Shown: positions 1 to 64,000 of the stretch, in pieces
Layout of the letters: every line of letters starts with the position of its first letter
Numbering within the stretch: position 1 is the first letter of the stretch
Source: Pseudoalteromonas sp. MEBiC 03607
Lineage (GTDB): Bacteria > Pseudomonadota > Gammaproteobacteria > Enterobacterales > Alteromonadaceae
Direction of reading: 5' to 3'
Assembly (NCBI RefSeq): GCF_004792295.1
Contig: NZ_SRRY01000001.1
Coordinates: forward strand, 2,428,501 to 2,492,500
DNA: 64,000 nucleotides
Made by a program: the position numbers and the translations under genes
Notes under the pieces: generated by a model
What the model was told of the DNA's origin: nothing
The model's input: the letters and a program-made list of their open reading frames with translations, nothing else
The model's database searches: none

Positions 1-1
1 T

Positions 2-31
2 GAAAAACGTGCCCCAAACTGGCAGAAATAG
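2..31 (+). CDS. C-terminal end of an enoyl-CoA hydratase family protein (probably methylglutaconyl-CoA hydratase, LiuC), truncated by window edge
   Basis: Nine codons in frame 2 followed by TAG read EKRAPNWQK. A KR.PNW tail is typical of enoyl-CoA hydratase/isomerase family C-termini, and in leucine-degradation operons the methylglutaconyl-CoA hydratase gene (liuC) directly precedes the biotin carboxylase gene. The stop lies 8 nt before the next ATG, so it is part of the same operon. Identity is inferred from nine residues plus context and stays tentative. Confidence 0.55.
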   Translation, partial: EKRAPNWQK

Positions 32-39
32 GAACCATT

Positions 40-2004
40 ATGACAACAAAATCATTGAAAAAAATTCTCGTTGCCAACCGTGGTGAAATTGCCTGCCGAG
101 TTATGCGTACAGCTAAACAAATGGGCTTAACAACGGTTGCAGTTTACTCAGATGCAGATAAACATGCTCAGCACGTAAAGCTTGCTGATGAGGCGTATCA
201 CATTGGTCCTGCGCCAAGTAAAGATTCGTACTTAGTGGCAGACAAAATCATCGATGTGGCAAAACAAGCTGGTGTTGATTGTATTCACCCGGGTTATGGT
301 TTTTTATCAGAGAACTCTGACTTTGCGCTTGCGTGTGAGAAAAATGATATTGCCTTTATTGGCCCACCAGCATCTAGCATTGAAGCCATGGGCTCAAAAA
401 CCCGCGCTAAAGAAATAATGCACCAAGCGAATGTACCTTTAGTACCTGGTTATTATGGTGATAATCAAGATACTGAGTTCTTACAAGCTGAAGCTGAAAA
501 AATTGGTTATCCCGTACTTATTAAAGCGGCCTTTGGTGGCGGTGGTAAAGGTATGCGTGTTGTTGAACACGCAAAAGACTTTATCAGTGCTCTTGAAGGC
601 GCAAAACGTGAAGCAAAAGCCGGCTTTGGTAACGATTTAGTACTGTTAGAGCGCTACGTCACTAAACCTCGCCATGTTGAAGTACAAGTTTTTGCAGATA
701 GCCATGGTAACTGTGTGTACTTAGGCGACCGTGACTGCTCTTTACAGCGTCGTCACCAAAAAGTAATTGAAGAAGCCCCTGCTCCGGGTTTATCTGATGC
801 ACTTCGTAAAGAAATGGGTGAAGCTGCGGTACGTTGTGCCCAAGCGATTAATTATCGCGGTGCAGGTACGGTTGAGTTTTTACTTTGTGGTGATGAATTC
901 TTCTTCATGGAAATGAACACCCGTTTGCAGGTAGAGCACCCAGTAACAGAAATGGTTACTGGTGTTGATTTGGTGAATTGGCAAATCAACATTGCGGCAG
1001 GTGAAGCATTACCACTTAGCCAAGCAGATATTCAACTGCAAGGTCACAGCTTTGAAGCGCGTATTTATGCTGAAGATCCAAGTAATGACTTTATTCCGTG
1101 TTCTGGCCACATTGATGCTCTATTTACACCGAACGAATCTGAATTTGTACGTATAGATACAGGGATTGCAGCGGGTGATGAAATTAGCCCGTTCTACGAC
1201 CCTATGATTGCTAAGTTAATTGTTCATGACGATAACCGTGAGGCAGCGCTTGGGCGCTTATCAAAAGCACTAGAGCAGTTCCATCTAGCAGGTTTTAGCT
1301 GTAACGTTAATTTCTTACATAATCTTGCTAACCACCCTACTTTTCAAGCAGGTGCACCCGATACGCACTTTATTGAAGATCAAGGTGAACGCCTTGTTGC
1401 TAAAAGCGAGCAACAATCTGTTATTGCAACTGTTGTGGCAGCCTATGCGTATGCACATCAACTAAAAGGTGAAAGCAGCAGCCCATGGCAACAATTAACA
1501 GGCTTTATGCTAAACAGTGACGCTAAAACAACAATTCCGTTTGTTGATTTAAACGTTCATGCTGTTAAGACCTCAGAAGGCTTTAAAATCAACCTAGATG
1601 GAGTTGACTATACAACTTCAGGTAGCGTTGAAAATGGCCTTGCGAACTTAGTCGTTAATGGCGAAAAAGTCGTTGCTCATATTAATCAAACAGACTCTCA
1701 CATCACAGTGATGTACAAAGCTCAACAAACGGTGCTAGAGCTGATTGATAAACACTATATTAGTGAACACGAAAGTGATGCACTACCACTTGCTGCGCCA
1801 CTCAATGGTACTGTTGTTAAGCATTTGGTTGAGGTGGGTAGTACGGTTGCTAAAGGTGATGCGGTCGTCATTATTGAAGCTATGAAAATGGAATACACAC
1901 TCAATGCCCCGCATGATGGTGTATTAACGAGCTATTGCTTTGCTGAAGGTGAACTGGTGAGTCACGGTGATATGCTCGCGATCGTTGAAGAGCCGGAGGC
2001 GTAA
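40..2004 (+). CDS. liuD: Methylcrotonyl-CoA carboxylase biotin-containing (alpha) subunit
   Basis: ATP-dependent carboxylation of biotin for conversion of 3-methylcrotonyl-CoA to 3-methylglutaconyl-CoA in leucine degradation; cytoplasmic. The N-terminal biotin carboxylase part starts KKILVANRGEIACRV, carries the glycine-rich ATP-grasp loop GGGGKGMRVV and the EMNTRLQVEHPVTE signature. The C-terminal biotinyl domain has EAMKMEYTL, with the biotinylated Lys at about residue 616. At 654 aa it has full family length. It sits between a hydratase tail and HMG-CoA lyase, which favours methylcrotonyl-CoA over acetyl- or propionyl-CoA as substrate. The beta (carboxyltransferase) subunit would lie upstream, outside the window. 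ATG at 40 is preceded by an AGGA ribosome site. Confidence 0.92.
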   Translation: MTTKSLKKILVANRGEIACRVMRTAKQMGLTTVAVYSDADKHAQHVKLADEAYHIGPAPSKDSYLVADKIIDVAKQAGVDCIHPGYGFLSENSDFALACEKNDIAFIGPPASSIEAMGSKTRAKEIMHQANVPLVPGYYGDNQDTEFLQAEAEKIGYPVLIKAAFGGGGKGMRVVEHAKDFISALEGAKREAKAGFGNDLVLLERYVTKPRHVEVQVFADSHGNCVYLGDRDCSLQRRHQKVIEEAPAPGLSDALRKEMGEAAVRCAQAINYRGAGTVEFLLCGDEFFFMEMNTRLQVEHPVTEMVTGVDLVNWQINIAAGEALPLSQADIQLQGHSFEARIYAEDPSNDFIPCSGHIDALFTPNESEFVRIDTGIAAGDEISPFYDPMIAKLIVHDDNREAALGRLSKALEQFHLAGFSCNVNFLHNLANHPTFQAGAPDTHFIEDQGERLVAKSEQQSVIATVVAAYAYAHQLKGESSSPWQQLTGFMLNSDAKTTIPFVDLNVHAVKTSEGFKINLDGVDYTTSGSVENGLANLVVNGEKVVAHINQTDSHITVMYKAQQTVLELIDKHYISEHESDALPLAAPLNGTVVKHLVEVGSTVAKGDAVVIIEAMKMEYTLNAPHDGVLTSYCFAEGELVSHGDMLAIVEEPEA

Positions 2005-2909
2005 TGGCACTGTACCCTGATTTTGTTCGCATTGTAGAAGTTGGCGCCAGAGACGGTTTGCAAAATGAAGCAGCCGTTAGTACTCAAGATAAAGTCGCTC
2101 TTATCAACGCCCTTGCAGATGCTGGCCTTAAAGATATTGAAGCAGGCGCATTTGTGTCACCTAAATGGGTGCCACAAATGGCTGACTCTAGCGATGTAAT
2201 TAGCGCGTTAAATTTGCCTAATGTTAACTTAAGTGCCCTCACCCCAAATTTACGGGGTGCAGAAGCGGCAAAACAAGTCGACATTCAAGAATTTGCTATC
2301 TTTACAGCGGCAAGTGAAGCGTTTTGTCAAAAGAACATTAACTGCTCTATTGATGAAAGTATTGATCGCTTTAAAGATGTGATGGCTTTTGCCAAAGCGA
2401 ATAACATTCGTGTTAGAGGTTATGTGAGCTGCGTTATGGGTTGCCCATATCAAGGTGATGTCGACTACAATGATGTATTAAACGTCTCAAAGCGATTACT
2501 TGAGCTTGGTTGTTACGAAATTAGCCTAGGTGACACCATTGGTGTAGGTACGGCGAGAAAAGTCGATGAGTTATTAGATTTACTCTTGCAACATATTGAT
2601 AAATCTAAACTCGCTGTACATTTTCACGACACCTACGGGCAAGCGCTCACAAATATTTACACCGCCCTAAGCCGCGGTATAGCAACGGTTGACAGTGCCG
2701 TTGCAGGCCTTGGGGGTTGCCCTTATGCCAAAGGGGCGTCAGGAAATGTTGCCACTGAAGATGTAGTTTACTTACTGCAAGGGCTTGGCATAGAGCATGG
2801 AATTGATTTAGAAAGACTGGCGAAAGCTGGTTGGGCTATTTGCAGTGCATTAAATAAACAACCTGTCAGCAAGGTATCACTTGCTCTAAAGAACACTCAG
2901 AATAATTAA
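2004..2909 (+). CDS. liuE: Hydroxymethylglutaryl-CoA lyase
   Basis: Cleaves 3-hydroxy-3-methylglutaryl-CoA to acetyl-CoA and acetoacetate, the last step of the leucine-specific route. The 301-aa TIM-barrel protein has [12 protein letters not shown] near the N-terminus (catalytic Arg and metal-binding Asp), the [10 protein letters not shown] metal-binding His pair, and the [14 protein letters not shown] loop carrying the catalytic Cys. These are HMG-CoA lyase hallmarks and separate it from isopropylmalate synthases. Its ATG overlaps the TAA of the carboxylase gene (TAATG), indicating translational coupling. Also called mvaB in other annotations. Confidence 0.94.
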
Positions 2910-2920
2910 GGAGTAGGCTC

Positions 2921-3619
2921 ATGGCCGGTTTCGATAAAGTGGTTTCAAGTTATGAAGCTGCAATGGAAGGTTTAAAAGATGGCGATACTATCATCGCTGG
3001 TGGCTTTGGCTTGTGTGGTATTCCTGAGGGACTTATCAGTGAAATTAAGCGTAAACAGACTAAAAATCTAACCGTTGTTTCAAACAACTGCGGTGTTGAT
3101 GATTTCGGCTTAGGTATTTTACTTCACGATAAGCAAATTAAAAAAATCATCGCGTCTTATGTAGGTGAAAATGCGCTTTTCGAAAAACAACTACTCGATG
3201 GCGAAATTGATGTGGTTTTAACACCACAAGGTACACTCGCAGAGAAGATGCGTGCCGGTGGTGCGGGTATTCCTGCGTTTTATACTGCAACAGGATACGG
3301 CACTCCGGTTGCAGAAGGTAAAGAAGTTAAAGAATTTGATGGTCGCCCGTATATCTTAGAAGAATCAATTACGGGTGAGTTTGCCATTGTTAAAGCATGG
3401 AAAGCCGACCGCTACGGTAATCTTGTATTTCGCCACACAGCTATGAATTTCAACCCGATGGCCGCGACAGCAGGTAAAATTACCGTTGCTGAAGTTGAAG
3501 AAATTGTTGAGCCAGGTGAACTTGAGCCAAGCCAAATTCATACCCCAGGTATTTATGTTAATCGCGTGATCAAAGGTGACTTTGAAAAACGCATTGAACG
3601 TGTAACAACTCGCGATTAA
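2921..3619 (+). CDS. scoA: 3-oxoacid CoA-transferase subunit A
   Basis: Alpha subunit of succinyl-CoA:3-ketoacid (acetoacetate) CoA-transferase, which activates acetoacetate with succinyl-CoA. The 232-aa protein has the family start ([20 protein letters not shown]), a glycine-rich CoA-loop [12 protein letters not shown], and the [16 protein letters not shown] stretch typical of subunit A. It lies 11 nt after HMG-CoA lyase and 11 nt before subunit B, each with a GGAG-type ribosome site. The position after the lyase means acetoacetate from leucine is the natural substrate. AtoD-type acetyl-CoA:acetoacetate transferase is the alternative; the extended GYGT region resembles SCOT more. Confidence 0.9.
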
Positions 3620-3630
3620 GGAGCAATAAA

Positions 3631-4287
3631 ATGGCATTATCACGTGAACAAGTTGCAATGCGTGTTGCACAAGAACTACAAGACGGCTATTACGTAAACC
3701 TAGGTATTGGTATCCCTACTCTCGTTGCTAACTATGTACCTGAGGGTATCGAAGTTATGCTGCAGTCTGAGAATGGCCTACTAGGTATGGGGGCGTACCC
3801 AACTAAAGACCAAGTTGATGCAGATATGATCAATGCGGGTAAAGAAACCGTGACAGCAGCCACAGGTGCAGCAATATTTAATAGTGCAGATAGTTTTGCC
3901 ATGATACGGGGTGGTCATGTAGACTTAACAGTATTAGGTGCATTTGAAGTTGACCAGAACGGTAACATCGCATCGTGGATGATCCCAAAGAAGCTAATTA
4001 AAGGCATGGGTGGCGCGATGGACCTCGTTGCTGGCGCGAAGAATATTATTGTTACGATGACTCATGCAAGCAAGCATGGTGACTCTAAGTTATTAGAAAG
4101 TTGCACTTTACCGCTAACTGGGGTTAACTGTGTAAAGAAAATCGTAACTGATTTGGCCGTACTAGCAGTTAAAGACGGCGCATTTCATCTAATTGAACGC
4201 GCTCCGGGCGTGTCAGTAGATGAAATTATTAGCAAAACGGCAGGCAAATTGCTTGTTGAAGGTGATGTTCCAGAGATGGTTTTTTAA
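3631..4287 (+). CDS. scoB: 3-oxoacid CoA-transferase subunit B
   Basis: Beta subunit of the acetoacetate CoA-transferase; it supplies the catalytic glutamate. In the 218-aa protein the motif QSENGLLGMG contains the Glu (about residue 47) that forms the CoA thioester intermediate. GGAMDLVAGAKNIIVTMTHA and the C-terminal VEGDVPEMVF are also family-typical. It is the last gene of the operon: a strong terminator follows about 60 nt after the stop. Confidence 0.92.
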   Translation: MALSREQVAMRVAQELQDGYYVNLGIGIPTLVANYVPEGIEVMLQSENGLLGMGAYPTKDQVDADMINAGKETVTAATGAAIFNSADSFAMIRGGHVDLTVLGAFEVDQNGNIASWMIPKKLIKGMGGAMDLVAGAKNIIVTMTHASKHGDSKLLESCTLPLTGVNCVKKIVTDLAVLAVKDGAFHLIERAPGVSVDEIISKTAGKLLVEGDVPEMVF

Positions 4288-4344
4288 ACCACTCACATCC
4301 CATGTACCGACCTCATTCCCAGTGCCAATGGCGCTGAGTTACCC

Positions 4345-4375
4345 AAAATCCCTCGCAAGAGGGATTTTTTTTATC
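4345..4375 (+). terminator. Rho-independent terminator of the leucine-degradation operon
   Basis: AAAATCCCTC and GAGGGATTTT pair around a GCAA tetraloop and are followed by a run of eight T. It lies about 60 nt after the CoA-transferase B stop, on the coding strand. Confidence 0.88.
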
Positions 4376-4666
4376 TCTTAGCTACAGAACTTTTGCACCA
4401 ATTTGTCACACAAATGGTTTAAAATGCCCTAACTTTGTGAGGTGAAAGTCTTTGAGGCTTAGGGTGTTACCTGTTTCAGAAAAATGGTAAAATTCACAAT
4501 CCACAATAAAAGTAGATTAAACAATCAATTACCGAATGTTTTTTATGCGTTTATGCAAAGATTAGCTATATTTATTTTTTACTCTCTTACTTTTTACATT
4601 TTGGGATAATAATTGCTTAGCAGTTAATTAACTAATAAGCGCTATCGAGACTTACTGAAATTAACT
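4376..4666. other. Intergenic region between the CoA-transferase operon terminator and the LysR gene
   Basis: About 290 nt of AT-rich DNA with no credible ORF or RNA gene. It must hold the promoter of the following LysR-type gene; TTTACA near 4592 with GATAAT near 4606 is a weak candidate with too short a spacer. I see no clear inverted repeat of the T-N11-A LysR type. Confidence 0.45.
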
Positions 4667-5545
4667 ATGCAAACACCTATTCGTGGCTTACGCTCATTTT
4701 GTTTTGCTGCACGTACTCTTAGTTTTAAAGATGCGGCAAACCAACTTTACCTTACGCCTTCTGCCGTAAGCCATCAGATCAAACAATTAGAAGAACAATT
4801 GGGTATTGAACTGTTTGAACGTCAAACACGCTCAATTCGCCTGACAGCTGCAGGGAAGAATTTTTATGACTCTGTGTCACCGCTTATAAAAGCGCTTGAA
4901 AAAACCATCAACGAGTTTAGTCAATTACAAGAGAATGTGACTATTAGCATCACACTGCCTGAATTTTTCGCCAGTGAACTTTTAATGCCGAAGCTAAGTG
5001 AATGGACTAGTGAACACCCTAATACTAACTTACAGCTTAATACCTTAAAAACGCGTAAAGAGCTGACTAAGCAAAGTGATTTATCGATAGTATTGTCTTC
5101 GTCTAAACCGCATGAAGGCGTTGTACATGAGCTGTTTTCGCTATCGTATACACCAGCATGTAATAAAGAAAACTGGCAAGCATGGCAAGAAAACCCATTT
5201 CAGGCCTTAAACGAAGTACCTCTTATACTTCACAAAGCGCGTCCTTGGGCTTGGCACCAATGGGCAGAACATGCCGGTGTAGAAGACTTCGCACCAAAGC
5301 AAATTATTCAGGTTGATAGTATGTTTGGTGTGGCACGTGCAGCGCAACAGGGTATGGGTATTGCCCTAATCCCCTTACCTATTAGTCAGACTTGGTTTGA
5401 TGAGCAATGGCTATTTAATTTCACTGATATGCCATTAAAAACCAAAGACAAATACTACTTAGTGCAACATGACCCTAGCGAAACAAATGCACAGCTAGAG
5501 CTGTTTATTAAATGGATGATTGATACTTTTAAACATCTAAAATAA
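4667..5545 (+). CDS. LysR family transcriptional regulator (GcvA-like)
   Basis: A DNA-binding regulator of 292 aa. Residues 1-62 form the LysR winged helix (RGLRSFCFAARTLSFKDAA, then the recognition helix TPSAVSHQIKQLEEQLG and LFERQTRSIRLTAAG). Residues 90-290 are the periplasmic-binding-like effector domain, ending in a GMGIALIPLP segment as in GcvA/AmpR relatives. It lies alone between a terminator upstream and one downstream, so its targets are not evident from position. Start ATG at 4667 gives the canonical helix position; there is no strong ribosome site. Confidence 0.88.
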   Translation: MQTPIRGLRSFCFAARTLSFKDAANQLYLTPSAVSHQIKQLEEQLGIELFERQTRSIRLTAAGKNFYDSVSPLIKALEKTINEFSQLQENVTISITLPEFFASELLMPKLSEWTSEHPNTNLQLNTLKTRKELTKQSDLSIVLSSSKPHEGVVHELFSLSYTPACNKENWQAWQENPFQALNEVPLILHKARPWAWHQWAEHAGVEDFAPKQIIQVDSMFGVARAAQQGMGIALIPLPISQTWFDEQWLFNFTDMPLKTKDKYYLVQHDPSETNAQLELFIKWMIDTFKHLK

Positions 5546-5556
5546 CAAATAATCAC

Positions 5557-5583
5557 GACCCTCAACTTCATTGAGGGTCTTTT
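5557..5583 (+). terminator. Rho-independent terminator after the LysR gene
   Basis: Perfect 9-bp stem GACCCTCAA / TTGAGGGTC with a 5-nt loop, followed by TTTT. It lies 11 nt past the LysR stop and just before the convergent small gene, so it may also shield that transcript. Confidence 0.82.
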
Positions 5584-5592
5584 ATTGCAAAT

Positions 5593-5940
5593 TTAGCTTT
5601 TAGACTTGGTTACTAAAATACTTACTTTATTTTCACCAATTTCAAAAGACGCCTGTTTACCATACTCCACAATAAAAGAAGGTGTAAAATAGCTACCAGC
5701 GAGTGTGATTGATGTTTCTACAGCTGCCGTATTATTTTGTTGTGGTGTAACTTTAACTTCATAACTAAACCCCTCACCTATAGAGATGGTCGCAGGTTGT
5801 TTTTCTTCCACCAGCATTACTGGCGATGCTAGTAGCTCATTCGCTTTATAAACAGATGTTTCAACTTGAAAGCTATCAGCTGCGAAGCAACTTGTTGATG
5901 CTAAAAATACGCCTGCGACTAAACCTAACTGTTTGTACAT
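5593..5940 (-). CDS. Small exported protein of unknown function
   Basis: 115 aa with a clear Sec signal peptide (MYKQLGLVAGVFLASTSCFA, cleavage before ADSF). The mature part of about 95 residues is beta-rich, with alternating polar and hydrophobic stretches and no remaining Cys, and I do not recognise a domain. A periplasmic or secreted location is inferred. It is preceded by AAGGAAAT just upstream of the ATG. It faces the LysR gene across a terminator and is read in the same direction as the next small exported protein. Confidence 0.65.
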   Translation of the reverse strand: MYKQLGLVAGVFLASTSCFAADSFQVETSVYKANELLASPVMLVEEKQPATISIGEGFSYEVKVTPQQNNTAAVETSITLAGSYFTPSFIVEYGKQASFEIGENKVSILVTKSKS

Positions 5941-6039
5941 ATTTATTTCCTTATCTCATTTATAGGGTTTATCCGTAATTAATATCAGTTAGTACGTTTA
6001 TTTGATACACGGAAATTTCTGAATCTATAACTATGTCTA

Positions 6040-6492
6040 TTAAAGCTCTCGGTAATAAACATCGATAGTATGTGATATTGCTTCATAACGGTTATTTTCA
6101 TGTTTAAAACAGGCTTTGCGTAGTTCCTTCTCTTCGTAGTTTTTACCTGCTACTACGACTTGATCTAAAGTTTGTGAACTTGCACAGAATTGCTGTTTTG
6201 AAATTGTTTCTATTTTAACTGATTCAGCTTTTGAGCGTGGCAATGAACTAGGCTTTGGGTTTTGCTTCATGCCCTGAAGTAACTGAGCTTTAGTAACTGG
6301 TACAGTATCTGACCCTATGCCTGGAATATGCAATGTTTGTCTAATCGTATAGTTTTTACTTAATAATGGCGTAAACAAAGATACATCGTTGCTCAAATAA
6401 GCCTGCTCAAAATTAAGATAAACAGCAACTTTATCTTCAGCTGCATTGGCAATAACAGGCCCTAAAAGTAACAACGCAAATATCAGTTTCAT
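6040..6492 (-). CDS. Exported NTF2-like protein of unknown function
   Basis: 150 aa beginning with a signal peptide (MKLIFALLLLGPVIANAAED, cleavage after ANA). The mature sequence opens with VAVYLNFEQAYLSNDVSLFTPLLSKNY, which resembles the first helices of SnoaL/NTF2-like folds (a helix, then an 'xx-D-xxxL-L' turn). Two Cys (in QFCAS and KACFK) could form a disulfide after export. No catalytic residues can be assigned. It is separated by about 100 nt from the next gene on the same strand. Confidence 0.62.
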   Translation of the reverse strand: MKLIFALLLLGPVIANAAEDKVAVYLNFEQAYLSNDVSLFTPLLSKNYTIRQTLHIPGIGSDTVPVTKAQLLQGMKQNPKPSSLPRSKAESVKIETISKQQFCASSQTLDQVVVAGKNYEEKELRKACFKHENNRYEAISHTIDVYYREL

Positions 6493-6829
6493 GGTTATAC
6501 GCTTATTCTAAATAAATTAAGTCATCAACTATACATACCACCTTAAAGTACCGATTCAGTCATTAATAAACAACAATTTGTTTGTTTTGCGTACTCTGCT
6601 GCTTTATCTTTCTTTATCGTAAACATTAGCTATTTAAACCCCGTGTCTACTTTATCGGGGTCAGATCAGACGGCTTACGGCTTTAAGACTAACTCACTAA
6701 ATTAGACTAAAGTCTATAGGTTAAATTTCTTCATCTATTAGGTCATATTTTATCGTTTGTTGAATTTTCGCTGTTCAATTAAAGTTCATTTGTCGGCGAT
6801 TGATACCGATTTAATTAGAGGAAAAGATT
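6493..6829. other. Divergent intergenic region before the first TPR-like paralogue
   Basis: 337 nt without a gene. It serves the exported NTF2-like gene leftward and the TPR-like gene rightward. A hairpin CCCCG / CGGGG lies near 6640-6661. The last 120 nt are conserved with the upstream region of the second paralogue at 13.5 kb, including a shared TTAAATTTCTTCATCTAT block. Confidence 0.5.
6730..6760 (+). promoter_or_regulatory. Shared upstream element, copy 1 (TTCATCTA-N15-TCGTTTGT)
   Basis: TTCATCTA at 6730-6737 and TCGTTTGT at 6753-6760 are separated by 15 nt and lie 69 nt before the ATG of the first TPR-like paralogue. The same two blocks with exactly 15 nt between them precede the other two paralogues. 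The spacing would suit a promoter read by an alternative sigma factor or a bipartite operator; this is inference. Confidence 0.6.
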
Positions 6830-7252
6830 ATGTTTAGTACACTTATGAAACGCGTTGCACTTAGCTCTTTATTAACTTGTTCAGCTATGGCAGTGGCTGA
6901 TCAGAGTGACTACAAATTGATGGTAATTGACCAATCTATCACTGCTGATATTGCAGAAAACCGTCAATACGAACAAGCATTTAATGACTGTGCTTTAAGT
7001 GTTAAAGAGAAAAAATTCTCTGAAGCTGAAACACTTTGCTCAAAAGCAATCAGCTTACTAAGTACAAGTAAAGTACCTAGCTATAAACGTCGCGAATTAA
7101 CATCGTTTACGTTAAGTAACCGTGGTGTTGCTCGCATCATGTCTGAAAACGACACTGCTGCATTGTCTGACTTTTACGAAGCAGTACAAATTTCAGGTAA
7201 CGAGTTAGTAGAGCACAACTTAACTCGTGCTAAAAAGAACTTAGCGTTATAA
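6830..7252 (+). CDS. Small exported TPR-like protein, paralogue 1 of 3
   Basis: 140 aa with a signal peptide ending CSAMAVA/DQSDY. The mature protein begins DYKLMVID, then has two TPR-like helical pairs: a first with Cys-x15-Cys (CALSVKEKKFSEAETLC), which may be disulfide-bonded after export, and a second with LSNRGVARIMSENDTAA and DFYEA. It ends in NLTRAKKNLAL. It shares most of its sequence with the products at 13608-14027 and 14236-14709. A strong AGAGGAAA ribosome site precedes the ATG and a terminator follows, so it is monocistronic. Function unknown; a periplasmic protein-interaction role is inferred from the TPR-like pattern. Confidence 0.75.
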   Translation: MFSTLMKRVALSSLLTCSAMAVADQSDYKLMVIDQSITADIAENRQYEQAFNDCALSVKEKKFSEAETLCSKAISLLSTSKVPSYKRRELTSFTLSNRGVARIMSENDTAALSDFYEAVQISGNELVEHNLTRAKKNLAL

Positions 7253-7276
7253 GTTCTCACAGAATTGTGTTGTCTC

Positions 7277-7301
7277 AAAACCCAGCTTCGGCTGGGTTTT
7301 G
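7277..7301 (+). terminator. Rho-independent terminator of TPR-like paralogue 1
   Basis: AAAACCCAGC and GCTGGGTTTT pair perfectly around a TTCG tetraloop. The structure is symmetric and could also act on transcription from the right. Confidence 0.85.
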
Positions 7302-7364
7302 TCGTTTATGTACTTTGAATGCCTCCAAACACTTAAATAGCTTGTTTATAGAAGGCTTTCAAAT

Positions 7365-7787
7365 TCAACATTGCTTTATAAAACCCAAAACAAAACAAAC
7401 GCCAACATAAAACCAAATAACGCTTGCAACTATTTGCCAAATATCTAAACCTGAGGTTGTAATAAATGTTGGAATAGCAATTAGACCCCGTAAAGTACAA
7501 ATTACCGCAATTGTTACTAAAGCAGGTTTGAGAAAAGGAACTTTGCGGATTAAGCCCGCCGCTGAAAAAGCAAACACAGTACAAGCAAACATTAAGCTCG
7601 CTACTATTAGTGTGCCAATGGGGGCAAGCAAAGTTCCATGTATTGAAGATTCAATAATTTGTTGAGGAGCCCTAGCAAAAACATACCAACTAGGCCCGCC
7701 AAATATACAGAGTACGTGCCAGATAGCAGAAAAAAACGCAATAATACCCGCACTAATTAATAATTTTGATTGAATACTAAGGCGCAA
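7365..7787 (-). CDS. Four-helix integral membrane protein of unknown function
   Basis: 140 aa with four hydrophobic segments: about residues 8-28 (LLISAGIIAFFSAIWHVLCI), 50-75, 84-105 and 115-137. The loops are short and nothing catalytic can be seen. The start is a TTG at 7785-7787: GGAG six nt upstream supports it and no ATG is available nearby. An inner-membrane location is inferred. It is a single gene with about 80 nt to its upstream same-strand neighbour. Confidence 0.62.
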   Translation of the reverse strand: MRLSIQSKLLISAGIIAFFSAIWHVLCIFGGPSWYVFARAPQQIIESSIHGTLLAPIGTLIVASLMFACTVFAFSAAGLIRKVPFLKPALVTIAVICTLRGLIAIPTFITTSGLDIWQIVASVIWFYVGVCFVLGFIKQC

Positions 7788-7870
7788 TATTGACTCCGTT
7801 TTACTGTAATCTTAGGCCGTATTAAAGCAAATCGACTATAATCCACTTCAAACCTTTCTGATCCGAAATT

Positions 7871-8275
7871 TCACATCCCCAAAAGAGGTAATCCCTTTCG
7901 CTGCTTATAAGTTAAAGCTAACATCAAACAAGACTTTATTATTACTTTTGGTAACGATGTTGATAAACAAAGAACTATAGCTCTATTCCCTTGAAAATGA
8001 AGCTTTTCACCATATAGTTCACGAAATGTATCTACCAATTTAATTTGGCAGTTGAAAAACAGATAATAATTGTTAGGTGACTTTGACTTCCAGTCGATTC
8101 GAAAAGGGCTGCCTGTTTTTACACTGTAGCTAGGCTCTCCCCATTTTAGTGTCTCGTCAACTTCACCAAGGCCCAATTCAGATGCAATTTGAAAAACTAG
8201 CTCTCGAATCTCGAAGAGCTTAGCTCTGGCATTTTCAGGGTATTTATCAAATGTGTTTTTTACTTCCTTGTTCAT
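7871..8275 (-). CDS. DUF1801 domain protein
   Basis: 134 aa. The N-terminal helix pair (FDKYPENARAKLFEIRELVF), a central DETLKWGEPSYSVKTGSPFRIDWK and NNYYLFFNCQ match the DUF1801 (YdhG-like) fold, in which W-GEPSY is the recognisable core. No biochemical role is established for this family, and the protein is probably cytoplasmic. It follows the next same-strand gene after about 100 nt. The C-terminal YKQRKGLPLLGM is normal for small family members. Confidence 0.72.
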   Translation of the reverse strand: MNKEVKNTFDKYPENARAKLFEIRELVFQIASELGLGEVDETLKWGEPSYSVKTGSPFRIDWKSKSPNNYYLFFNCQIKLVDTFRELYGEKLHFQGNRAIVLCLSTSLPKVIIKSCLMLALTYKQRKGLPLLGM

Positions 8276-8377
8276 TTGAGTCTACGGTTATTCATTTTAT
8301 TCAGTAAAATAAAATGTATGGTTTGAAAAATCGATGAAGCAGTGCTGCCATACAATAAGCCTACTTGTATTTTAGAC

Positions 8378-8914
8378 TCATTCACCACTTGCTTCAGATA
8401 ATGCCTGTTTGTAGCTTAAATCAAAGTTTTTGAGTAACTGATTCAGGTAGTTCAGGTTTATCTGGTTAGGTTTAAAACTTTGCCCTTTTTCTATATTTGC
8501 TATGTGTTTTTTTAGCTTTTCTTTATCTTTATTCCAAAAAGCGATGTTTCCTAACACAAAGTCATTCCAATACATTTTTGAACCACTTAGCTCTTCATCG
8601 GGATCCAATACTTTTTTTGCGTGAAAAACCGCTTGTTGATAATCACCCGCTAACCCTTCCATTTGAGCTAAATGCCACGTTAACGAGCTTTCTTTTGAAT
8701 TATTGTGAGAGATAAAACGTTTTATCAGAATTGCGGCTTCAGCATGGCAACCTGATTTTTCTAATAACCTAAACCCAGCATCGTATGTCTGATCAAATTG
8801 TTGGTATGTGAGGTTCAAATCGTCTTTTAACCTTTCTTCAAGCGCTATTTTACAATCAGCAAAAGCAAGATTTGATGAAAATAATAACCCGATAGATAAA
8901 ATTCCTGTTTTCAT
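8378..8914 (-). CDS. Exported helical-repeat (TPR-like) protein of unknown function
   Basis: 178 aa with a signal peptide (MKTGILSIGLLFSSNLAFA, then DCK). The mature part is helical, with repeat-like stretches such as LLEKSGCHAEAAILIKRFI, TWHLAQMEGLAGDYQQAVFHA and LGNIAFWNKDKEKLKKHIANI, as expected of TPR helices that stack. The two mature Cys (DCK and SGCH) could pair. It is not a close relative of the three TPR paralogues in the window, which share their own signature. Periplasmic location inferred; function unknown. Confidence 0.66.
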   Translation of the reverse strand: MKTGILSIGLLFSSNLAFADCKIALEERLKDDLNLTYQQFDQTYDAGFRLLEKSGCHAEAAILIKRFISHNNSKESSLTWHLAQMEGLAGDYQQAVFHAKKVLDPDEELSGSKMYWNDFVLGNIAFWNKDKEKLKKHIANIEKGQSFKPNQINLNYLNQLLKNFDLSYKQALSEASGE

Positions 8915-9022
8915 AATTCTGTCCTTAAATTTACTAATGCCTGTATATGATAAAACTGCTATAAAACGCTAAGTTCACCACAAACTAAAAGTAGTTGGTT
9001 CCATGTAACCTTTAAATTGTTG

Positions 9023-9457
9023 TTACTTTTCTAGATCATGGTAAACATTTGGATTCCAAATTTGCATAAACATCTCTGGATTTTCAATTGGTAGAAAACC
9101 ATATTGCGCGTACAAACCATGCGCATCTCTTGTTGGCAATACCATACGCCTTAAGCATTGAAGCTCTGGGTGAGAGACTATGCTCTCAACAAGCCACTTG
9201 CTCAAACCTTTGCCTCGATGGCTCTCTACTATGAATACATCAGCAAGATAGGCAAATGTTGCTTTGTCTGTTATGAGGCGGGCAAAACCTATTTGATAAT
9301 CATGGCTATCATAGACACCAAAACAAAATGAGTTTGCAATGGCTGTTTCTAGCGTCTGCCTTGGTATTTCGGACGCCCAATAGCTTTTTGAAATAAAACC
9401 GTAAATTACTTCAAAATCGAGGTCAGTTTTATCTGTGCTGATTTTATATCCTTGCAC
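9023..9457 (-). CDS. GNAT family N-acetyltransferase
   Basis: 144 aa with a typical GNAT fold: YWASEIPRQTLETAIANS at the N-terminus, the core strand FAYLADVFIVE, and the acetyl-CoA pyrophosphate loop HRGKGLSKWLV (R/Q-x-x-G-x-G/A). The later LYAQYGFLPIE matches the Y-x-x-x-GF segment. It belongs to the group of short stand-alone acetyltransferases; substrate unknown. It is monocistronic, with gaps of over 100 nt on both sides. Confidence 0.82.
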   Translation of the reverse strand: MQGYKISTDKTDLDFEVIYGFISKSYWASEIPRQTLETAIANSFCFGVYDSHDYQIGFARLITDKATFAYLADVFIVESHRGKGLSKWLVESIVSHPELQCLRRMVLPTRDAHGLYAQYGFLPIENPEMFMQIWNPNVYHDLEK

Positions 9458-9649
9458 CAGTATTCCTTAGTGATGTTAACACCTGTTATTTAAGAGGATT
9501 AGTTTTAACAAAGTTACTAACCGATTGCTACATATATAATTAAAACGCTTTTTTAACAGGATATAGCCTACTGACACAAACACTACCACAACGTAAAACC
9601 ATTACATTGCTATTAAATTTATCAATAATAGATTTGCAGGTTGTTTATA

Positions 9650-9675
9650 AGGGGCTTTAATACGCCCCTATTTTT
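9650..9675. terminator. Stem-loop after the serine hydrolase gene, possible terminator
   Basis: AGGGGC and GCCCCT pair around an 8-nt loop. A T-rich tail (ATTTTT) follows only on the + strand. On the minus strand, where the serine hydrolase ends 10-35 nt earlier, the tail is the weaker TTATAA. It could act as terminator in either direction. Confidence 0.45.
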
Positions 9676-9684
9676 AATGAATTT

Positions 9685-11124
9685 TTACAAACGCTTTATG
9701 AGTTGATCTACTTTTGCCACAACAGGCCATGCTGAAGATTGAAAATTCCCCAAAACAACTAAAATATAGCCTTTTTCTTGATACATATTTAACCTTGCTG
9801 TCATGCCTAAATGGGACCCATTATGACCAACAGTTGTATTCCCTGCTGAACTTCTCACAGAGAAACCATATCCCCAGTTTGGTGCATTTAGTTCAGGTTT
9901 TGCTGATAAGGCTTTATTAGAGAGTTCACGGCTTACTAGTTGAGCATTTTGCATTGCCATGGCGAATTTGTGTAAATCGCCTACAGTTGAATAACCTCCG
10001 CCTGCAGGTCCCCCTTTTACCGATTGAAACATCAAATTTTCAGTTACTTGACCAGTTTCGACAGAAAACCAATAATTACGGGCAGTATTTTTGACAGGCA
10101 CATCTAAGTCATAACTTCCGCTTAGTTGCATGTTAGCTTTTTTATATACATTTTCATTTATGTAATCATAGTAATTTTCACCAGTTACATTCTCAATCAC
10201 CTGACCAAGTAGAACCATACCCGTGTTGCTGTAACGCCATTCAGTTCCGGGTTCAAATGTAGCATCAATTGAAGTGTATAAATGTTGGATATCTTTAAGA
10301 GACCGCACCTTATTTTGTATCTCGTCATAGCCAGAAATATTACCTACCCCTGATGTATGACTTAATAAGTGTCGAATCTTAATTTTGCTAAAATCACCTT
10401 TCCCTAAAATGCTTTTATCAATAAATTTAGTGAGCGGATCATCAAGCGATACTTTGCCAGCTTCTATTAGCTGTAAGATAGCGACGCTAGTAAACATTTT
10501 GTTCATTGAGCCAATTTGAAACTTCGTTTCTAAGTTATTTTTCACATCATAGCGACGTGAAGCAAAGCCATATGCAGCGCTGAACAAAATGTCATTATTT
10601 TTAGCAAGTAATACCGTGCCAGAGAAGCTACCTCTTTGCGCCAGTTTATCAGTATAGATTTTGATCTCTTCAATAAATTGTGACTCAGTTAAAGAGCCTT
10701 TTGAACCTTGGTTTTGTGGAGTTTCTTCAATAGACCACCCTGTTATTGCTTGTAATTGGTCATCATTAAAAAATAACACTACTTGATGCTGCATATCTGT
10801 ATTCTTTGAATAAACTTTACTGATATGACGGATGCGATTAGTTGACGTATCAAGTTCTGTAGAAATAACACTCAACTCTCCATGAAAAAGCGCAACATTC
10901 ATCGAATACCCAACATAACGGTCTTTACCTTTACCCTCCCAGCGTGCAAGAGAATTTGGCGAGAAGTTCTTTACTACAAACTTTTCGATCTCATCTAAAT
11001 CTTTAGTGTTTAAAACCGTAATAAATTGACTTGCCAATTTGTTATAGTCTAACTCTTTCATTGCATGTGCTTTATGGCTAATAAAACACATAAAAAATAT
11101 GAGCATTAGTAAATATCGCTTCAC
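9685..11124 (-). CDS. Exported serine hydrolase of the class C beta-lactamase family
   Basis: 479 aa with a signal peptide (about residues 1-21, ending HKAHA). Residues 25-135 form an extra NTF2-like or DUF3887-type N-terminal domain. Residues 150-479 form the beta-lactamase/DD-peptidase fold, with the nucleophile motif SMNK (Ser206, Lys209), YSN (298-300) and the HNG box (VGHNGSHLGM) in place of KTG. The substitution is usual for esterases and D-aminopeptidases of this family, so a true beta-lactamase activity is unlikely. It is divergently transcribed from a CadC-like regulator across 158 nt, which suggests that regulator may control it. Confidence 0.85.
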   Translation of the reverse strand: MKRYLLMLIFFMCFISHKAHAMKELDYNKLASQFITVLNTKDLDEIEKFVVKNFSPNSLARWEGKGKDRYVGYSMNVALFHGELSVISTELDTSTNRIRHISKVYSKNTDMQHQVVLFFNDDQLQAITGWSIEETPQNQGSKGSLTESQFIEEIKIYTDKLAQRGSFSGTVLLAKNNDILFSAAYGFASRRYDVKNNLETKFQIGSMNKMFTSVAILQLIEAGKVSLDDPLTKFIDKSILGKGDFSKIKIRHLLSHTSGVGNISGYDEIQNKVRSLKDIQHLYTSIDATFEPGTEWRYSNTGMVLLGQVIENVTGENYYDYINENVYKKANMQLSGSYDLDVPVKNTARNYWFSVETGQVTENLMFQSVKGGPAGGGYSTVGDLHKFAMAMQNAQLVSRELSNKALSAKPELNAPNWGYGFSVRSSAGNTTVGHNGSHLGMTARLNMYQEKGYILVVLGNFQSSAWPVVAKVDQLIKRL

Positions 11125-11216
11125 TTTACATTCCTTTTATTGTTTATTGAATAATATGGCGCTTGGCCTTTCGATACTTTTACTTTTGCGAATAACAAAA
11201 AGCGATGAAGTAATGA

Positions 11217-11243
11217 TTAAGAAAAGCTTAAGAAAAAATTAAG
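11217..11243 (+). promoter_or_regulatory. Three TTAAG direct repeats with 11-bp phasing; candidate wHTH operator
   Basis: TTAAG starts at 11217, 11228 and 11239, exactly 11 nt apart, with A-rich spacers between. Regulators with the OmpR/PhoB-type winged helix bind as direct-repeat arrays with 11-bp spacing. The adjacent gene encodes that type of domain, so autoregulation and control of the divergent serine hydrolase are likely. The site is 40-66 nt before the proposed TTG start. Confidence 0.6.
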
Positions 11244-11282
11244 CTGAAAATAACTAATAATAACAAATGGATAACTATCAAC

Positions 11283-13325
11283 TTGAGTGAAAGTAAATTA
11301 TCAAAACAATTTTTTCTTAATGACTCTTTGGTTAATTTTGAGACTGGCGAAATTCAAACAGATGGTAAAGTTGTTGTTGTAGAGCCTAAGGTGATGGCAC
11401 TTCTTGAAGTATTTTCGCAAAAACCACATCAAGTGTTATCAGCCGAAATGCTTTTTGCTAATGTTTGGCCACAAGCTATTTTCAGTCCTAATTCAGTTCG
11501 CAGAAATATTGCTTTGTTAAGACAAGCGTTATCCGATGAAGAAAAGCACATTATAAAAACACACCCAAAGCGGGGCTATAGTCTCGAGGCTGAAATACGT
11601 TTTCATGATGAAAAAACGAGCACTCCATTAGCAAAAATACATCAGATAAAAAATACAAAAATAGCACTCTTAATTATCCCTGCTTTGTTTATCATTATCT
11701 TCCTTTTCAATTTCCTTAACGAAGATAAACAGATTTCTTTAGAAGATCTTAAGCCTATTACTGCAAGCAATGAAAAAGAGCGTTACCTACAAGTTAGTCC
11801 TGATGGGCGTTTTATGGCTTACATACAAAATACCAATCGTCCTAATAAGCGAAGGCTTTTAATCAAAGATTTACTATTAAATTCATATAAAGAATTAAGT
11901 ACAGACTTAAAAGCGTTCACCTACCTTGCATGGGATACAGATACAAATACGCTTGTATATTCGTTTCAAGATGAAGGGAGTATTTCATTCAATCGACTGC
12001 AATTAGATACAGAAGCGAACGTGATCAGCGAAGAAAAACTCTTTTCTCGTACAGATATAACCTGGAACAGCTTGTTTTTTATAGATGAACAAGAAAACCT
12101 TTTCTATTTAGCAAATCAAAACAGTTCCGAACACAGCCGTAATGTAAGCCTATATCGACATAACTTGATTACTGGCCATTCTTACGAAATTCTTCAACCA
12201 AATGATGATTTCAAGCCCTACAAGCTCGCTTTATCACCTAACCAGAAACAATTAGCGATAATTGGCTTCAATGAAGATGCAATCTCGGAGGTAAAACTAT
12301 TAAATTTATCGAGTTTTAACCTTGAATCAGTCGTTGAAATTGATCATAACTGGCACTTTATGACTTGGTTTAACGATGGTGACTCTTTGTTATTGAGTAA
12401 TGGCAGTGAGTTAAAACAACTTGAATTAAACGGCCAATTAACGACTCTTAATTTTAAAAGCTATAACTTTTTGATTTATCCACAAATCGTTAAGGACAAA
12501 CTGTATTTTATTGAGGCTAAGTCTGATCAAGATATTTTGATTAGCGCTTTAGATTCACTCTCTACTCCTATAAAAATCGTAAACTCTAATACCATTGATA
12601 AAGAAGCTGCACTTTCACCTGATGAAAAACTCATCGCCTACATGTCAATGAAAAATGGACTTCCACAACTTTTTATTAAACATATTGAGACTGAGGAAGA
12701 ACAATTATTATTCGTTAACACTGAGCAAGAATATGCTTTATCAAAACCAATATGGGACCCCTCTGGAACACGTATCGCAAGCAGTATAAATAACAAACCA
12801 TTTCTTATTAAGCTAGAGGAAGACCAGTTCGCAATCGAATGGTTAAATGGAATCATTGGGTATCCAATCGGGTGGTATAAACAGTCAGATGCTATTTTGT
12901 TTGTTGATAAGAACACTCACAATGATGAAATAGTTAAATTTGATTTAGTTACTGACGAAATAATGTCATTAAAAACGCAATTGAAAGATAAAGATATTTT
13001 TTTAAATGATAACGACGAATTACTGAGTTTTTCAATTGGCCAAGTAATCACTGCTTCTGGTACCAATCTATTTGATAATACGCATTTTATTTCAAGCATT
13101 TACCCTATTAAAAATGGCTTCTATTTTCAATACAAAGAAAACGACTCAAGGACAATGAATTTTTACGATTATGAACTAGGTGTTCAAAATTTAAGTATTG
13201 ATTTTGAAAAGTTTTGTGCGGATTTATGTAGTCAAATAACTGCTATAAGCGGTAATACTATCTTACTCAAAGAACAAACTGATACAGCAGATATTTTAGT
13301 TTTGAATATTACATTAAATAAATAG
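11283..13325 (+). CDS. CadC-like membrane-anchored winged-helix regulator with periplasmic beta-propeller
   Basis: 680 aa. Residues 10-105 form a Trans_Reg_C (OmpR-type) winged helix (EPKVMALLEVF, LSAEMLFANVWP, SVRRNIALLRQAL, IKTHPKRGYSLE). A single membrane helix lies at about 127-145. The rest, exported, contains PD40/TolB-like beta-propeller repeats such as VSPDGRFMAYIQ, LSPNQKQLAII and LSPDEKLIAYMS. The protein would sense something outside the membrane and act directly on DNA, without a kinase. The start is TTG at 11283: an ATG 14 nt earlier is out of frame and soon stops, so TTG is the only choice that keeps the whole DNA-binding domain. No good ribosome site is visible. Confidence 0.85.
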   Translation: MSESKLSKQFFLNDSLVNFETGEIQTDGKVVVVEPKVMALLEVFSQKPHQVLSAEMLFANVWPQAIFSPNSVRRNIALLRQALSDEEKHIIKTHPKRGYSLEAEIRFHDEKTSTPLAKIHQIKNTKIALLIIPALFIIIFLFNFLNEDKQISLEDLKPITASNEKERYLQVSPDGRFMAYIQNTNRPNKRRLLIKDLLLNSYKELSTDLKAFTYLAWDTDTNTLVYSFQDEGSISFNRLQLDTEANVISEEKLFSRTDITWNSLFFIDEQENLFYLANQNSSEHSRNVSLYRHNLITGHSYEILQPNDDFKPYKLALSPNQKQLAIIGFNEDAISEVKLLNLSSFNLESVVEIDHNWHFMTWFNDGDSLLLSNGSELKQLELNGQLTTLNFKSYNFLIYPQIVKDKLYFIEAKSDQDILISALDSLSTPIKIVNSNTIDKEAALSPDEKLIAYMSMKNGLPQLFIKHIETEEEQLLFVNTEQEYALSKPIWDPSGTRIASSINNKPFLIKLEEDQFAIEWLNGIIGYPIGWYKQSDAILFVDKNTHNDEIVKFDLVTDEIMSLKTQLKDKDIFLNDNDELLSFSIGQVITASGTNLFDNTHFISSIYPIKNGFYFQYKENDSRTMNFYDYELGVQNLSIDFEKFCADLCSQITAISGNTILLKEQTDTADILVLNITLNK

Positions 13326-13506
13326 CTTCAATCATAACTAGCTGATCTAGAGTATGTGTTTTCAACCAAACTGATAACATCAGTACATAAATAGCATTCA
13401 CAAAACAAAGCTTATTGTGTTTGAAAGTAATTTTCAGACACTCTCCTCTCTAATTTTCCTTACTAAATCGCTGAGAACTGAGTAATTACTCTATAGATTA
13501 AATTTC

Positions 13507-13537
13507 TTCATCTATCAGTTCTAATTTAATCGTTTGT
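13507..13537 (+). promoter_or_regulatory. Shared upstream element, copy 2 (TTCATCTA-N15-TCGTTTGT)
   Basis: TTCATCTA at 13507-13514 and TCGTTTGT at 13530-13537, 15 nt apart and 70 nt before the ATG of paralogue 2. The surrounding 120 nt also match the region before paralogue 1 (TTAAATTTCTTCATCTAT, TTAAAGTTCA and AGAGGAAAA blocks), so gene and control region were duplicated together. Confidence 0.6.
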
Positions 13538-13607
13538 TTAGCTTATAGGAATATTTTAAAGTTCACTCGTTGGCAATAAACACCAACTTATTCAGAGGAA
13601 AACTATC

Positions 13608-14027
13608 ATGTTAAAAACACTTGTAACCACTATTGCACTTAGCTCTTTATTAACTTGCTCAGCGATGGCAGTAGCCGACCAAGCTGATTATAAACTGATG
13701 GTTATTGAACAAGCTCAAACAAACGATAATGTAAGCAATGAATATGAAACTGCATTCAACCGCTGTGCATTAAGCGTAAAAGAAAAGAATTTTTCAGAAG
13801 CTGAAAACCTATGTACACAAGCGATTTCACTTCTAAACACAAGTAAAGTACCAGGTTACAAACGCCGTGAATTAACATCATTTGCGTTAAGTAATCGCGG
13901 TGTTGCACGTATCATGTCAGAAAATGATACAGCTGCAATCTCAGACTTTTATGAAGCAGTTCAAATCTCAAAAAATGAACTGGTAAATCATAACTTAAAC
14001 CGCGCGAAGCAAAACTTAGCGCTGTAA
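13608..14027 (+). CDS. Small exported TPR-like protein, paralogue 2 of 3
   Basis: 139 aa with a signal peptide nearly identical to paralogue 1 (SSLLTCSAMAVA then DQADYKLMVIEQ). The same Cys-x15-Cys pair (CALSVKEKNFSEAENLC), LSNRGVARIMSENDTAA, DFYEA and terminal NLNRAKQNLAL are present. It is closest to paralogue 1 and differs mainly in a short variable stretch after LMVI. A strong AGAGGAAAA ribosome site is present. It is followed by its own terminator and then by paralogue 3. Confidence 0.75.
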   Translation: MLKTLVTTIALSSLLTCSAMAVADQADYKLMVIEQAQTNDNVSNEYETAFNRCALSVKEKNFSEAENLCTQAISLLNTSKVPGYKRRELTSFALSNRGVARIMSENDTAAISDFYEAVQISKNELVNHNLNRAKQNLAL

Positions 14028-14054
14028 TAGTTAGCCCAACCAAATTGTTGTCGT

Positions 14055-14092
14055 AAGCCCGGTCCTTGTGTGTTCTGACTGGGCTTTTTTTT
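14055..14092 (+). terminator. Rho-independent terminator of TPR-like paralogue 2
   Basis: AAGCCCGGTC pairs with GACTGGGCTT (one G-T pair) across a 12-nt loop and is followed by a run of eight T. Confidence 0.82.
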
Positions 14093-14137
14093 GTCTAAAA
14101 TATACACTCAAGCCACCTACCCAATAAGATATTTTTT

Positions 14138-14168
14138 TTCATCTAATGGGTGTATTTTTGTCGTTTGT
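14138..14168 (+). promoter_or_regulatory. Shared upstream element, copy 3 (TTCATCTA-N15-TCGTTTGT)
   Basis: TTCATCTA at 14138-14145 and TCGTTTGT at 14161-14168, again 15 nt apart and 67 nt before the ATG of paralogue 3. Outside the two blocks this copy has diverged from the other two, which points to selection on the blocks themselves. Confidence 0.6.
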
Positions 14169-14235
14169 CAATCAGTAACACTGTTTCTAAATTAATAGAG
14201 TAAGTGATGTACTTACATTATTAAGGAGATAAACA

Positions 14236-14709
14236 ATGTTCAAGTTCATACCTGTCAAAACCATCTTGATTACCTCACTTTGCATGAGTTCGAATTGGGT
14301 GTTAGCAAATGATATCGACTTTAAACTAATGGTAGTGGATGACGAAGCCTCATCCATTGCGATTATGCAAGGTGACTACAATGCTGGGTTAGTAACGTCT
14401 GCTGAAGATCCAGCAAATCAATATATAGCGCCTTTTAATCGCTGTGTTGCAAGTGTAAAGCTAAAGCAGTTTGAAAAAGCTGAAGCTGACTGTACTGAAG
14501 CAATAAGCCTATTAAAAGAGATTAAAGCATCTCGATTTAAACGTAATGAATTAACGTCGTTTGCATTAAGTAACCGAGGTGTCGCGCGATTTATGGCTAA
14601 TAATGATACGGCAGCAATTGCTGACTTTTATGAAGCCTCAAGACTCGATGATAATGAATATGTATCATTTAATTTAAATCGCGCAAAACAGGAATTAAAA
14701 TTGTGGTAA
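14236..14709 (+). CDS. Small exported TPR-like protein, paralogue 3 of 3
   Basis: 157 aa. Signal peptide ends VLA/NDIDFKLMVVD. It keeps Cys-x15-Cys (CVASVKLKQFEKAEADC), RNELTSFALSNRGVARFM, NNDTAAIADFYEA and a final NLNRAKQELKLW. It is the most diverged of the three, with about 17 extra residues between the LMVVD strand and the first helix. AAGGAGAT gives a strong ribosome site. It is an independent transcription unit bounded by terminators. Confidence 0.74.
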   Translation: MFKFIPVKTILITSLCMSSNWVLANDIDFKLMVVDDEASSIAIMQGDYNAGLVTSAEDPANQYIAPFNRCVASVKLKQFEKAEADCTEAISLLKEIKASRFKRNELTSFALSNRGVARFMANNDTAAIADFYEASRLDDNEYVSFNLNRAKQELKLW

Positions 14710-14726
14710 TGACTGATTCTAATGCT

Positions 14727-14757
14727 GAAAAACCAGCCATAATGGCTGGTTTTTTTG
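14727..14757. terminator. Bidirectional terminator between paralogue 3 and the msrAB gene
   Basis: AAAAACCAGCCAT and ATGGCTGGTTTTT pair through a short centre, with A-rich and T-rich flanks, so it can serve the TPR-like gene on + and the convergent msrAB gene on -. Confidence 0.83.
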
Positions 14758-14765
14758 TATCTACG

Positions 14766-16043
14766 TTAAATTTGGTCACGTGGCACAAAATCAAGCACCG
14801 TCGCATTAATGCAGTATCTATCTTTACCTCTTGGCCCTTCCCCCGGGAATAAGTGTCCTAAGTGAATACCTGAGCTTTTAGATTTAAGCTCAATGCGCTG
14901 CATGCCATAACTGTTGTCTTCATGCATGGTCACACTGTCTTTTACCGGGTGAGTAAATGAAAGCCAACCGGTTCCCGAATTAAACCTATCACGAGTATCG
15001 AATAATGGCGCACCACTTAGCTTATCAACAAAAATACCATCCGGTGTGTTTTTAAAGATATCGTATTGTTTACAAAATGGGCTATCTGTTCTGGCATGGA
15101 ATGCAACTCTGAATGCTTCACTATCACCTAGTTTAAATGCGCCTAAGGCTTTATAAAACTCATCTTTACTCACATAACCTTGTCTCCCATACACTTCTTC
15201 GCCATTTTCAATAAATAAGAGTGTGGGTGTCGCCCATGTTGGGGTTTTAATTTTTAAGCCATCAAGCTGATCTGCATGGCGAAAAGTCATTGGAATTGTG
15301 CCTTGATAATTATTTGCGACCTCATTTTTAAATTTTTCACAATAAGGGCAATAGCCTTTAGCATCTATCACGACAATTTGCTTATTGGTTAATAAGGCCG
15401 TGTTATCAACTTGCTGTTTTTCTACTGGCGTAAAAACAACCCCTGTTGAGTGATCAGGACAATAGCCATTAGGGTTTTTCTTTAAATAATCTTGATGATA
15501 TTCCTCTGCCGCATAAAACGAATCGAGAGGTTTTATAATAGTAACAATCTTGCCGTACCCTGCTGCGGTTAACTTACCTTGGTATTCATCTTTAAGTTTA
15601 TTAGCAACCTCAATTTGCTGATTATTACTTGCCAAAATTGTTGAGCGGTATTGAGTGCCAATATCATTGCCTTGGCGATTTAACTGAGTTGGATCATGAT
15701 TTTCGAAATAGTATTTTAATAATTGTTCTGTCGTTAACTGATTACTGTTGTAAGTCACTTTAACAACTTCTGCGTAGTTATTTTCATCAAATCGACGTGC
15801 GCTACGTGTTATGTTTCTATAGGTTGCTTTAAAACCGCTACCGTCAGCATAACCAGATACCGCATCTAAAACACCATCAAGTGCTTCGTATCGTTTTTCG
15901 GCTCCCCAAAAGCAACCAGAACCAAGCACAATTGTTTCAATATGTCCGGTTGCGTTGTCTGGCATCTCTTGCGCTGTTGTATGGTTCATGGTGAAAATGG
16001 CACTGCAAGTGAATAATGTCAGTAATATCGACTTAATTGTCAT
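14766..16043 (-). CDS. msrAB: Exported MsrA-thioredoxin-MsrB methionine sulfoxide reductase fusion
   Basis: 425 aa that reduces both methionine sulfoxide stereoisomers in exported proteins. Signal peptide at about 1-25. MsrA domain 35-205 with the catalytic GCFWGAE (Cys44), GTQYRS and a recycling Cys in NGYCPDHS (195). A thioredoxin-like domain at 220-305 has the redox motif CPYC (232-235) and a cis-Pro segment ATPTLLF. The MsrB domain at 305-425 has the catalytic Cys in RYCINA (411) and a possible resolving Cys324. The MsrB lacks the CxxC zinc pairs, so it is the zinc-free type. The Neisseria PilB protein has thioredoxin first; here it is in the middle. AGGA precedes the ATG. Confidence 0.9.
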   Translation of the reverse strand: MTIKSILLTLFTCSAIFTMNHTTAQEMPDNATGHIETIVLGSGCFWGAEKRYEALDGVLDAVSGYADGSGFKATYRNITRSARRFDENNYAEVVKVTYNSNQLTTEQLLKYYFENHDPTQLNRQGNDIGTQYRSTILASNNQQIEVANKLKDEYQGKLTAAGYGKIVTIIKPLDSFYAAEEYHQDYLKKNPNGYCPDHSTGVVFTPVEKQQVDNTALLTNKQIVVIDAKGYCPYCEKFKNEVANNYQGTIPMTFRHADQLDGLKIKTPTWATPTLLFIENGEEVYGRQGYVSKDEFYKALGAFKLGDSEAFRVAFHARTDSPFCKQYDIFKNTPDGIFVDKLSGAPLFDTRDRFNSGTGWLSFTHPVKDSVTMHEDNSYGMQRIELKSKSSGIHLGHLFPGEGPRGKDRYCINATVLDFVPRDQI

Positions 16044-16198
16044 ACTTATTTCCTCGTAAAAGCCTGTAATATAGCAGACCGAGTAATCCTATTTATTATT
16101 TCACCTTAAACGCATGCAAACGGCTGTTCACCGCTAACAATTTAACTCTTATGCCTATTTACGGTAAAACACAGCTTTTTAACATTGGGATATTAAAA

Positions 16199-17722
16199 AT
16201 GAGAATTGCACACAGTTTGTCTGCTCTTGCTCTGGGTATAACACTTGCTACGCAAGTTAATGCAGCAGAGTTCACTTTTGCAAAATCGATTCAACCGAAA
16301 GACAACACATTAGTGTTGTTTTTAGACACAGATAGCCAAGTTGCTAACTTTAATTACTTAAAACCAGAAACTCAAAACCACTTAAATAAAGTTATCGAAT
16401 TTAGTGACTTTAAAGCGGGCTATGGCAAAACATTAGAAGTTATTGCACCAAACGGCAGCGATCACCAACGTATTGTGCTTGTAGGCTTAGGTGAGCAAGC
16501 TGAACTTAATGCAGCTAAAATGGCAAAGCTTGGTGGTAATGTTCATGCCAAATTACAATCAGCAAAACAAGCAACTGTGAGCCTTGATTTTTCAGAGCTT
16601 AAAGATAGTGAAATCAATGCTAAATACGCTGCTGAATTTGCACATGGTGCTAATTTACGTGACCACCGCTTTGAACAATACAAAAAAGAACAAGATACAC
16701 ATGTAGTTAACTATACTGTTGATGTTGAAAATTTAGACCAAGCGGTCAAAACCCATAAGTTACTACAAAACATTGAACAAGGTGTCTTTTTAGCGCGTGA
16801 CTTAACTTCAGAAGTTGCAACTGAGATGACGCCATCTGATTTTGCAAAAGCCGCACAAGAGTTAAAAAAATTAGGCGTTAAAATTACCGTTTTAGAGCCA
16901 AAACAAATTAAAAAATTAGGCATGGGTGCGTTAGAAGCTGTTGGCCGTGGCAGTGAAGAAGGTTCGCGTTTAGTTGTTGCACATTACCAAGGTAATAAAG
17001 ACACCCCAATTGCATTGATTGGTAAAGGCATTACCTTCGACTCTGGTGGTTATAGTATTAAAACAGGTGCTTCGATTGCCCGCATGAAATCAGATATGGC
17101 AGGCGCAGCAGCAGTACTGGGTACGGTTAAAGCAATGGCACTTGCAAAAGCAGATACCAACGTAGTGGCTGTAATGGGTATGGCTGCAAATATGGTGTCA
17201 CAATTCTCGGTAGCGCCTGGTGATGTTGTTCGCACAGCAGAAGGTTTAAGCGTTGAAATAGTTAATACAGATGCTGAAGGCCGTTTAGTGCTAAGCGATG
17301 CAATGTGGTATGCCCGCGACAAGTTTAAACCAAGTATTATGATTGATGTGGCTACATTGACTGGCTCAAAAATCGGTGCTGTAGGTAATGAATACGCAGC
17401 GGTTTTCTCTGATGATGACCAGCTTGTTGAGCAACTTACAATTGCAGGAAAGCAGGTTAACGAGAACTTATGGCGCTTACCACTTGGTTACGAAGATGCA
17501 CTAAAATCGGATATCGCAGACCTTAAAAATATTGGTTCGCATGGTCCAGGTGCAACGACAGCAGCAAGTTTCTTACAAAACTTTGCCGGCGATACCCGTT
17601 GGGTTCATATCGATATTGCTGGTAATGCACTTAACAGCAAAGCTAAAGATGAGTTAGCTGAAGGTGGCACTGGTTATGGTGTTCGCTTGTTATCAAACTG
17701 GCTTTTAAACAACGCTAAGTAA
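16199..17722 (+). CDS. Exported leucyl aminopeptidase, family M17
   Basis: Two-zinc aminopeptidase. The catalytic domain has GKGITFDSGGYSIK (zinc-binding Lys and Asp), MKSDMAGAA and the M17 signature NTDAEGRLVLSDA. An N-terminal macro-like domain precedes it. I place the start at 16199, not at an upstream ATG (16151), because the peptide from 16199 opens with a textbook Sec signal (MRIAHSLSALALGITLATQV, cleavage VNA/AEF) and GGGA lies about 10 nt before it. M17 enzymes are usually cytosolic, so export is unusual. About 507 aa from this start. It follows the divergent msrAB gene across about 150 nt and is monocistronic. Confidence 0.88.
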   Translation: MRIAHSLSALALGITLATQVNAAEFTFAKSIQPKDNTLVLFLDTDSQVANFNYLKPETQNHLNKVIEFSDFKAGYGKTLEVIAPNGSDHQRIVLVGLGEQAELNAAKMAKLGGNVHAKLQSAKQATVSLDFSELKDSEINAKYAAEFAHGANLRDHRFEQYKKEQDTHVVNYTVDVENLDQAVKTHKLLQNIEQGVFLARDLTSEVATEMTPSDFAKAAQELKKLGVKITVLEPKQIKKLGMGALEAVGRGSEEGSRLVVAHYQGNKDTPIALIGKGITFDSGGYSIKTGASIARMKSDMAGAAAVLGTVKAMALAKADTNVVAVMGMAANMVSQFSVAPGDVVRTAEGLSVEIVNTDAEGRLVLSDAMWYARDKFKPSIMIDVATLTGSKIGAVGNEYAAVFSDDDQLVEQLTIAGKQVNENLWRLPLGYEDALKSDIADLKNIGSHGPGATTAASFLQNFAGDTRWVHIDIAGNALNSKAKDELAEGGTGYGVRLLSNWLLNNAK

Positions 17723-17875
17723 TAACACATAGTAATACGCCAAGCAGCTGTAATGATTTTATAACTGCTTGGCAATCATGAGTTTTTCTAATTAACATTA
17801 AACACTCATTTACATCATTAGCACTCACCCTATATGCTAAATAGTATCAAGGGATAATAATAAGATTGACCTGCA

Positions 17876-18541
17876 ATGACGACAAAAAGCACACCAAAGA
17901 TTATGGCGCTCACTACGCATTGTATCTTCTTCGATGCATATGAAAGTGCTGAGCATGGCTTAAATACACAAAAAAAGATTTGGGCGCTGGCTCAATTTTG
18001 CCAATCGACGGGAGATTTCGTTGATGTTGTTCCAGCTAATAACAACTTAACTCTGTATCTAAAAGAGTCTGAAAAGCTAGCAAGTTGGCTGCCATTATTG
18101 CTTGAGCAGTGGCAAGAGACTACGACTAAAGATTTTGCATCAACTCATCATAAGCTACCCACCGTATATGGTGGTCAACATGGCCCTGACATTGCTCATG
18201 TAGCTGCAGAGCACAACTTAACTGTTGATGAAGTCGCGCAGTTACATAGTAGTAAAACCTACCCTGTTTTATTTTTAGGTTTTCAACCTGGTTTTGCTTA
18301 CTTAGATGGCTTGGATCCTAAATTATATACGCCTCGTCGAAGCGAGCCGCGCATCTCAGTGCCAAAAGGGTCTGTCGCTATTGGTGGCGAGCAAACAGGC
18401 GTATATCCTGAAACGTCACCCGGTGGCTGGCAAATAATCGGTCACACCGACTTTAAATTATTCGATATTAATGCAACCTCTCCCTGTGCTGTTAAACCCG
18501 GTGATACCTTAGAGTTTGTTATTCAGGAGGTGTTAAAATGA
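17876..18541 (+). CDS. pxpB: 5-oxoprolinase subunit B (PxpB/KipI family)
   Basis: 221 aa; with PxpA and PxpC it forms the ATP-dependent 5-oxoprolinase that opens 5-oxoproline to glutamate. Family motifs: LGFQPGFAYLDGL, RRSEPRISVPKGSVAIGG and TGVYPETSPGGWQIIG. The next gene starts inside its stop codon (ATGA overlap). No LamB/YcsF-type PxpA gene is in the window. In Bacillus the same family (KipI) is a sporulation kinase inhibitor, a role not relevant here. Confidence 0.88.
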   Translation: MTTKSTPKIMALTTHCIFFDAYESAEHGLNTQKKIWALAQFCQSTGDFVDVVPANNNLTLYLKESEKLASWLPLLLEQWQETTTKDFASTHHKLPTVYGGQHGPDIAHVAAEHNLTVDEVAQLHSSKTYPVLFLGFQPGFAYLDGLDPKLYTPRRSEPRISVPKGSVAIGGEQTGVYPETSPGGWQIIGHTDFKLFDINATSPCAVKPGDTLEFVIQEVLK

Positions 18542-19473
18542 TCACCATCGTTAAACCTGGCATGCAAATGTCTATACAAGATCAAGGCCGCGTGGGTGCT
18601 CGTCATTTGGGAATTGGCCAATCTGGCTGTATTGATCCTTATGCGCAGATCATAGTAAACCGATTAGTTGGAAACGCAGATAACAATCCAGTCATTGAGA
18701 TCACACTAGGTCTTGCTGAAATTAAATTCGATAACGACTACTACATTGCCTTGCATGGAACAGATATGAAAGCCAGTGTTAATGGTAATGCGATTGAACC
18801 AGGCTGGAGTTTTTACATTAAAAAAGGTGATGTGTTAAAGCTAAATGCCGCACGGCATGGGTTTAGAAGCTACCTTGCTATAGGCGGACAATGGCAGCTA
18901 CCTGACCCTATATTGGATTCCTACTCAACAGATATAACAGCTGGTTTTGGTGGTCTAACCGGACAAGCACTGAAATCTGGAGACAGCTTTGAGGTAATAC
19001 CAAAATACAACACTAAAGTTGGTTTAGGTGCAATGCTACCACCTAAAAGCACCCAAATACGCATACATGCTGGCCCACATGCTGCAGTTTTGCCTAAAGA
19101 CACCATAGTTAATTTTATAAATCATTCATGGCATGTATCACCTAATAGTAACCGCATGGGTACACGATTATTAAGTGATGAGTGTGGCTTAGAGCATGAT
19201 GTGTCATTGCCATCGATGGCAGTAGCACCAGGCAGCATTCAGTTGCCGCCAAATGGAGAACCAATTGTGTTATTGAATGATGCGCAAACAACCGGTGGCT
19301 ATCCTTTGCTAGGAACTGTGATCGACGCTGATCTTCGTCATTTTGCCCAATTAAAGCCAGGTGATTTTTTACATTTCAAGTTTGTTACTCTAGCAGATGC
19401 TTTTAAGGCGAAAGAAAAGCTAACAGCTCACCTTAATCAATTAGCCATTGCGCTAAAATACAAAAACAAATAG
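18538..19473 (+). CDS. pxpC: 5-oxoprolinase subunit C (PxpC/KipA family)
   Basis: 311 aa of the biotin-dependent carboxyltransferase-like (AHS2) family; it works with PxpB. Motifs: KPGMQMSIQDQGR at the N-terminus, GCIDPYAQIIVNRLVGN, NRMGTRL and the C-terminal QTTGGYPLLGTVIDADL. Its ATG overlaps the stop of pxpB (ATGA), so the two are translationally coupled. A modest hairpin follows 11 nt after the stop. Confidence 0.88.
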   Translation: MITIVKPGMQMSIQDQGRVGARHLGIGQSGCIDPYAQIIVNRLVGNADNNPVIEITLGLAEIKFDNDYYIALHGTDMKASVNGNAIEPGWSFYIKKGDVLKLNAARHGFRSYLAIGGQWQLPDPILDSYSTDITAGFGGLTGQALKSGDSFEVIPKYNTKVGLGAMLPPKSTQIRIHAGPHAAVLPKDTIVNFINHSWHVSPNSNRMGTRLLSDECGLEHDVSLPSMAVAPGSIQLPPNGEPIVLLNDAQTTGGYPLLGTVIDADLRHFAQLKPGDFLHFKFVTLADAFKAKEKLTAHLNQLAIALKYKNK

Positions 19474-19484
19474 TTAATCTGAAT

Positions 19485-19512
19485 AGCAAGTGGCTTGCCA
19501 CTTGCTTTCTTA
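19485..19512 (+). terminator. Likely terminator after pxpC
   Basis: AGCAAGTGG and CCACTTGCT form a perfect 9-bp stem around CTTG, followed by a weak TTTCTT tail. Confidence 0.6.
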
Positions 19513-19574
19513 AAGCTCCCACTTGTCTATACATCTTCGATAAACAAATTGAACAATTAGTTTGCTTAACGCTA

Positions 19575-19591
19575 CGCACCAAAATAGTGCA
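19575..19591. promoter_or_regulatory. NtrC-like inverted repeat upstream of asnB
   Basis: CGCACCAAAATAGTGCA agrees with the enterobacterial NtrC consensus TGCACC-N4-TGGTGCA at all but two defined positions. It lies about 250 nt before asnB. Two further direct half-sites TTGGTGCA lie at 19689-19696 and 19709-19716, one 20-bp phase apart. Control of asnB by nitrogen status is inferred. I see no sigma-54 promoter between these sites and asnB. Confidence 0.42.
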
Positions 19592-19688
19592 AAAAAACAC
19601 TTTTAATGGCGCTATTTACCACTTCAAGCCAGCCCATTTGCTCAAATCAAGTATTTAAATTGCTCACAACTTAGGCAGCCATCCCATT

Positions 19689-19716
19689 TTGGTGCAAAGC
19701 AATAACACTTGGTGCA
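19689..19716 (+). repeat. Pair of direct repeats TTGGTGCA upstream of asnB
   Basis: Two identical 8-mers with starts 20 nt apart, that is two helical turns, about 120-145 nt before the asnB ATG. They share GGTGCA with the inverted repeat at 19575 and may be half-sites for the same regulator. Confidence 0.5.
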
Positions 19717-19836
19717 TATTTTATTCTCAAATATTTAAAAAAGCTGTGTGACTTAGGTAATTATTTCTGTTAAAACAAACATTCGCAGTTATATAAATTC
19801 TGTTAACTGCGCACATATTTGGAATGAGGAGTCACT

Positions 19837-21504
19837 ATGTGTTCAATATTTGGGGTATTAGATATCAAATCTGATCCCACCCAATTGCGAAGTCAAGCAA
19901 TTGAGATGTCAAAACTTTTAAGACACCGCGGACCTGACTGGTCTGGCGTATATTCATCTGATAAAGCTATTTTAGTCCACGAGCGTCTTGCTATCGTTGG
20001 TGTATCAAGTGGTGCGCAACCTTTATATAATCCAGAGCGCACACATATCCTTGCTGTAAATGGTGAAATTTATAACCACAAAGAGCTTGCGGCAAATCTA
20101 GAAACAGACTTTAAGTTTCAAACTCAATCAGACTGTGAAGTTATCTTAGCTTTATATAAACAAAAAGGGCCTGAATTCTTAGACGACTTGAATGGTATTT
20201 TCGCTTTTTGTTTATACGATGAAGAACAAGACGCCTACCTAATAGGTCGTGACCATATTGGTATTATCCCGCTTTACACAGGTCATGATGAGCATGGTAA
20301 TTTTTATGTTGCTTCAGAACTAAAAGCGCTTTCACCAATTTGTAAACACATTGAAGAGTTTCCTCCGGGTCACTTCTTGTGGAGCAAAGATGGTCAACTT
20401 CGTAAGTATTACAGCCGCGATTGGCAAAGCTATGACGCAGTAAAAGACAACGAAGCTAAATCAAGCGATGTTAAAGAAGGCTTAGAAGCTGCTGTTAAAC
20501 GTCAACTAATGTGTGATGTACCTTACGGTGTTCTATTATCAGGTGGTTTAGACTCATCGGTTATTTCAGCTATCACGCAACGTTTCGCCGCAAAACGTAT
20601 CGAAGATAATGACGAGTCTGATGCTTGGTGGCCAAAACTGCACTCTTTCTCAGTTGGTCTTGAGGGCTCACCAGACTTAGCAGCTGCACAAAAAGTTGCA
20701 GATATGATTGGTACGGTTCACCACCCTATCCACTTTACTATTCAAGAAGGTATTGATGCTCTTCGCGAAGTGATTTATCACATTGAAACGTACGATGTGA
20801 CAACCATTCGTGCCTCAACTCCTATGTACTTAATGGCGCGTCAAATTAAAGCCATGGGTATAAAAATGGTGTTGTCTGGCGAAGGTGCTGATGAGCTTTT
20901 TGGTGGTTACCTTTATTTCCACAAAGCACCTAATGCGCAAGAGTTCCATGAAGAGCTAAACCGTAAAGTGTCTAAACTACATATGTTTGACTGTTTACGG
21001 GCTAATAAATCTATGGCTGCTTGGGGTGTAGAAGCACGCGTGCCTTTCTTAGATAAAGAATTTGTAGACGTTGCAATGCGTATCAACCCTGAAGCGAAAA
21101 TGTGTAAAGACGGTAAAATCGAAAAACACATTATTCGTGAAGCGTTTGACGGCTATCTACCAGACGAAGTGTTATGGCGTCAAAAAGAGCAATTCTCTGA
21201 TGGTGTAGGCTATAACTGGATTGATACTTTAAAAGAGTATGTGAGCGAGCAAGTAAGCGATCAAGACCTTGCTAACGCTAAATATAAATACCCGATTAAT
21301 ACGCCAGATTCTAAAGAAGCGTATTTCTATCGTAGTATTTTTGAAGAGCACTTCCCTGGTGATGCAGCGGCAAAATGTGTTCCGCATGGCAAATCAGTTG
21401 CTTGTTCAACACCTGAAGCGCTTGCTTGGGATGAGTCATTCCAAAACAATGCTGACCCTTCTGGTCGTGCTGCTGGCGTTCATAACGACGCTTATAAAAA
21501 GTAG
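19837..21504 (+). CDS. asnB: Asparagine synthase B (glutamine-hydrolysing)
   Basis: Makes asparagine from aspartate, glutamine and ATP. 555 aa, matching E. coli AsnB. Cys2 (MCSIFGV) is the class II glutaminase nucleophile, followed by LLRHRGPDWSG and NGEIYNHKEL for glutamine binding. The synthetase domain has the PP-loop LLSGGLDSSVISA and LSGEGADELFGGY. ATG at 19837 with GAGGAGT five nt upstream puts the Cys in the required second position. It is monocistronic and preceded by a 363-nt control region with candidate NtrC sites. Confidence 0.95.
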   Translation: MCSIFGVLDIKSDPTQLRSQAIEMSKLLRHRGPDWSGVYSSDKAILVHERLAIVGVSSGAQPLYNPERTHILAVNGEIYNHKELAANLETDFKFQTQSDCEVILALYKQKGPEFLDDLNGIFAFCLYDEEQDAYLIGRDHIGIIPLYTGHDEHGNFYVASELKALSPICKHIEEFPPGHFLWSKDGQLRKYYSRDWQSYDAVKDNEAKSSDVKEGLEAAVKRQLMCDVPYGVLLSGGLDSSVISAITQRFAAKRIEDNDESDAWWPKLHSFSVGLEGSPDLAAAQKVADMIGTVHHPIHFTIQEGIDALREVIYHIETYDVTTIRASTPMYLMARQIKAMGIKMVLSGEGADELFGGYLYFHKAPNAQEFHEELNRKVSKLHMFDCLRANKSMAAWGVEARVPFLDKEFVDVAMRINPEAKMCKDGKIEKHIIREAFDGYLPDEVLWRQKEQFSDGVGYNWIDTLKEYVSEQVSDQDLANAKYKYPINTPDSKEAYFYRSIFEEHFPGDAAAKCVPHGKSVACSTPEALAWDESFQNNADPSGRAAGVHNDAYKK

Positions 21505-21511
21505 TAATTTT

Positions 21512-21544
21512 GTGCTGCAAGCCCTGTGTTTGCAGCACTTTCCT
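21512..21544 (+). terminator. Terminator after asnB
   Basis: GTGCTGCAA and TTGCAGCAC pair perfectly across a 9-nt loop, followed by TTTCCT. The stem is good but the T-tract is short. Confidence 0.62.
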
Positions 21545-21835
21545 CTCAATTGAAATAATTTGTTTTGAAATAATACTGTCATCAAATTATTCCTCTGCCG
21601 CATCAAATTGTTCACAATTCCAACAAAAAACGTAAAAAACCGCATTTATTCGGCTGTTTAGGGACAAAACCATTTACATTTTTTTTCGAACTCCTACACT
21701 AAAGACTAAACTTTGGTACAAATTTAGTTCGTCTACAAACTATTTTTCGGTTTCATCCGTATAAACAGTGTTAGCTGAGATGTGCCAACCGGCCGTTTAG
21801 CTTTCTGCTAGATATAACTACAACAAGAGGTATTC
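21545..21835. promoter_or_regulatory. Control region of the BCCT transporter
   Basis: About 290 nt with no ORF of its own. An imperfect palindrome with arms ACTAAA and TTTAGT at 21705-21728 centred on TGGTAC is the best operator candidate. The promoter itself cannot be fixed by eye. Confidence 0.4.
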
Positions 21836-23410
21836 ATGAGCGAACATCATGATAAGTACAGTATCGACAATACCGACTACACCGTCGGTCAGGACAATGT
21901 ACAAAAATGGGGTTTTGATGTGCACAACCCTGTATTTGGCATTAGTGCTGGTTTAATCGCGCTATTTTTAGTGGCAACACTTGTGTCAGATGCTGAAACA
22001 GCAAAAACAACCCTGAATGGAATTAAAAACGACATTATTAATAATTTTGATGGCTTTTTTATGTGGTCAGCAAACTTATTCGTATTGTTTTGCTTGGCGT
22101 TGATTGTTTCACCATACGGCAATATCCGCCTTGGTGGTAAAGAAGCGCGCCCAACTCACTCTCGTATTTCATGGCTTGCAATGTTATTTGCTGCGGGTAT
22201 GGGTATTGGCTTAATGTTTTGGGGCGTAGCAGAGCCTGTCGCTTACTTTACAGGCTGGTACGAAACACCACTCGGCGTTGAAGCAAACACACCAGAGGCT
22301 GCGAAATTAGCAATGGGTGCAACTATGTTCCATTGGGGTTTACACCCTTGGGCTATTTACGCCGTTGTTTCGCTTTCGTTAGCATTCTTTTGCTACAACA
22401 AAGGCCTGCCGTTATCAATCCGCTCTATTTTTTATCCTATTTTAGGTGACAAAGCATGGGGCTGGCCGGGCCATCTTATTGATATTCTAGCTGTACTTGC
22501 CACCTTATTTGGTCTTGCAACGTCTCTTGGTTTAGGCGCACAGCAGGCCGCAGCAGGTATAAACCATGTGTTTGGTACTGATAGCGGTATTGGTCTACAA
22601 ATCGGCGTTATTGTTGGTGTTACTCTACTTGCAGTGATCTCTGTTGTTCGTGGTATCGACGGCGGTGTTAAGCTGCTTAGTAATGTAAACATGGTTATCG
22701 CATTTGTATTACTCGTATTTGTTGCTCTCGTTGGTTTTTCAGCAGCGTTTGGTAATCTTCCTAATACTGTTATGGGTTATGTTGAAAACATTATTCCGTT
22801 AAGTAACCCACATGGCCGTGAAGATGAAACCTGGATGCACGGCTGGACAGTATTCTACTGGGCTTGGTGGATTTCATGGTCACCGTTTGTAGGTATGTTC
22901 ATTGCGCGTGTATCTGAAGGTCGTACAATTCGTGAATTCTTAATTGCCGTATTACTTGTGCCTACCGTTGTGACTATCTTCTGGATGTCTATTTATGGTG
23001 GTATCGCTATTGAACAAGTTATTGATAAAGTGGGTGTACTAGGTGAGAAAGGTTTAACTGATGTACCACTTGCGATGTTCCAAATGTTTGAAGCCCTGCC
23101 AATGTCGCAAGTGCTTTCATTCATTGCAATTGTGCTGGTACTCGTGTTCTTTATTACGTCATCTGACTCAGGTTCATTAGTTATCGACTCTATCACTGCC
23201 GGTGGTAAAGTTGACGCGCCAGTGCCACAACGTATTTTCTGGGCAACAATCGAGGGTGCGATTGCTGCAGCGCTTGTTTGGATTGGTGGCACACAAGCTA
23301 TCGAAGCATTACAAGCCGGTGCCGTATCTACGGGCTTACCGTTTACCTTTGTATTGCTATTAATGTGTGTAAGTTTAATCCTTGGTCTACGTACAGAGCC
23401 AAGAAACTAA
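21836..23410 (+). CDS. BCCT family betaine/choline/carnitine transporter
   Basis: 524 aa sodium-coupled inner-membrane carrier with about 12 hydrophobic helices. Diagnostic motifs: GMGIGLMFWGVAEP in the third helix, the aromatic substrate-box segment WTVFYWAWWISWSPFVGMF with FIARVSEGRTIREF, and FFITSSDSGSLVIDSITAGG. It probably imports an osmolyte such as glycine betaine; the exact substrate cannot be read. The N-terminal 45 residues are hydrophilic and the C-terminal tail is short, so strong osmosensing by a long tail as in BetP is unlikely. AAGAGGT ribosome site. Single gene with its own terminator. Confidence 0.92.
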   Translation: MSEHHDKYSIDNTDYTVGQDNVQKWGFDVHNPVFGISAGLIALFLVATLVSDAETAKTTLNGIKNDIINNFDGFFMWSANLFVLFCLALIVSPYGNIRLGGKEARPTHSRISWLAMLFAAGMGIGLMFWGVAEPVAYFTGWYETPLGVEANTPEAAKLAMGATMFHWGLHPWAIYAVVSLSLAFFCYNKGLPLSIRSIFYPILGDKAWGWPGHLIDILAVLATLFGLATSLGLGAQQAAAGINHVFGTDSGIGLQIGVIVGVTLLAVISVVRGIDGGVKLLSNVNMVIAFVLLVFVALVGFSAAFGNLPNTVMGYVENIIPLSNPHGREDETWMHGWTVFYWAWWISWSPFVGMFIARVSEGRTIREFLIAVLLVPTVVTIFWMSIYGGIAIEQVIDKVGVLGEKGLTDVPLAMFQMFEALPMSQVLSFIAIVLVLVFFITSSDSGSLVIDSITAGGKVDAPVPQRIFWATIEGAIAAALVWIGGTQAIEALQAGAVSTGLPFTFVLLLMCVSLILGLRTEPRN

Positions 23411-23425
23411 CCACTACCTTTAAAT

Positions 23426-23456
23426 AAAAAAACGCCGCTATATGCGGCGTTTTTTA
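23426..23456 (+). terminator. Terminator after the BCCT transporter
   Basis: AAAAACGCCGC and GCGGCGTTTTTT pair around TATAT. A-rich and T-rich flanks could support termination from both sides. Confidence 0.87.
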
Positions 23457-23517
23457 TTTATAAGCTTTGCTCAATTAATTTAAATTACTCGTCATAAAGT
23501 CTGTGCTGTTAAGCACG

Positions 23518-24225
23518 CTATATGAGCAATTCGCTTAGCGGTGTATCTGGGCGGTAATGATAAGCAATTTGCGCTTGTAACAGCTCTGCGGTGGCAATGG
23601 CATCGTTCAGTGCGTTATGGTTTTGATACGCAGGTAAGGAGTAACGAATACGAGAATCCGCAAGACGAACGGAATCAAGCTTAGAATTAAACAACCTACC
23701 TAGTAAACCTTGTTTTGCTCTAAGCGCCCTGCTTTCAAGCTCCAACGTGTCTATTACTGCAAACTCAAGGCCTTCACCTAATCGCGATTGCAACGCTTGA
23801 TACAAAAAGTGTCGTTCAATGGGAGCAAAATGCACCACTATGACTTTACCTTTTAATGCTGCTAGTAATGGCTCCATAATAGATGAAAAATCTGGCGCGT
23901 CACTTACTTCTGAATGGGTAATACCATGAATAACGATCGACTCTTCAGCGAGCTTACGTCTTGGTTGTACAATCCAATGCTGGCTATCTTTACAAAAGAT
24001 GCGCCTAGCATTAAATGGAATTAAACCAACACTGACTATATCGTCATTTTGAAAATTTAGACCGGTCGTCTCAAAATCAAGCGCCACTAAGGGTACGTCG
24101 CTAATTGGCATGTTTAAATCACAAATAGCGGCTTGATAAAACTCTTGAATTAGCGGCTGTTTGCTAGCCGCTAATAACTGCTGATACCGAGTCGGCCAAT
24201 CAAGTTTAACACCTTGTTTAGCCAT
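23518..24225 (-). CDS. 3'-5' exonuclease of the DnaQ (DEDDh) family
   Basis: 235 aa. The catalytic motifs are VALDFETTGL (ExoI: Asp and Glu), VVHFAPIERHFL (ExoII region) and NHNALNDAIATAELL (His-x4-Asp, ExoIII of the DEDDh subgroup). It resembles proofreading epsilon-like exonucleases but is shorter and not near dnaE. Its start codon overlaps the stop of the upstream CBS/nucleotidyltransferase gene (TAATG), so the two are made together, as seen in other gammaproteobacteria. Confidence 0.86.
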   Translation of the reverse strand: MAKQGVKLDWPTRYQQLLAASKQPLIQEFYQAAICDLNMPISDVPLVALDFETTGLNFQNDDIVSVGLIPFNARRIFCKDSQHWIVQPRRKLAEESIVIHGITHSEVSDAPDFSSIMEPLLAALKGKVIVVHFAPIERHFLYQALQSRLGEGLEFAVIDTLELESRALRAKQGLLGRLFNSKLDSVRLADSRIRYSLPAYQNHNALNDAIATAELLQAQIAYHYRPDTPLSELLI

Positions 24226-26123
24226 TACTTCATCCCTGTATTGGCAGAGTATCTGAATTTAAGGAAATTCTGCGCTTTATCTAAAATCGCAAACGCTTCT
24301 TTAAGGTTGCGCTGCTCAAAAGGCGATAGTAAATGTGGCTCAAGATCGTTATCTGGGGCTTCGTCTAACTTTTCAATTTGCCATGCTTGGTGGCGAATAC
24401 GAACCATCGCAATGTATTCTAAGGCATCTCGAAGATCTTGCGCTTTCCCTGCGGGTAAAAGCTTTGCTTCGATGATATCTTCTAAACGCTCGAATGAATT
24501 TTGTTTACGACTGCCTATTGCTAAAGCATGAACACGAATTACATCTGATAATGGCGCAGTACCACGGCGTTTTAAGTTCATAGAACGCTTATGCTGACCA
24601 TTATGCTCTAGCACAAAATCTTTAAAGAAACCTAAAGGCGGTGTTCTGTTACGGGCATTGGCTGCAAGGTTAGCCAAGAAACGCTTATTCTTACGCCCTT
24701 CAGTTGCAATAAATCGTTTGAGCTCATCAGCCCATTTGGTTTTACCGTAAACGCCATCTAAATCAAAAAAGATAGAGCTGTGTAATAAAGCCTGTGGTTT
24801 TGGTTCTGCCATCCAGCCTGCAAATTGCTCTTTCCACTGCTCACGAGTTAAACGCCACTTTTTAAATGACGCCATAATTTCCCCTTCGCAGTATTTATAG
24901 CCACATTCGGCTAAACCATCACAGACAAAATCAGCGAGCTTTTGAAAATATTCGTCATGTAATTCCTCGTTAAAGCTATTATCAAGAATAATGGCGTTAT
25001 CTTGGTCGGTAACAATTAATTGCTCATCACGAGCCATTGAACCTAAGGCAATAAAACAATAAGGAATGGGCGGCGGGCCAAATTTTTCTTCGGCTAAATC
25101 AAGTAAACGCTGTTTAAAGGTACGCCCTATTACAGCCATTGCTGTACCAATCATATGAGAGTTAGCGTCTTCGTTAACCATGCGTACAAACACGTTAGGT
25201 AGCTGACGTGCATAATGCGCTAAATCTTCTACGGATTGCTGAGCTAAAATACCCCGCACTAACAATAAACTGCTTTGTGATTCATATCGCAAAATGTCAG
25301 ATAACGAAATAACACCGATGGGCTTTTTCTTAACAACGACAGGTAGGTGATGAATGTTATCTCTGAGCATAGCAAGCACAGCCTCAAACACATAGGCGTT
25401 GCTATCGAGTAAGATAAGGTCCGTTTGCATAATTTGCTCGGCAGGTGATTCGTAACTTAAACCTTCAGCAATCACACTGGTGCGCAAATCTCGGTCTGTA
25501 ATTATGCCAACTACTTGACCATCATCATCGTCAGGATCATCACTGATGGGTTTATCGGCATCTGTTACTAATACAGACGATACCGACTCTTGTGTCATCA
25601 ATTGGGCAACCATTTGCACAGACGCGTCTTTTGCTACGGTTACTACATCTCTGTGCAGTAATGATTTAACTTTTGCAGTTGTTAAATCGTTACTGTCAGC
25701 CTGCTCTACAATGGCCTGATGAAGACGAACATTGCCATCTGCTTCAAAGAAGTCTGCAAAGGCTTCGTATTCATCACAATATTGATTAAATAGCTCTACA
25801 TTAATGCAATACACTAAGGTGTCTTCGAGGGCCTTGGCAGGAAATCGGACTTTGCGGTTCATCAGCAAACCCATTTGTCCGAAAATACCACCGACAGTTA
25901 AACGGTTATACAAATCACCATCGCGTCGATACATTTCGACGGCTCCGGTTCTAATTACATATAAATCGGCAATGTCATCGCCGTAATTAAGGATTTGTGT
26001 TCCCGCTCTGAAGTAGGCTATCTCTACTTGTGAAGCGAGAGTGTTAACCGCTTCTTCGGGCAAATCATCAAATGGAGCATGATCACTTAAAAATTGTGCT
26101 ATATCGACGTGTTCGGCTTGCAT
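24225..26123 (-). CDS. cNMP-binding/CBS/DUF294 nucleotidyltransferase-like protein
   Basis: 632 aa signalling-type protein. Residues about 15-125 form a cyclic-nucleotide-binding-like beta roll (YFRAGTQILNYGDDIADLY, GGIFGQMGLL). Residues about 153-285 contain a CBS pair (RDVVTVAKDASVQMV, VVGIITDRDLR, HHLPVVVKKKPIGVISLSD). From about 355 a DUF294-type nucleotidyltransferase has GSMARDEQ and TDQDNA (GS-x-R-x-EQ and acidic residues), followed by the helical DUF294_C domain. Ligands and target are unknown; relatives may act as uridylyl- or adenylyltransferases. It is the first gene of a pair with the exonuclease. Confidence 0.86.
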   Translation of the reverse strand: MQAEHVDIAQFLSDHAPFDDLPEEAVNTLASQVEIAYFRAGTQILNYGDDIADLYVIRTGAVEMYRRDGDLYNRLTVGGIFGQMGLLMNRKVRFPAKALEDTLVYCINVELFNQYCDEYEAFADFFEADGNVRLHQAIVEQADSNDLTTAKVKSLLHRDVVTVAKDASVQMVAQLMTQESVSSVLVTDADKPISDDPDDDDGQVVGIITDRDLRTSVIAEGLSYESPAEQIMQTDLILLDSNAYVFEAVLAMLRDNIHHLPVVVKKKPIGVISLSDILRYESQSSLLLVRGILAQQSVEDLAHYARQLPNVFVRMVNEDANSHMIGTAMAVIGRTFKQRLLDLAEEKFGPPPIPYCFIALGSMARDEQLIVTDQDNAIILDNSFNEELHDEYFQKLADFVCDGLAECGYKYCEGEIMASFKKWRLTREQWKEQFAGWMAEPKPQALLHSSIFFDLDGVYGKTKWADELKRFIATEGRKNKRFLANLAANARNRTPPLGFFKDFVLEHNGQHKRSMNLKRRGTAPLSDVIRVHALAIGSRKQNSFERLEDIIEAKLLPAGKAQDLRDALEYIAMVRIRHQAWQIEKLDEAPDNDLEPHLLSPFEQRNLKEAFAILDKAQNFLKFRYSANTGMK

Positions 26124-26206
26124 AAGCGTACCTAGTTTTGAGCTTTTCCTTGATTGTGAGTGTAATCTGCTATTTTTTCAAAGAAAAAATAGCAGATTTA
26201 AATGGA

Positions 26207-29200
26207 TTAAGCCTTTTCTAGTTCTTCGGCCAGAAGTTTCGACTCATCACCACGAGGTTTGGTAAAGCGCGCTAAACCAAGATAAATCACAGGTGTAAGG
26301 TATAATGTGAACAGCACTGCTAATGCTAAACCACCAAATACCACCCAGCCAATCGCGTTACGCGCTTCGGCACCGGCACCGGTGGATAATATAAGTGGTA
26401 ATGCACCTAGCAAAGTTGACACTAAGGTCATCGCAATTGGGCGTAACCTCACAAGAGCAGCTTCTTCAACTGCTTCTCTAACACTGCGACCTTTATCTCG
26501 TAATTGGTCAGCAAATTCCACCAGCAAAATAGCATTTTTAGCTATTAAGCCAATAAGCATGACCAAACCTATTTGTGAATAAATGTTCAATGATGTACCC
26601 GTTAGATACAAGGCCAAAATGGCCGATGTAATGCCAAATGGCACAGTGATCATCACTACAATGGCACTATTAACACTTTCAAATTGCGCAGCTAACACAA
26701 GTAATACAATCAAAAATGCCAAAATATAGGTGATCAGCACTTCATTAGCCGTTTCTTCAAAGGTGAGTGCCTCACCCTTAAAGGCTAAACTTATACCAGC
26801 TGGCAGGTTTTGCTCTGATATTTCACGGATTTTATTTACAACTTCGGCAATAGTAATGTCATCTGGCATTTCCATGCTTAATTCTATTGCTCGGCGCTGA
26901 GCATGGCGCTCTAGTTCTGCTGCAACACCTTCTTCTGTAATGGTTGCCACACTACTCAGTGGCACTAACTGACCATTTCGGCCACCAACATATAAGTTTG
27001 CTAAGTCACTTGGATTTGTAATAGTTTGGTTTTGTGCTTGCAGCATAATAGGGATTGATTGGTCGCCGATGTTTAAATCAGCAATGTCATCGCCGTTAAT
27101 GGCTGCTCTAAGCGTAATAGATATATCACTGAGCGATACACCGAGCTCTTCAGCACGACGTCTATCAATATTGACCCGTAATTGCGGTTGTGACGGTTGG
27201 TACGAGATACGAACTGGCGCCACTTCTGGCAAGGCTTTTTCTATTTCTGCCGAGAAACTCTGTGCCGCTTTAAAGATCTCAAGGTAATCTTGCCCCAATA
27301 ATGCAAGCTCAATACCACCGCCTTGACCACGCAAGTTCAAACTATTTGAACCGCCTGGGTAGCCAGCCGCACCTGGAATGTTTCCTAAAGGTCCACGAAT
27401 TTTATTGATAATTTCTTGCTGACTAAAATTTCGTTCGTCCCAATGCTTTAACGGCACAGTGATAAATACGATATTAGGATCCCATTGCCCAACGACGGTA
27501 TAAATAGACTCAATATCACCACTTTCAACATAGGGCAGTAAAATGTCTTCCATTTGCACCGCTTGCCTGTCCATAAAGTTAAGGCCTACACCATCTGGGC
27601 CACGGGCGAAAATGCGAATTTTACCGCGGTCTTCTGTCGGCAATAATTCATTATCTAAATTGAAATACAGCGCACCAGAGCCTGCTGCAACGAGTAAGCA
27701 AGCAAAAAATGTTAGCCATGCATGTTTAAGTACGCCGTGAATTGAGCGTTTGTATATATTCGCTAAAGCATGCCCAACTTTTGCAAAAGGATGAAAACCA
27801 CCCTGCTTTAATTTAAGTTTTGAGGTTAGTGCAGGCACTAAAGAAAGCGCTACAAAGCTTGATATAATGACAGCTCCAGCAAGCACACCACCAAACTCTC
27901 TAAATAGTCGCCCTGCTGTTGAAGGCAAAAAGGCAATCGGCACAAACACAGCTGCTAATACAGCGGTTGTTGCCACCACAGCAAAAAATACTTCGCGGGT
28001 GCCAATTACAGCCGCAGCTCTGCGGCCAAGGCCTAAGCCACGCTGACGTTGAATATTTTCACTGACCACAATCGCATCATCTACAATAAGGCCTGTCGCT
28101 AATACCAGCGCCAACAAAGTTAAGATATTAATCGAGAAACCAAGCGCCCAAATAAGTGCTAAAGAACCAATTAACGCAACAGGTATGGCAAATGCGGGGA
28201 CGAGCGTTGCTCGCCATGAGCCAATAAACACCCAAAGTGTGATCACTACTAACAACACTGTCAGTAATAGAGAGTTTATTACTTCATCCACTGAGCTTCT
28301 AATAAACTGCGCATCGTCAGAGGTTAAGGTAAATTCCATTTCAGGAAAACGTTCTCTCATACGTTCGATTAAGGTCAGCACTTCATCAGAAATTTCGATA
28401 GTATTTGATTGAGCTTGGCGTATTATCTCCATGCCAATCACTGGCGTTCCATTTAATCGCACGAATGAACGCGGATCAGCTGGGCCAAAATACACTGCAG
28501 CAACATCACCAATACGGGTATCGTCACGCACTATAATATCTGCCAATTGTTCAGCTGATATTGACGTAGCATCGGCACGAACAATCACCTGTTGATCGCT
28601 TGATTTTAAACTACCGGCAGGCACATCAAAGGGAGCTTGGCGAAGCACATTTGCAATATCTGGTACAGTAAGGTTAAAGCTGCTTAGTTTTAGCGGGTCA
28701 ATTCGTACTCTTAATACCCGCTCGCGGTCTCCATTTAAGCGAACATCGGCAACCCCAGGAATAGTTAAAAACTGCGGGGCTAAGTCAACATCAACGCGTT
28801 CAGTAAGTGCTTCTAATGATAAGCTGTCGCTTGATACCGTTAGCGATACCACGGCTTCGGCATCGTTATCAGCTTTAATAATAGATACACGCTCTACTTC
28901 TTCGGGCAATTCTCGCTGTACACGGGCAACCGATTCGCGCGTTTCGTTGGCTGCATCATCTAGATTAACACCCGGGCGAAACTCAACCACAATACGGGCA
29001 TTATTTTCTTCACTTTGCGCACGAATTGTTTTAACACCACTTACCCGAGCAACAGCCCCCTCAAGTTTACTGGTTACCTCGGTATCAACGGTTTCAGGCG
29101 AGCCCCCAGGAAACGATGCTGAAACAGTAATGCGTGGCCTGTCTACATCTGGTAGTTCACGTATTTCAATACCAGCAATAGCGGCAATACCCGCTATAAT

Positions 29201-29290
29201 GATTAACAAATTCAGCACCACGATTAATACGGGGCGACGTATCGCCATTGATGGTAAATCTTCCATCATAGGTTGCTGTTTCATTATCAC
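26207..29290 (-). CDS. RND efflux pump permease (HAE-1 type)
   Basis: 1027 aa inner-membrane proton-drug antiporter. The first helix is RRPVLIVVLNLLIIIAGIAA; the repeat architecture is TM1, a large periplasmic loop, TM2-7, a second loop, TM8-12. The proton-relay segment GLIVDDAIVVSENIQRQR carries the paired Asp of the fourth helix. GAGAEARNAIGWVVFGGLAL near the end is typical. Its start overlaps the stop of the adaptor gene by 4 nt (ATGA). No outer-membrane channel gene is present nearby, so a TolC-type partner encoded elsewhere is inferred. The substrate cannot be inferred. Confidence 0.93.
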   Translation of the reverse strand: MIMKQQPMMEDLPSMAIRRPVLIVVLNLLIIIAGIAAIAGIEIRELPDVDRPRITVSASFPGGSPETVDTEVTSKLEGAVARVSGVKTIRAQSEENNARIVVEFRPGVNLDDAANETRESVARVQRELPEEVERVSIIKADNDAEAVVSLTVSSDSLSLEALTERVDVDLAPQFLTIPGVADVRLNGDRERVLRVRIDPLKLSSFNLTVPDIANVLRQAPFDVPAGSLKSSDQQVIVRADATSISAEQLADIIVRDDTRIGDVAAVYFGPADPRSFVRLNGTPVIGMEIIRQAQSNTIEISDEVLTLIERMRERFPEMEFTLTSDDAQFIRSSVDEVINSLLLTVLLVVITLWVFIGSWRATLVPAFAIPVALIGSLALIWALGFSINILTLLALVLATGLIVDDAIVVSENIQRQRGLGLGRRAAAVIGTREVFFAVVATTAVLAAVFVPIAFLPSTAGRLFREFGGVLAGAVIISSFVALSLVPALTSKLKLKQGGFHPFAKVGHALANIYKRSIHGVLKHAWLTFFACLLVAAGSGALYFNLDNELLPTEDRGKIRIFARGPDGVGLNFMDRQAVQMEDILLPYVESGDIESIYTVVGQWDPNIVFITVPLKHWDERNFSQQEIINKIRGPLGNIPGAAGYPGGSNSLNLRGQGGGIELALLGQDYLEIFKAAQSFSAEIEKALPEVAPVRISYQPSQPQLRVNIDRRRAEELGVSLSDISITLRAAINGDDIADLNIGDQSIPIMLQAQNQTITNPSDLANLYVGGRNGQLVPLSSVATITEEGVAAELERHAQRRAIELSMEMPDDITIAEVVNKIREISEQNLPAGISLAFKGEALTFEETANEVLITYILAFLIVLLVLAAQFESVNSAIVVMITVPFGITSAILALYLTGTSLNIYSQIGLVMLIGLIAKNAILLVEFADQLRDKGRSVREAVEEAALVRLRPIAMTLVSTLLGALPLILSTGAGAEARNAIGWVVFGGLALAVLFTLYLTPVIYLGLARFTKPRGDESKLLAEELEKA

Positions 29291-30312
29291 TCCTTGGCAA
29301 GCGTTGTTTCATTCATAAAAGTAAGCTCTTGGTTTGGGCGTAAACGTTGCACGCCTTCAGTAACCAATAAATCACCTTCTTTTAAGCCACCAGATACCAA
29401 TAACCGACCGGCTAAACGCTGTTCAATTTTAACATCAACACGTGTGGCTTTTTTATCAACACTTTTCCACACGTAAGGGCCCGCGGCTCCCCACATCATG
29501 GCAGCTTCAGGAACCACTGCATGCTCTTCACCAAGTAAATTAATATGCACACGAAAACTCATACCAGGCATAAACTGATGAGATTCATTATTTAACTTTG
29601 CTTTGGTTCTTAAGGTGCGCGCTTGAGGATTAATACGAGAGTCTAACTGGGCAACTTGTGCGCTGTAAGTTTTGTCGCCTAGCCAAGGGATCACTTCAAC
29701 AGCTGATTTTTCCTTTAAAACATCAATTGCTGCTTCTGGTGCATTAAAGTTAATGTACAGTGTTGATACATCATCAATCGTTGCAATCGCAGTCTGTGTT
29801 GTGATCCGGTCGCCAACTTCTACATCTGTTAGCCCCATCACACCACTAAACGGAGCACGAATTTCGCGGTCTTCACGCTCTGTTTTTGCTTGCATCAACT
29901 GAACTTTCGCAAGCTCATGCAACGTTTTTGCATCGTCTAAATCGCTTTGTGGTACAGCACCTCGAGCATGGCTTTCTTCGAGCCGCTTCATTGTTCGCTC
30001 TGTGTCATTTAAGGTTATTTGTGCTTCTAAAAGAGCAGCTTGCTGCCTGCGCGAATCAAGCTCAAGTAGCAAGTCCCCTTTTTTAACATTGTCACCGGGT
30101 TTGAAGTGAACAGCAGTCACTCTGTCCCCAACCGCAGGGTATAAGGTTACAGAACGCACAGCTTCAGCACTACCAACTGCTTTTATTTGTTGTTTTGCTT
30201 TTTCAACCGTAACTGATTCAACAACTACGTTTGCAGCCTCAGCGACTGATACGCAACTAATTAAGGCAAGAAAAGTCCATGAATGCAATTTGCCAATTAT
30301 CAAAAGTGTCAC
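29287..30312 (-). CDS. RND efflux periplasmic adaptor (membrane fusion protein)
   Basis: 341 aa; links the RND permease to an outer-membrane channel. A hydrophobic signal segment (FLALISCVSVAEA) is followed by a barrel-sandwich half (AVGDRVTAVHFKPGDNVKKG), a helical hairpin (LLEAQITLNDTERTMKRLEE) and REIRAPFSGVMGLTDVEVGD, which closes the lipoyl-like domain. GLKEGDLLVTEGVQRLRPNQ is the membrane-proximal end. It is the first gene of the operon. A nearby inverted repeat TGTTAC-N5-GTAACA may be an operator. Confidence 0.9.
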   Translation of the reverse strand: MTLLIIGKLHSWTFLALISCVSVAEAANVVVESVTVEKAKQQIKAVGSAEAVRSVTLYPAVGDRVTAVHFKPGDNVKKGDLLLELDSRRQQAALLEAQITLNDTERTMKRLEESHARGAVPQSDLDDAKTLHELAKVQLMQAKTEREDREIRAPFSGVMGLTDVEVGDRITTQTAIATIDDVSTLYINFNAPEAAIDVLKEKSAVEVIPWLGDKTYSAQVAQLDSRINPQARTLRTKAKLNNESHQFMPGMSFRVHINLLGEEHAVVPEAAMMWGAAGPYVWKSVDKKATRVDVKIEQRLAGRLLVSGGLKEGDLLVTEGVQRLRPNQELTFMNETTLAKE

Positions 30313-30333
30313 CTAAATAAGAATCGTTTTAAT

Positions 30334-30350
30334 TGTTACGAAGTGTAACA
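30334..30350 (-). promoter_or_regulatory. Inverted repeat upstream of the RND efflux operon
   Basis: TGTTAC and GTAACA with a 5-nt spacer, about 22-38 nt before the adaptor start. The position and form suit an operator for a dimeric repressor such as a TetR-type protein, but no such gene lies beside it. Confidence 0.4.
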
Positions 30351-30416
30351 GCTTTGTGATCAATAAAAAGGATGCTTCGTTTAATAAACAAATTGATAAG
30401 TTAAAATGAATAATTA

Positions 30417-30503
30417 GAAATACGGCGCTGATTTTGCCGCATTTCTATCTGTAATATTGCTTATTTAAGTGGGCTATTTTCAGGCAATAAAACCTTACAG
30501 ATA
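30417..30503. repeat. Two adjacent stem-loops between the lipoprotein and RND genes
   Basis: The first stem is GAAATACGGC / GCCGCATTTC (30417-30426 with 30436-30445, one mismatch). The second pairs TATCTGTAA with TTACAGATA (30446-30454 with 30495-30503) and TATTGC with GCAATA inside it. They could be terminators for the lipoprotein gene or a copy of a dispersed palindromic element. Confidence 0.4.
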
Positions 30504-30575
30504 ACTAAGTCACTTTAAACGCATGTAGCAACAGGTTTTATCCCTCAAACTGGTTTGTATGAATGCAGATTAATC

Positions 30576-31013
30576 TTATAAATTAATACAGTTAACTGCA
30601 GGCACGGTTTTTAAACGCGCTTCTGACGCAATGGTCACTTCTACACAACCAGAATTAAGATCAATTTCGTCCTTTTGAATAACAGAAAAACGCCCTTCTT
30701 GCTCTGATCTAAGTGCGTATTCAAAGGCATTGTTGCTGCCCTCTGCAATGGCAGTAAAAAGCCCACCAATAATTGCACCAGCTAATGCCCCAGCAACCAT
30801 ATCTTCATGATTGCCATCTAATTCATCGATAAGCCCTATTGCAGAGCCACCAACAATGCCTGTTTTTACATTAGATGACAGTTTTACAGGTTTAACATCT
30901 TCAACTTTGGCGTAAAACTTTTTAATCATGACCTGCTGATCGGTTCTATCAACACCTTGTGTCGCGCAGCCACCTAGTAATAATAAGCTCACTAGTAGTT
31001 TCTTCATACCCAT
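30576..31013 (-). CDS. Lipoprotein with glycine-rich membrane-like segment
   Basis: 145 aa. The start reads MGMKKLLVSLLLLGGCATQG; the lipobox LLGG-C supports processing by signal peptidase II. The middle is glycine- and alanine-rich with small residues in a repeating pattern (IVGGSAIGLIDE, MVAGALAGAIIGGLFTAIAEG), as in glycine-zipper outer-membrane lipoproteins. A two-Cys C-terminal end (SGCVEV and AVNCINL) may form a disulfide. Function is not known; an outer-membrane location is inferred. Confidence 0.68.
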   Translation of the reverse strand: MGMKKLLVSLLLLGGCATQGVDRTDQQVMIKKFYAKVEDVKPVKLSSNVKTGIVGGSAIGLIDELDGNHEDMVAGALAGAIIGGLFTAIAEGSNNAFEYALRSEQEGRFSVIQKDEIDLNSGCVEVTIASEARLKTVPAVNCINL

Positions 31014-31150
31014 TTAGTCCTATAAAGTATTGCTGTTAGTTAGAATAATAACTACTTAGTTCGTAAGGGACTGTGAGATATATGTAGGTAAGTGTAAAAA
31101 AGCGCACTAACTTATTACTAGGTAACTCAACTAAAAAATCCTCGGATAAA

Positions 31151-31783
31151 TCAGAGCTTAAACACTATTGAAGCAACGATAGTATGTGTGTTGCTATCAT
31201 TAATTTTTGTATTTTCATAATCAAGTGTTAAGGCCGTACCACTAGACAATGCATAACCAATACCTAGCCCGGTTAAAAGTGATACTCCAGAGTCTTTTTG
31301 ATCAACAATAAAGTAATCATCAGAGAATTTTTGAAGAAAACTAAAATTACTATCCCAAAGTACACTACCTAAATGCGCCCTAACAAATACATTGCCAGTA
31401 ATTGGGTATGTACCAAGTAAACGCAGATCAAGTGCATTGGTTTCAAGCCCTCCGCTGTAAACAGAATTTTTAACGACCGTACCACTTTGATTAGTTGTTT
31501 CGCTATAGACATTAAATTCGGCTTCGCCAAGCACACTAAAACCTGCTTCTATTGCTAGATATTGATTAAATTGGTAGCCGGCAAATCCTCTAAACCCAGT
31601 TCCTGTGTCACTGTAGTCATAACGTAACGGTAAAATTTCTTGCTGCTCTAACAACGGGATAAAATTAACATCGTAGTAATTTTTTTGAGCAGCAATGCCA
31701 ATGTAACCAAATTTATTTTCGTTAAGCGCTGAATGAGCAAAAAATGGCATTGAACACATTGCCACCGTAAGTAGTTTGTACAT
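31151..31783 (-). CDS. Outer-membrane beta-barrel protein (OmpA/Opacity-like porin fold)
   Basis: 210 aa with a signal peptide (ending FFAHSALNENKF). The mature part alternates aromatic and hydrophobic residues in strands (FGYIGIAAQKNYYDV, GFRGFAGYQFNQYLAIEAGFSV, NVFVRAHLGSVLW, GLGIGYALSSGTALTLDYE) and ends in a short strand VASIVFKL. The pattern is that of 8-stranded OmpA-like barrels with GYQFN and 'EAGF' turns. Function unknown. It is monocistronic. Confidence 0.72.
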   Translation of the reverse strand: MYKLLTVAMCSMPFFAHSALNENKFGYIGIAAQKNYYDVNFIPLLEQQEILPLRYDYSDTGTGFRGFAGYQFNQYLAIEAGFSVLGEAEFNVYSETTNQSGTVVKNSVYSGGLETNALDLRLLGTYPITGNVFVRAHLGSVLWDSNFSFLQKFSDDYFIVDQKDSGVSLLTGLGIGYALSSGTALTLDYENTKINDSNTHTIVASIVFKL

Positions 31784-31972
31784 TGTATATATCCTTATAC
31801 TTCAAACGTTTACTTTTTAAAATTAAGAAAAGATAGTGTTGGAGATGGTATCTAAAATAAATAATCGGCAGATTGTACAGCAATAAGGAACAAATGGTAG
31901 CTTTTATAGCAATTACAGTGACTTAATAAACAAAGTAACTATATTTAAAAAGCTAACTAATAAATAATCCAT

Positions 31973-32001
31973 AAAAAAACCCCAGACTATGCTGGGGTTT
32001 A
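31973..32001 (-). terminator. Terminator after trhO
   Basis: Read on the minus strand, AAACCCCA and TGGGGTTT pair around an 8-nt loop and are followed by a T-run. It ends 19-47 nt past the trhO stop. Confidence 0.85.
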
Positions 32002-32019
32002 TAAGAAATTTGCTAAAGG

Positions 32020-33027
32020 TTACTGTTGGCGCTGTGCTTCTTTTTGCGCTTTTTTAGCTTCTTTACGCTTACGAAGAACTTCTTGCGCTTCGTTACCGAT
32101 GTGACCTTCGCCACGCGCTTGTGCTAATTCGATTTGCTTTTGACGCTCAGCAAAACGGGCACGTTGCTCTTCTGTTAGGCTGTCGTGACAGTGATGACAC
32201 GAAACACCTTCCATGTATTCAGGCTTTTGCTTTTCTTCTTCAGTGATAGGCATACGACAGGCATGGCATTGGTCGTAAGAGCCTTTTTGTAAGTCGTGAT
32301 TTACCGCAACGCGGTTATCAAATACAAAACACTCACCTTCCCACATGGTTTCTTCTTTTGGTACTTCTTCTAAGTACTTAAGGATACCGCCTTCAAGGTG
32401 GAATACCTCGTCAAAACCTTGCTCTTTCATATACGCAGTTGATTTTTCACAGCGAATACCACCGGTGCAGAACATAGCGACTTTCTTATGCTTTGCTGGA
32501 TCTAGGTTTTCTTTTGCCCACGCTGGGAATTCACGGAATGTTTTAGTGTTTGGATCAACCGCATTTTGGAAAGTACCAATCTCGATTTCGTAATCATTAC
32601 GCGTATCGATAAGAATCACTTCAGGGTCTGAAATTAACGCGTTCCAATCAGCTGGTTTTACGTATGTACCCACTACCTCACGTGGGTCGATACCTTCAAC
32701 ACCCATAGTTACGATTTCTTTTTTAAGTTTTACCTTAGTACGGTAGAACGGGCATTCATCATCGTATGACTCTTTAGTCACAATGTTATCTAGGTTTGGT
32801 TGTGCATCTAACCATGCTAATAGGTTATCAATACCTTCGCGCTTAGCAGAAACAGTACCATTGATACCTTCAGCCGCAAGTAACAAAGTACCGCGTACTT
32901 CATTGTCTTCCATTACTTTAAGTAATGGTTGGCGAATAGCTTCAAAATCTGGAAGGGCTACAAATTTGTAGAGTGCGCACACAACAAAGTGCTCGCTGGT
33001 TACATTGTCTTTATGAACAGCAGTCAT
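32020..33027 (-). CDS. trhO: tRNA uridine(34) hydroxylase (rhodanese family)
   Basis: 335 aa; oxygen-dependent hydroxylation of U34 in the anticodon of certain tRNAs, the first step toward 5-methoxyuridine or cmo5U. Formerly YceA. N-terminal YceA-type domain with [16 protein letters not shown], then a rhodanese domain with [15 protein letters not shown] and the active-site loop [13 protein letters not shown]-terminal CxxC pairs (HACRMP, SCHHCH) could bind a metal. The C-terminus is Lys/Arg/Gln rich. It is divergent from the DEAD-box helicase gene. Confidence 0.92.
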
Positions 33028-33095
33028 GGTTTTACCTTTTGCCTTAAATGCCCATGTGGGGCGTTAACCGAATCGTAAATCCGGCGCATTGAGGG

Positions 33096-33110
33096 CGCGT
33101 ATTTTACGCG
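33096..33110. repeat. Perfect palindrome in the trhO/DEAD-box divergent region
   Basis: CGCGTA and TACGCG separated by TTT, about 70 nt from the trhO start and 118 nt from the helicase start. It may be an operator; no regulator family can be assigned from it. Confidence 0.35.
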
Positions 33111-33227
33111 AATTAGCGATAATTGCAAAAACTGATGCGAAATAGCTGTGTTTTTACTGTCTCCTAGCAAGGCAAGTACGTTATAATGAACAAGATTTAC
33201 TAAATTTTGCTCATCGGAGATTACGCA

Positions 33228-34553
33228 TTGCATTTTACTGAACTTGGGATTGATACACGCCTCGAAAAACAACTTGCGCATCAAGGCATCACCCAGCCCA
33301 CTGACATTCAAGCTCACGCGGTACCAACAGCTATCGCAGGCCATGATATTTTTGCACAGTCAAAAACAGGATCGGGCAAAACGCTGGCGTTTTTATTACC
33401 TGCTGTACAGCGTGTAATGAAACAAAAAGCACTCAGTAAACGCGACCCTCGCGTTTTAATCGTTGCGCCTACCCGCGAATTAGCAACCCAAGTATACAGT
33501 CAATTAAGACTATTAATTGCCGGCACTAATATTAGTGCCGTTAAAATACTCGGTGGCGAAAACTTTAATGACCAAATTAAGGCGCTACGCAAAGACCCTC
33601 ATTTTGTAGTGGGCACACCGGGGCGTTTAGCTGACCATTTAAGTCAACGTTCATTACAGCTTTCAGGCTTAGAGCTTTTAATTTTTGATGAAGCTGACCG
33701 TATTCTAGATTTAGGCTTTACCGATCAAGTTAAAATGATCAACGAACTTGCTGATCACCGATTACGTCAAACGTTATTGTTTTCAGCAACCCTTGACCAT
33801 GCACAAGTTGATGCCCTGTCACGTAACTTATTACGTTCACCAAAACAAATACTGTTAAGTGCTTCTAATGAGCAGCATAGTGACATTACCCAGCAGCTTT
33901 ATTTAGCTGATCACCTAGATCACAAAGAAGCGCTACTTGAGCACTTTGTAAAACAAGACAATGTCGGACAATGCATTATATTTACCGCAACACGTGCCGA
34001 TACTCAGCGTTTAAGCCAGTTATTAACTGATAAAGGCTTTAAAGCACAAGCACTCGCTGGTGACTTAACCCAAGCCAAACGCCTTGAAATCATGGATGCC
34101 TTTAGCCGTGAAAACTTTAAAATCTTAATCACCACCGATGTTGCATCACGTGGTCTTGATTTATTAAGCGTGACCCATGTAATTAACTTTGACCTACCAA
34201 AGCATGCTGAAGAGTATGTGCACCGTATTGGTCGTACAGGTCGCGCAGGCTTTAAGGGAACTGCTATTTCGTTAGTGGGTCCGAAAGATTGGCCAAGCTA
34301 CAAAGCAATTAAAGCATTTTTAAATGATGAATTAAGCTTTTTCACCGTTGATGGCCTTGTTGGTAAATTTAAAGGCCTACGTGAGAAAAAACCACAAACG
34401 GTTTGGAATAAAGCAGAGAAAAAAGTCGCTGCAAAGCCTGCTAAACCAAAACGTAAAGCTGCCCCTAAAAAACCGAAAACGCCTATTAAACCACCTATTG
34501 ATGTCGATGGTTTTTCACCTTTGCGTCGTAAGAAAAAACCAGAACAGGAATAA
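33228..34553 (+). CDS. DEAD-box ATP-dependent RNA helicase
   Basis: About 441 aa. Q motif region GITQPTDIQ; motif I AQSKTGSGKT; PTRELA; GTPGR; DEAD (IFDEADRILDLG); SAT; TDVASRGLD and HRIGRTGRAG. A Lys/Pro-rich basic tail follows (KPAKPKRKAAPKKPK). The start is taken as TTG at 33228, with GGAGA 9 nt upstream, giving MHFTELGID, which matches the usual start of this family; a further in-frame TTG at 33207 has no such site. It is followed 2 nt later by a CvfB-like gene, implying co-translation. Function in ribosome assembly or mRNA decay is inferred. Confidence 0.9.
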   Translation: MHFTELGIDTRLEKQLAHQGITQPTDIQAHAVPTAIAGHDIFAQSKTGSGKTLAFLLPAVQRVMKQKALSKRDPRVLIVAPTRELATQVYSQLRLLIAGTNISAVKILGGENFNDQIKALRKDPHFVVGTPGRLADHLSQRSLQLSGLELLIFDEADRILDLGFTDQVKMINELADHRLRQTLLFSATLDHAQVDALSRNLLRSPKQILLSASNEQHSDITQQLYLADHLDHKEALLEHFVKQDNVGQCIIFTATRADTQRLSQLLTDKGFKAQALAGDLTQAKRLEIMDAFSRENFKILITTDVASRGLDLLSVTHVINFDLPKHAEEYVHRIGRTGRAGFKGTAISLVGPKDWPSYKAIKAFLNDELSFFTVDGLVGKFKGLREKKPQTVWNKAEKKVAAKPAKPKRKAAPKKPKTPIKPPIDVDGFSPLRRKKKPEQE

Positions 34554-34555
34554 TA

Positions 34556-35386
34556 ATGAGCATTCTTGGAACAACCCAAACACTATTCGTTAACGAAATG
34601 TCAAACGAAGGCGCCTATTTAGATGGCCGTGACTTAGGTGAAGTATTTTTACCAAGTAAAGAAATTGAATACGAACTTGAAGCTGGTGACAGCGTGCAAG
34701 TATTTATTTATTTAGATCATGCAGGCCACCCAACCGGCACCACAAAAAAACCTTTAGCTGAAGTGGGCGAATATGCCCTACTCCGTGTTAAAGCAATTAA
34801 TAGCACTGGTGCGTTTATGGATTGGGGTCTCGAAAAAGACGTACTTGCGCCATACAATGAACAAAAGCCAAAAATGAAAGAAGGCTTTTCGTATCTTGTA
34901 CGCTTATATCTCGATAACGCCAGCCAACGTATTTGTGCATCAAGCAACTTTAATAAGTTTTTATCGAAAGAAGAACCAACTTACTCAACGATGGAAGAAG
35001 TTGACTTAATCGTTGCCGGTAAAACAGACCTTGGCTACAAAGTACTCGTGAACGAAGCCCACATTGGTGTGGTTTACTACAATACGGTATTTAAAAAGCT
35101 ATTTGTTGGCCAGCGCTTAAAAGGCTTTATTCAAAAAGTACGTGAAGACGGTAAAATCGACGTACTACTTGAAAAGCCAGGTATGGGCAAAGTAAACGAC
35201 TTAGGCGAAAAAATCTTAACTAAATTAAAAGCCGAAGGCGGTGTACTTCACCTTGGTGATAAGTCTGACCCAGAAGCAATTAAAAAGACTTTCTCAACCA
35301 GTAAAGCAAACTACAAAAAAGCCATTGGCGGCTTGTTTAAGCAAGGTTTAATCGAGATTGAAGCAACGTCGATTAGATTAAAATAA
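34556..35386 (+). CDS. CvfB-like S1-domain RNA-binding protein
   Basis: 276 aa. Several S1-type beta barrels can be recognised, for instance NEGAYLDGRDLGEVFLPSKE and STGAFMDWGLEKDVLAPYNEQ, then GYKVLVNEAHIGVVYYNTVF. The C-terminus is a winged helix (KKTFSTSKANYKKAIGGLFK, QGLIEIEATSIRLK). This domain order is that of CvfB/YitL proteins, which affect virulence and RNA turnover in Gram-positives. Its ATG comes 2 nt after the helicase stop, so the two RNA proteins are a unit. Immediately after its stop comes a heptamer tandem repeat. Confidence 0.85.
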   Translation: MSILGTTQTLFVNEMSNEGAYLDGRDLGEVFLPSKEIEYELEAGDSVQVFIYLDHAGHPTGTTKKPLAEVGEYALLRVKAINSTGAFMDWGLEKDVLAPYNEQKPKMKEGFSYLVRLYLDNASQRICASSNFNKFLSKEEPTYSTMEEVDLIVAGKTDLGYKVLVNEAHIGVVYYNTVFKKLFVGQRLKGFIQKVREDGKIDVLLEKPGMGKVNDLGEKILTKLKAEGGVLHLGDKSDPEAIKKTFSTSKANYKKAIGGLFKQGLIEIEATSIRLK

Positions 35387-35435
35387 GTTGCGAGTTGCGA
35401 GTTGCGAGTTGCGAGTTGCGAGTTGCGAGTTGCGA
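35387..35435. repeat. Seven perfect tandem copies of the heptamer GTTGCGA
   Basis: Seven uninterrupted 7-bp units begin at the first base after the CvfB-like gene TAA and end before AAGATA. All copies are identical, which suggests recent slippage expansion. It lies outside any reading frame, so copy-number change would alter only the 3' untranslated region. Confidence 0.9.
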
Positions 35436-35617
35436 AAGATATTTAATTATCTGAAAGAGTAAAGTGAAAGCTTTACTCTTTTTTACCTCATATCAGCAAT
35501 TGAAAGTTTGAGTTGAAGAACTGCTCTAAGTATTTTCAGACATTTGTTATGCTCACCCAACAATTAGTTAATTACGAAGTCAAACTAGGCACATTTAGTG
35601 CCTTGTTATTCGAAATT

Positions 35618-36337
35618 TTATAGTTTTGCGAGGTCATCAATTAGTTGTGGATTTTTAGACATATATGCCACATAAGAATTCCCAATTGGGGTTAGATTGT
35701 AAGTATCACCACTATCAGTTATTAAACCACTGCTAACAGGAAATGCAATATATTTTACCCAGTCCCACTCAGCAAACGCTTCTCCTACAAATCGCTTCAC
35801 TTCCTCAAAATTATTTTTAGCACTTTCTTTAGATATTTCACCATTATTCTGTCGCATGATGTTAAATAAATTATATTGAGATCTGAATAGGACTTTATTT
35901 ATATCAAAATATCGTAATGCACTTTGATAAAGAGCTACTTCTTTTGCTAGGATTTCAATTTGCTCCTCTTGAGGCAAATTTAAAGCTGCTAAATGACTTT
36001 TTATGGCATTATATAGCTCAACACTAAACTCAGTTTTATAGTCTTCATGTCTTTTCTTTATCGCCTCACTGCTCATAGTATCTGGTAAATTGATAGAACT
36101 GGAAGTGGCTGATTCTTTGATCTCGGACGACTGCTTTTCAGCTACAAACTTAGCTGATAATCCAGAAGTTGTCGCAGAAAGTTCAGAGACCCTATTACGC
36201 GTAAAAAAGTTACTAATTACGTCAGAAATTCCTGATCTAAACTTTATACCGATTATTATGACTGTTAAAGGCCAAACAAGTACTGATACTAATTCAACAA
36301 TTAATTTCGGAGTCCATGCATATATAGTTTCTTCCAT
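35618..36337 (-). CDS. Membrane-anchored protein of unknown function, second gene of accessory pair
   Basis: 239 aa with one hydrophobic helix (about residues 13-33, VELVSVLVWPLTVIIIG), a Ser/Thr-rich linker (about 50-90), and a helical C-terminal part (about 110-235). The last 90 residues (YNLFNIMRQNNGEISKES, then DTYNLTPIGNSYVAYM) resemble a winged helix of MarR-like type, a weak resemblance. The start has a strong AGGAGA ribosome site. It follows the PD-(D/E)XK-like gene by 96 nt on the same strand. I do not recognise a family. Confidence 0.6.
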   Translation of the reverse strand: MEETIYAWTPKLIVELVSVLVWPLTVIIIGIKFRSGISDVISNFFTRNRVSELSATTSGLSAKFVAEKQSSEIKESATSSSINLPDTMSSEAIKKRHEDYKTEFSVELYNAIKSHLAALNLPQEEQIEILAKEVALYQSALRYFDINKVLFRSQYNLFNIMRQNNGEISKESAKNNFEEVKRFVGEAFAEWDWVKYIAFPVSSGLITDSGDTYNLTPIGNSYVAYMSKNPQLIDDLAKL

Positions 36338-36433
36338 TTAATCTCCTATTGGATTATGCCATCAAATAATTTATAAATTCTTGGTAAGAGTATTTAAACT
36401 TGCAAGCAATGGACGCTATTGATATTGCGCTAT

Positions 36434-37282
36434 TTAAGATGCATTTTTAAAATCATTGATTAACTCATCAAATTCAAAGCTAATAACATCCGCCTCAAAT
36501 GGCATATTAGATAAAAAACATTCAAGTTTTTGAATAGCCTCTTGATTAACTTCATCAGAAACTAAAACAAAAGTAACTTTAAAGCCAGCTTTTTTAGATT
36601 CAGATAAACGTTCATAAATATGCATGTATCGTGTAATTTGTTCTTCAAACCTTCTTGAATTAAAAAAGCCCCTAGTCATCCTACGGTAATATTTAACATC
36701 AAAAGCATTTAAGCTACTCTCTGTAGCTAAGGCACCATCCAGACTAAAATCAACACCGTCTAAAGTTAAACTCATTTCACGTTGTAAATTTTTCCCATAA
36801 GCCAAAGAAAGCTTTTTGAATGCTAGATCTTCTGCAATCCGACCTTCATCTCGTCTTATTCGGAAAAGCATACCTTCAATTTTTACCCTTCTCTCTCGAT
36901 CAGTTTTATTGAAGTCTAATACATCATTCGATTTGAAAATCTCATTTGCATCAAAATCTAAAACTCCGATCGCTGCTTCTTCATGAACACTATCATCATC
37001 TAATTGATCGTCTATTGAAGGTTCTTTTTTATGTAATAAGTTTAGAAAGTTGTCTTCATTCTCAAAGTCAGATGGAGCATAAAGCACCTTATGATTCCAA
37101 TTCAAAGTTACAAAAAACAATATTATAAGAGCAAAGGGAAACAACATTAGGAACCAAATATAAGTTTGCTGGTTAGTTTCACTTATAAAAGGTAGTACTG
37201 CACTACCTGAAACTTCAGCTATACCGGCAAAAATAGCAATCACTGTAAGGGGGTTTTTAATTGTTGATATTTGTTTTGGCAC
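36434..37282 (-). CDS. Two-helix membrane protein with PD-(D/E)XK-nuclease-like cytoplasmic domain
   Basis: 282 aa. Two hydrophobic helices at about 12-33 and 42-61 are followed by an acidic linker (75-125) and a domain of about 150 residues. In that domain RRDEGRIAEDLAFKKL supplies Glu151, FSLDGAL supplies Asp182 and AFDVKYYRR supplies Asp195-x-Lys197. This order (E, D, D-x-K with a helix before the first strand) is that of restriction-endonuclease-like PD-(D/E)XK folds. Activity is an inference from the motif. The start codon is GTG with GGAGG directly upstream. First gene of a two-gene unit between housekeeping blocks. Confidence 0.62.
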   Translation of the reverse strand: MPKQISTIKNPLTVIAIFAGIAEVSGSAVLPFISETNQQTYIWFLMLFPFALIILFFVTLNWNHKVLYAPSDFENEDNFLNLLHKKEPSIDDQLDDDSVHEEAAIGVLDFDANEIFKSNDVLDFNKTDRERRVKIEGMLFRIRRDEGRIAEDLAFKKLSLAYGKNLQREMSLTLDGVDFSLDGALATESSLNAFDVKYYRRMTRGFFNSRRFEEQITRYMHIYERLSESKKAGFKVTFVLVSDEVNQEAIQKLECFLSNMPFEADVISFEFDELINDFKNAS

Positions 37283-37481
37283 GATGCCTCCTTTGCATCT
37301 GAAAAGCCTAATAGGAAATAACTATATTATTTACTTGCTTAATTAAAGTACCAGAAAAAAACAACAAATCAATTTGTTGGATAATTGTTCAACTGAAAAT
37401 AAACTTAGAGTTATGATTTAATCCATTATAGACACTTCAATTTCTTTGAGGAAATAAAAGCATTGTTAAATTGCCACAAAC

Positions 37482-37531
37482 AAAAAGAGCATTGTATATA
37501 GCGCGATATAAATCACGCTTACAATGCTCTT
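37482..37531 (-). terminator. Terminator after pyrF
   Basis: On the minus strand AAGAGCATTGTA pairs with TACAATGCTCTT across a 23-nt loop that itself can form a small stem, followed by TTTTT. It ends the gyrA-to-pyrF gene cluster. Confidence 0.72.
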
Positions 37532-37556
37532 AAAAGACTATTTTAAAATAACGAGG

Positions 37557-38261
37557 TTATTTTAGTGAGTCGTTAATTTCTTTTAGTGTTGCAACTGGAT
37601 CTGCCGATTTGGTGATTGGGCGGCCTACAACTAAATAGTCGCTACCATCTTCTACGGCTTGTTTAGGTGTCATGATGCGCTTTTGATCACCTGCATCGCT
37701 GCCTGCTGGGCGAATACCTGGGGTAACCAGTTTAAAGTCTGCGCCTAATTCAGCTTTTAGCTTTTTCGCTTCTTGCGCTGAGCACACTACCCCATCAAGG
37801 CCTGACTCTTTAGCAAGTTTTGCTAGGTAAATTACTTGCTCTTCTGGCGTTTTATCTACACCTAAACGAGTAAGCTCTGCGGCATCCATACTGGTTAGTA
37901 CAGTTACTGCAATCAGTAATGGAGCATCATCACCAAACTGCTCTAAAGCTTGTTTTGCTTTGGTCATCATTTCAACGCCACCAGAGGCATGCACGTTAAC
38001 CATCCACACACCCATTTTTGCAGCTGCGGTTACAGCTTTAGCCACTGTGTTTGGAATATCGTGAAATTTTAGGTCTAAGAATACATCAAAACCTAAGTCG
38101 ATTAGTTCCTTAACAAAGCTAGGACCAAAATACGTGAACATTTCTTTGCCTACTTTAAGGCGACACGTATCAGGCGATAATTGCTTTACAAACGCAAGAG
38201 CTGTTTGTTGATCATCGTAATCAAGGGCAATTAATACTTTTTTTGAATCTTCGACAGACAT
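37557..38261 (-). CDS. pyrF: Orotidine 5'-phosphate decarboxylase
   Basis: 234 aa; converts OMP to UMP in pyrimidine synthesis. Barrel with the catalytic segment [13 protein letters not shown] (Lys and Asp pair) and the C-terminal phosphate-binding [11 protein letters not shown] loop. It follows lapB by about 30 nt in the order lapA-lapB-pyrF that is widespread in gammaproteobacteria. An AGGAAAG ribosome site precedes the ATG. Confidence 0.95.
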
Positions 38262-38293
38262 AACTTTCCTAAAAACTAATGGACTAATATGAA

Positions 38294-39430
38294 TTAAAAA
38301 CCGTCTATGCCACGGCTTGGAACAATTGTTTCCCAGTGCTTACACGATGGACATACCCAATAAATGGTATGACTGGTAAAGCCACAGTGCTGGCACTGAA
38401 AATCAGGTTTGGTTGCGATATAAGACGTTACTAGCTTATCAATTTGATCGAGTACATCTTTAATATCGTTATTTTGCTTGGCAAGTAGCTGTAATAAAAA
38501 GCTAAAGCCACGAATAGTCGGATGACGCTTTAAACTATCCGTTAAAAATTTAATTGCTTGCTCGATATGGCCTTGTTCAAGTAAAGCTTGGCAATGTTTT
38601 ATTTTTATTAATACACCACCTTTATCGAGCAACTCGTTGAGTAACTCATGAAATTGATGGGTTAAGTTTAATTTTTGATAACTAACTGCAAGCTCTTCAA
38701 TAAAAACCGGCGCAAAAAATGTAAATTGGCTAATAAGCTCGCGCCAATAATAAATTGCTTTTACATAATCTTCATTGGTAAAGGCACTGTGGCCAAGCTC
38801 ATACAATGGGCGAATGGCTTTATGGTTTAAGCTTATGGCTTTACGCATAATTTGCGTATCGTTATCTTGTAAGGCTGCTTCGCAGTAAAAATTAGCAATG
38901 GCTTTCACATGCTGAGGTTTAGTAAATAAATCACTGTGCGCCTCGAACATGTTAATGCCCTTTTCCCATTCACGAGTTTGTGAATAAAGGTTAATAATTG
39001 GCTCTAGTGCCTCTTTATGCCCTGCCTTTACAAGCCACACTAAATGCTCTTCTGCGCCGTCTAGCAAACCTGCCATAATATAATCTTCAGCAAGTTCTAG
39101 GCGACTGGTTGCAGCTTGTTGTTCATCAAGGCTTGGATGTTTTAATAGCAGCTCATGAATTTTAATTGCGCGATCAAGCTCGCCGCGGCGGCGAAACATG
39201 GTGGCCAATGTTGAATAATGCTCAACTGAGTCAGCTGCAACTTCGAGTAGATTAATAAGGTGTTCTAAGCCTTGGTCTTCTTCTCTGTCTAAGAGAAACT
39301 TAAGGCCTTTAGAATATTCAGAGGTAATTTGGCGGTTAAGCTGATGAGCTTGGTTTTTAGCGCTGTTTTTGCCCATTATCCAACCGTAACCGGCTGCAAC
39401 GGGTAAAAGTAAAAACAGAAGCTCAATCAT
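38294..39430 (-). CDS. lapB: Lipopolysaccharide assembly protein B
   Basis: 378 aa inner-membrane-anchored regulator of LpxC stability and LPS assembly (formerly YciM). One N-terminal hydrophobic helix ([19 protein letters not shown]) is followed by about eight TPR-like helical repeats and a C-terminal rubredoxin-like metal site CQHCGF and CPSCKHW. It lies 2 nt after lapA. Family length is 389 in E. coli. Confidence 0.93.
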
Positions 39431-39432
39431 GA

Positions 39433-39714
39433 TTAGGTGTCTTTATTAGCAACAAGCTTTTTATTGTTTTTTTCAGGCGCTAATTTCTTCTTTAAGCGAT
39501 AATTCTGCCACTTTAACTGAGAAAACAGTGTAAAGCTTATAAAACAACCAATTGCGACACCTAAAATAAAGCAGATACTTATTACAACAGCTAGGGGTAA
39601 GGTATTACTGGCGATTAAATAATTGATTTGCACCAATTGTGGATTCTGTGAACCAAGTACAAACGCAATAAATAAACACAGCGCAATTAATACAATTTTT
39701 AATACCCTAAACAA
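39433..39714 (-). CDS. lapA: Lipopolysaccharide assembly protein A
   Basis: 93 aa with two membrane helices (VLKIVLIALCLFIAFVLGS and LPLAVVISICFILGVAIGCF) and a Lys-rich tail, as expected of LapA/YciS (DUF1049). LAQ-type motif QNPQLVQINYLIA lies between the helices. It works with LapB in LPS control. It follows ihfB by about 20 nt and is followed 2 nt later by lapB. Confidence 0.9.
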   Translation of the reverse strand: MFRVLKIVLIALCLFIAFVLGSQNPQLVQINYLIASNTLPLAVVISICFILGVAIGCFISFTLFSQLKWQNYRLKKKLAPEKNNKKLVANKDT

Positions 39715-39734
39715 GTAACTACTCCTGTATAAAA

Positions 39735-40022
39735 CTAGGCAATACTCGCATTTACGCGGTCACGTAATTCTTTACCTGGTTTAAAATGTGGTACGTGCTT
39801 ACCGTCTAACTCAACTGTTTCGCCAGTCTTTGGATTACGACCTGTGCGAGGAGAACGATAATGCAATGAGAAACTTCCAAAGCCACGGATCTCGATGCGA
39901 TCTGAGCTAGATAATGAGCCGGCCATTTGTTCAAGAATTTCTTTAACGGCATTTTCAACATCTTTCACAGGGATGTGTGCGTGTTGCTCAGCAAGTTGTT
40001 CTATCAATTCTGACTTAGTCAT
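39735..40022 (-). CDS. ihfB: Integration host factor subunit beta
   Basis: 95 aa DNA-bending protein. HU/IHF fold with the minor-groove arm sequence ([10 protein letters not shown]) and [31 protein letters not shown] is the beta-type N-terminus. It pairs with IhfA encoded elsewhere. It lies downstream of rpsA as in E. coli, separated by two stem-loops. Confidence 0.95.
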
Positions 40023-40043
40023 AGCGTTTCCTTAAAGAGTGGT

Positions 40044-40068
40044 AAAGGAAGGGCAAAGCTGCCCTTCC
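40044..40068 (-). terminator. Second stem-loop between rpsA and ihfB
   Basis: On the minus strand GGAAGGGC and GCCCTTCC pair around a 6-nt loop, followed by TTT. It may act as attenuator before ihfB. Confidence 0.55.
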
Positions 40069-40073
40069 AATTT

Positions 40074-40098
40074 AAAAAGACTAGATATTAGTCTTTTT
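40074..40098 (-). terminator. Stem-loop overlapping the rpsA stop codon
   Basis: AAAAAGACTA and TAGTCTTTTT pair around a 5-nt loop. The left arm on the minus strand contains the last rpsA codons and the TAA, and the right arm ends in five T, so this is a terminator that overlaps the coding end. Confidence 0.68.
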
Positions 40099-41755
40099 GA
40101 GCATTTTTGAATGCTGCAGCCATAGCGTTTTCGAACGCTGGCTCTTCTTTCTTAAGCTTCTCTAGTACTTCTTTCTCTTCTGCTTCGAAAAGAGCTTTAA
40201 CAGATAAGCTTAAAGTGCGGTTCTTACGATCAACACCAACGTATTTCGCTTCGATTTCGTCGCCTACAGAAACTACAGTAGTAGCATCTTCAACGCGCTC
40301 TTGAGCGATATCAGCTACACGGATGTAACCTTCAACGCCTTCGATTAGCTCAACAGTTGCGCCTTTCGCATCAACTTCAGTCACTTTACCTTTAACAATA
40401 GCACCTTTTTTGTTTGCGTCCAGGTAGTTATTGAATGGGTCAGCTTCGATTTGTTTAACGCCTAGAGAGATACGCTCACGCTCTGGGTCAACTTGTAATA
40501 CGATAGCAGTGATTTCGTCGCCTTTCTTGAATTCACGTACAGCTTCTTCGCCTGGCGTGTTCCAAGAAATGTCTGAAAGGTGAACAAGACCGTCAATACC
40601 GCCTTCAAGACCGATGAAGATACCGAAGTCAGTGATTGATTTGATCTTACCAGTAACTTGGTCGCCTTTGTTTTGTAGACGAGCAAATTCTTGCCATGGG
40701 TTAGCAATACATTGCTTAAGACCAAGAGAAATACGACGACGCTCTTCGTCGATTTCAAGAACCATAACTTCAACAGTGTCACCTAGTGAAACAACTTTTG
40801 AAGGGTGGATGTTCTTGTTAGTCCAATCCATTTCAGAAACGTGTACTAGACCTTCTACGCCTTCTTCGATTTCAACGAAACAACCGTAGTCAGTAAGGTT
40901 AGTTACACGACCAGAAAGCTTAGAACCTTCTGGGTAACGACCAGCGATAGCTGCCCATGGATCTTCGCCAAGCTGTTTAAGGCCTAGAGATACACGAGTC
41001 TTTTCTTTGTCGAATTTAAGAACTTTAACTGCGATTTCGTCGCCAACATTAACGATTTCTGAAGGGTGCTTAACACGCTTCCACGCCATGTCTGTGATGT
41101 GTAGTAGACCGTCAACACCACCAAGGTCAACGAACGCACCGTAGTCAGTAAGGTTCTTAACGATACCTTTAACTTCTTGACCTTCAACAAGGTTAGCAAG
41201 AAGCTCTTCACGCTCTTGTGAGTTTTCTGATTCGATAACTGCACGGCGAGAAACAACAACGTTGTTACGTTTTTGGTCAAGCTTGATTACTTTGAACTCA
41301 AGCTCTTTACCTTCAAGGTGAGTTGTGTCACGTACTGGACGAACATCAACAAGTGAACCAGGTAGGAAGGCACGGATTGAATCAACTTCAACAGTGAAAC
41401 CGCCTTTAACTTTACCGTTGATAACACCAGTAACAGTCTCTTGCTCTTCACATGCTTTTTCTAAGCGGATCCACGCTTCGTGACGCTTCGCTTTCTCACG
41501 AGAAAGGATAGTTTCGCCGAAACCGTCTTCGATTGCGTCTAAAGCAACATCTACTTCGTCGCCAACAGCAACTTCTAGTTCACCAGCAGCATTTTTGAAT
41601 TGCTCAGCAGGGATTGCACTTTCAGATTTAAGACCAGCATCAACAAGTACGATGTTGTTCTCGATTGAGATAACTGTACCTTTAACGATAGAGCCTTGCT
41701 CTGCTTCAAAACCCTTTAGGCTTTCTTCAAATAACTGCGCAAAATTTTCTGACAT
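40088..41755 (-). CDS. rpsA: 30S ribosomal protein S1
   Basis: 555 aa, close to the 557 of E. coli. Six S1 RNA-binding repeats can be followed by the [31 protein letters not shown] and [17 protein letters not shown] cores. It binds mRNA to the 30S subunit for initiation. It lies between cmk and ihfB as in E. coli. A 92-nt leader separates it from cmk, probably its own promoter and autoregulatory leader. Confidence 0.97.
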
Positions 41756-41847
41756 TATACGTCTCTAAATAATTAAATAACCAATTAGCAACCATGCTGC
41801 ATGGGGTTGTTAAAATCGCGCTAGCATCCTGCCGGCACCTTATAAAT

Positions 41848-42561
41848 TTACTTTTTAGCTTTTGGAAGCTTTCCTGCAAGTACTGCTTCGTCGAGTAAAG
41901 TTACTACTTTATCAAACACTTGCATCGCATCAAAATCGCTAGTATCGATTTCAATGGCGTCTTCTGCAGGCACTAATGGCGCAACCTCACGTGTCATATC
42001 ACGGTGATCTCGCGCTTTTATGTCCTCAAGTAGACCACTTAGTGTAACATCAAGACCGCGTTCATTCAACTCAGCAAAGCGACGACGTGCGCGCTCTTCA
42101 GCTGTAGCAGTTAAATATATTTTCAACGGTGCATCAGGAAACACAACAGTGCCCATATCACGACCATCAGCAATTAAGCCATTTTCTGTACGAAATGCAC
42201 GCTGACGGCGTAATAATGCTTCTCTCACTCGTGGTAAAGCTGCTATTTTCGATGCAGCTGCACCCACTTCTTCATTACGAATCGTGGTTGTGACGTCTTC
42301 GCCTTCCAACACAATTTTCGATGTGTGAGTGTGGCTATCAACCAAAAACTGCACATCTAAGTTTGCTGCAAGTGGTACTAATGCATCTTCATTATCTAAT
42401 TCAATCTGATGGTGAAGCGCAGCAAGTGACAGCACACGGTAAATCGCACCGCTGTCTAATACATCCCAACCTAATTTCTCGGCTAACAAGCGACATACAG
42501 TTCCCTTACCTGAACCGCTTGGACCATCGATGGTGATTACGGGCATTGATAACGCCTGCAT
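41848..42561 (-). CDS. cmk: Cytidylate kinase
   Basis: 237 aa; phosphorylates CMP and dCMP. P-loop GPSGSGKGT, the CMP-binding insert with [13 protein letters not shown] and [10 protein letters not shown] are present. An AGGAGG ribosome site six nt before the ATG at 42561 decides for that start over the internal ATG five codons later. Between aroA and rpsA in conserved order. Confidence 0.95.
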
Positions 42562-42665
42562 TTATAACCTCCTGCAATGCACACCAAAATAAAACCGGAA
42601 TATTATACGCCAGTTATTAAAATAGATCCGCACTTAGAGTGTAACTTTTTATATTTTCTTCTGTT

Positions 42666-43946
42666 TTATTGACTTGAGACAGACTCTAGAACTTTGAAAA
42701 ATGTAGGAAACGTTTTATACGTACACTTAGGATCGTTAATAGTTATCGGCTTGCCGCCCACTGCAACCATCGCAAAACACATTGCTATACGGTGATCGTT
42801 ATAGGTATCAATCGCAACATCATTAAATGTGTCAGGTGGAGTAATTTCGATAAAATCTTCACCTTCTACAACCTCTGCACCTACTTTTCTCAGTTCGGTT
42901 GCCATTGCATATAAACGGTCAGTTTCTTTAACACGCCAGTTATAGATGTTACGAATCGCCGTTTTACCCTTTGCAAAAAGTGCTACAGTTGCCAGTGTCA
43001 TGGCCGCATCAGGTATTGCGTTAGCATCAATATCTACAGCATTCAGCTCGCCTTTGCGAACCACCAGCTTTTCATCGTACCAATCGATTTTTGCGCCCAC
43101 TTGTTCCATAACTTTGGCAAAGCCAATATCACCTTGAACAGACGCCGCACCTACCCCATTAATTTCAATTTCGCCGCCCGCTATTGCAGCTGCCGCAACG
43201 AAATAAGAAGCACTTGATGCATCACCTTCAACCATAATACGCTCAAGTGCTTGATACTGCTGACAGCCTTTTACATAAAACGTTTCGTAGTTGTCATGGC
43301 TTACAGTAACACCGAAACGCTGCATCACATCAAGGGTAATATCAATGTAAGGTTTAGATACCAGCGTGCCTTTAATGTTAATTTCCGTGTCGCCATTAAA
43401 TAACGGTGCTGCCATTAATAGCGCTGTTAAAAACTGGCTTGAAATACTGCCATCAATGGCTACTTTACCACCATTGATTTTACCGCCTTTAATAGCCAAT
43501 GGTGGATAGTCGTTATTTTTTAAGTAAGTTACATCACCACCCAGTGCTTGCAATGCATCAACCAAATGGCCGATTGGGCGCTCTTCCATGCGTGGCTCAC
43601 CAACAAGCTCATACTCACCTTCAACAGCAGCAAGTACAGCTGTTAGCGGGCGATACGCAGTTCCAGCGTTACCTAAAAATAACGGTTCAGATGGTGTATT
43701 AAATTTACCCGCTACACCTTCAACGGTCGCCACTGTTTTGTCTTCATTAAGCGTAACATTAACACCTAATAATTTTAGTGCACCAAGCATATGACGGATA
43801 TCGTCGCTATCAAGCAGGTTTTCAACCACTGTTGTACCTTTAGCAAGCGCTGCTAAAAGTAAAATACGATTTGATAAGCTTTTTGAACCGGGTAAGGTTA
43901 CGCTACCATTAACTTTTGCAATAGGTTCAAGACGTAGTTGTTCCAT
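42666..43946 (-). CDS. aroA: 3-phosphoshikimate 1-carboxyvinyltransferase (EPSP synthase)
   Basis: 426 aa shikimate-pathway enzyme. [17 protein letters not shown] and [15 protein letters not shown] are the shikimate-phosphate and PEP binding motifs; [11 protein letters not shown] is the C-terminal signature. [10 protein letters not shown] identifies a class I (glyphosate-sensitive type) enzyme. It begins one nt after the serC stop, in the conserved serC-aroA order. Confidence 0.96.
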
Positions 43947-45035
43947 TTAACTATTCTCCTTTGCAAAGTTAGCCATAAAATCAACCAAGGCTTGCACGCC
44001 TTCAAGTGGCATTGCATTGTAAATACTTGCACGCATACCACCGACAATACGGTGACCTTCAAGGGCTAATAAGCCTGCTTCTTTTGATTCACTAATGAAT
44101 TTATCATTCAGCGATTCATCATTTAACCAAAACGGAACGTTCATACGCGAACGGCAATGCTTAGCAACTTTATTGCTATAAAAATCTGAGCTATCAATAT
44201 AATTGTAAAGTAGCTCGGCTTTTGCGATGTTTTGCTCTTCCATCGCTTTAACGCCACCATTTGCTTCCAGCCATTCAAACACTTCAGCGGCTAAGTACCA
44301 TGCAAATGTCGGTGGTGTGTTGTACATGCTGCCTTGTTTCGCTTCTAATGCATAATCAAGAATACCCGGCTTTGCAAGACCTTCACGTTCAAGTAAGGTT
44401 TTACGGATAATTACAATAGATAAACCAGATGGGCCGATATTCTTTTGCGCACCAGCGTAAATAAGATCAAACTGATTTACATCAAATTCGCGCGATAAAA
44501 TAGTCGACGACATATCAGCAACAATCGGTGCTGATGGGTGTGATGGTACGTCAAAAATTTCGATGCCATCTACGGTTTCATTCGGGCAATAGTGAATGTA
44601 TGACGCATCAGCAGGTAATTCCCAGCAGCTTGCAGGCTTAATTGAAAACTGACCATTTTGCTGTTCATCATCACGTACGTTGATACTTTGAACTGTGGTG
44701 AATTTTGCCGCTTCTTCTGTTGCACCTTTCGACCACACGCCATTTTCACAGTAAATAGCTGGCTTACCATCAAGGTGAAGATTCAGTGGCACAGCACTAA
44801 ATTGACCACGACCACCGCCATGCATAAATAATACTTCAAACTCATCGCTAATATTCATTAAGCGACGCAGGCTTGCTTCACATTTAGCAGTAAGCGCTAA
44901 AAAGTCGCTGCTGCGATGGCTAATTTCCATCACAGATACACCTAAACCTTGCCAATCAATAAATTCTTTTTGTGCTTTTTGCATAACTGCCGGCGGTAGC
45001 ATTGCCGGTCCTGCACAAAAATTATATTTAGTCAT
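43947..45035 (-). CDS. serC: Phosphoserine aminotransferase
   Basis: 362 aa PLP enzyme of serine (and pyridoxine) biosynthesis. [15 protein letters not shown] start; [30 protein letters not shown] has the PLP-binding Lys. In tandem with aroA with no intergenic gap. Confidence 0.95.
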
Positions 45036-45067
45036 TACTTTGCCTCATTCCAGTAATTATAGTGCGG

Positions 45068-45095
45068 ATAAAAAAAGCGGCCGAAGCCGCTTTTT
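45068..45095 (-). terminator. Terminator after gyrA
   Basis: On the minus strand AAAGCGGC and GCCGCTTT pair around a TTCG tetraloop, followed by a T-run. It lies 10-37 nt past the gyrA stop and before serC. Confidence 0.88.
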
Positions 45096-45104
45096 AAATC
45101 AATG

Positions 45105-47801
45105 TTATTCTGAAGGTGGGTTATCACCCGCTTCTTCAGGATTAGTATCGACTACTTCAACGGCCTCGCCTTCGATGGCTGCAAGCTCATCAACTTCGAT
45201 TTCTTCGATACGTTGTAAACCAACTACTTGCTCTTCGTCAATAGTTCGTATCAAAATAACGCCTTGAGTATTACGACCAACCGTAGAAACCTCATTTACA
45301 CGAGTACGTACAAGTGTACCGCGATTAGAGATAATCATGATTTCGTCGTTTTCATCAACCTGTACTGCACCAACCACAGCGCCGTTACGTTCGCTAACTT
45401 TGATTGATACAACACCTTGTGTTGCACGGCTCTTCGATGGGTAATCTTCAAGTGCTGTACGCTTACCGTAACCATTTTCTGTCACAGTTAGGATTGCACC
45501 ATCTGATTTAGGAACGATTAACGATACAACGCGTTGATCGTCTGCCATCTTAATACCGCGAACACCTGTTGCTGTACGGCCCATTGGACGTACGCCTTTA
45601 AAGCGGATTTCCGGGTTACCGTTTTCATCAAGTACTGGGTTGCCGTTTTCGTCTAATACTTCAGACTCTTCAGCTTCTTTAAAGCGTACAACTTTACCAG
45701 CATCAGTAAATAGCATGATTTCATTCGTGCCATCTGTGATATCAACCCCAATTAGGCTATCGCCTTCATTAAGGTTAACGGCAATGATACCGCTCGCACG
45801 TTGGCGGCTATAAGCTGTTAATGGTGTTTTCTTAACTGTACCAAACGCAGTAGCCATGAAGATATATTTATCTTCTTCGTATTCACGTACCGGTAAGATA
45901 GCAGTAATACGCTCATCTGCTTCAAGTGGTAATAGGTTAACAATTGGCTTACCACGCGCTGCACGGCTTGCTAATGGTAACTGATATACTTTCAACCAGT
46001 ATAAGCGCCCTGCAGTTGAGAAGCACAGAATTGTATCGTGTGTATTAGCAACCAATAGACGCTCGATGAAGTCTTCATCTTTCATCTTCGTAGCTGACTT
46101 ACCTTTACCACCACGACGCTGTGCTTCGTAGTCAGATAATGGTTGATACTTAACGTAACCTTCGTGAGAAAGCGTTACTACAACGTCTTCTTCATTGATT
46201 AGGTCTTCAAGGCTAATATCGTGAGCAGCAGCGCTGATTTCAGTACGACGCTCATCACCATATTGTTCTTTAATTTCTACTAGCTCGTCACGGATAACTT
46301 CCATTAGACGATCAGGGCTTGAAAGAATGTGTAAAAGCTCGGCAATTAGATCAAGTAACGTTTGGTACTCGTCTAAGATCTTCTCATGCTCAAGACCCGT
46401 TAGTTTGTGTAAACGTAGGTCAAGAATTGCTTGTGCTTGTTGCTCAGATAAATAGTATTGACCATCACGAATACCTAAGTCTGCAGCTAACCAATCAGGG
46501 CGAGCAACGTTATCTTCACCTGCTTTTTCAAGCATAGCTTTAACAGTGCCTAGCTCCCAAGGGCGAGCTGTTAGTGCCACTTTAGCTTCAGCTGGTGTTG
46601 GTGACTTACGAATTAGTTCGATAATTGGGTCGATGTTCGCAAGAGCAATTGCTAAGCCTTCAAGCGTGTGAGCACGGTCACGGGCTTTACGTAAATCGAA
46701 TACAGTACGACGTGTAACAACTTCACGACGGTGAATGATAAACGCTTCAAGCATTTCTTTAAGGTTAAAGCACTTAGGTTGGTTGTTATCAAGTGCAACC
46801 ATGTTCATACCAAACACAGTTTGTAACTGAGTTTGTGCATATAGGTTGTTTAAGATTACTTCACCAACATCACCACGTTTGATTTCGATAACGATACGCA
46901 TACCGTCTTTATCTGATTCGTCACGTAGTGCACTAATACCTTCAATTTTCTTATCTTTAACTAACTCAGCGATTTTTTCGATAAGACGCGCTTTGTTAAC
47001 TTGATAAGGGATTTCGTGAACGATGATTGTTTCACGACCGGTTTTTTCGTCAACTTCGATTTCAGCACGAGCGCGGATATATACTTTACCACGACCTGTT
47101 AGGTACGCTTGCTCAATGCCTTTTTTACCGTTGATAATCGCCGCAGTCGGGAAATCTGGACCCGGGATATATTCAATTAGATCAGCAATTGACATATCTG
47201 GGTTTTGAATAAGCGCTAAACAGCCGTTAATAACTTCTGTTAAGTTATGCGGAGGAATGTTCGTTGCCATACCAACCGCAATACCTGATGAACCATTTAC
47301 TAGTAAGTTAGGTACTTTAGTAGGTAATACGTCAGGAATTTGCTCAGTACCATCATAGTTAGGTACATAATCAACGGTTTCTTTTTCTAAGTCAGCTAAT
47401 AATTCATGTGACATTTTCGCCATACGAACTTCCGTATAACGCATTGCTGCCGCAGAGTCACCGTCAACAGAACCGAAGTTACCTTGGCCGTCAACAAGCA
47501 TATAGCGTAATGAGAAAGGCTGCGCCATACGAACGATGGTGTCATATACCGCGCTGTCGCCATGTGGGTGGTACTTACCGATTACATCACCAACAACACG
47601 TGCTGATTTCTTGTAAGGTTTATTCCAATCATTATTGAGTTCGTTCATTGCAAATAAAACACGACGGTGAACTGGCTTTAAGCCGTCACGTACGTCTGGC
47701 AATGCACGTCCAACGATTACACTCATTGCGTAATCAAGGTACGAATTTTTTAATTCATCTTCAATATTGACTGGCAGAATTTCATTGGCGAGATCAGTCA
47801 T
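45105..47801 (-). CDS. gyrA: DNA gyrase subunit A
   Basis: 898 aa. The active Tyr is Tyr122 in AAMRYTEVR; the quinolone-resistance region has the wild-type Ser83 and Asp87 with the same numbering as E. coli ([19 protein letters not shown]). The GyrA box QRRGGKG is in the C-terminal pinwheel. That domain carries an acidic insertion of about 25 residues after VVRFKEAEE with a duplicated DENGNP. First gene of a cluster to serC, aroA and beyond, and divergent from ubiG. Confidence 0.97.
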
Positions 47802-47977
47802 TTGATTTCACATTCCTTCAGTATTGACTCATAAAGAGGCACAATGCCGTCTTAAGAGCTTTAGTTATTATTTCCAGACCATGCTATCACAATTTATTTA
47901 GATTTACAGGCGCTAAATCTTTGCGATTTAGTAATTTCCCCCTATATAATGGCCTCAGATTGACGAGGAAGTTTTTT

Positions 47978-48688
47978 ATGACCGAACATCAAAATGTAGA
48001 TAATACAGAAATTGCAAAGTTTGAAGCCATCGCAGAACGTTGGTGGGACCGCGACGGAGAGTTCAAACCTCTTCATGAAATAAATCCTCTTCGCTTGGAT
48101 TTTGTCGCCGATAAAGTAGGCGGCTTATTTGATAAGGAAACCTTAGATGTTGGCTGTGGTGGCGGCATCTTAAGTGAAAGCATGGCGCGCATGGGCGCTA
48201 AAGTAACCGGCATCGATATGGGCCAAGAGCCACTTACCGTTGCTAAGTTACACAGTTTAGAAACAGGTGTCCCTGTTGACTATATAAAAGTACCAGCAGA
48301 ACAGTTTGCGGCTGAGCACCCTGCTCGCTTTGACGTTATTACTTGTATGGAAATGCTTGAGCATGTTCCAGATCCTGCGTCTATTATTCGTGCTGTAGCA
48401 GAACTTGCTAAACCGGGCGCCGATGTCTTCTTTTCAACACTAAACAAAACACCAAAGGCCTACTTGTTTGCCATTGTGGGTGCAGAAAAGCTTTTAAAAA
48501 TGGTGCCTGAAGGTACCCATGACCATAAAAAGTTTATCAAACCTGCACAACTTATTGCCTGGGCTGAAGAAGCGGGATTAAAAGTAAGAGCCAGCACAGG
48601 CCTGAACTATAACCCGTTCTCTAAGCAGTACAGTTTAAATGATGATGTAAGTGTTAATTACATCCTGCACTTTGAGAAATTAGCCTAA
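47978..48688 (+). CDS. ubiG: Ubiquinone biosynthesis O-methyltransferase
   Basis: About 236 aa. SAM-binding [39 protein letters not shown] at the N-terminus. It does both O-methylations in ubiquinone synthesis. The start is ATG at 47978 (MTEHQNVDN) because GAGGAA precedes it and the family starts there; an earlier in-frame start lacks both. Its stop overlaps the start of the next gene (TAATG). Divergent from gyrA, as in E. coli. Confidence 0.94.
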
Positions 48689-49362
48689 TGAGTGGTGTAA
48701 ACGCACCCTCTATCGATTTTGATGCTTTTATTTTTGATCTCGATGGTACGCTCCTTGATACCGCCGATGATCTGGGTCATGCATTAAATCGCGTATTAGC
48801 CGATGCAGATATCGCCCCAGTCGCTGAGCATATTTATCGTCCCGCAGCTTCAAACGGAGCCAATGCACTTTTAGAGGTTGGTTTTGGTGATAAGTGGCCT
48901 GATGTAGAACAACTGGCTTTACGACAACAGTTACTCGATTATTACGCTGATGATATTGCCGTTCACAGTAAATGCTTCAACGGCATCGAGCAGCTTTTAA
49001 TTGCACTTGAGCAAAACAATATTAAGTGGGGCATTATGACCAATAAGCCCGGCTTTTTAACTGAGCCCTTAGTACAAGCGATCCCATCTTTAAGTAATGC
49101 TCAAGCCGTTGTCAGTGGCGATACATTAGCTGTTTCGAAACCATCACCGGATCCACTGTTACATACAGCTGAGATCTTAGATGTTGATCCAACTCGTTGT
49201 TTGTATATCGGTGATGCTGAGCGAGATATTCAAGCTGCAAAAGCAGCTAATATGTACAGTGCAACGGCGCTTTGGGGTTACATACCGAGTGTTGACGCTG
49301 CGCTTGGCTGGCAGGCAGATTTTAATTGGCATTCGCCAATTGATGGCTTTAACCATATATAG
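48688..49362 (+). CDS. HAD-type phosphoglycolate phosphatase
   Basis: 224 aa. HAD motif I FDLDGTLLDTADDLG, motif II MTNKPG, motif III Lys in SKPSPDPL and motif IV YIGDAERDIQAAK. It removes phosphate from phosphoglycolate, formed in DNA repair. It is coupled to ubiG. Gph or a MupP-like role cannot be told apart from sequence alone. Confidence 0.85.
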   Translation: MSGVNAPSIDFDAFIFDLDGTLLDTADDLGHALNRVLADADIAPVAEHIYRPAASNGANALLEVGFGDKWPDVEQLALRQQLLDYYADDIAVHSKCFNGIEQLLIALEQNNIKWGIMTNKPGFLTEPLVQAIPSLSNAQAVVSGDTLAVSKPSPDPLLHTAEILDVDPTRCLYIGDAERDIQAAKAANMYSATALWGYIPSVDAALGWQADFNWHSPIDGFNHI

Positions 49363-49556
49363 TGTTATTTATTATCTAAAACACCATATATTGTGATCTG
49401 ATTCACTTTTGAACATTCTTTGATGATAAAAAAATCAGTCGAAATTTATTTTTTAAAACGGTAAATTTTCTGGATCTTGAGTTGATTTCTACAAATTTCG
49501 TCGTCTATGAATGTTCAAAGGTTAATGGTCACTAACACAATGCGCTTATCCAATAG

Positions 49557-49565
49557 TTATCCACA
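49557..49565 (+). promoter_or_regulatory. Consensus DnaA box upstream of nrdA
   Basis: TTATCCACA is a perfect DnaA 9-mer, about 190 nt before nrdA. A partial TTATCCA lies just upstream. In E. coli DnaA boxes lie upstream of nrdAB and link its transcription to replication initiation, so a similar role is inferred. Confidence 0.7.
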
Positions 49566-49633
49566 AAATGGGGCAATTCTATCCCTTGCAAAACAGCGCA
49601 GACCACACTATCTTGTGATCTGCAATTTAAACA

Positions 49634-49681
49634 ACACCAGATATTGTGGCTAAATGTTATTCAATTAGCTGCATATAGTGT
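49634..49681 (+). promoter_or_regulatory. Tandem NrdR-like boxes upstream of nrdAB
   Basis: ACACCAGATATTGTGG (49634-49649) and TAGCTGCATATAGTGT (49666-49681) resemble the NrdR consensus acaCwAtATaTwGtgt. Their starts are 32 nt apart, close to the three-turn spacing usual for NrdR pairs. They lie about 75-120 nt before the nrdA ATG and probably overlap the promoter. Confidence 0.68.
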
Positions 49682-49754
49682 TTAATAATAATAATTACAT
49701 AAAGAATACCTTTGTCTTTACAACTAAAATTTCCCAAGGAATACAGGCAAAACT

Positions 49755-52040
49755 ATGAACCAACAGCTATCTGTAAGCAAACGTGACGGCCGTAAAGAGT
49801 CACTCGATCTAGATAAGATCCATCGCGTAATCGCTTGGGCCGCAGAAGGTCTGAATAATGTGTCTGTCTCACAAGTTGAATTAAAATCACATATTCAATT
49901 TTATGATGGCATTCGCACCGACGACATTCATGAAACAATCATCAAAGCGGCAGCGGATCAAATCTCAAAAGATACGCCTGATTATCAATACCTAGCTGCT
50001 CGCTTAGCTGTATTCCACTTGCGTAAAAAAGCGTATGGCCAATTTGAGCCACCACGTTTATATGATCACATTACAAAATTAGTTGAAGACAAACGTTACG
50101 ATCAGCATTTACTTGTCGACTACACAGAACAAGAAATCGATGAGTTAGACTCATATATTGATCATAATCGTGATTTAAACTTCAGCTACGCTGCTGTAAA
50201 GCAACTTGAAGGTAAATATCTAGTTCAAAACCGTGTTACTGGCGAAATTTACGAAAGTGCACAGTTTTTATATATTTTAGTTGCTGCAAGCTTATTCTCT
50301 GATTATCCAAAAGAGACACGTCTTGATTACATCAAGCGTTTTTATGATGCAGTGTCTACATTTAAGATTTCATTACCTACACCAATTATGGCCGGTGTTC
50401 GTACACCAACACGTCAATTCAGCTCATGTGTATTGATTGAATGTGGTGATAGCCTTGATTCTATTAATGCGACATCGTCTGCGATTGTTAAATATGTTTC
50501 GCAACGTGCTGGCATTGGTATTAACGCGGGCCGTATTCGTGCTCTTGGTAGCCCTATTCGTAACGGCGAAGCGTACCACACAGGTTGTATTCCGTTTTAT
50601 AAACACTTCCAAACAGCGGTTAAAAGCTGTTCACAAGGTGGTGTTCGTGGCGGTGCAGCAACGTTGTTCTACCCACTTTGGCACTTAGAAGTTGAAAATC
50701 TTCTTGTCCTTAAGAACAACCGTGGTGTTGAAGACAACCGTGTACGTCATCTTGACTACGGTGTCCAGTTCAACAAATTAATGTATAGCCGTTTAATCAA
50801 AGACGATTACATCACATTGTTCAGCCCGTCAGATGTACCGGGTCTATATGATGCATTCTTTGAAGATCAAGCGAAGTTTGATGAGCTATATGTTAAGTAC
50901 GAACAAGACGAGTCAATTCGTAAAAAGCGTATTAAAGCAATTGAGTTATTCTCAATGTTTGCTCAAGAGCGTGCAAGCACTGGTCGTATTTACTTACAAA
51001 ACGTTGACCACTGTAATACACACAGCCCGTTTATCTCGACTGTGGCGCCAATTCGTCAATCTAACCTATGTTTAGAAATCGCATTACCAACTAAGCCACT
51101 TAGCAATGTAATGGATGAAGAAGGTGAAATTGCACTTTGTACGCTATCTGCATTTAACTTAGGTGCGATTGAGTCGCTTGATGAGTTAGAAGAGCTTGCT
51201 GAACTTGCAGTACGTGCCCTTGATAACTTACTTGATTTCCAAGACTACCCTGTTCCTGCGGCTAAAAACGCAACGATGGGTCGTCGTACGCTGGGTATAG
51301 GTGTAATTAACTTCGCATACTACCTTGCTAAAAACGGTAAACGTTATTCTGATGGTAGTGCTAATGCCTTAACTCACAAAACGTTTGAAGCAATTCAATA
51401 TTACCTAATGAAAGCATCAAACGAGTTGGCGAAAGAACGCGGTGCGTGTCCTAAATTTAACGAGACAACGTATTCTCAAGGCATCATGCCGACAGATACT
51501 TACAAGCGTGACCTAGATCAGTTCTGTAATGAGCCACTTCATTTAGATTGGGATTCATTACGTGCGAGCATTAAAGAGCACGGTATGCGTAACTCTACGC
51601 TATCTGCATTGATGCCATCAGAGACATCATCACAAATCTCTAACGCAACAAATGGTATTGAGCCACCACGTGGTCATATCAGCGTTAAAGCAAGTAAAGA
51701 TGGTATCTTAAAGCAAGTAGTTCCAGATTATGAAAACCTGAAAGACAACTATGAGCTACTGTGGGATATTCCATCAAACGATGGTTACCTACAGCTTGTT
51801 GGTATTATGCAAAAATTCGTTGACCAAACGATTTCTGCAAACACTAATTATGATCCATCTAAGTACGAAGGCGGTAAAGTACCTATGAAGGTGCTATTAA
51901 AAGACCTACTGACTGCTTATAAACTTGGTGTGAAGACCTTGTACTACCACAACACACGTGACGGTGCATCGGATGCTCAAGATGAGCTAACACCAGAGGT
52001 AGAAGATGACGGTTGTGCAGGCGGCGCTTGTAAAATCTAA
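49755..52040 (+). CDS. nrdA: Ribonucleoside-diphosphate reductase class Ia, alpha subunit
   Basis: 761 aa, as in E. coli. Makes deoxyribonucleotides. N-terminal ATP-cone (VSKRDGRKESLDLDKIHRVI), catalytic finger loop LCLEIALPTKP, FSSCVLIECGDSLDS, and the redox tail CAGGACKI. First gene of nrdA-nrdB-yfaE. The 392-nt upstream region has a DnaA box and NrdR-like pair. AAGGAAT ribosome site. Confidence 0.97.
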   Translation: MNQQLSVSKRDGRKESLDLDKIHRVIAWAAEGLNNVSVSQVELKSHIQFYDGIRTDDIHETIIKAAADQISKDTPDYQYLAARLAVFHLRKKAYGQFEPPRLYDHITKLVEDKRYDQHLLVDYTEQEIDELDSYIDHNRDLNFSYAAVKQLEGKYLVQNRVTGEIYESAQFLYILVAASLFSDYPKETRLDYIKRFYDAVSTFKISLPTPIMAGVRTPTRQFSSCVLIECGDSLDSINATSSAIVKYVSQRAGIGINAGRIRALGSPIRNGEAYHTGCIPFYKHFQTAVKSCSQGGVRGGAATLFYPLWHLEVENLLVLKNNRGVEDNRVRHLDYGVQFNKLMYSRLIKDDYITLFSPSDVPGLYDAFFEDQAKFDELYVKYEQDESIRKKRIKAIELFSMFAQERASTGRIYLQNVDHCNTHSPFISTVAPIRQSNLCLEIALPTKPLSNVMDEEGEIALCTLSAFNLGAIESLDELEELAELAVRALDNLLDFQDYPVPAAKNATMGRRTLGIGVINFAYYLAKNGKRYSDGSANALTHKTFEAIQYYLMKASNELAKERGACPKFNETTYSQGIMPTDTYKRDLDQFCNEPLHLDWDSLRASIKEHGMRNSTLSALMPSETSSQISNATNGIEPPRGHISVKASKDGILKQVVPDYENLKDNYELLWDIPSNDGYLQLVGIMQKFVDQTISANTNYDPSKYEGGKVPMKVLLKDLLTAYKLGVKTLYYHNTRDGASDAQDELTPEVEDDGCAGGACKI

Positions 52041-52057
52041 TTAAATTAATAACATAA

Positions 52058-52084
52058 CAAAAGCGGGCTCATTTGCCCGCTTTG
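52058..52084 (+). terminator. Stem-loop between nrdA and nrdB
   Basis: AAAGCGGGC and GCCCGCTTT pair perfectly around 6 nt, 18 nt after the nrdA stop. Only TTTG follows, so termination is likely partial and might set the NrdA to NrdB ratio or protect the upstream mRNA. Confidence 0.55.
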
Positions 52085-52110
52085 TCCTGACTGTTTTTTG
52101 AGAAATCACT

Positions 52111-53241
52111 ATGTCATATACAACTTTTAGCCGAAACCATAATAACCAATTACAAGAACCGATGTTTTTCGGCCAAACTGTAAACGTGTCACGTTACGAC
52201 CAACAAAAGTACCCTATCTTCGAAAAGCTAATTGAAAAACAATTATCGTTCTTTTGGCGTCCTGAAGAAGTTGACGTAAGTAAAGACCGTCTTGACTTCC
52301 AAGCGTTACCGGACCACGAAAAACACATCTTTTTAAGCAACTTGAAATATCAAACCTTGCTAGATAGTGTGCAAGGTCGTTCACCTAACGTTGCGTTACT
52401 ACCCATTGTGTCTATTCCTGAGCTTGAAACTTGGATTGAAACATGGGCGTTTAGTGAAACAATTCACAGCCGTTCATACACGCATATTATTCGTAACGTT
52501 ACGCAGTCTCCCGAGCTTATCTTTGATGATATCGTCAGTAACGAGAAGATCAGTGAACGTGCTGATGCGGTTACCAAATACTACGATGATTTAATCAATA
52601 TGATTTCTGTTTACAATCTATATGGTGAAGGTAAACATGTGATCAACGGTGAAGAAGTAAAAGTCAGCTTATTTGACCTTAAAAAGCAACTTTACCTAGC
52701 TATGATGTCGGTTAACATTCTAGAAGCTATTCGTTTCTATGTAAGCTTTGCCTGTTCATTCGCGTTCGCAGAGCGTGAACTAATGGAAGGTAATGCGAAA
52801 ATCATCAAGCTTATTGCCCGTGATGAAGCGCTCCACTTATCTGGCACGCAACACATTCTAAATATTATGCAAGAAGGCAAAGACGATCCTGAAATGGCAA
52901 TCGTTGCTGCACAATGCCGTGAAGAAGCGATTCAGATGTTTGTTGAAGCTGCTGAGCAAGAAAAAGATTGGGCTGAATACTTGTTTAAAGATGGTTCTAT
53001 GATTGGCTTAAATAAAGATATCTTATGTCAATATGTTGAATACATCACAAATGCGCGTATGACAGCGGTTGGCTTACCGGCACAGTTCGAAAGTAAGAGT
53101 AACCCTATTCCATGGATCAACTCTTGGTTAGTATCAGACAACGTTCAAGTTGCTCCACAAGAAGCTGAAATTAGCTCTTATCTTGTAGGCCAAATTGATT
53201 CTCAGGTTGATGCATCAGATTTTGGTGACTTCGATCTGTAA
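52111..53241 (+). CDS. nrdB: Ribonucleoside-diphosphate reductase class Ia, beta subunit
   Basis: 376 aa, as in E. coli. Carries the di-iron tyrosyl radical. [20 protein letters not shown] start, [18 protein letters not shown] has the radical Tyr and a ligand, and [13 protein letters not shown] has further ligands. It overlaps yfaE by one base in TAATG. Confidence 0.97.
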
Positions 53242-53513
53242 TGAGCACTAACACTACTGCAGAGGTTATCCTTGCAGGAACAGACAGCCAGAGTCTCGAA
53301 TTTGATTCTGGCTGTTCATCTCTCCTTGAATGCCTAGAACAACACAAAATAGACGTCCCCTACCAATGCCGTGAAGGTTATTGTGGTGCATGCCGCGCTA
53401 AATTAGTCGAAGGTGATGTAAATTATAACCAAGAACCACTTGCGTTTGTACGCTCAGGTGAAGTGTTGCTGTGTTGTAGTAAACCCAACGGTAAGGTAAA
53501 AATTGAGCTTTAA
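53241..53513 (+). CDS. yfaE: 2Fe-2S ferredoxin YfaE
   Basis: 90 aa plant-type ferredoxin: CREGYCGACRAKL and a final CC pair (LLCCSKPNG) supply the four Cys ligands. It repairs and maintains the NrdB di-iron cofactor. It is the third gene of the nrd operon as in E. coli and overlaps the convergent yaeQ by 4 nt. Confidence 0.93.
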   Translation: MSTNTTAEVILAGTDSQSLEFDSGCSSLLECLEQHKIDVPYQCREGYCGACRAKLVEGDVNYNQEPLAFVRSGEVLLCCSKPNGKVKIEL

Positions 53514-54037
53514 TGCCACACAAGATCGTTTGTTTGGTAGAAGTTTTCTTTGTCTGAGACACTCACTGTTTGTTGATCTATCGTTACATCCCACTGTAAG
53601 TTTTTAGTCAAATGGCTCGCCAATTGCTCAATAAAGTTTCCATCAAAGGCAATTAAATGGCTATTATTTATCAGCTCTAATTGATGCTCATATTCTTGTA
53701 ACCACTCATTGTTTAGCGTAGTTACAACCCATAGTTCGTCAACACGTTTAGCAATTTTACTCAATATTGTAAAATCAGGTTCTCCAACTGCTAGCCACAT
53801 TTCATAATGCTCATCAAGGGCTTTAATTGACACATCTGGCTCACTACTTTTAAGCCGTGCGTTCATGGTTGCCATTTTATTATGAGAAAATAAGCAGTAG
53901 CTTAAAAGCTTTAACACAAAATGTTCATAGCTTTCTTGCCTATCACATGCCGTGGTGAAAACCTCTTGGTGATTTCGCTGTTCGCGCAAATCTGCGATAG
54001 TAAAATTGGCTTTAAAAACACGATTCTTATCAGACAT
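53510..54037 (-). CDS. YaeQ family protein
   Basis: 175 aa. YaeQ landmarks: KANFTIADLREQRN, HFVLKLLSYCLFSHNKM, SSEPDVSIKALDEHYEMWLAVGEPD, then AKRVDELWVVT. The family has a PD-(D/E)XK-like fold of unresolved function and was named for suppressing a transcription-elongation defect. Here the E-x-W-x-x-V-GEPD site is present. Convergent with yfaE (4-nt overlap) and divergent from the TonB receptor. Confidence 0.85.
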   Translation of the reverse strand: MSDKNRVFKANFTIADLREQRNHQEVFTTACDRQESYEHFVLKLLSYCLFSHNKMATMNARLKSSEPDVSIKALDEHYEMWLAVGEPDFTILSKIAKRVDELWVVTTLNNEWLQEYEHQLELINNSHLIAFDGNFIEQLASHLTKNLQWDVTIDQQTVSVSDKENFYQTNDLVWH

Positions 54038-54105
54038 AACGAATGTCCATCTAACTGAAACATTCTAAGTATAGTTTACGGTGTAAAATTCGCGACTTAG
54101 TTAAA

Positions 54106-54122
54106 AGTTATATTATAACGTT
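54106..54122 (+). promoter_or_regulatory. Zur-like box 1 upstream of the TonB receptor
   Basis: GTTATATTATAAC (54107-54119) is a perfect palindrome and matches the core of gammaproteobacterial Zur sites. It lies about 75 nt before the ATG of the zinc-type receptor. Confidence 0.65.
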
Positions 54123-54143
54123 ATTGCAGATAAAAAATTGCAG

Positions 54144-54160
54144 TGTTATATTATATCACA
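54144..54160 (+). promoter_or_regulatory. Zur-like box 2 upstream of the TonB receptor
   Basis: TGTTATATTATATCACA is very close to E. coli Zur sites (TGTTATAATATCACA type). It lies 32-48 nt before the ATG, where binding would block the promoter. Confidence 0.65.
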
Positions 54161-54191
54161 ACACTCAACAACAAACTTAGAAGTAGTAATA

Positions 54192-56606
54192 ATGAAGCAA
54201 ATTTCAATTCTTTCTAGTGCTGTTGCCGCTGCGCTGATCTCTCAATCAACAATGGCTGCTGTGATCACAGGTCAAGTATTAGATAAAAATCAGCAACCTA
54301 TCAGTAACGCTGAAGTTCATGTTCATGGTAAGTCACAAAGCGTTGTGACCAATAAACAAGGCCAGTTTAAAATCGATGTAGATAACAAAGGCCAATTACA
54401 CATCAGCAAAGATGATTTTATCGATAAACGTGTTGAAATTAATGGTGATAATCAAAATCTAGTTATTACTCTCACGCCAACATCTGTAGAAACAGTTGTT
54501 GTCTATGCTTCTGCGCTTCATAAAAATAGCCTTGAAATGATCTCACCCGTTAACGTATTGGCTGGTGATAATCTTAAAAATAAGGCTAAGCCGACCTTAG
54601 GAGAAACACTAAAAGGCCTACCTGGTGTGAATGCTAGTTATTTTGGCCCAGTTTCATCAAGCCCAATCATTCGCGGCTTAGATGGTCCGCGTGTGAAAAT
54701 CACTCAAAATGGCCTTGATAGCAGTGATGCATCACGTATTGGCCCAGATCACGCAACATCAAATGACAGCCTAGCCGCTGAACAAATTGAAGTGTTACGA
54801 GGCCCTGCTACCCTACTTTACGGCTCAGGTGCGATAGGGGGTGTGGTAAATGTTGTTGATAATCGTATTCCTACCGACAATATCGACACTTTAACAGGCG
54901 CTGCGCAATACACCCATGACACAGTATCAAACACCAATACTTATGCCGCAAAACTTGAAACCGGTAATGAAGGCTTCAACTTCCATTTTGATGGCACAAA
55001 GCGCAAAGGTCATGATTACAAAACACCAACATTCGAGCTTCCTGAAGAGCATGACGAACATGAGGGTGAAGATCATGAAGAACACGAAACCGCTAACCGC
55101 GTAGAAAACACCTTTATCGATAGCCAAAATGTTAATTTTGGCACGAGTTATGTTGGCGATCACCTAACACTAGGTGTGTCATATGGTCGTATTGAAACAG
55201 ATTACGGTATTCCCGCTCATGAACACCATCATCACGAAGAGCATGAAGAAGGTGAGCATCATGATGAACACGAAGGTGAAGAAGAACACGAAGAGTCTGT
55301 CTTCGCGCAATTAGAGCAAGATCGCTGGCAAGGTTACATGAGCTATGCGCTACATGATAACTGGATTGAAAATATCTCACTACGTGTGGGTTACACAGAC
55401 TATAAACATGCCGAAATTGAAGATGGTGCAGTTGGCACTGTGTTTTCTAACAAAACCACTGAAGCACGTGCAACCGTTGAACATAAATTAGGCCTTTGGC
55501 ACGGTATGGCTGGCTACCACTACACAGAATCAGACTACGATGCTGATGGTGAAGAAGCCTTTACACCAGCAAGTGTAACTAAAACCAATGCACTATTCAT
55601 GCTTGAAGAGCGTCAATTTGGTGATGTAACCGTTGAATTAGGCGCACGTATTGAGGATTACCAAATTGACTCGGCTGTTAGTATGGCAGAGCACCATCAT
55701 GACCACGCCCATGAAGAGGAAGAAGAGCACCATGACGAAGAAGAAGCTGAAATCATTAACTACAGTGAAGATTTCACAAATCTAAGTTTTTCTGCAGGTG
55801 CAATCTGGCAATATCAAGAAGGCCAAAGTGTTGCGCTTAGCGTATCTCGTTCAGAGCGCGCGCCTCTTAGTGCTGAACTACTTTCAAATGGTGTACATAT
55901 TGCAACTGGTACATATGAGTTAGGCCTTGGTTATCATATCGAAGACGGCGAAATACACTTTGAGCCTGAAGATATCGATCAAGAAACTGCAACCAACTTT
56001 GATTTAAGTTTCCGCCGCTTTATTGGTGACTTTGGTTACACCGTTAACTTTTTCTACAACGACATTGAAAACTACTATTACCAGCAAAGTACTGGGCTCG
56101 TATTCGATGAAGAACACGGTCTAGAGTCAGCAGCAGAGGCTGACGAAGACGCAATGGCGGTGTATCAATTTGCAAGTAAAGATGCAAAACTTTACGGTAT
56201 TGAGTTTGACGTCCACTACCAAGTGTCACCAAGCACATTGGTTAAAGTGTTTGGTGATTCAACAACTGCTAAATTAAAAGATGGCGAAGGTTACCTACCA
56301 CGTATTCCAGCAAACAAACTTGGTTCTGAACTACAGTATACTGTTGGCGGTTGGCAATTTAGCCTAGCAGGCACTCATTATTTTGAGCAGTCAGATATTA
56401 CCGCTTATGAAACAAAAACTGACGATTATACCCTGTTTGACGCATCGGCAAATTACCAACTTGATTTAGGCCCTGTCGATACGCAGCTGTACATTAATGC
56501 TGATAACTTAACGGATGAATTAGGTTTCGTTCACAGTTCATTTATTAAAGAAAAAGCACCACTACCTGGTCGCAACTTTAGCTTAGGTATTCGCGGCTAT
56601 TTTTAA
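54192..56606 (+). CDS. Histidine-rich TonB-dependent outer-membrane receptor, likely zinc uptake (ZnuD-like)
   Basis: About 804 aa from ATG at 54192 (signal MKQISILSSAVAAALIS ending TMA/AVITG); a longer in-frame start lacks a signal peptide. The N-terminus has a carboxypeptidase-regulatory-like fold (GQVLDKNQQPISNAEVHVHG), then a plug (SPIIRGLDGPRVKITQNG, IEVLRGPATLLYGSGAIGG) and a barrel ending in GRNFSLGIRGYF. Loops contain three stretches of His, Glu and Asp (near residues 270-300, 335-375 and 490-525). This and two Zur-like boxes upstream argue for zinc uptake. It is monocistronic. Confidence 0.9.
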   Translation: MKQISILSSAVAAALISQSTMAAVITGQVLDKNQQPISNAEVHVHGKSQSVVTNKQGQFKIDVDNKGQLHISKDDFIDKRVEINGDNQNLVITLTPTSVETVVVYASALHKNSLEMISPVNVLAGDNLKNKAKPTLGETLKGLPGVNASYFGPVSSSPIIRGLDGPRVKITQNGLDSSDASRIGPDHATSNDSLAAEQIEVLRGPATLLYGSGAIGGVVNVVDNRIPTDNIDTLTGAAQYTHDTVSNTNTYAAKLETGNEGFNFHFDGTKRKGHDYKTPTFELPEEHDEHEGEDHEEHETANRVENTFIDSQNVNFGTSYVGDHLTLGVSYGRIETDYGIPAHEHHHHEEHEEGEHHDEHEGEEEHEESVFAQLEQDRWQGYMSYALHDNWIENISLRVGYTDYKHAEIEDGAVGTVFSNKTTEARATVEHKLGLWHGMAGYHYTESDYDADGEEAFTPASVTKTNALFMLEERQFGDVTVELGARIEDYQIDSAVSMAEHHHDHAHEEEEEHHDEEEAEIINYSEDFTNLSFSAGAIWQYQEGQSVALSVSRSERAPLSAELLSNGVHIATGTYELGLGYHIEDGEIHFEPEDIDQETATNFDLSFRRFIGDFGYTVNFFYNDIENYYYQQSTGLVFDEEHGLESAAEADEDAMAVYQFASKDAKLYGIEFDVHYQVSPSTLVKVFGDSTTAKLKDGEGYLPRIPANKLGSELQYTVGGWQFSLAGTHYFEQSDITAYETKTDDYTLFDASANYQLDLGPVDTQLYINADNLTDELGFVHSSFIKEKAPLPGRNFSLGIRGYF

Positions 56607-56623
56607 TCACTTTTAATAGTTAT

Positions 56624-56660
56624 AAAAAAACCCTTTCATTTTTAAAATGAAAGGGTTTTT
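56624..56660. terminator. Bidirectional terminator between the TonB receptor and glnS
   Basis: AAAACCCTTTCATTTT and AAAATGAAAGGGTTTT pair through a short centre with A- and T-runs on each side. It serves both convergent genes. Confidence 0.87.
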
Positions 56661-56696
56661 TATTAAGCTTAGAAACTTAAACAATTAGTTAAAAGT

Positions 56697-58364
56697 TTAG
56701 CCCTTTTGTTCAATCTTTGCCCATGAATCACGAAGACCCACAGTTTGATTAAATACTAGTGAGTCGGCTTTGTTATCACGACAGAAATAGCCCATGCGTT
56801 CAAACTGGAAGCCCTGCTCTGCTTGTGCATTAGCAAGAGACGGTTCAAGTTTCGCGTTAGCAAGCACCACGAGTGATTCTGGATTTAGCGTTGCATTGAA
56901 GTCTTCAGCAGCAGCTGGGTTTGGTACGTTAAATAAACGGTCGTATAAACGTACTTCAGCAGTGATTGACTCACTGGCTGATACCCAATGGATTACACCT
57001 TTAACTTTACGGCCATCGCTTGGGTTTTTACCTAGCGTTTCTGGATCGTAAGAACAGAAAATAGTGGTGATTTCACCGTTCTCGTCTTTTTCAACACGCT
57101 CAGCTTTAATTACATAAGCACCACGTAAACGTACTTCTTTATCAAGTACCAAACGTTTGAACTTGTTATTTGCTTCTTCACGGAAGTCTTCACGTTCGAT
57201 ATAAATCTCACGCGTGAAAGGCACATCACGACGGCCCATCTCTTCTTTATTCGGGTGATTGGCAACTGATAAAGTCTCTACTTTATCTGCATCATAGTTT
57301 TCGATAACAATCTTCACCGGATCAAGAACAGCCATTGCACGTGGTGCATGTTCATTTAGGTCTTCACGGATACATGCTTCTAGCATACCCATTTCAACCA
57401 TGTTTTCTTGTTTAGTGATACCAATACGCGAGCAGAACTCACGCACTGACGCAGGTGTGTATCCACGACGACGTAAACCAGCAATCGTTGGCATACGTGG
57501 GTCGTCCCAACCTTCAACATGACCATTAACCACTAAGTCGTTTAATTTACGCTTAGACATAATGGTGTATTCAAGGTTTAATCGTGAAAACTCGATTTGC
57601 TGTGGGTGACACTCAAGGCTGATGTTATCTAATACCCAATCGTATAAACGACGGTTATCTTGGAACTCAAGCGTACATAATGAATGCGTGATACCTTCTA
57701 GCGCATCTGAAATACAGTGCGTGAAGTCGTACATTGGGTAAATACACCACTTATCACCTGTTTGGTGGTGGTGAGCAAAACGTACACGGTATAAAATCGG
57801 ATCACGCAATACCATGAATGAACTTGCCATATCGATTTTAGCACGCAGTACACACTCGCCTTCTTTGAATTCGCCATTACGCATTTTTTCAAATAGCGCT
57901 AGGTTTTCTTCAACTGGCGTATCACGGTACGGGCTATTTTTACCTGGCTCTTTTAAAGTACCACGGTATTCACGTGCTTGATCTGGCGATAAGAAACACA
58001 CATACGCAAGGCCTTTTTCGATAAGCTCAACAGCATAGCCGTATAACGCATCGAAATAGTTAGATGAATACTTAATTTCACCATCCCACTGAAAACCTAA
58101 CCACTGCACATCTTCTTTAATTGAATTTACGTAATTGATGTCTTCTTTTTCTGGATTCGTATCATCAAAACGTAAGTTACAAAGACCTTGATAATCTTGG
58201 GCAATACCAAAATTTAAACAGATAGACTTTGCATGACCAATGTGTAAAAAACCGTTTGGTTCAGGTGGAAAACGCGTGTGTGTAGTCGCATGCTTACCGC
58301 TTGCGAGATCTTCGTCGATACGCGTTCTAATAAAGTTACTTGGGCGATTCTCAATTTCCGCCAT
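56697..58364 (-). CDS. glnS: Glutaminyl-tRNA synthetase
   Basis: About 555 aa class I synthetase. HIGH box [19 protein letters not shown]-like [11 protein letters not shown], and [11 protein letters not shown] chose ATG at 58364 because the product then begins [20 protein letters not shown], matching the E. coli start, and GAGGA lies upstream; an in-frame ATG 27 nt earlier has no ribosome site. It charges tRNA-Gln. Confidence 0.96.
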
Positions 58365-58592
58365 AGGAGCATAATCCTCAAAATATTGCATGGTGACAAA
58401 ACTAATGCATTATTACAAAAACAAACCCTAACATACAGTAGTTGAGCCATGTTTATTGAAGATAATAAGCCGATTATTGAATACATTGTTTACAGACGCT
58501 GCAAAATCGGTAAAAAAATTGTTCTAACGCAATAAAATGATCATTGACTAGCGATATAGTGCCGTCAGTTTCACTACCAATAAGGAAAAAAG

Positions 58593-59663
58593 ATGGCTTC
58601 GCTCAATCAACATAGAGTCTATATTCCAAGCTCTGCGCGTGCTAACCAGTATGTGCTAGTTGAGTTTAAACCTACTGATGAGTTTTTTGCACAGTTTAGT
58701 AATGTAAGCTGTGCTTATAAGCGTCTTGCAAGGGAGTTATTTGCACTATGTGATGAATATGAACTGCACAATGTACATCTGATCGCTAACGATAAGTTAC
58801 CTGTCGTTCGTTACCATGATGAGGCATATAGTTTAGAAACCGCTAAGCAGATTTTGTTTTTCTATAACCCACAATACCACGAAGCACATAATGTGTTTGC
58901 CGCTAATGATGTAAAATGCAAAAAAATTCGTTTATTATTTTTGGCTACAGGTGAAGATATTCGTGCTAATGCAGCAAGTTTTCACCATAACGTACAGCGC
59001 GTAATAAACTCATTACAAGAAAAGCTATTAAGCGGCCAACCTCCACTTAAAATTCGCGATCACCAGCATCTTACTTATGATTTATTTGCTAAAGCAAAAG
59101 GTCACAAAGAAAGCTATGGCTATAAATTGCGTAGCTTATATCCACGCTATCAATCTCGCCAATGTCATTTACCAACACAGCACAGTGAAATGACTTATGC
59201 TGGGTTTTCTATTCCAGTAACCCGCGCGATTAAAACGCAATTTCAACATATGTTGAATGAAGAGAATTACACGCAATTTTATCAATATATTTTTGATGCA
59301 TTTAAACGAGCTTGCGAAAAACGAGCGCTAACCCTTGGTGCTTTTATCGCTAATGGTACCCGCCCTATTGTTCGTAATAGCAATATTGATAACGCACAAA
59401 GTAACAGTGAACTGCAAAAGCTAACCTTTGATTGCAGCTCAGAGCAAGTGCAATTACAACATTATTGGGATGCAAATCAACTTGTTGATTCTCTACATTT
59501 TGTGATTGCCGCAGCCGATAAAGACAAGCATGACATTGGTTATGGTAAGTTTATGAATCAAGTGCAAAGCGCAATTAATGAAGTAACTGACGAGCTGGCC
59601 TTTAATCCAACGCGCCAAGATTTACGTGTGCGCTTTTATCAGCACATTAACTATGAGTATTAA
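58593..59663 (+). CDS. Conserved protein of unknown function (possible DUF3083 family)
   Basis: 356 aa, no signal peptide or membrane helix. N-terminus NQHRVYIPSSARANQYVLVEF; a central KIRDHQHLTYDLFAKAKGHKE and a C-terminal RQDLRVRFYQHINYEY. It resembles the DUF3083 proteins I know from Shewanella and relatives; that assignment is from memory. It is basic and cytoplasmic. AAGGAAA ribosome site. It is monocistronic with a terminator. Confidence 0.72.
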   Translation: MASLNQHRVYIPSSARANQYVLVEFKPTDEFFAQFSNVSCAYKRLARELFALCDEYELHNVHLIANDKLPVVRYHDEAYSLETAKQILFFYNPQYHEAHNVFAANDVKCKKIRLLFLATGEDIRANAASFHHNVQRVINSLQEKLLSGQPPLKIRDHQHLTYDLFAKAKGHKESYGYKLRSLYPRYQSRQCHLPTQHSEMTYAGFSIPVTRAIKTQFQHMLNEENYTQFYQYIFDAFKRACEKRALTLGAFIANGTRPIVRNSNIDNAQSNSELQKLTFDCSSEQVQLQHYWDANQLVDSLHFVIAAADKDKHDIGYGKFMNQVQSAINEVTDELAFNPTRQDLRVRFYQHINYEY

Positions 59664-59686
59664 TTAAATACAATATATAGAATTAG

Positions 59687-59713
59687 AGGTGACGCACATG
59701 CGTCACCTTTTTT
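59687..59713 (+). terminator. Terminator after the DUF3083-like gene
   Basis: AGGTGACGCA and TGCGTCACCT pair perfectly around CA, then TTTTTT. It may serve the convergent argA too. Confidence 0.85.
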
Positions 59714-59737
59714 ATAGCAATCCACTCAGTTGTCCTA

Positions 59738-61078
59738 TCAACGGTTTTTACTTAGTTTAGTAAGGTCCAGTCGCAGCACTTTAGAACGGCGCTCATAGTT
59801 ATACAGTGCCTTTTTCTTCGCCGGTAACTCATCAACGGTCACTAATTCAAAGCTTTGTTCTAAAAACCAATGAATACTGCGTGTGGTTAAAGCGAATAAA
59901 TGCGAGTAACCCGCACGTTTGGCTTTATTAATAATAAAACGCAGTAGGTAACTCCCTCTATCTGCATCTCGGTACTGTGGATGAACAGCCAGACTTGCAA
60001 ACTCCCCCACTTGTTCTTCAGCAAATGGGTATAAAGCGGCACAGGCGATAATTAAACCATCACGCTCAATGACAGTAAATTGCTCTATTTCTATCTCAAG
60101 CTGCTCTCTAGAACGCCTAACTAAATAGCCCTGCTCTTCAAGCGGTCTGATCAGATTAATAATCCCGGTAATATCAGATATTGTTGCACTACGTAACTGT
60201 TCAGAGCTTTGCGGCGCGATTTGCGTACCAATGCCATCTAATGAGAAAAGCTCTTGTAATAATGCGCCATCTTCTTTGTAACTAACTAAATGACAACGAT
60301 GTACGCCGCCACGACATGCATCAATGGCCGCTTGTAAGAATACCGTTGCACTTAAACATGAATCAGGTTGATTACGGTAGTTTGCTAAGACAGATTCTGC
60401 CTCATTTGGCATAAGCTCGGCAATTGCTTCACCGTTTTCATCCAAGATACCGGCCTCTTTACAAAAACCGAGCATTTTGTCAGCGCGCAGTTTTAATGCA
60501 ACCTGAGTGGCAATTTCTTCAGCAGTTAAATTAAAACTTTCACCTGTCACTGAGGCGGCAATCGGACCAAGTAGTACGATACTGTTATTGTTTAATTGAT
60601 GACGAATCCCTTCAACATCAATACGTCTTACACGGCCTGAGTGATGATAATCAATGCCTTCGTCAACTCCTAAAGGCTGAGCAATAACAAAATTACCGCT
60701 GACCACATTCAAGTATGAACCAGTCATAGGAGTACTACTTAAAGACGTAGATAAACGCGCGGTTATATCGAACTGCATTGCACCCGCAACTTTCTTTATT
60801 ACATCAAAAGTCGCGTTATCAGTAACACGTATTTCATTATGAAACTGACTAGTTATGCCAAATTCTTGCAGTGCCGCATTGAACTGTGGCCTTGCACCAA
60901 ACACTAAAACAATTTTGATACCTAAGCTCGTTAATAATGCAACATCATTAATGATGCTACGACAACCTGGCTGATCAATTGCTTCTCCGCCGAGCATTAC
61001 AACGAAAGTTTTACCTCGGTGAGCATTAACATAAGGAGTTGACTGGCGAAATCCATCTACCAATTCTGTGGTACGCAC
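59738..61078 (-). CDS. argA: N-acetylglutamate synthase (amino-acid N-acetyltransferase)
   Basis: 446 aa; first step of arginine synthesis. Residues 20-285 form an amino-acid-kinase-like domain (TFVVMLGGEAIDQPGCRSI, VLVFGARPQF) and 300-446 a GNAT domain (FASLAVHPQYRDADRGSYLL). Start is a GTG with AAAGGT upstream. Tandem ARG boxes lie 66-100 nt upstream, consistent with ArgR repression. Terminators close it off from the convergent neighbour. Confidence 0.93.
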   Translation of the reverse strand: MRTTELVDGFRQSTPYVNAHRGKTFVVMLGGEAIDQPGCRSIINDVALLTSLGIKIVLVFGARPQFNAALQEFGITSQFHNEIRVTDNATFDVIKKVAGAMQFDITARLSTSLSSTPMTGSYLNVVSGNFVIAQPLGVDEGIDYHHSGRVRRIDVEGIRHQLNNNSIVLLGPIAASVTGESFNLTAEEIATQVALKLRADKMLGFCKEAGILDENGEAIAELMPNEAESVLANYRNQPDSCLSATVFLQAAIDACRGGVHRCHLVSYKEDGALLQELFSLDGIGTQIAPQSSEQLRSATISDITGIINLIRPLEEQGYLVRRSREQLEIEIEQFTVIERDGLIIACAALYPFAEEQVGEFASLAVHPQYRDADRGSYLLRFIINKAKRAGYSHLFALTTRSIHWFLEQSFELVTVDELPAKKKALYNYERRSKVLRLDLTKLSKNR

Positions 61079-61143
61079 GTGATATTTACCTTTTTTAATA
61101 ACAGCGTTTTATATAAAAACAAATAAACAAGGTATCAGTGTAT

Positions 61144-61178
61144 GGAATTTTTATTCACAAATAAAGCATTATTATTCT
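61144..61178 (-). promoter_or_regulatory. Tandem ARG boxes upstream of argA
   Basis: GGAATTTTTATTCA (61144-61157) matches the ArgR palindrome TGAAT-N4-ATTCA with one mismatch; AGCATTATTATTCT (61165-61178) is a weaker copy. Their starts are 21 nt apart, the spacing of two 18-bp ARG boxes separated by 3 bp, as in E. coli operators. Confidence 0.7.
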
Positions 61179-61226
61179 TAATTTAAAGCTAGAATTTTCG
61201 TGCACAAACTAGGAAACTCTCAGATA

Positions 61227-61258
61227 CAAAAAAGGCCCGCATAAGCGAGCCTTTTTTA
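61227..61258 (-). terminator. Terminator after sucD
   Basis: On the minus strand AAGGCTCGC pairs with GCGGGCCTT (one mismatch) around TTAT, followed by six T. Confidence 0.8.
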
Positions 61259-61273
61259 AGAGATTAAAACTGA

Positions 61274-62146
61274 TTACCAGCCTGTTTTCTCTTTAAGTGC
61301 AGCACCGATGTCAGCTAGTGAACGTACAGTTTTTACGCCAGCAGCTTCTAATGCAGCAAATTTCTCATCAGCAGTACCTTTACCACCTGCGATGATTGCA
61401 CCTGCGTGACCCATGCGCTTACCTGGAGGAGCTGTAACACCTGCAATGTAAGAAACAACTGGTTTAGTCACGTTGTGCTTGATGTATTCTGCAGCTTCTT
61501 CTTCTGCAGTACCACCGATTTCACCGATCATTACGATTGCTTCAGTTTGCTCGTCTTTTTCGAACATTTCTAAAACGTCGATGAAGTTAGTGCCAGGGAT
61601 TGGGTCACCACCGATACCAACACATGTTGATTGGCCGAAACCAGCGTCAGTAGTTTGTTTAACCGCTTCGTAAGTTAAAGTACCAGAACGTGATACGATA
61701 CCTACTTTACCAGGCTTGTGGATGTGACCAGGCATGATACCGATCTTCGTTTCACCCGGAGTGATAACACCTGGGCAGTTAGGACCGATCATACGAACAC
61801 CAGTTTGCTCAAGCTTAACTTTAACGTCAACCATGTCTAGTGTTGGGATACCTTCAGTGATACAAACGATAAGCTCGATGCCAGCATCGATAGCTTCTAA
61901 GATTGCATCTTTACAGAAAGGTGCTGGTACATAGATAACTGATGCAGTTGCGCCAGTTGCTTCAACAGCGTCACGTACTGTGTTGAATACTGGAAGACCA
62001 AGGTGCGTTTGACCGCCTTTACCTGGGCTTACACCACCAACCATTTGTGTACCGTACTCAAGCGCTTGCTCAGAGTGGAAAGTACCTTGGCCACCTGTGA
62101 AACCTTGACAGATAACTTTTGTATCTTTATTGATTAATACAGACAT
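61274..62146 (-). CDS. sucD: Succinyl-CoA synthetase subunit alpha
   Basis: 290 aa TCA-cycle enzyme subunit. [39 protein letters not shown] (as [14 protein letters not shown]) and the phospho-His segment [14 protein letters not shown]. Its ATG overlaps the sucC stop (TAATG). Provides succinyl-CoA pool used also by the CoA-transferase of leucine breakdown. Confidence 0.97.
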
Positions 62147-63312
62147 TATTTGCCCTCCGCAGCAGCAACAACTTTTTCAGCTGCGTCTGTTAGTGATTCA
62201 GCAGCGATGATGTTAAGGTCAGAATTAGCAAGTACTTCACGACCTAGTTCAGCGTTAGTACCTTCTAAACGTACTACTACAGGAACGTTTACGCCTACTT
62301 CTTTAACTGCGCCAATGATACCTTCAGCGATCATGTCACAACGTACGATACCACCAAAGATGTTAACTAAAACAGCTTTAACGTTGTCGTCAGATAAGAT
62401 GATCTTGAATGCTTCAGATACACGCTCTTTAGTAGCACCACCACCAACATCTAGGAAGTTAGCTGGCTTACCACCGTGTAGGTTTACGATGTCCATAGTA
62501 CCCATTGCAAGGCCTGCACCGTTAACCATACAACCAACGTTACCGTCTAGTGCAACGTAGTTAAGCTCGAAGCTTGCAGCGTGAGCTTCACGTGCATCTT
62601 CTTGTGAAGGATCGTGCATTTCACGGATTTTAGGTTGACGGTAAAGCGCGTTACCATCTACACCGATTTTACCGTCTAGACAGTGAAGGTTACCTTCGTC
62701 TGTAATTACTAGCGGGTTGATTTCTAAAAGTGCGAAATCGAAATCGTTGAACATGTTAGCAAGACCCATGAAGATCTTAACGAACTGTTTCATTTGAGTA
62801 GGGTTTAAACCTAGTTTGAAGCCTAATTCACGAGCTTGGTATGCTTGTGGACCAACTAGTGGATCGATCTCAGCTTTGTGAATTAGTTCTGGAGTTTCTT
62901 CTGCAACTTGCTCGATTTCAACACCACCTTCAGTAGATGCCATGAAAACAACTTTACGAGAAGCACGATCTACTACAGCGCCAAGGTATAATTCGTTAGC
63001 GATGTCAGTGCAGCTTTCAACAAGGATTTTAGCTACTGGCTGACCATTTTCGTCTGTTTGGTAAGTAACTAAGTTTTTACCTAACCAGTTCGCAGCGAAC
63101 TCTTTTACTTCGTCGATTGTTTTAACTAGCTTAACACCGCCAGCTTTACCACGGCCACCTGCGTGAACCTGTGTTTTAACAACCCACATATCACCGCCGA
63201 TTTTCTCAGCAGCTGCTGCAGCTTCTTCAGGTGTATCGCAAGCGAAACCTTGAGAAACTGGTAAACCATATTCGGCAAAAAGTTGTTTTGCCTGATACTC
63301 ATGCAAATTCAT
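62146..63312 (-). CDS. sucC: Succinyl-CoA synthetase subunit beta (ADP-forming)
   Basis: 388 aa. ATP-grasp: [50 protein letters not shown] and the C-terminal [16 protein letters not shown]. Same length as the E. coli protein. Coupled to sucD by stop/start overlap. It is separated from sucB by a terminator and a 125-nt gap, so it may have its own promoter. Confidence 0.97.
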
Positions 63313-63438
63313 GATGCTTTATCCAATTTTTTATACTAAAAGAGCTGAATATTTATGCAAAATAAACAGCTATCCCAAATTGCGCACTTAGTATAAATCC
63401 CAAGGCTCCACATGAAAACCCCAGTTAGACCAAAGGCG

Positions 63439-63471
63439 CAAAAAAAAAGCTGTGAACAGGGTTCACAGCTT
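63439..63471 (-). terminator. Terminator between sucB and sucC
   Basis: On the minus strand AAGCTGTGAAC and GTTCACAGCTT pair around CCT, followed by a run of about nine T. It would separate sucAB from sucCD transcription at least partly. Confidence 0.83.
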
Positions 63472-63489
63472 AGTTTTTATACAACCAGA

Positions 63490-64000
63490 TTAAACATCTA
63501 GTAGTAAACGAGTTGGATCTTCAAGTAACTCTTTAATTGTTACTAGGAAGCCTACTGATTCTTTACCATCGATTTGGCGGTGATCGTAAGATAACGCTAA
63601 ATACATCATTGGTAAGATTTCAACTTTACCATTAACAGCCATTGGGCGATCTTGGATTTTATGCATACCCAAGATTGAAGACTGTGGCAAGTTGATGATA
63701 GGTGTAGAAAGTAATGAACCGAATACACCACCGTTAGTAATTGTGAAGTTACCACCAGTCATATCTTCGATAGATAGTTTACCGTCACGACCTTTAAGTG
63801 CTAATTCACGGATACCTTTTTCGATTTCTGCCACTGATAGCTTGTCACAGTCTTTAAGAACTGGTGTAACAAGACCACGTGGAGTTGAAACCGCAATGCT
63901 GATGTCGAAGTAGTTATGATAAACGATATCATCACCATCGATAGATGCATTCACCTCAGGGAAACGCTTAAGTGCTTCAGTAACTGCTTTCACGTAGAAA
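63490..64000 (-). CDS. sucB: Dihydrolipoyllysine-residue succinyltransferase (E2 of 2-oxoglutarate dehydrogenase), 5' end beyond window
   Basis: C-terminal catalytic domain only. [20 protein letters not shown] is in frame to the window edge, so the start shown by a first-in-frame codon is not real. [20 protein letters not shown] holds the catalytic His and Asp, and [16 protein letters not shown] is family-typical. Conserved order sucB-sucC-sucD. Confidence 0.95.

Follow-up and report, generated by a model that had tools for sequence, protein, structure and literature searches.

Within a stretch of 64,000 nucleotides of Pseudoalteromonas DNA (the window), three related genes for small exported-looking proteins of the TPR type are each preceded by an element consisting of two blocks, TTCATCTA and TCGTTTGT. 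This raises the question of what kind of regulatory site the element represents and which protein recognizes it. We consider it very probable that each element comprises the operator and the -35 region of a promoter under the positive control of a single LysR-type regulator, the product of a gene at 4667-5545. The direct basis of this explanation is sequence conservation, fixed spacing, linkage and co-occurrence.

4667..5545, + strand: LysR-type regulator, 292 aa, with Pfam HTH_1 and LysR_substrate domains, proposed cognate activator
6730..6760, + strand: reported element, copy 1, exact match in the window scan
6830..7252, + strand: TPR-type exported-looking protein, copy 1, 140 aa
13507..13537, + strand: reported element, copy 2, exact match in the window scan
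13608..14027, + strand: TPR-type exported-looking protein, copy 2, 139 aa, AlphaFold helices within residues 42-136
14138..14168, + strand: reported element, copy 3, exact match, left half-site of the dyad degenerate
14236..14709, + strand: TPR-type exported-looking protein, copy 3, 157 aa, TPR_1 above the Pfam cutoff

The element in the genome and the associated proteins

Scanning the window returned TTCATCTA-N15-TCGTTTGT at 6730, 13507 and 14138, all perfect matches and exactly as described in the initial annotation. The distance from the end of the element to the ATG, given there as 67-70 nt, is 69, 70 and 67 nt for copies 1, 2 and 3. With up to three mismatches the window contains 7 matches, 3 of them perfect, compared to a mean of 0.93 in shuffled sequences. 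In the whole genome (4.56 Mb, contigs of 3.73 and 0.83 Mb) the exact element occurs four times, the fourth being located on the second replicon 5' of a fourth TPR paralogue. A protein search likewise found four family genes, each with one exact element upstream. Frequent occurrence at random positions, which according to the initial annotation would have spoken against the element, was not observed: all exact matches lie in front of family genes. When the -10 pattern described below was included, the same four sites were the only ones without mismatch. At up to three mismatches 28 matches were found vs 41 with a reversed control, so the looser genomic matches represent background.

Only copy 3 exceeds the Pfam cutoff for TPR_1 (31.6 bits, cutoff 27.8), copies 1 and 2 scoring 19.9 and 21.6 bits. 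Like TPR proteins the family shows helical pairs: the AlphaFold model of copy 2 has five helices within residues 42-136 (mean pLDDT 84.5), the first 40 residues being modelled with low to medium confidence. TPR domains were among the best PDB folds for this model (best E 0.008, none ≤0.001). Unlike them, the family is short (134-182 aa among the matches listed), looks exported as judged by eye and carries two cysteines (C53 and C69 of copy 2) that are invariant in an alignment of 45 sequences, with copies 1 and 2 below the TPR_1 cutoff. Source annotation is mostly hypothetical, with some orphan or TPR proteins, among the matches listed. A periplasmic role in peptide or protein binding may be suggested for the family.

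Conservation of the element in relatives

For Pseudoalteromonas, 76 loci (L072-L147), which are part of all matches, and the window were scanned for the TPR family, giving 113 family-gene places, of which one is a gene interrupted by an internal stop and another a short fragment. The initial annotation had suggested searching the genome and its relatives for the element in front of start codons. In the genome all 4 family genes are preceded by the element, as are 110 of the 113 places in the Pseudoalteromonas regions scanned. The regular expression TTCA-N19-TCGnTTGT accounts for 102 of these places and 8 more deviate by one base in a block. An intact element is missing near the start in three cases: in L095 and L096 we noticed an apparent insertion between promoter and family gene, and in L110 the right block TCGTTTGT alone remains. 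By reading, TCGTTTGT was also present upstream of the family gene in all 23 genomes of other genera. There, TTCA was detected by regular expression at the right distance near the gene in 14 of 23 loci, and the remaining loci show changes such as TTAACC or CTCACT, or the left part lies beyond the stretch read.

A shared upstream sequence could be a mere relic of gene duplication, as the gene family is paralogous and copies 1 and 2 have much of their upstream region in common. However, TCGTTTGT is retained while neighbouring positions carry little information, it is kept across genera whose TPR proteins are only 20-30% identical to copy 2, and the element is also found in front of unrelated ORFs and RNA-like units. 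We give this explanation hardly any weight.

Promoter and operator architecture

6703..6716, no strand: additional palindrome TAGACTAAAGTCTA, upstream of the copy 1 operator, read from the sequence
6718..6736, + strand: operator dyad, copy 1, AGGTTAA-N5-TTCATCT, with T-N11-A at 6721..6733 and the axis at about -65
6757..6762, + strand: predicted -35 TTGTTG, copy 1, overlapping TCGTTTGT, at a fixed 17-bp distance to the -10
6780..6785, + strand: predicted -10 TAAAGT, copy 1, at a fixed offset
13480..13491, no strand: palindrome GAGTAATTACTC, upstream of the copy 2 operator, read from the sequence
13495..13513, + strand: operator dyad, copy 2, AGATTAA-N5-TTCATCT, from sequence comparison
13534..13539, + strand: predicted -35 TTGTTT, copy 2, from sequence comparison
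13557..13562, + strand: predicted -10 TAAAGT, copy 2, from sequence comparison
14165..14170, + strand: predicted -35 TTGTCA, copy 3, read from the sequence
14188..14193, + strand: predicted -10 TAAATT, copy 3, read from the sequence

We analyzed 26 dereplicated Pseudoalteromonas promoters (<80% identity), which were picked by the two blocks alone without using the -10. TCGTTTGT is invariant or nearly so in this set. It overlaps a sigma70-type -35 (TTGTnn), and a -10 (TAAAGT or TAAATT) follows 17 bp further on, with TAnnnT located at a single offset in 24 of the 26 promoters. TTGTnn-N17-TAAAGT can accordingly be read as a promoter of the sigma70 type. In 18 dereplicated TPR promoters from the order the -10 is present in 15, a partly circular share since the selection score for this set includes the right block and the -10. 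The spacer between the blocks, initially thought to be unconstrained, turned out to be T-rich with a partly conserved GGT in the 26 Pseudoalteromonas promoters. For copy 3 the upstream region had been described as diverged. This applies to its left half-site, which is largely lost (3 of 7 matches by eye), but the promoter is kept as TTGTCA-N17-TAAATT.

The left block TTCAYCT corresponds to the right arm of an inverted repeat, AGRTGAA-N5-TTCAYCT, seen in relatives outside the genus. Within this dyad TGAA-N5-TTCA forms a T-N11-A box with T and A at positions -9 and 4. Assuming a transcription start 7 nt after the -10, the dyad is centred at about -65. The left arm gives on average 6.1 of 7 matches vs 1.9 at control offsets in the 18 order promoters, and 4.6 of 7 vs 2.1 in controls in the 26 Pseudoalteromonas promoters. 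The dyad is near-perfect in the other genera and imperfect in Pseudoalteromonas, where the left half-site has TTA for TGA in all 26 promoters. A LuxR-like palindrome within the element, ACCTATTAGGT, was also considered and discarded, as by reading it is not conserved across relatives.

The initial annotation had offered two explanations, a promoter for an alternative (ECF-type) sigma factor or a bipartite operator. In the first case the two blocks would be the -35 and -10 themselves. Two conserved blocks at a fixed spacing would agree with this, and an N15 spacing is within the range of ECF promoters. But 24 of the 26 promoters have a sigma70-type -10 at one offset beyond the right block, and in other genera the left block forms one arm of an inverted repeat. 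With a separate predicted -10 at a fixed downstream offset the right block was rejected as an ECF -10. Because it overlaps a sigma70-type -35 followed by this -10, the ECF reading fails and is very improbable. The second explanation fared better: the data support a bipartite operator of LysR-type layout, with a putative recognition half-site at about -65 and an activation site at -35. A published description of LysR sites has the T-N11-A motif and the layout around -65 as found here (PMC8407307).

A LysR-type gene co-occurs with the TPR family

The LysR-type protein encoded at 4667-5545 is the likely cognate regulator of the element. The initial annotation had not tied this gene to the element. 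Orthologues were called at E ≤ 1e-80 in the genus and E ≤ 1e-55 in the order. The LysR gene and the TPR family are present in the identical 46 of 108 Pseudoalteromonas genomes (Fisher 1.3e-31, phylogeny ignored; such P values overstate independence because related genomes share ancestry). In the order the TPR family was found in 25 of 394 genomes (13 of 114 genera, 2 of the 25 being Pseudoalteromonas) and the LysR gene in 30, among them all 25 with the TPR family. Considering ORFs of at least 90 aa only, the LysR gene is the nearest same-strand upstream ORF of the TPR gene in all 23 non-Pseudoalteromonas loci, with a gap of about 400-870 nt in L165, L166 and L169.

Operator and -10 without mismatch occur in 9 of 394 order genomes, each of which also has the LysR gene. 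At one mismatch they occur in 20 of 30 LysR-positive genomes, but also, which speaks against the explanation, in 26 of 364 LysR-negative ones. A further point against it is that the two blocks can be matched with one mismatch in 14 of the 62 Pseudoalteromonas genomes lacking the LysR gene; the spacers of these matches are mostly unlike the real spacer, and one conserved form (L014) stands out among them.

Alternatively, the element could be the operator of another regulator, the LysR gene being merely a frequent neighbour. LysR and TPR genes are often unlinked in Pseudoalteromonas (in G005 they lie at 1.53 vs 2.03 Mb on one contig), and a gene for a CadC-like regulator (11283-13325) is located directly upstream of copy 2. 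In addition, the extra palindrome upstream of the operator recurs in many Pseudoalteromonas promoters, as read from the sequence. Against this stands that the distribution of both genes is identical although they are unlinked. Furthermore, operator-like sites adjoin the LysR gene in 5 order genomes in which the TPR family was undetected (2 genomes by score, 3 with more degenerate sites by eye). The CadC-like protein was rejected as general regulator, since its family is found near TPR genes in just 4 genomes. Altogether we regard control by a different protein as unlikely and retain the LysR-type protein as candidate activator.

Self-regulation of the LysR gene is unsupported. In 30 Pseudoalteromonas loci the 500 nt preceding it (only 403 and 156 nt in two of them) showed no element, and in other genera elements upstream of the LysR gene lead into RNA-like units ending in terminators.

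Small-RNA-like units and small ORFs

Two types of RNA-like units were distinguished. Class A comprises 13 units, which occur in 9 of 28 order loci (L270-L297) and are located 5' of the LysR gene; the site at 3497 in L270 was left out because it is a TPR promoter. Each unit consists of the operator and a -10 at the usual spacing, followed by a hairpin and an intrinsic terminator. The loop is of the UCCC or CCCCC type in 10 of 13 units. Script-measured size is 73-94 nt in 12 units; for the 13th (L280) the script gave no end and the terminator was seen by eye. L277 contains three class A units in tandem, and by eye L273-L275 have comparable units ahead of the LysR gene. Read directly, one stem pair is changed on both sides (GAAATC/GATTTC vs GAAACC/GGTTTC). 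In a MAFFT alignment of the units the hairpins were broken up.

Class B, found in Pseudoalteromonas, comprises 47 units (36 distinct ones); of the 24 loci scanned (L132-L143, L298-L309), 18 contain such units. There are 1 to 5 per locus, mostly spaced at 110-144 nt, with a single operator before the units in loci where the upstream sequence was read. They are located downstream of the LysR gene in L298-L304 and elsewhere in other loci, e.g. in L133, where they are flanked by nqrF/apbE-like and cyoA-like genes (names assigned by eye). One RNA-unit pattern search had matches in 10 of 108 genomes, an undercount as the pattern fits a single variant. A 24-base class B pattern with up to three mismatches gave no match in the genome of the window. 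Short class A and B strings gave one match in the window, at about 49107 and lacking the class B context, and none in L112.

Searching Rfam at the gathering score gave no match, GcvB included, in 6 sources. With E up to 5, 16 matches were obtained in 8 sources; none of them reached gathering and none was to GcvB. A plasmid search with one RNA unit as query gave no match. A 5'-terminal hairpin in the TPR leaders was rejected as a candidate: a stem is present in 23 of 24 dereplicated leaders and lacking in one, with a mean z of -0.66 vs simple shuffles.

The operator also precedes two small ORFs, one of 32 aa (MNK..) in L106, L121 and L124, and one of 35 aa (MLNYMK..) downstream of the LysR gene in L273-L275.

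Proposed mechanism and comparison with known systems

From these sequence features we infer a course of binding and activation, a helical phase, transcription of the RNA units and a role of the proteins as follows. The regulator would bind as a tetramer, with one contact at the dyad AGRTGAA-N5-TTCAYCT (T-N11-A, centre about -65) and another at the T-rich TATCGTTTGTC stretch at -35. On a signal, it would help RNA polymerase to start at the weak sigma70-type promoter TTGTnn-N17-TAAAGT. The need to keep both contacts in a single helical phase, relative to one another and to the -35, is our proposed reason for the constant 15-nt gap. Members of the regulon would be the small exported-looking TPR proteins, duplicated in Pseudoalteromonas, the two small ORFs, and the small-RNA-like units, whether or not these adjoin the regulator gene.

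Whether this extends to one regulon throughout the order is a more tentative matter. It is possible, though we lean slightly against it, that a GcvA-like LysR protein switches on two new multi-copy small-RNA families (the UCCCC-loop type beside the regulator gene and the tandem hairpin arrays of Pseudoalteromonas) together with fast-changing small exported proteins. Such a system could serve as a response to envelope or nutrient conditions, acting through RNAs on one side and through periplasmic peptide binding on the other.

The kind of operator, a LysR operator with -35, is already known and the regulon is apparently new: it was not found described in a literature search with subscription papers mostly outside its reach. 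If correct, proteins mostly listed as hypothetical or orphan would be united in one regulon, for which both a candidate regulator and an exact operator can be named, and a single deletion could then test their function. The two small-RNA-like families, below the Rfam threshold in the sources scanned, would belong to marine bacteria, among them Pseudoalteromonas as well as Shewanella and Rheinheimera relatives. A LysR regulator paired with RNA units in the manner of GcvA/GcvB would then exist outside enterobacteria.

As in known LysR-type operators, T-N11-A lies in an imperfect dyad at about -65, a second block is located at -35 and the regulator gene adjoins its targets, here in the other genera. 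Unlike them, the right block TCGTTTGT is unusually rigid, the regulator gene is upstream of and co-oriented with its target instead of divergent, and there are several dispersed target copies.

The system resembles GcvA-gcvB of enterobacteria in that a GcvA-like LysR protein has small-RNA-like units beside its gene, and the best solved relative is a GcvA-type chain (8y6u). It differs in that the LysR protein, although NCBIfam GcvA (PRK11139) is its best match, scores 184.1 bits and does not reach the cutoff of 288, that no GcvB match was found among the RNA sources scanned, and that the targets include exported-looking TPR proteins. The GcvA sites of E. coli differ from the operator described here. 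According to the accessible parts of the sources, E. coli gcvB is divergent from gcvA, the gene of its activator (PMC1557403), and the Shewanella GcvA motif is entirely different from that of E. coli (PMC3223726).

Small RNAs of the Csr/Rsm type, Pf1 and Aln1a-c, are described for the marine relatives Pseudoalteromonas and Alteromonas in the accessible parts of PMC9927453 and PMC5864184. Aln1a-c are three adjacent small RNAs and in this respect similar to the units found here. As far as these parts of the sources go, Pf1 and Aln1a-c have dense GGA motifs with shown or predicted CsrA binding, whereas our units have a UCCCC-type or GU-rich loop.

Genes and palindromes around the three TPR copies

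Besides the LysR gene, whose product is the proposed activator of the promoters carrying the repeated element, the following features accompany the three TPR-type genes (copies 1 to 3) in the window:

5593–5940 and 6040–6492, two small exported-looking proteins, flanked by the LysR gene and copy 1
6703–6716, palindrome TAGACTAAAGTCTA, upstream of the copy 1 operator
9685–11124, exported-looking protein of the beta-lactamase family (Pfam), between copies 1 and 2
11283–13325, CadC-like winged-helix regulator with a TolB/PD40-type propeller, TTG start
13480–13491, palindrome GAGTAATTACTC, upstream of the copy 2 operator
14766–16043, fusion of methionine sulfoxide reductase A, a thioredoxin-like domain and SelR (B), downstream of copy 3

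Neither of the two small proteins had a match in Pfam; the families of both lie in the vicinity of TPR genes in 8 genomes. For the CadC-like regulator family, 4 genomes were found to have members in the neighbourhood of TPR genes, and in the window the regulator gene immediately precedes copy 2. The two palindromes are distinct from each other and occupy nearly identical positions relative to the operator.

Elements and operators in related loci

Two of the loci fetched from related genomes, L014 and L022, carry a variant element, TTCATCTTCACGC..TCTCGTTTGT, at 1501–1531 in both. It is followed by TATAAA, with the 17-bp spacing kept. The 31-mer of this variant is present in identical form in 7 of the 108 Pseudoalteromonas genomes, one of which (G101) is without the LysR gene.

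In another locus a solitary element was located 3' of the LysR gene (L142, 3599–3629, plus strand; G089 C12:217598–217628, minus strand). No TPR gene is present in the stretch of L142 examined downstream of it, and the element has the appearance of a remnant left by a copy since lost.

A single operator lies ahead of five class B units, small-RNA-like hairpin units arranged in tandem at a spacing of 113 nt (L133, 3740–4280); each of the five includes a terminator-like second hairpin.
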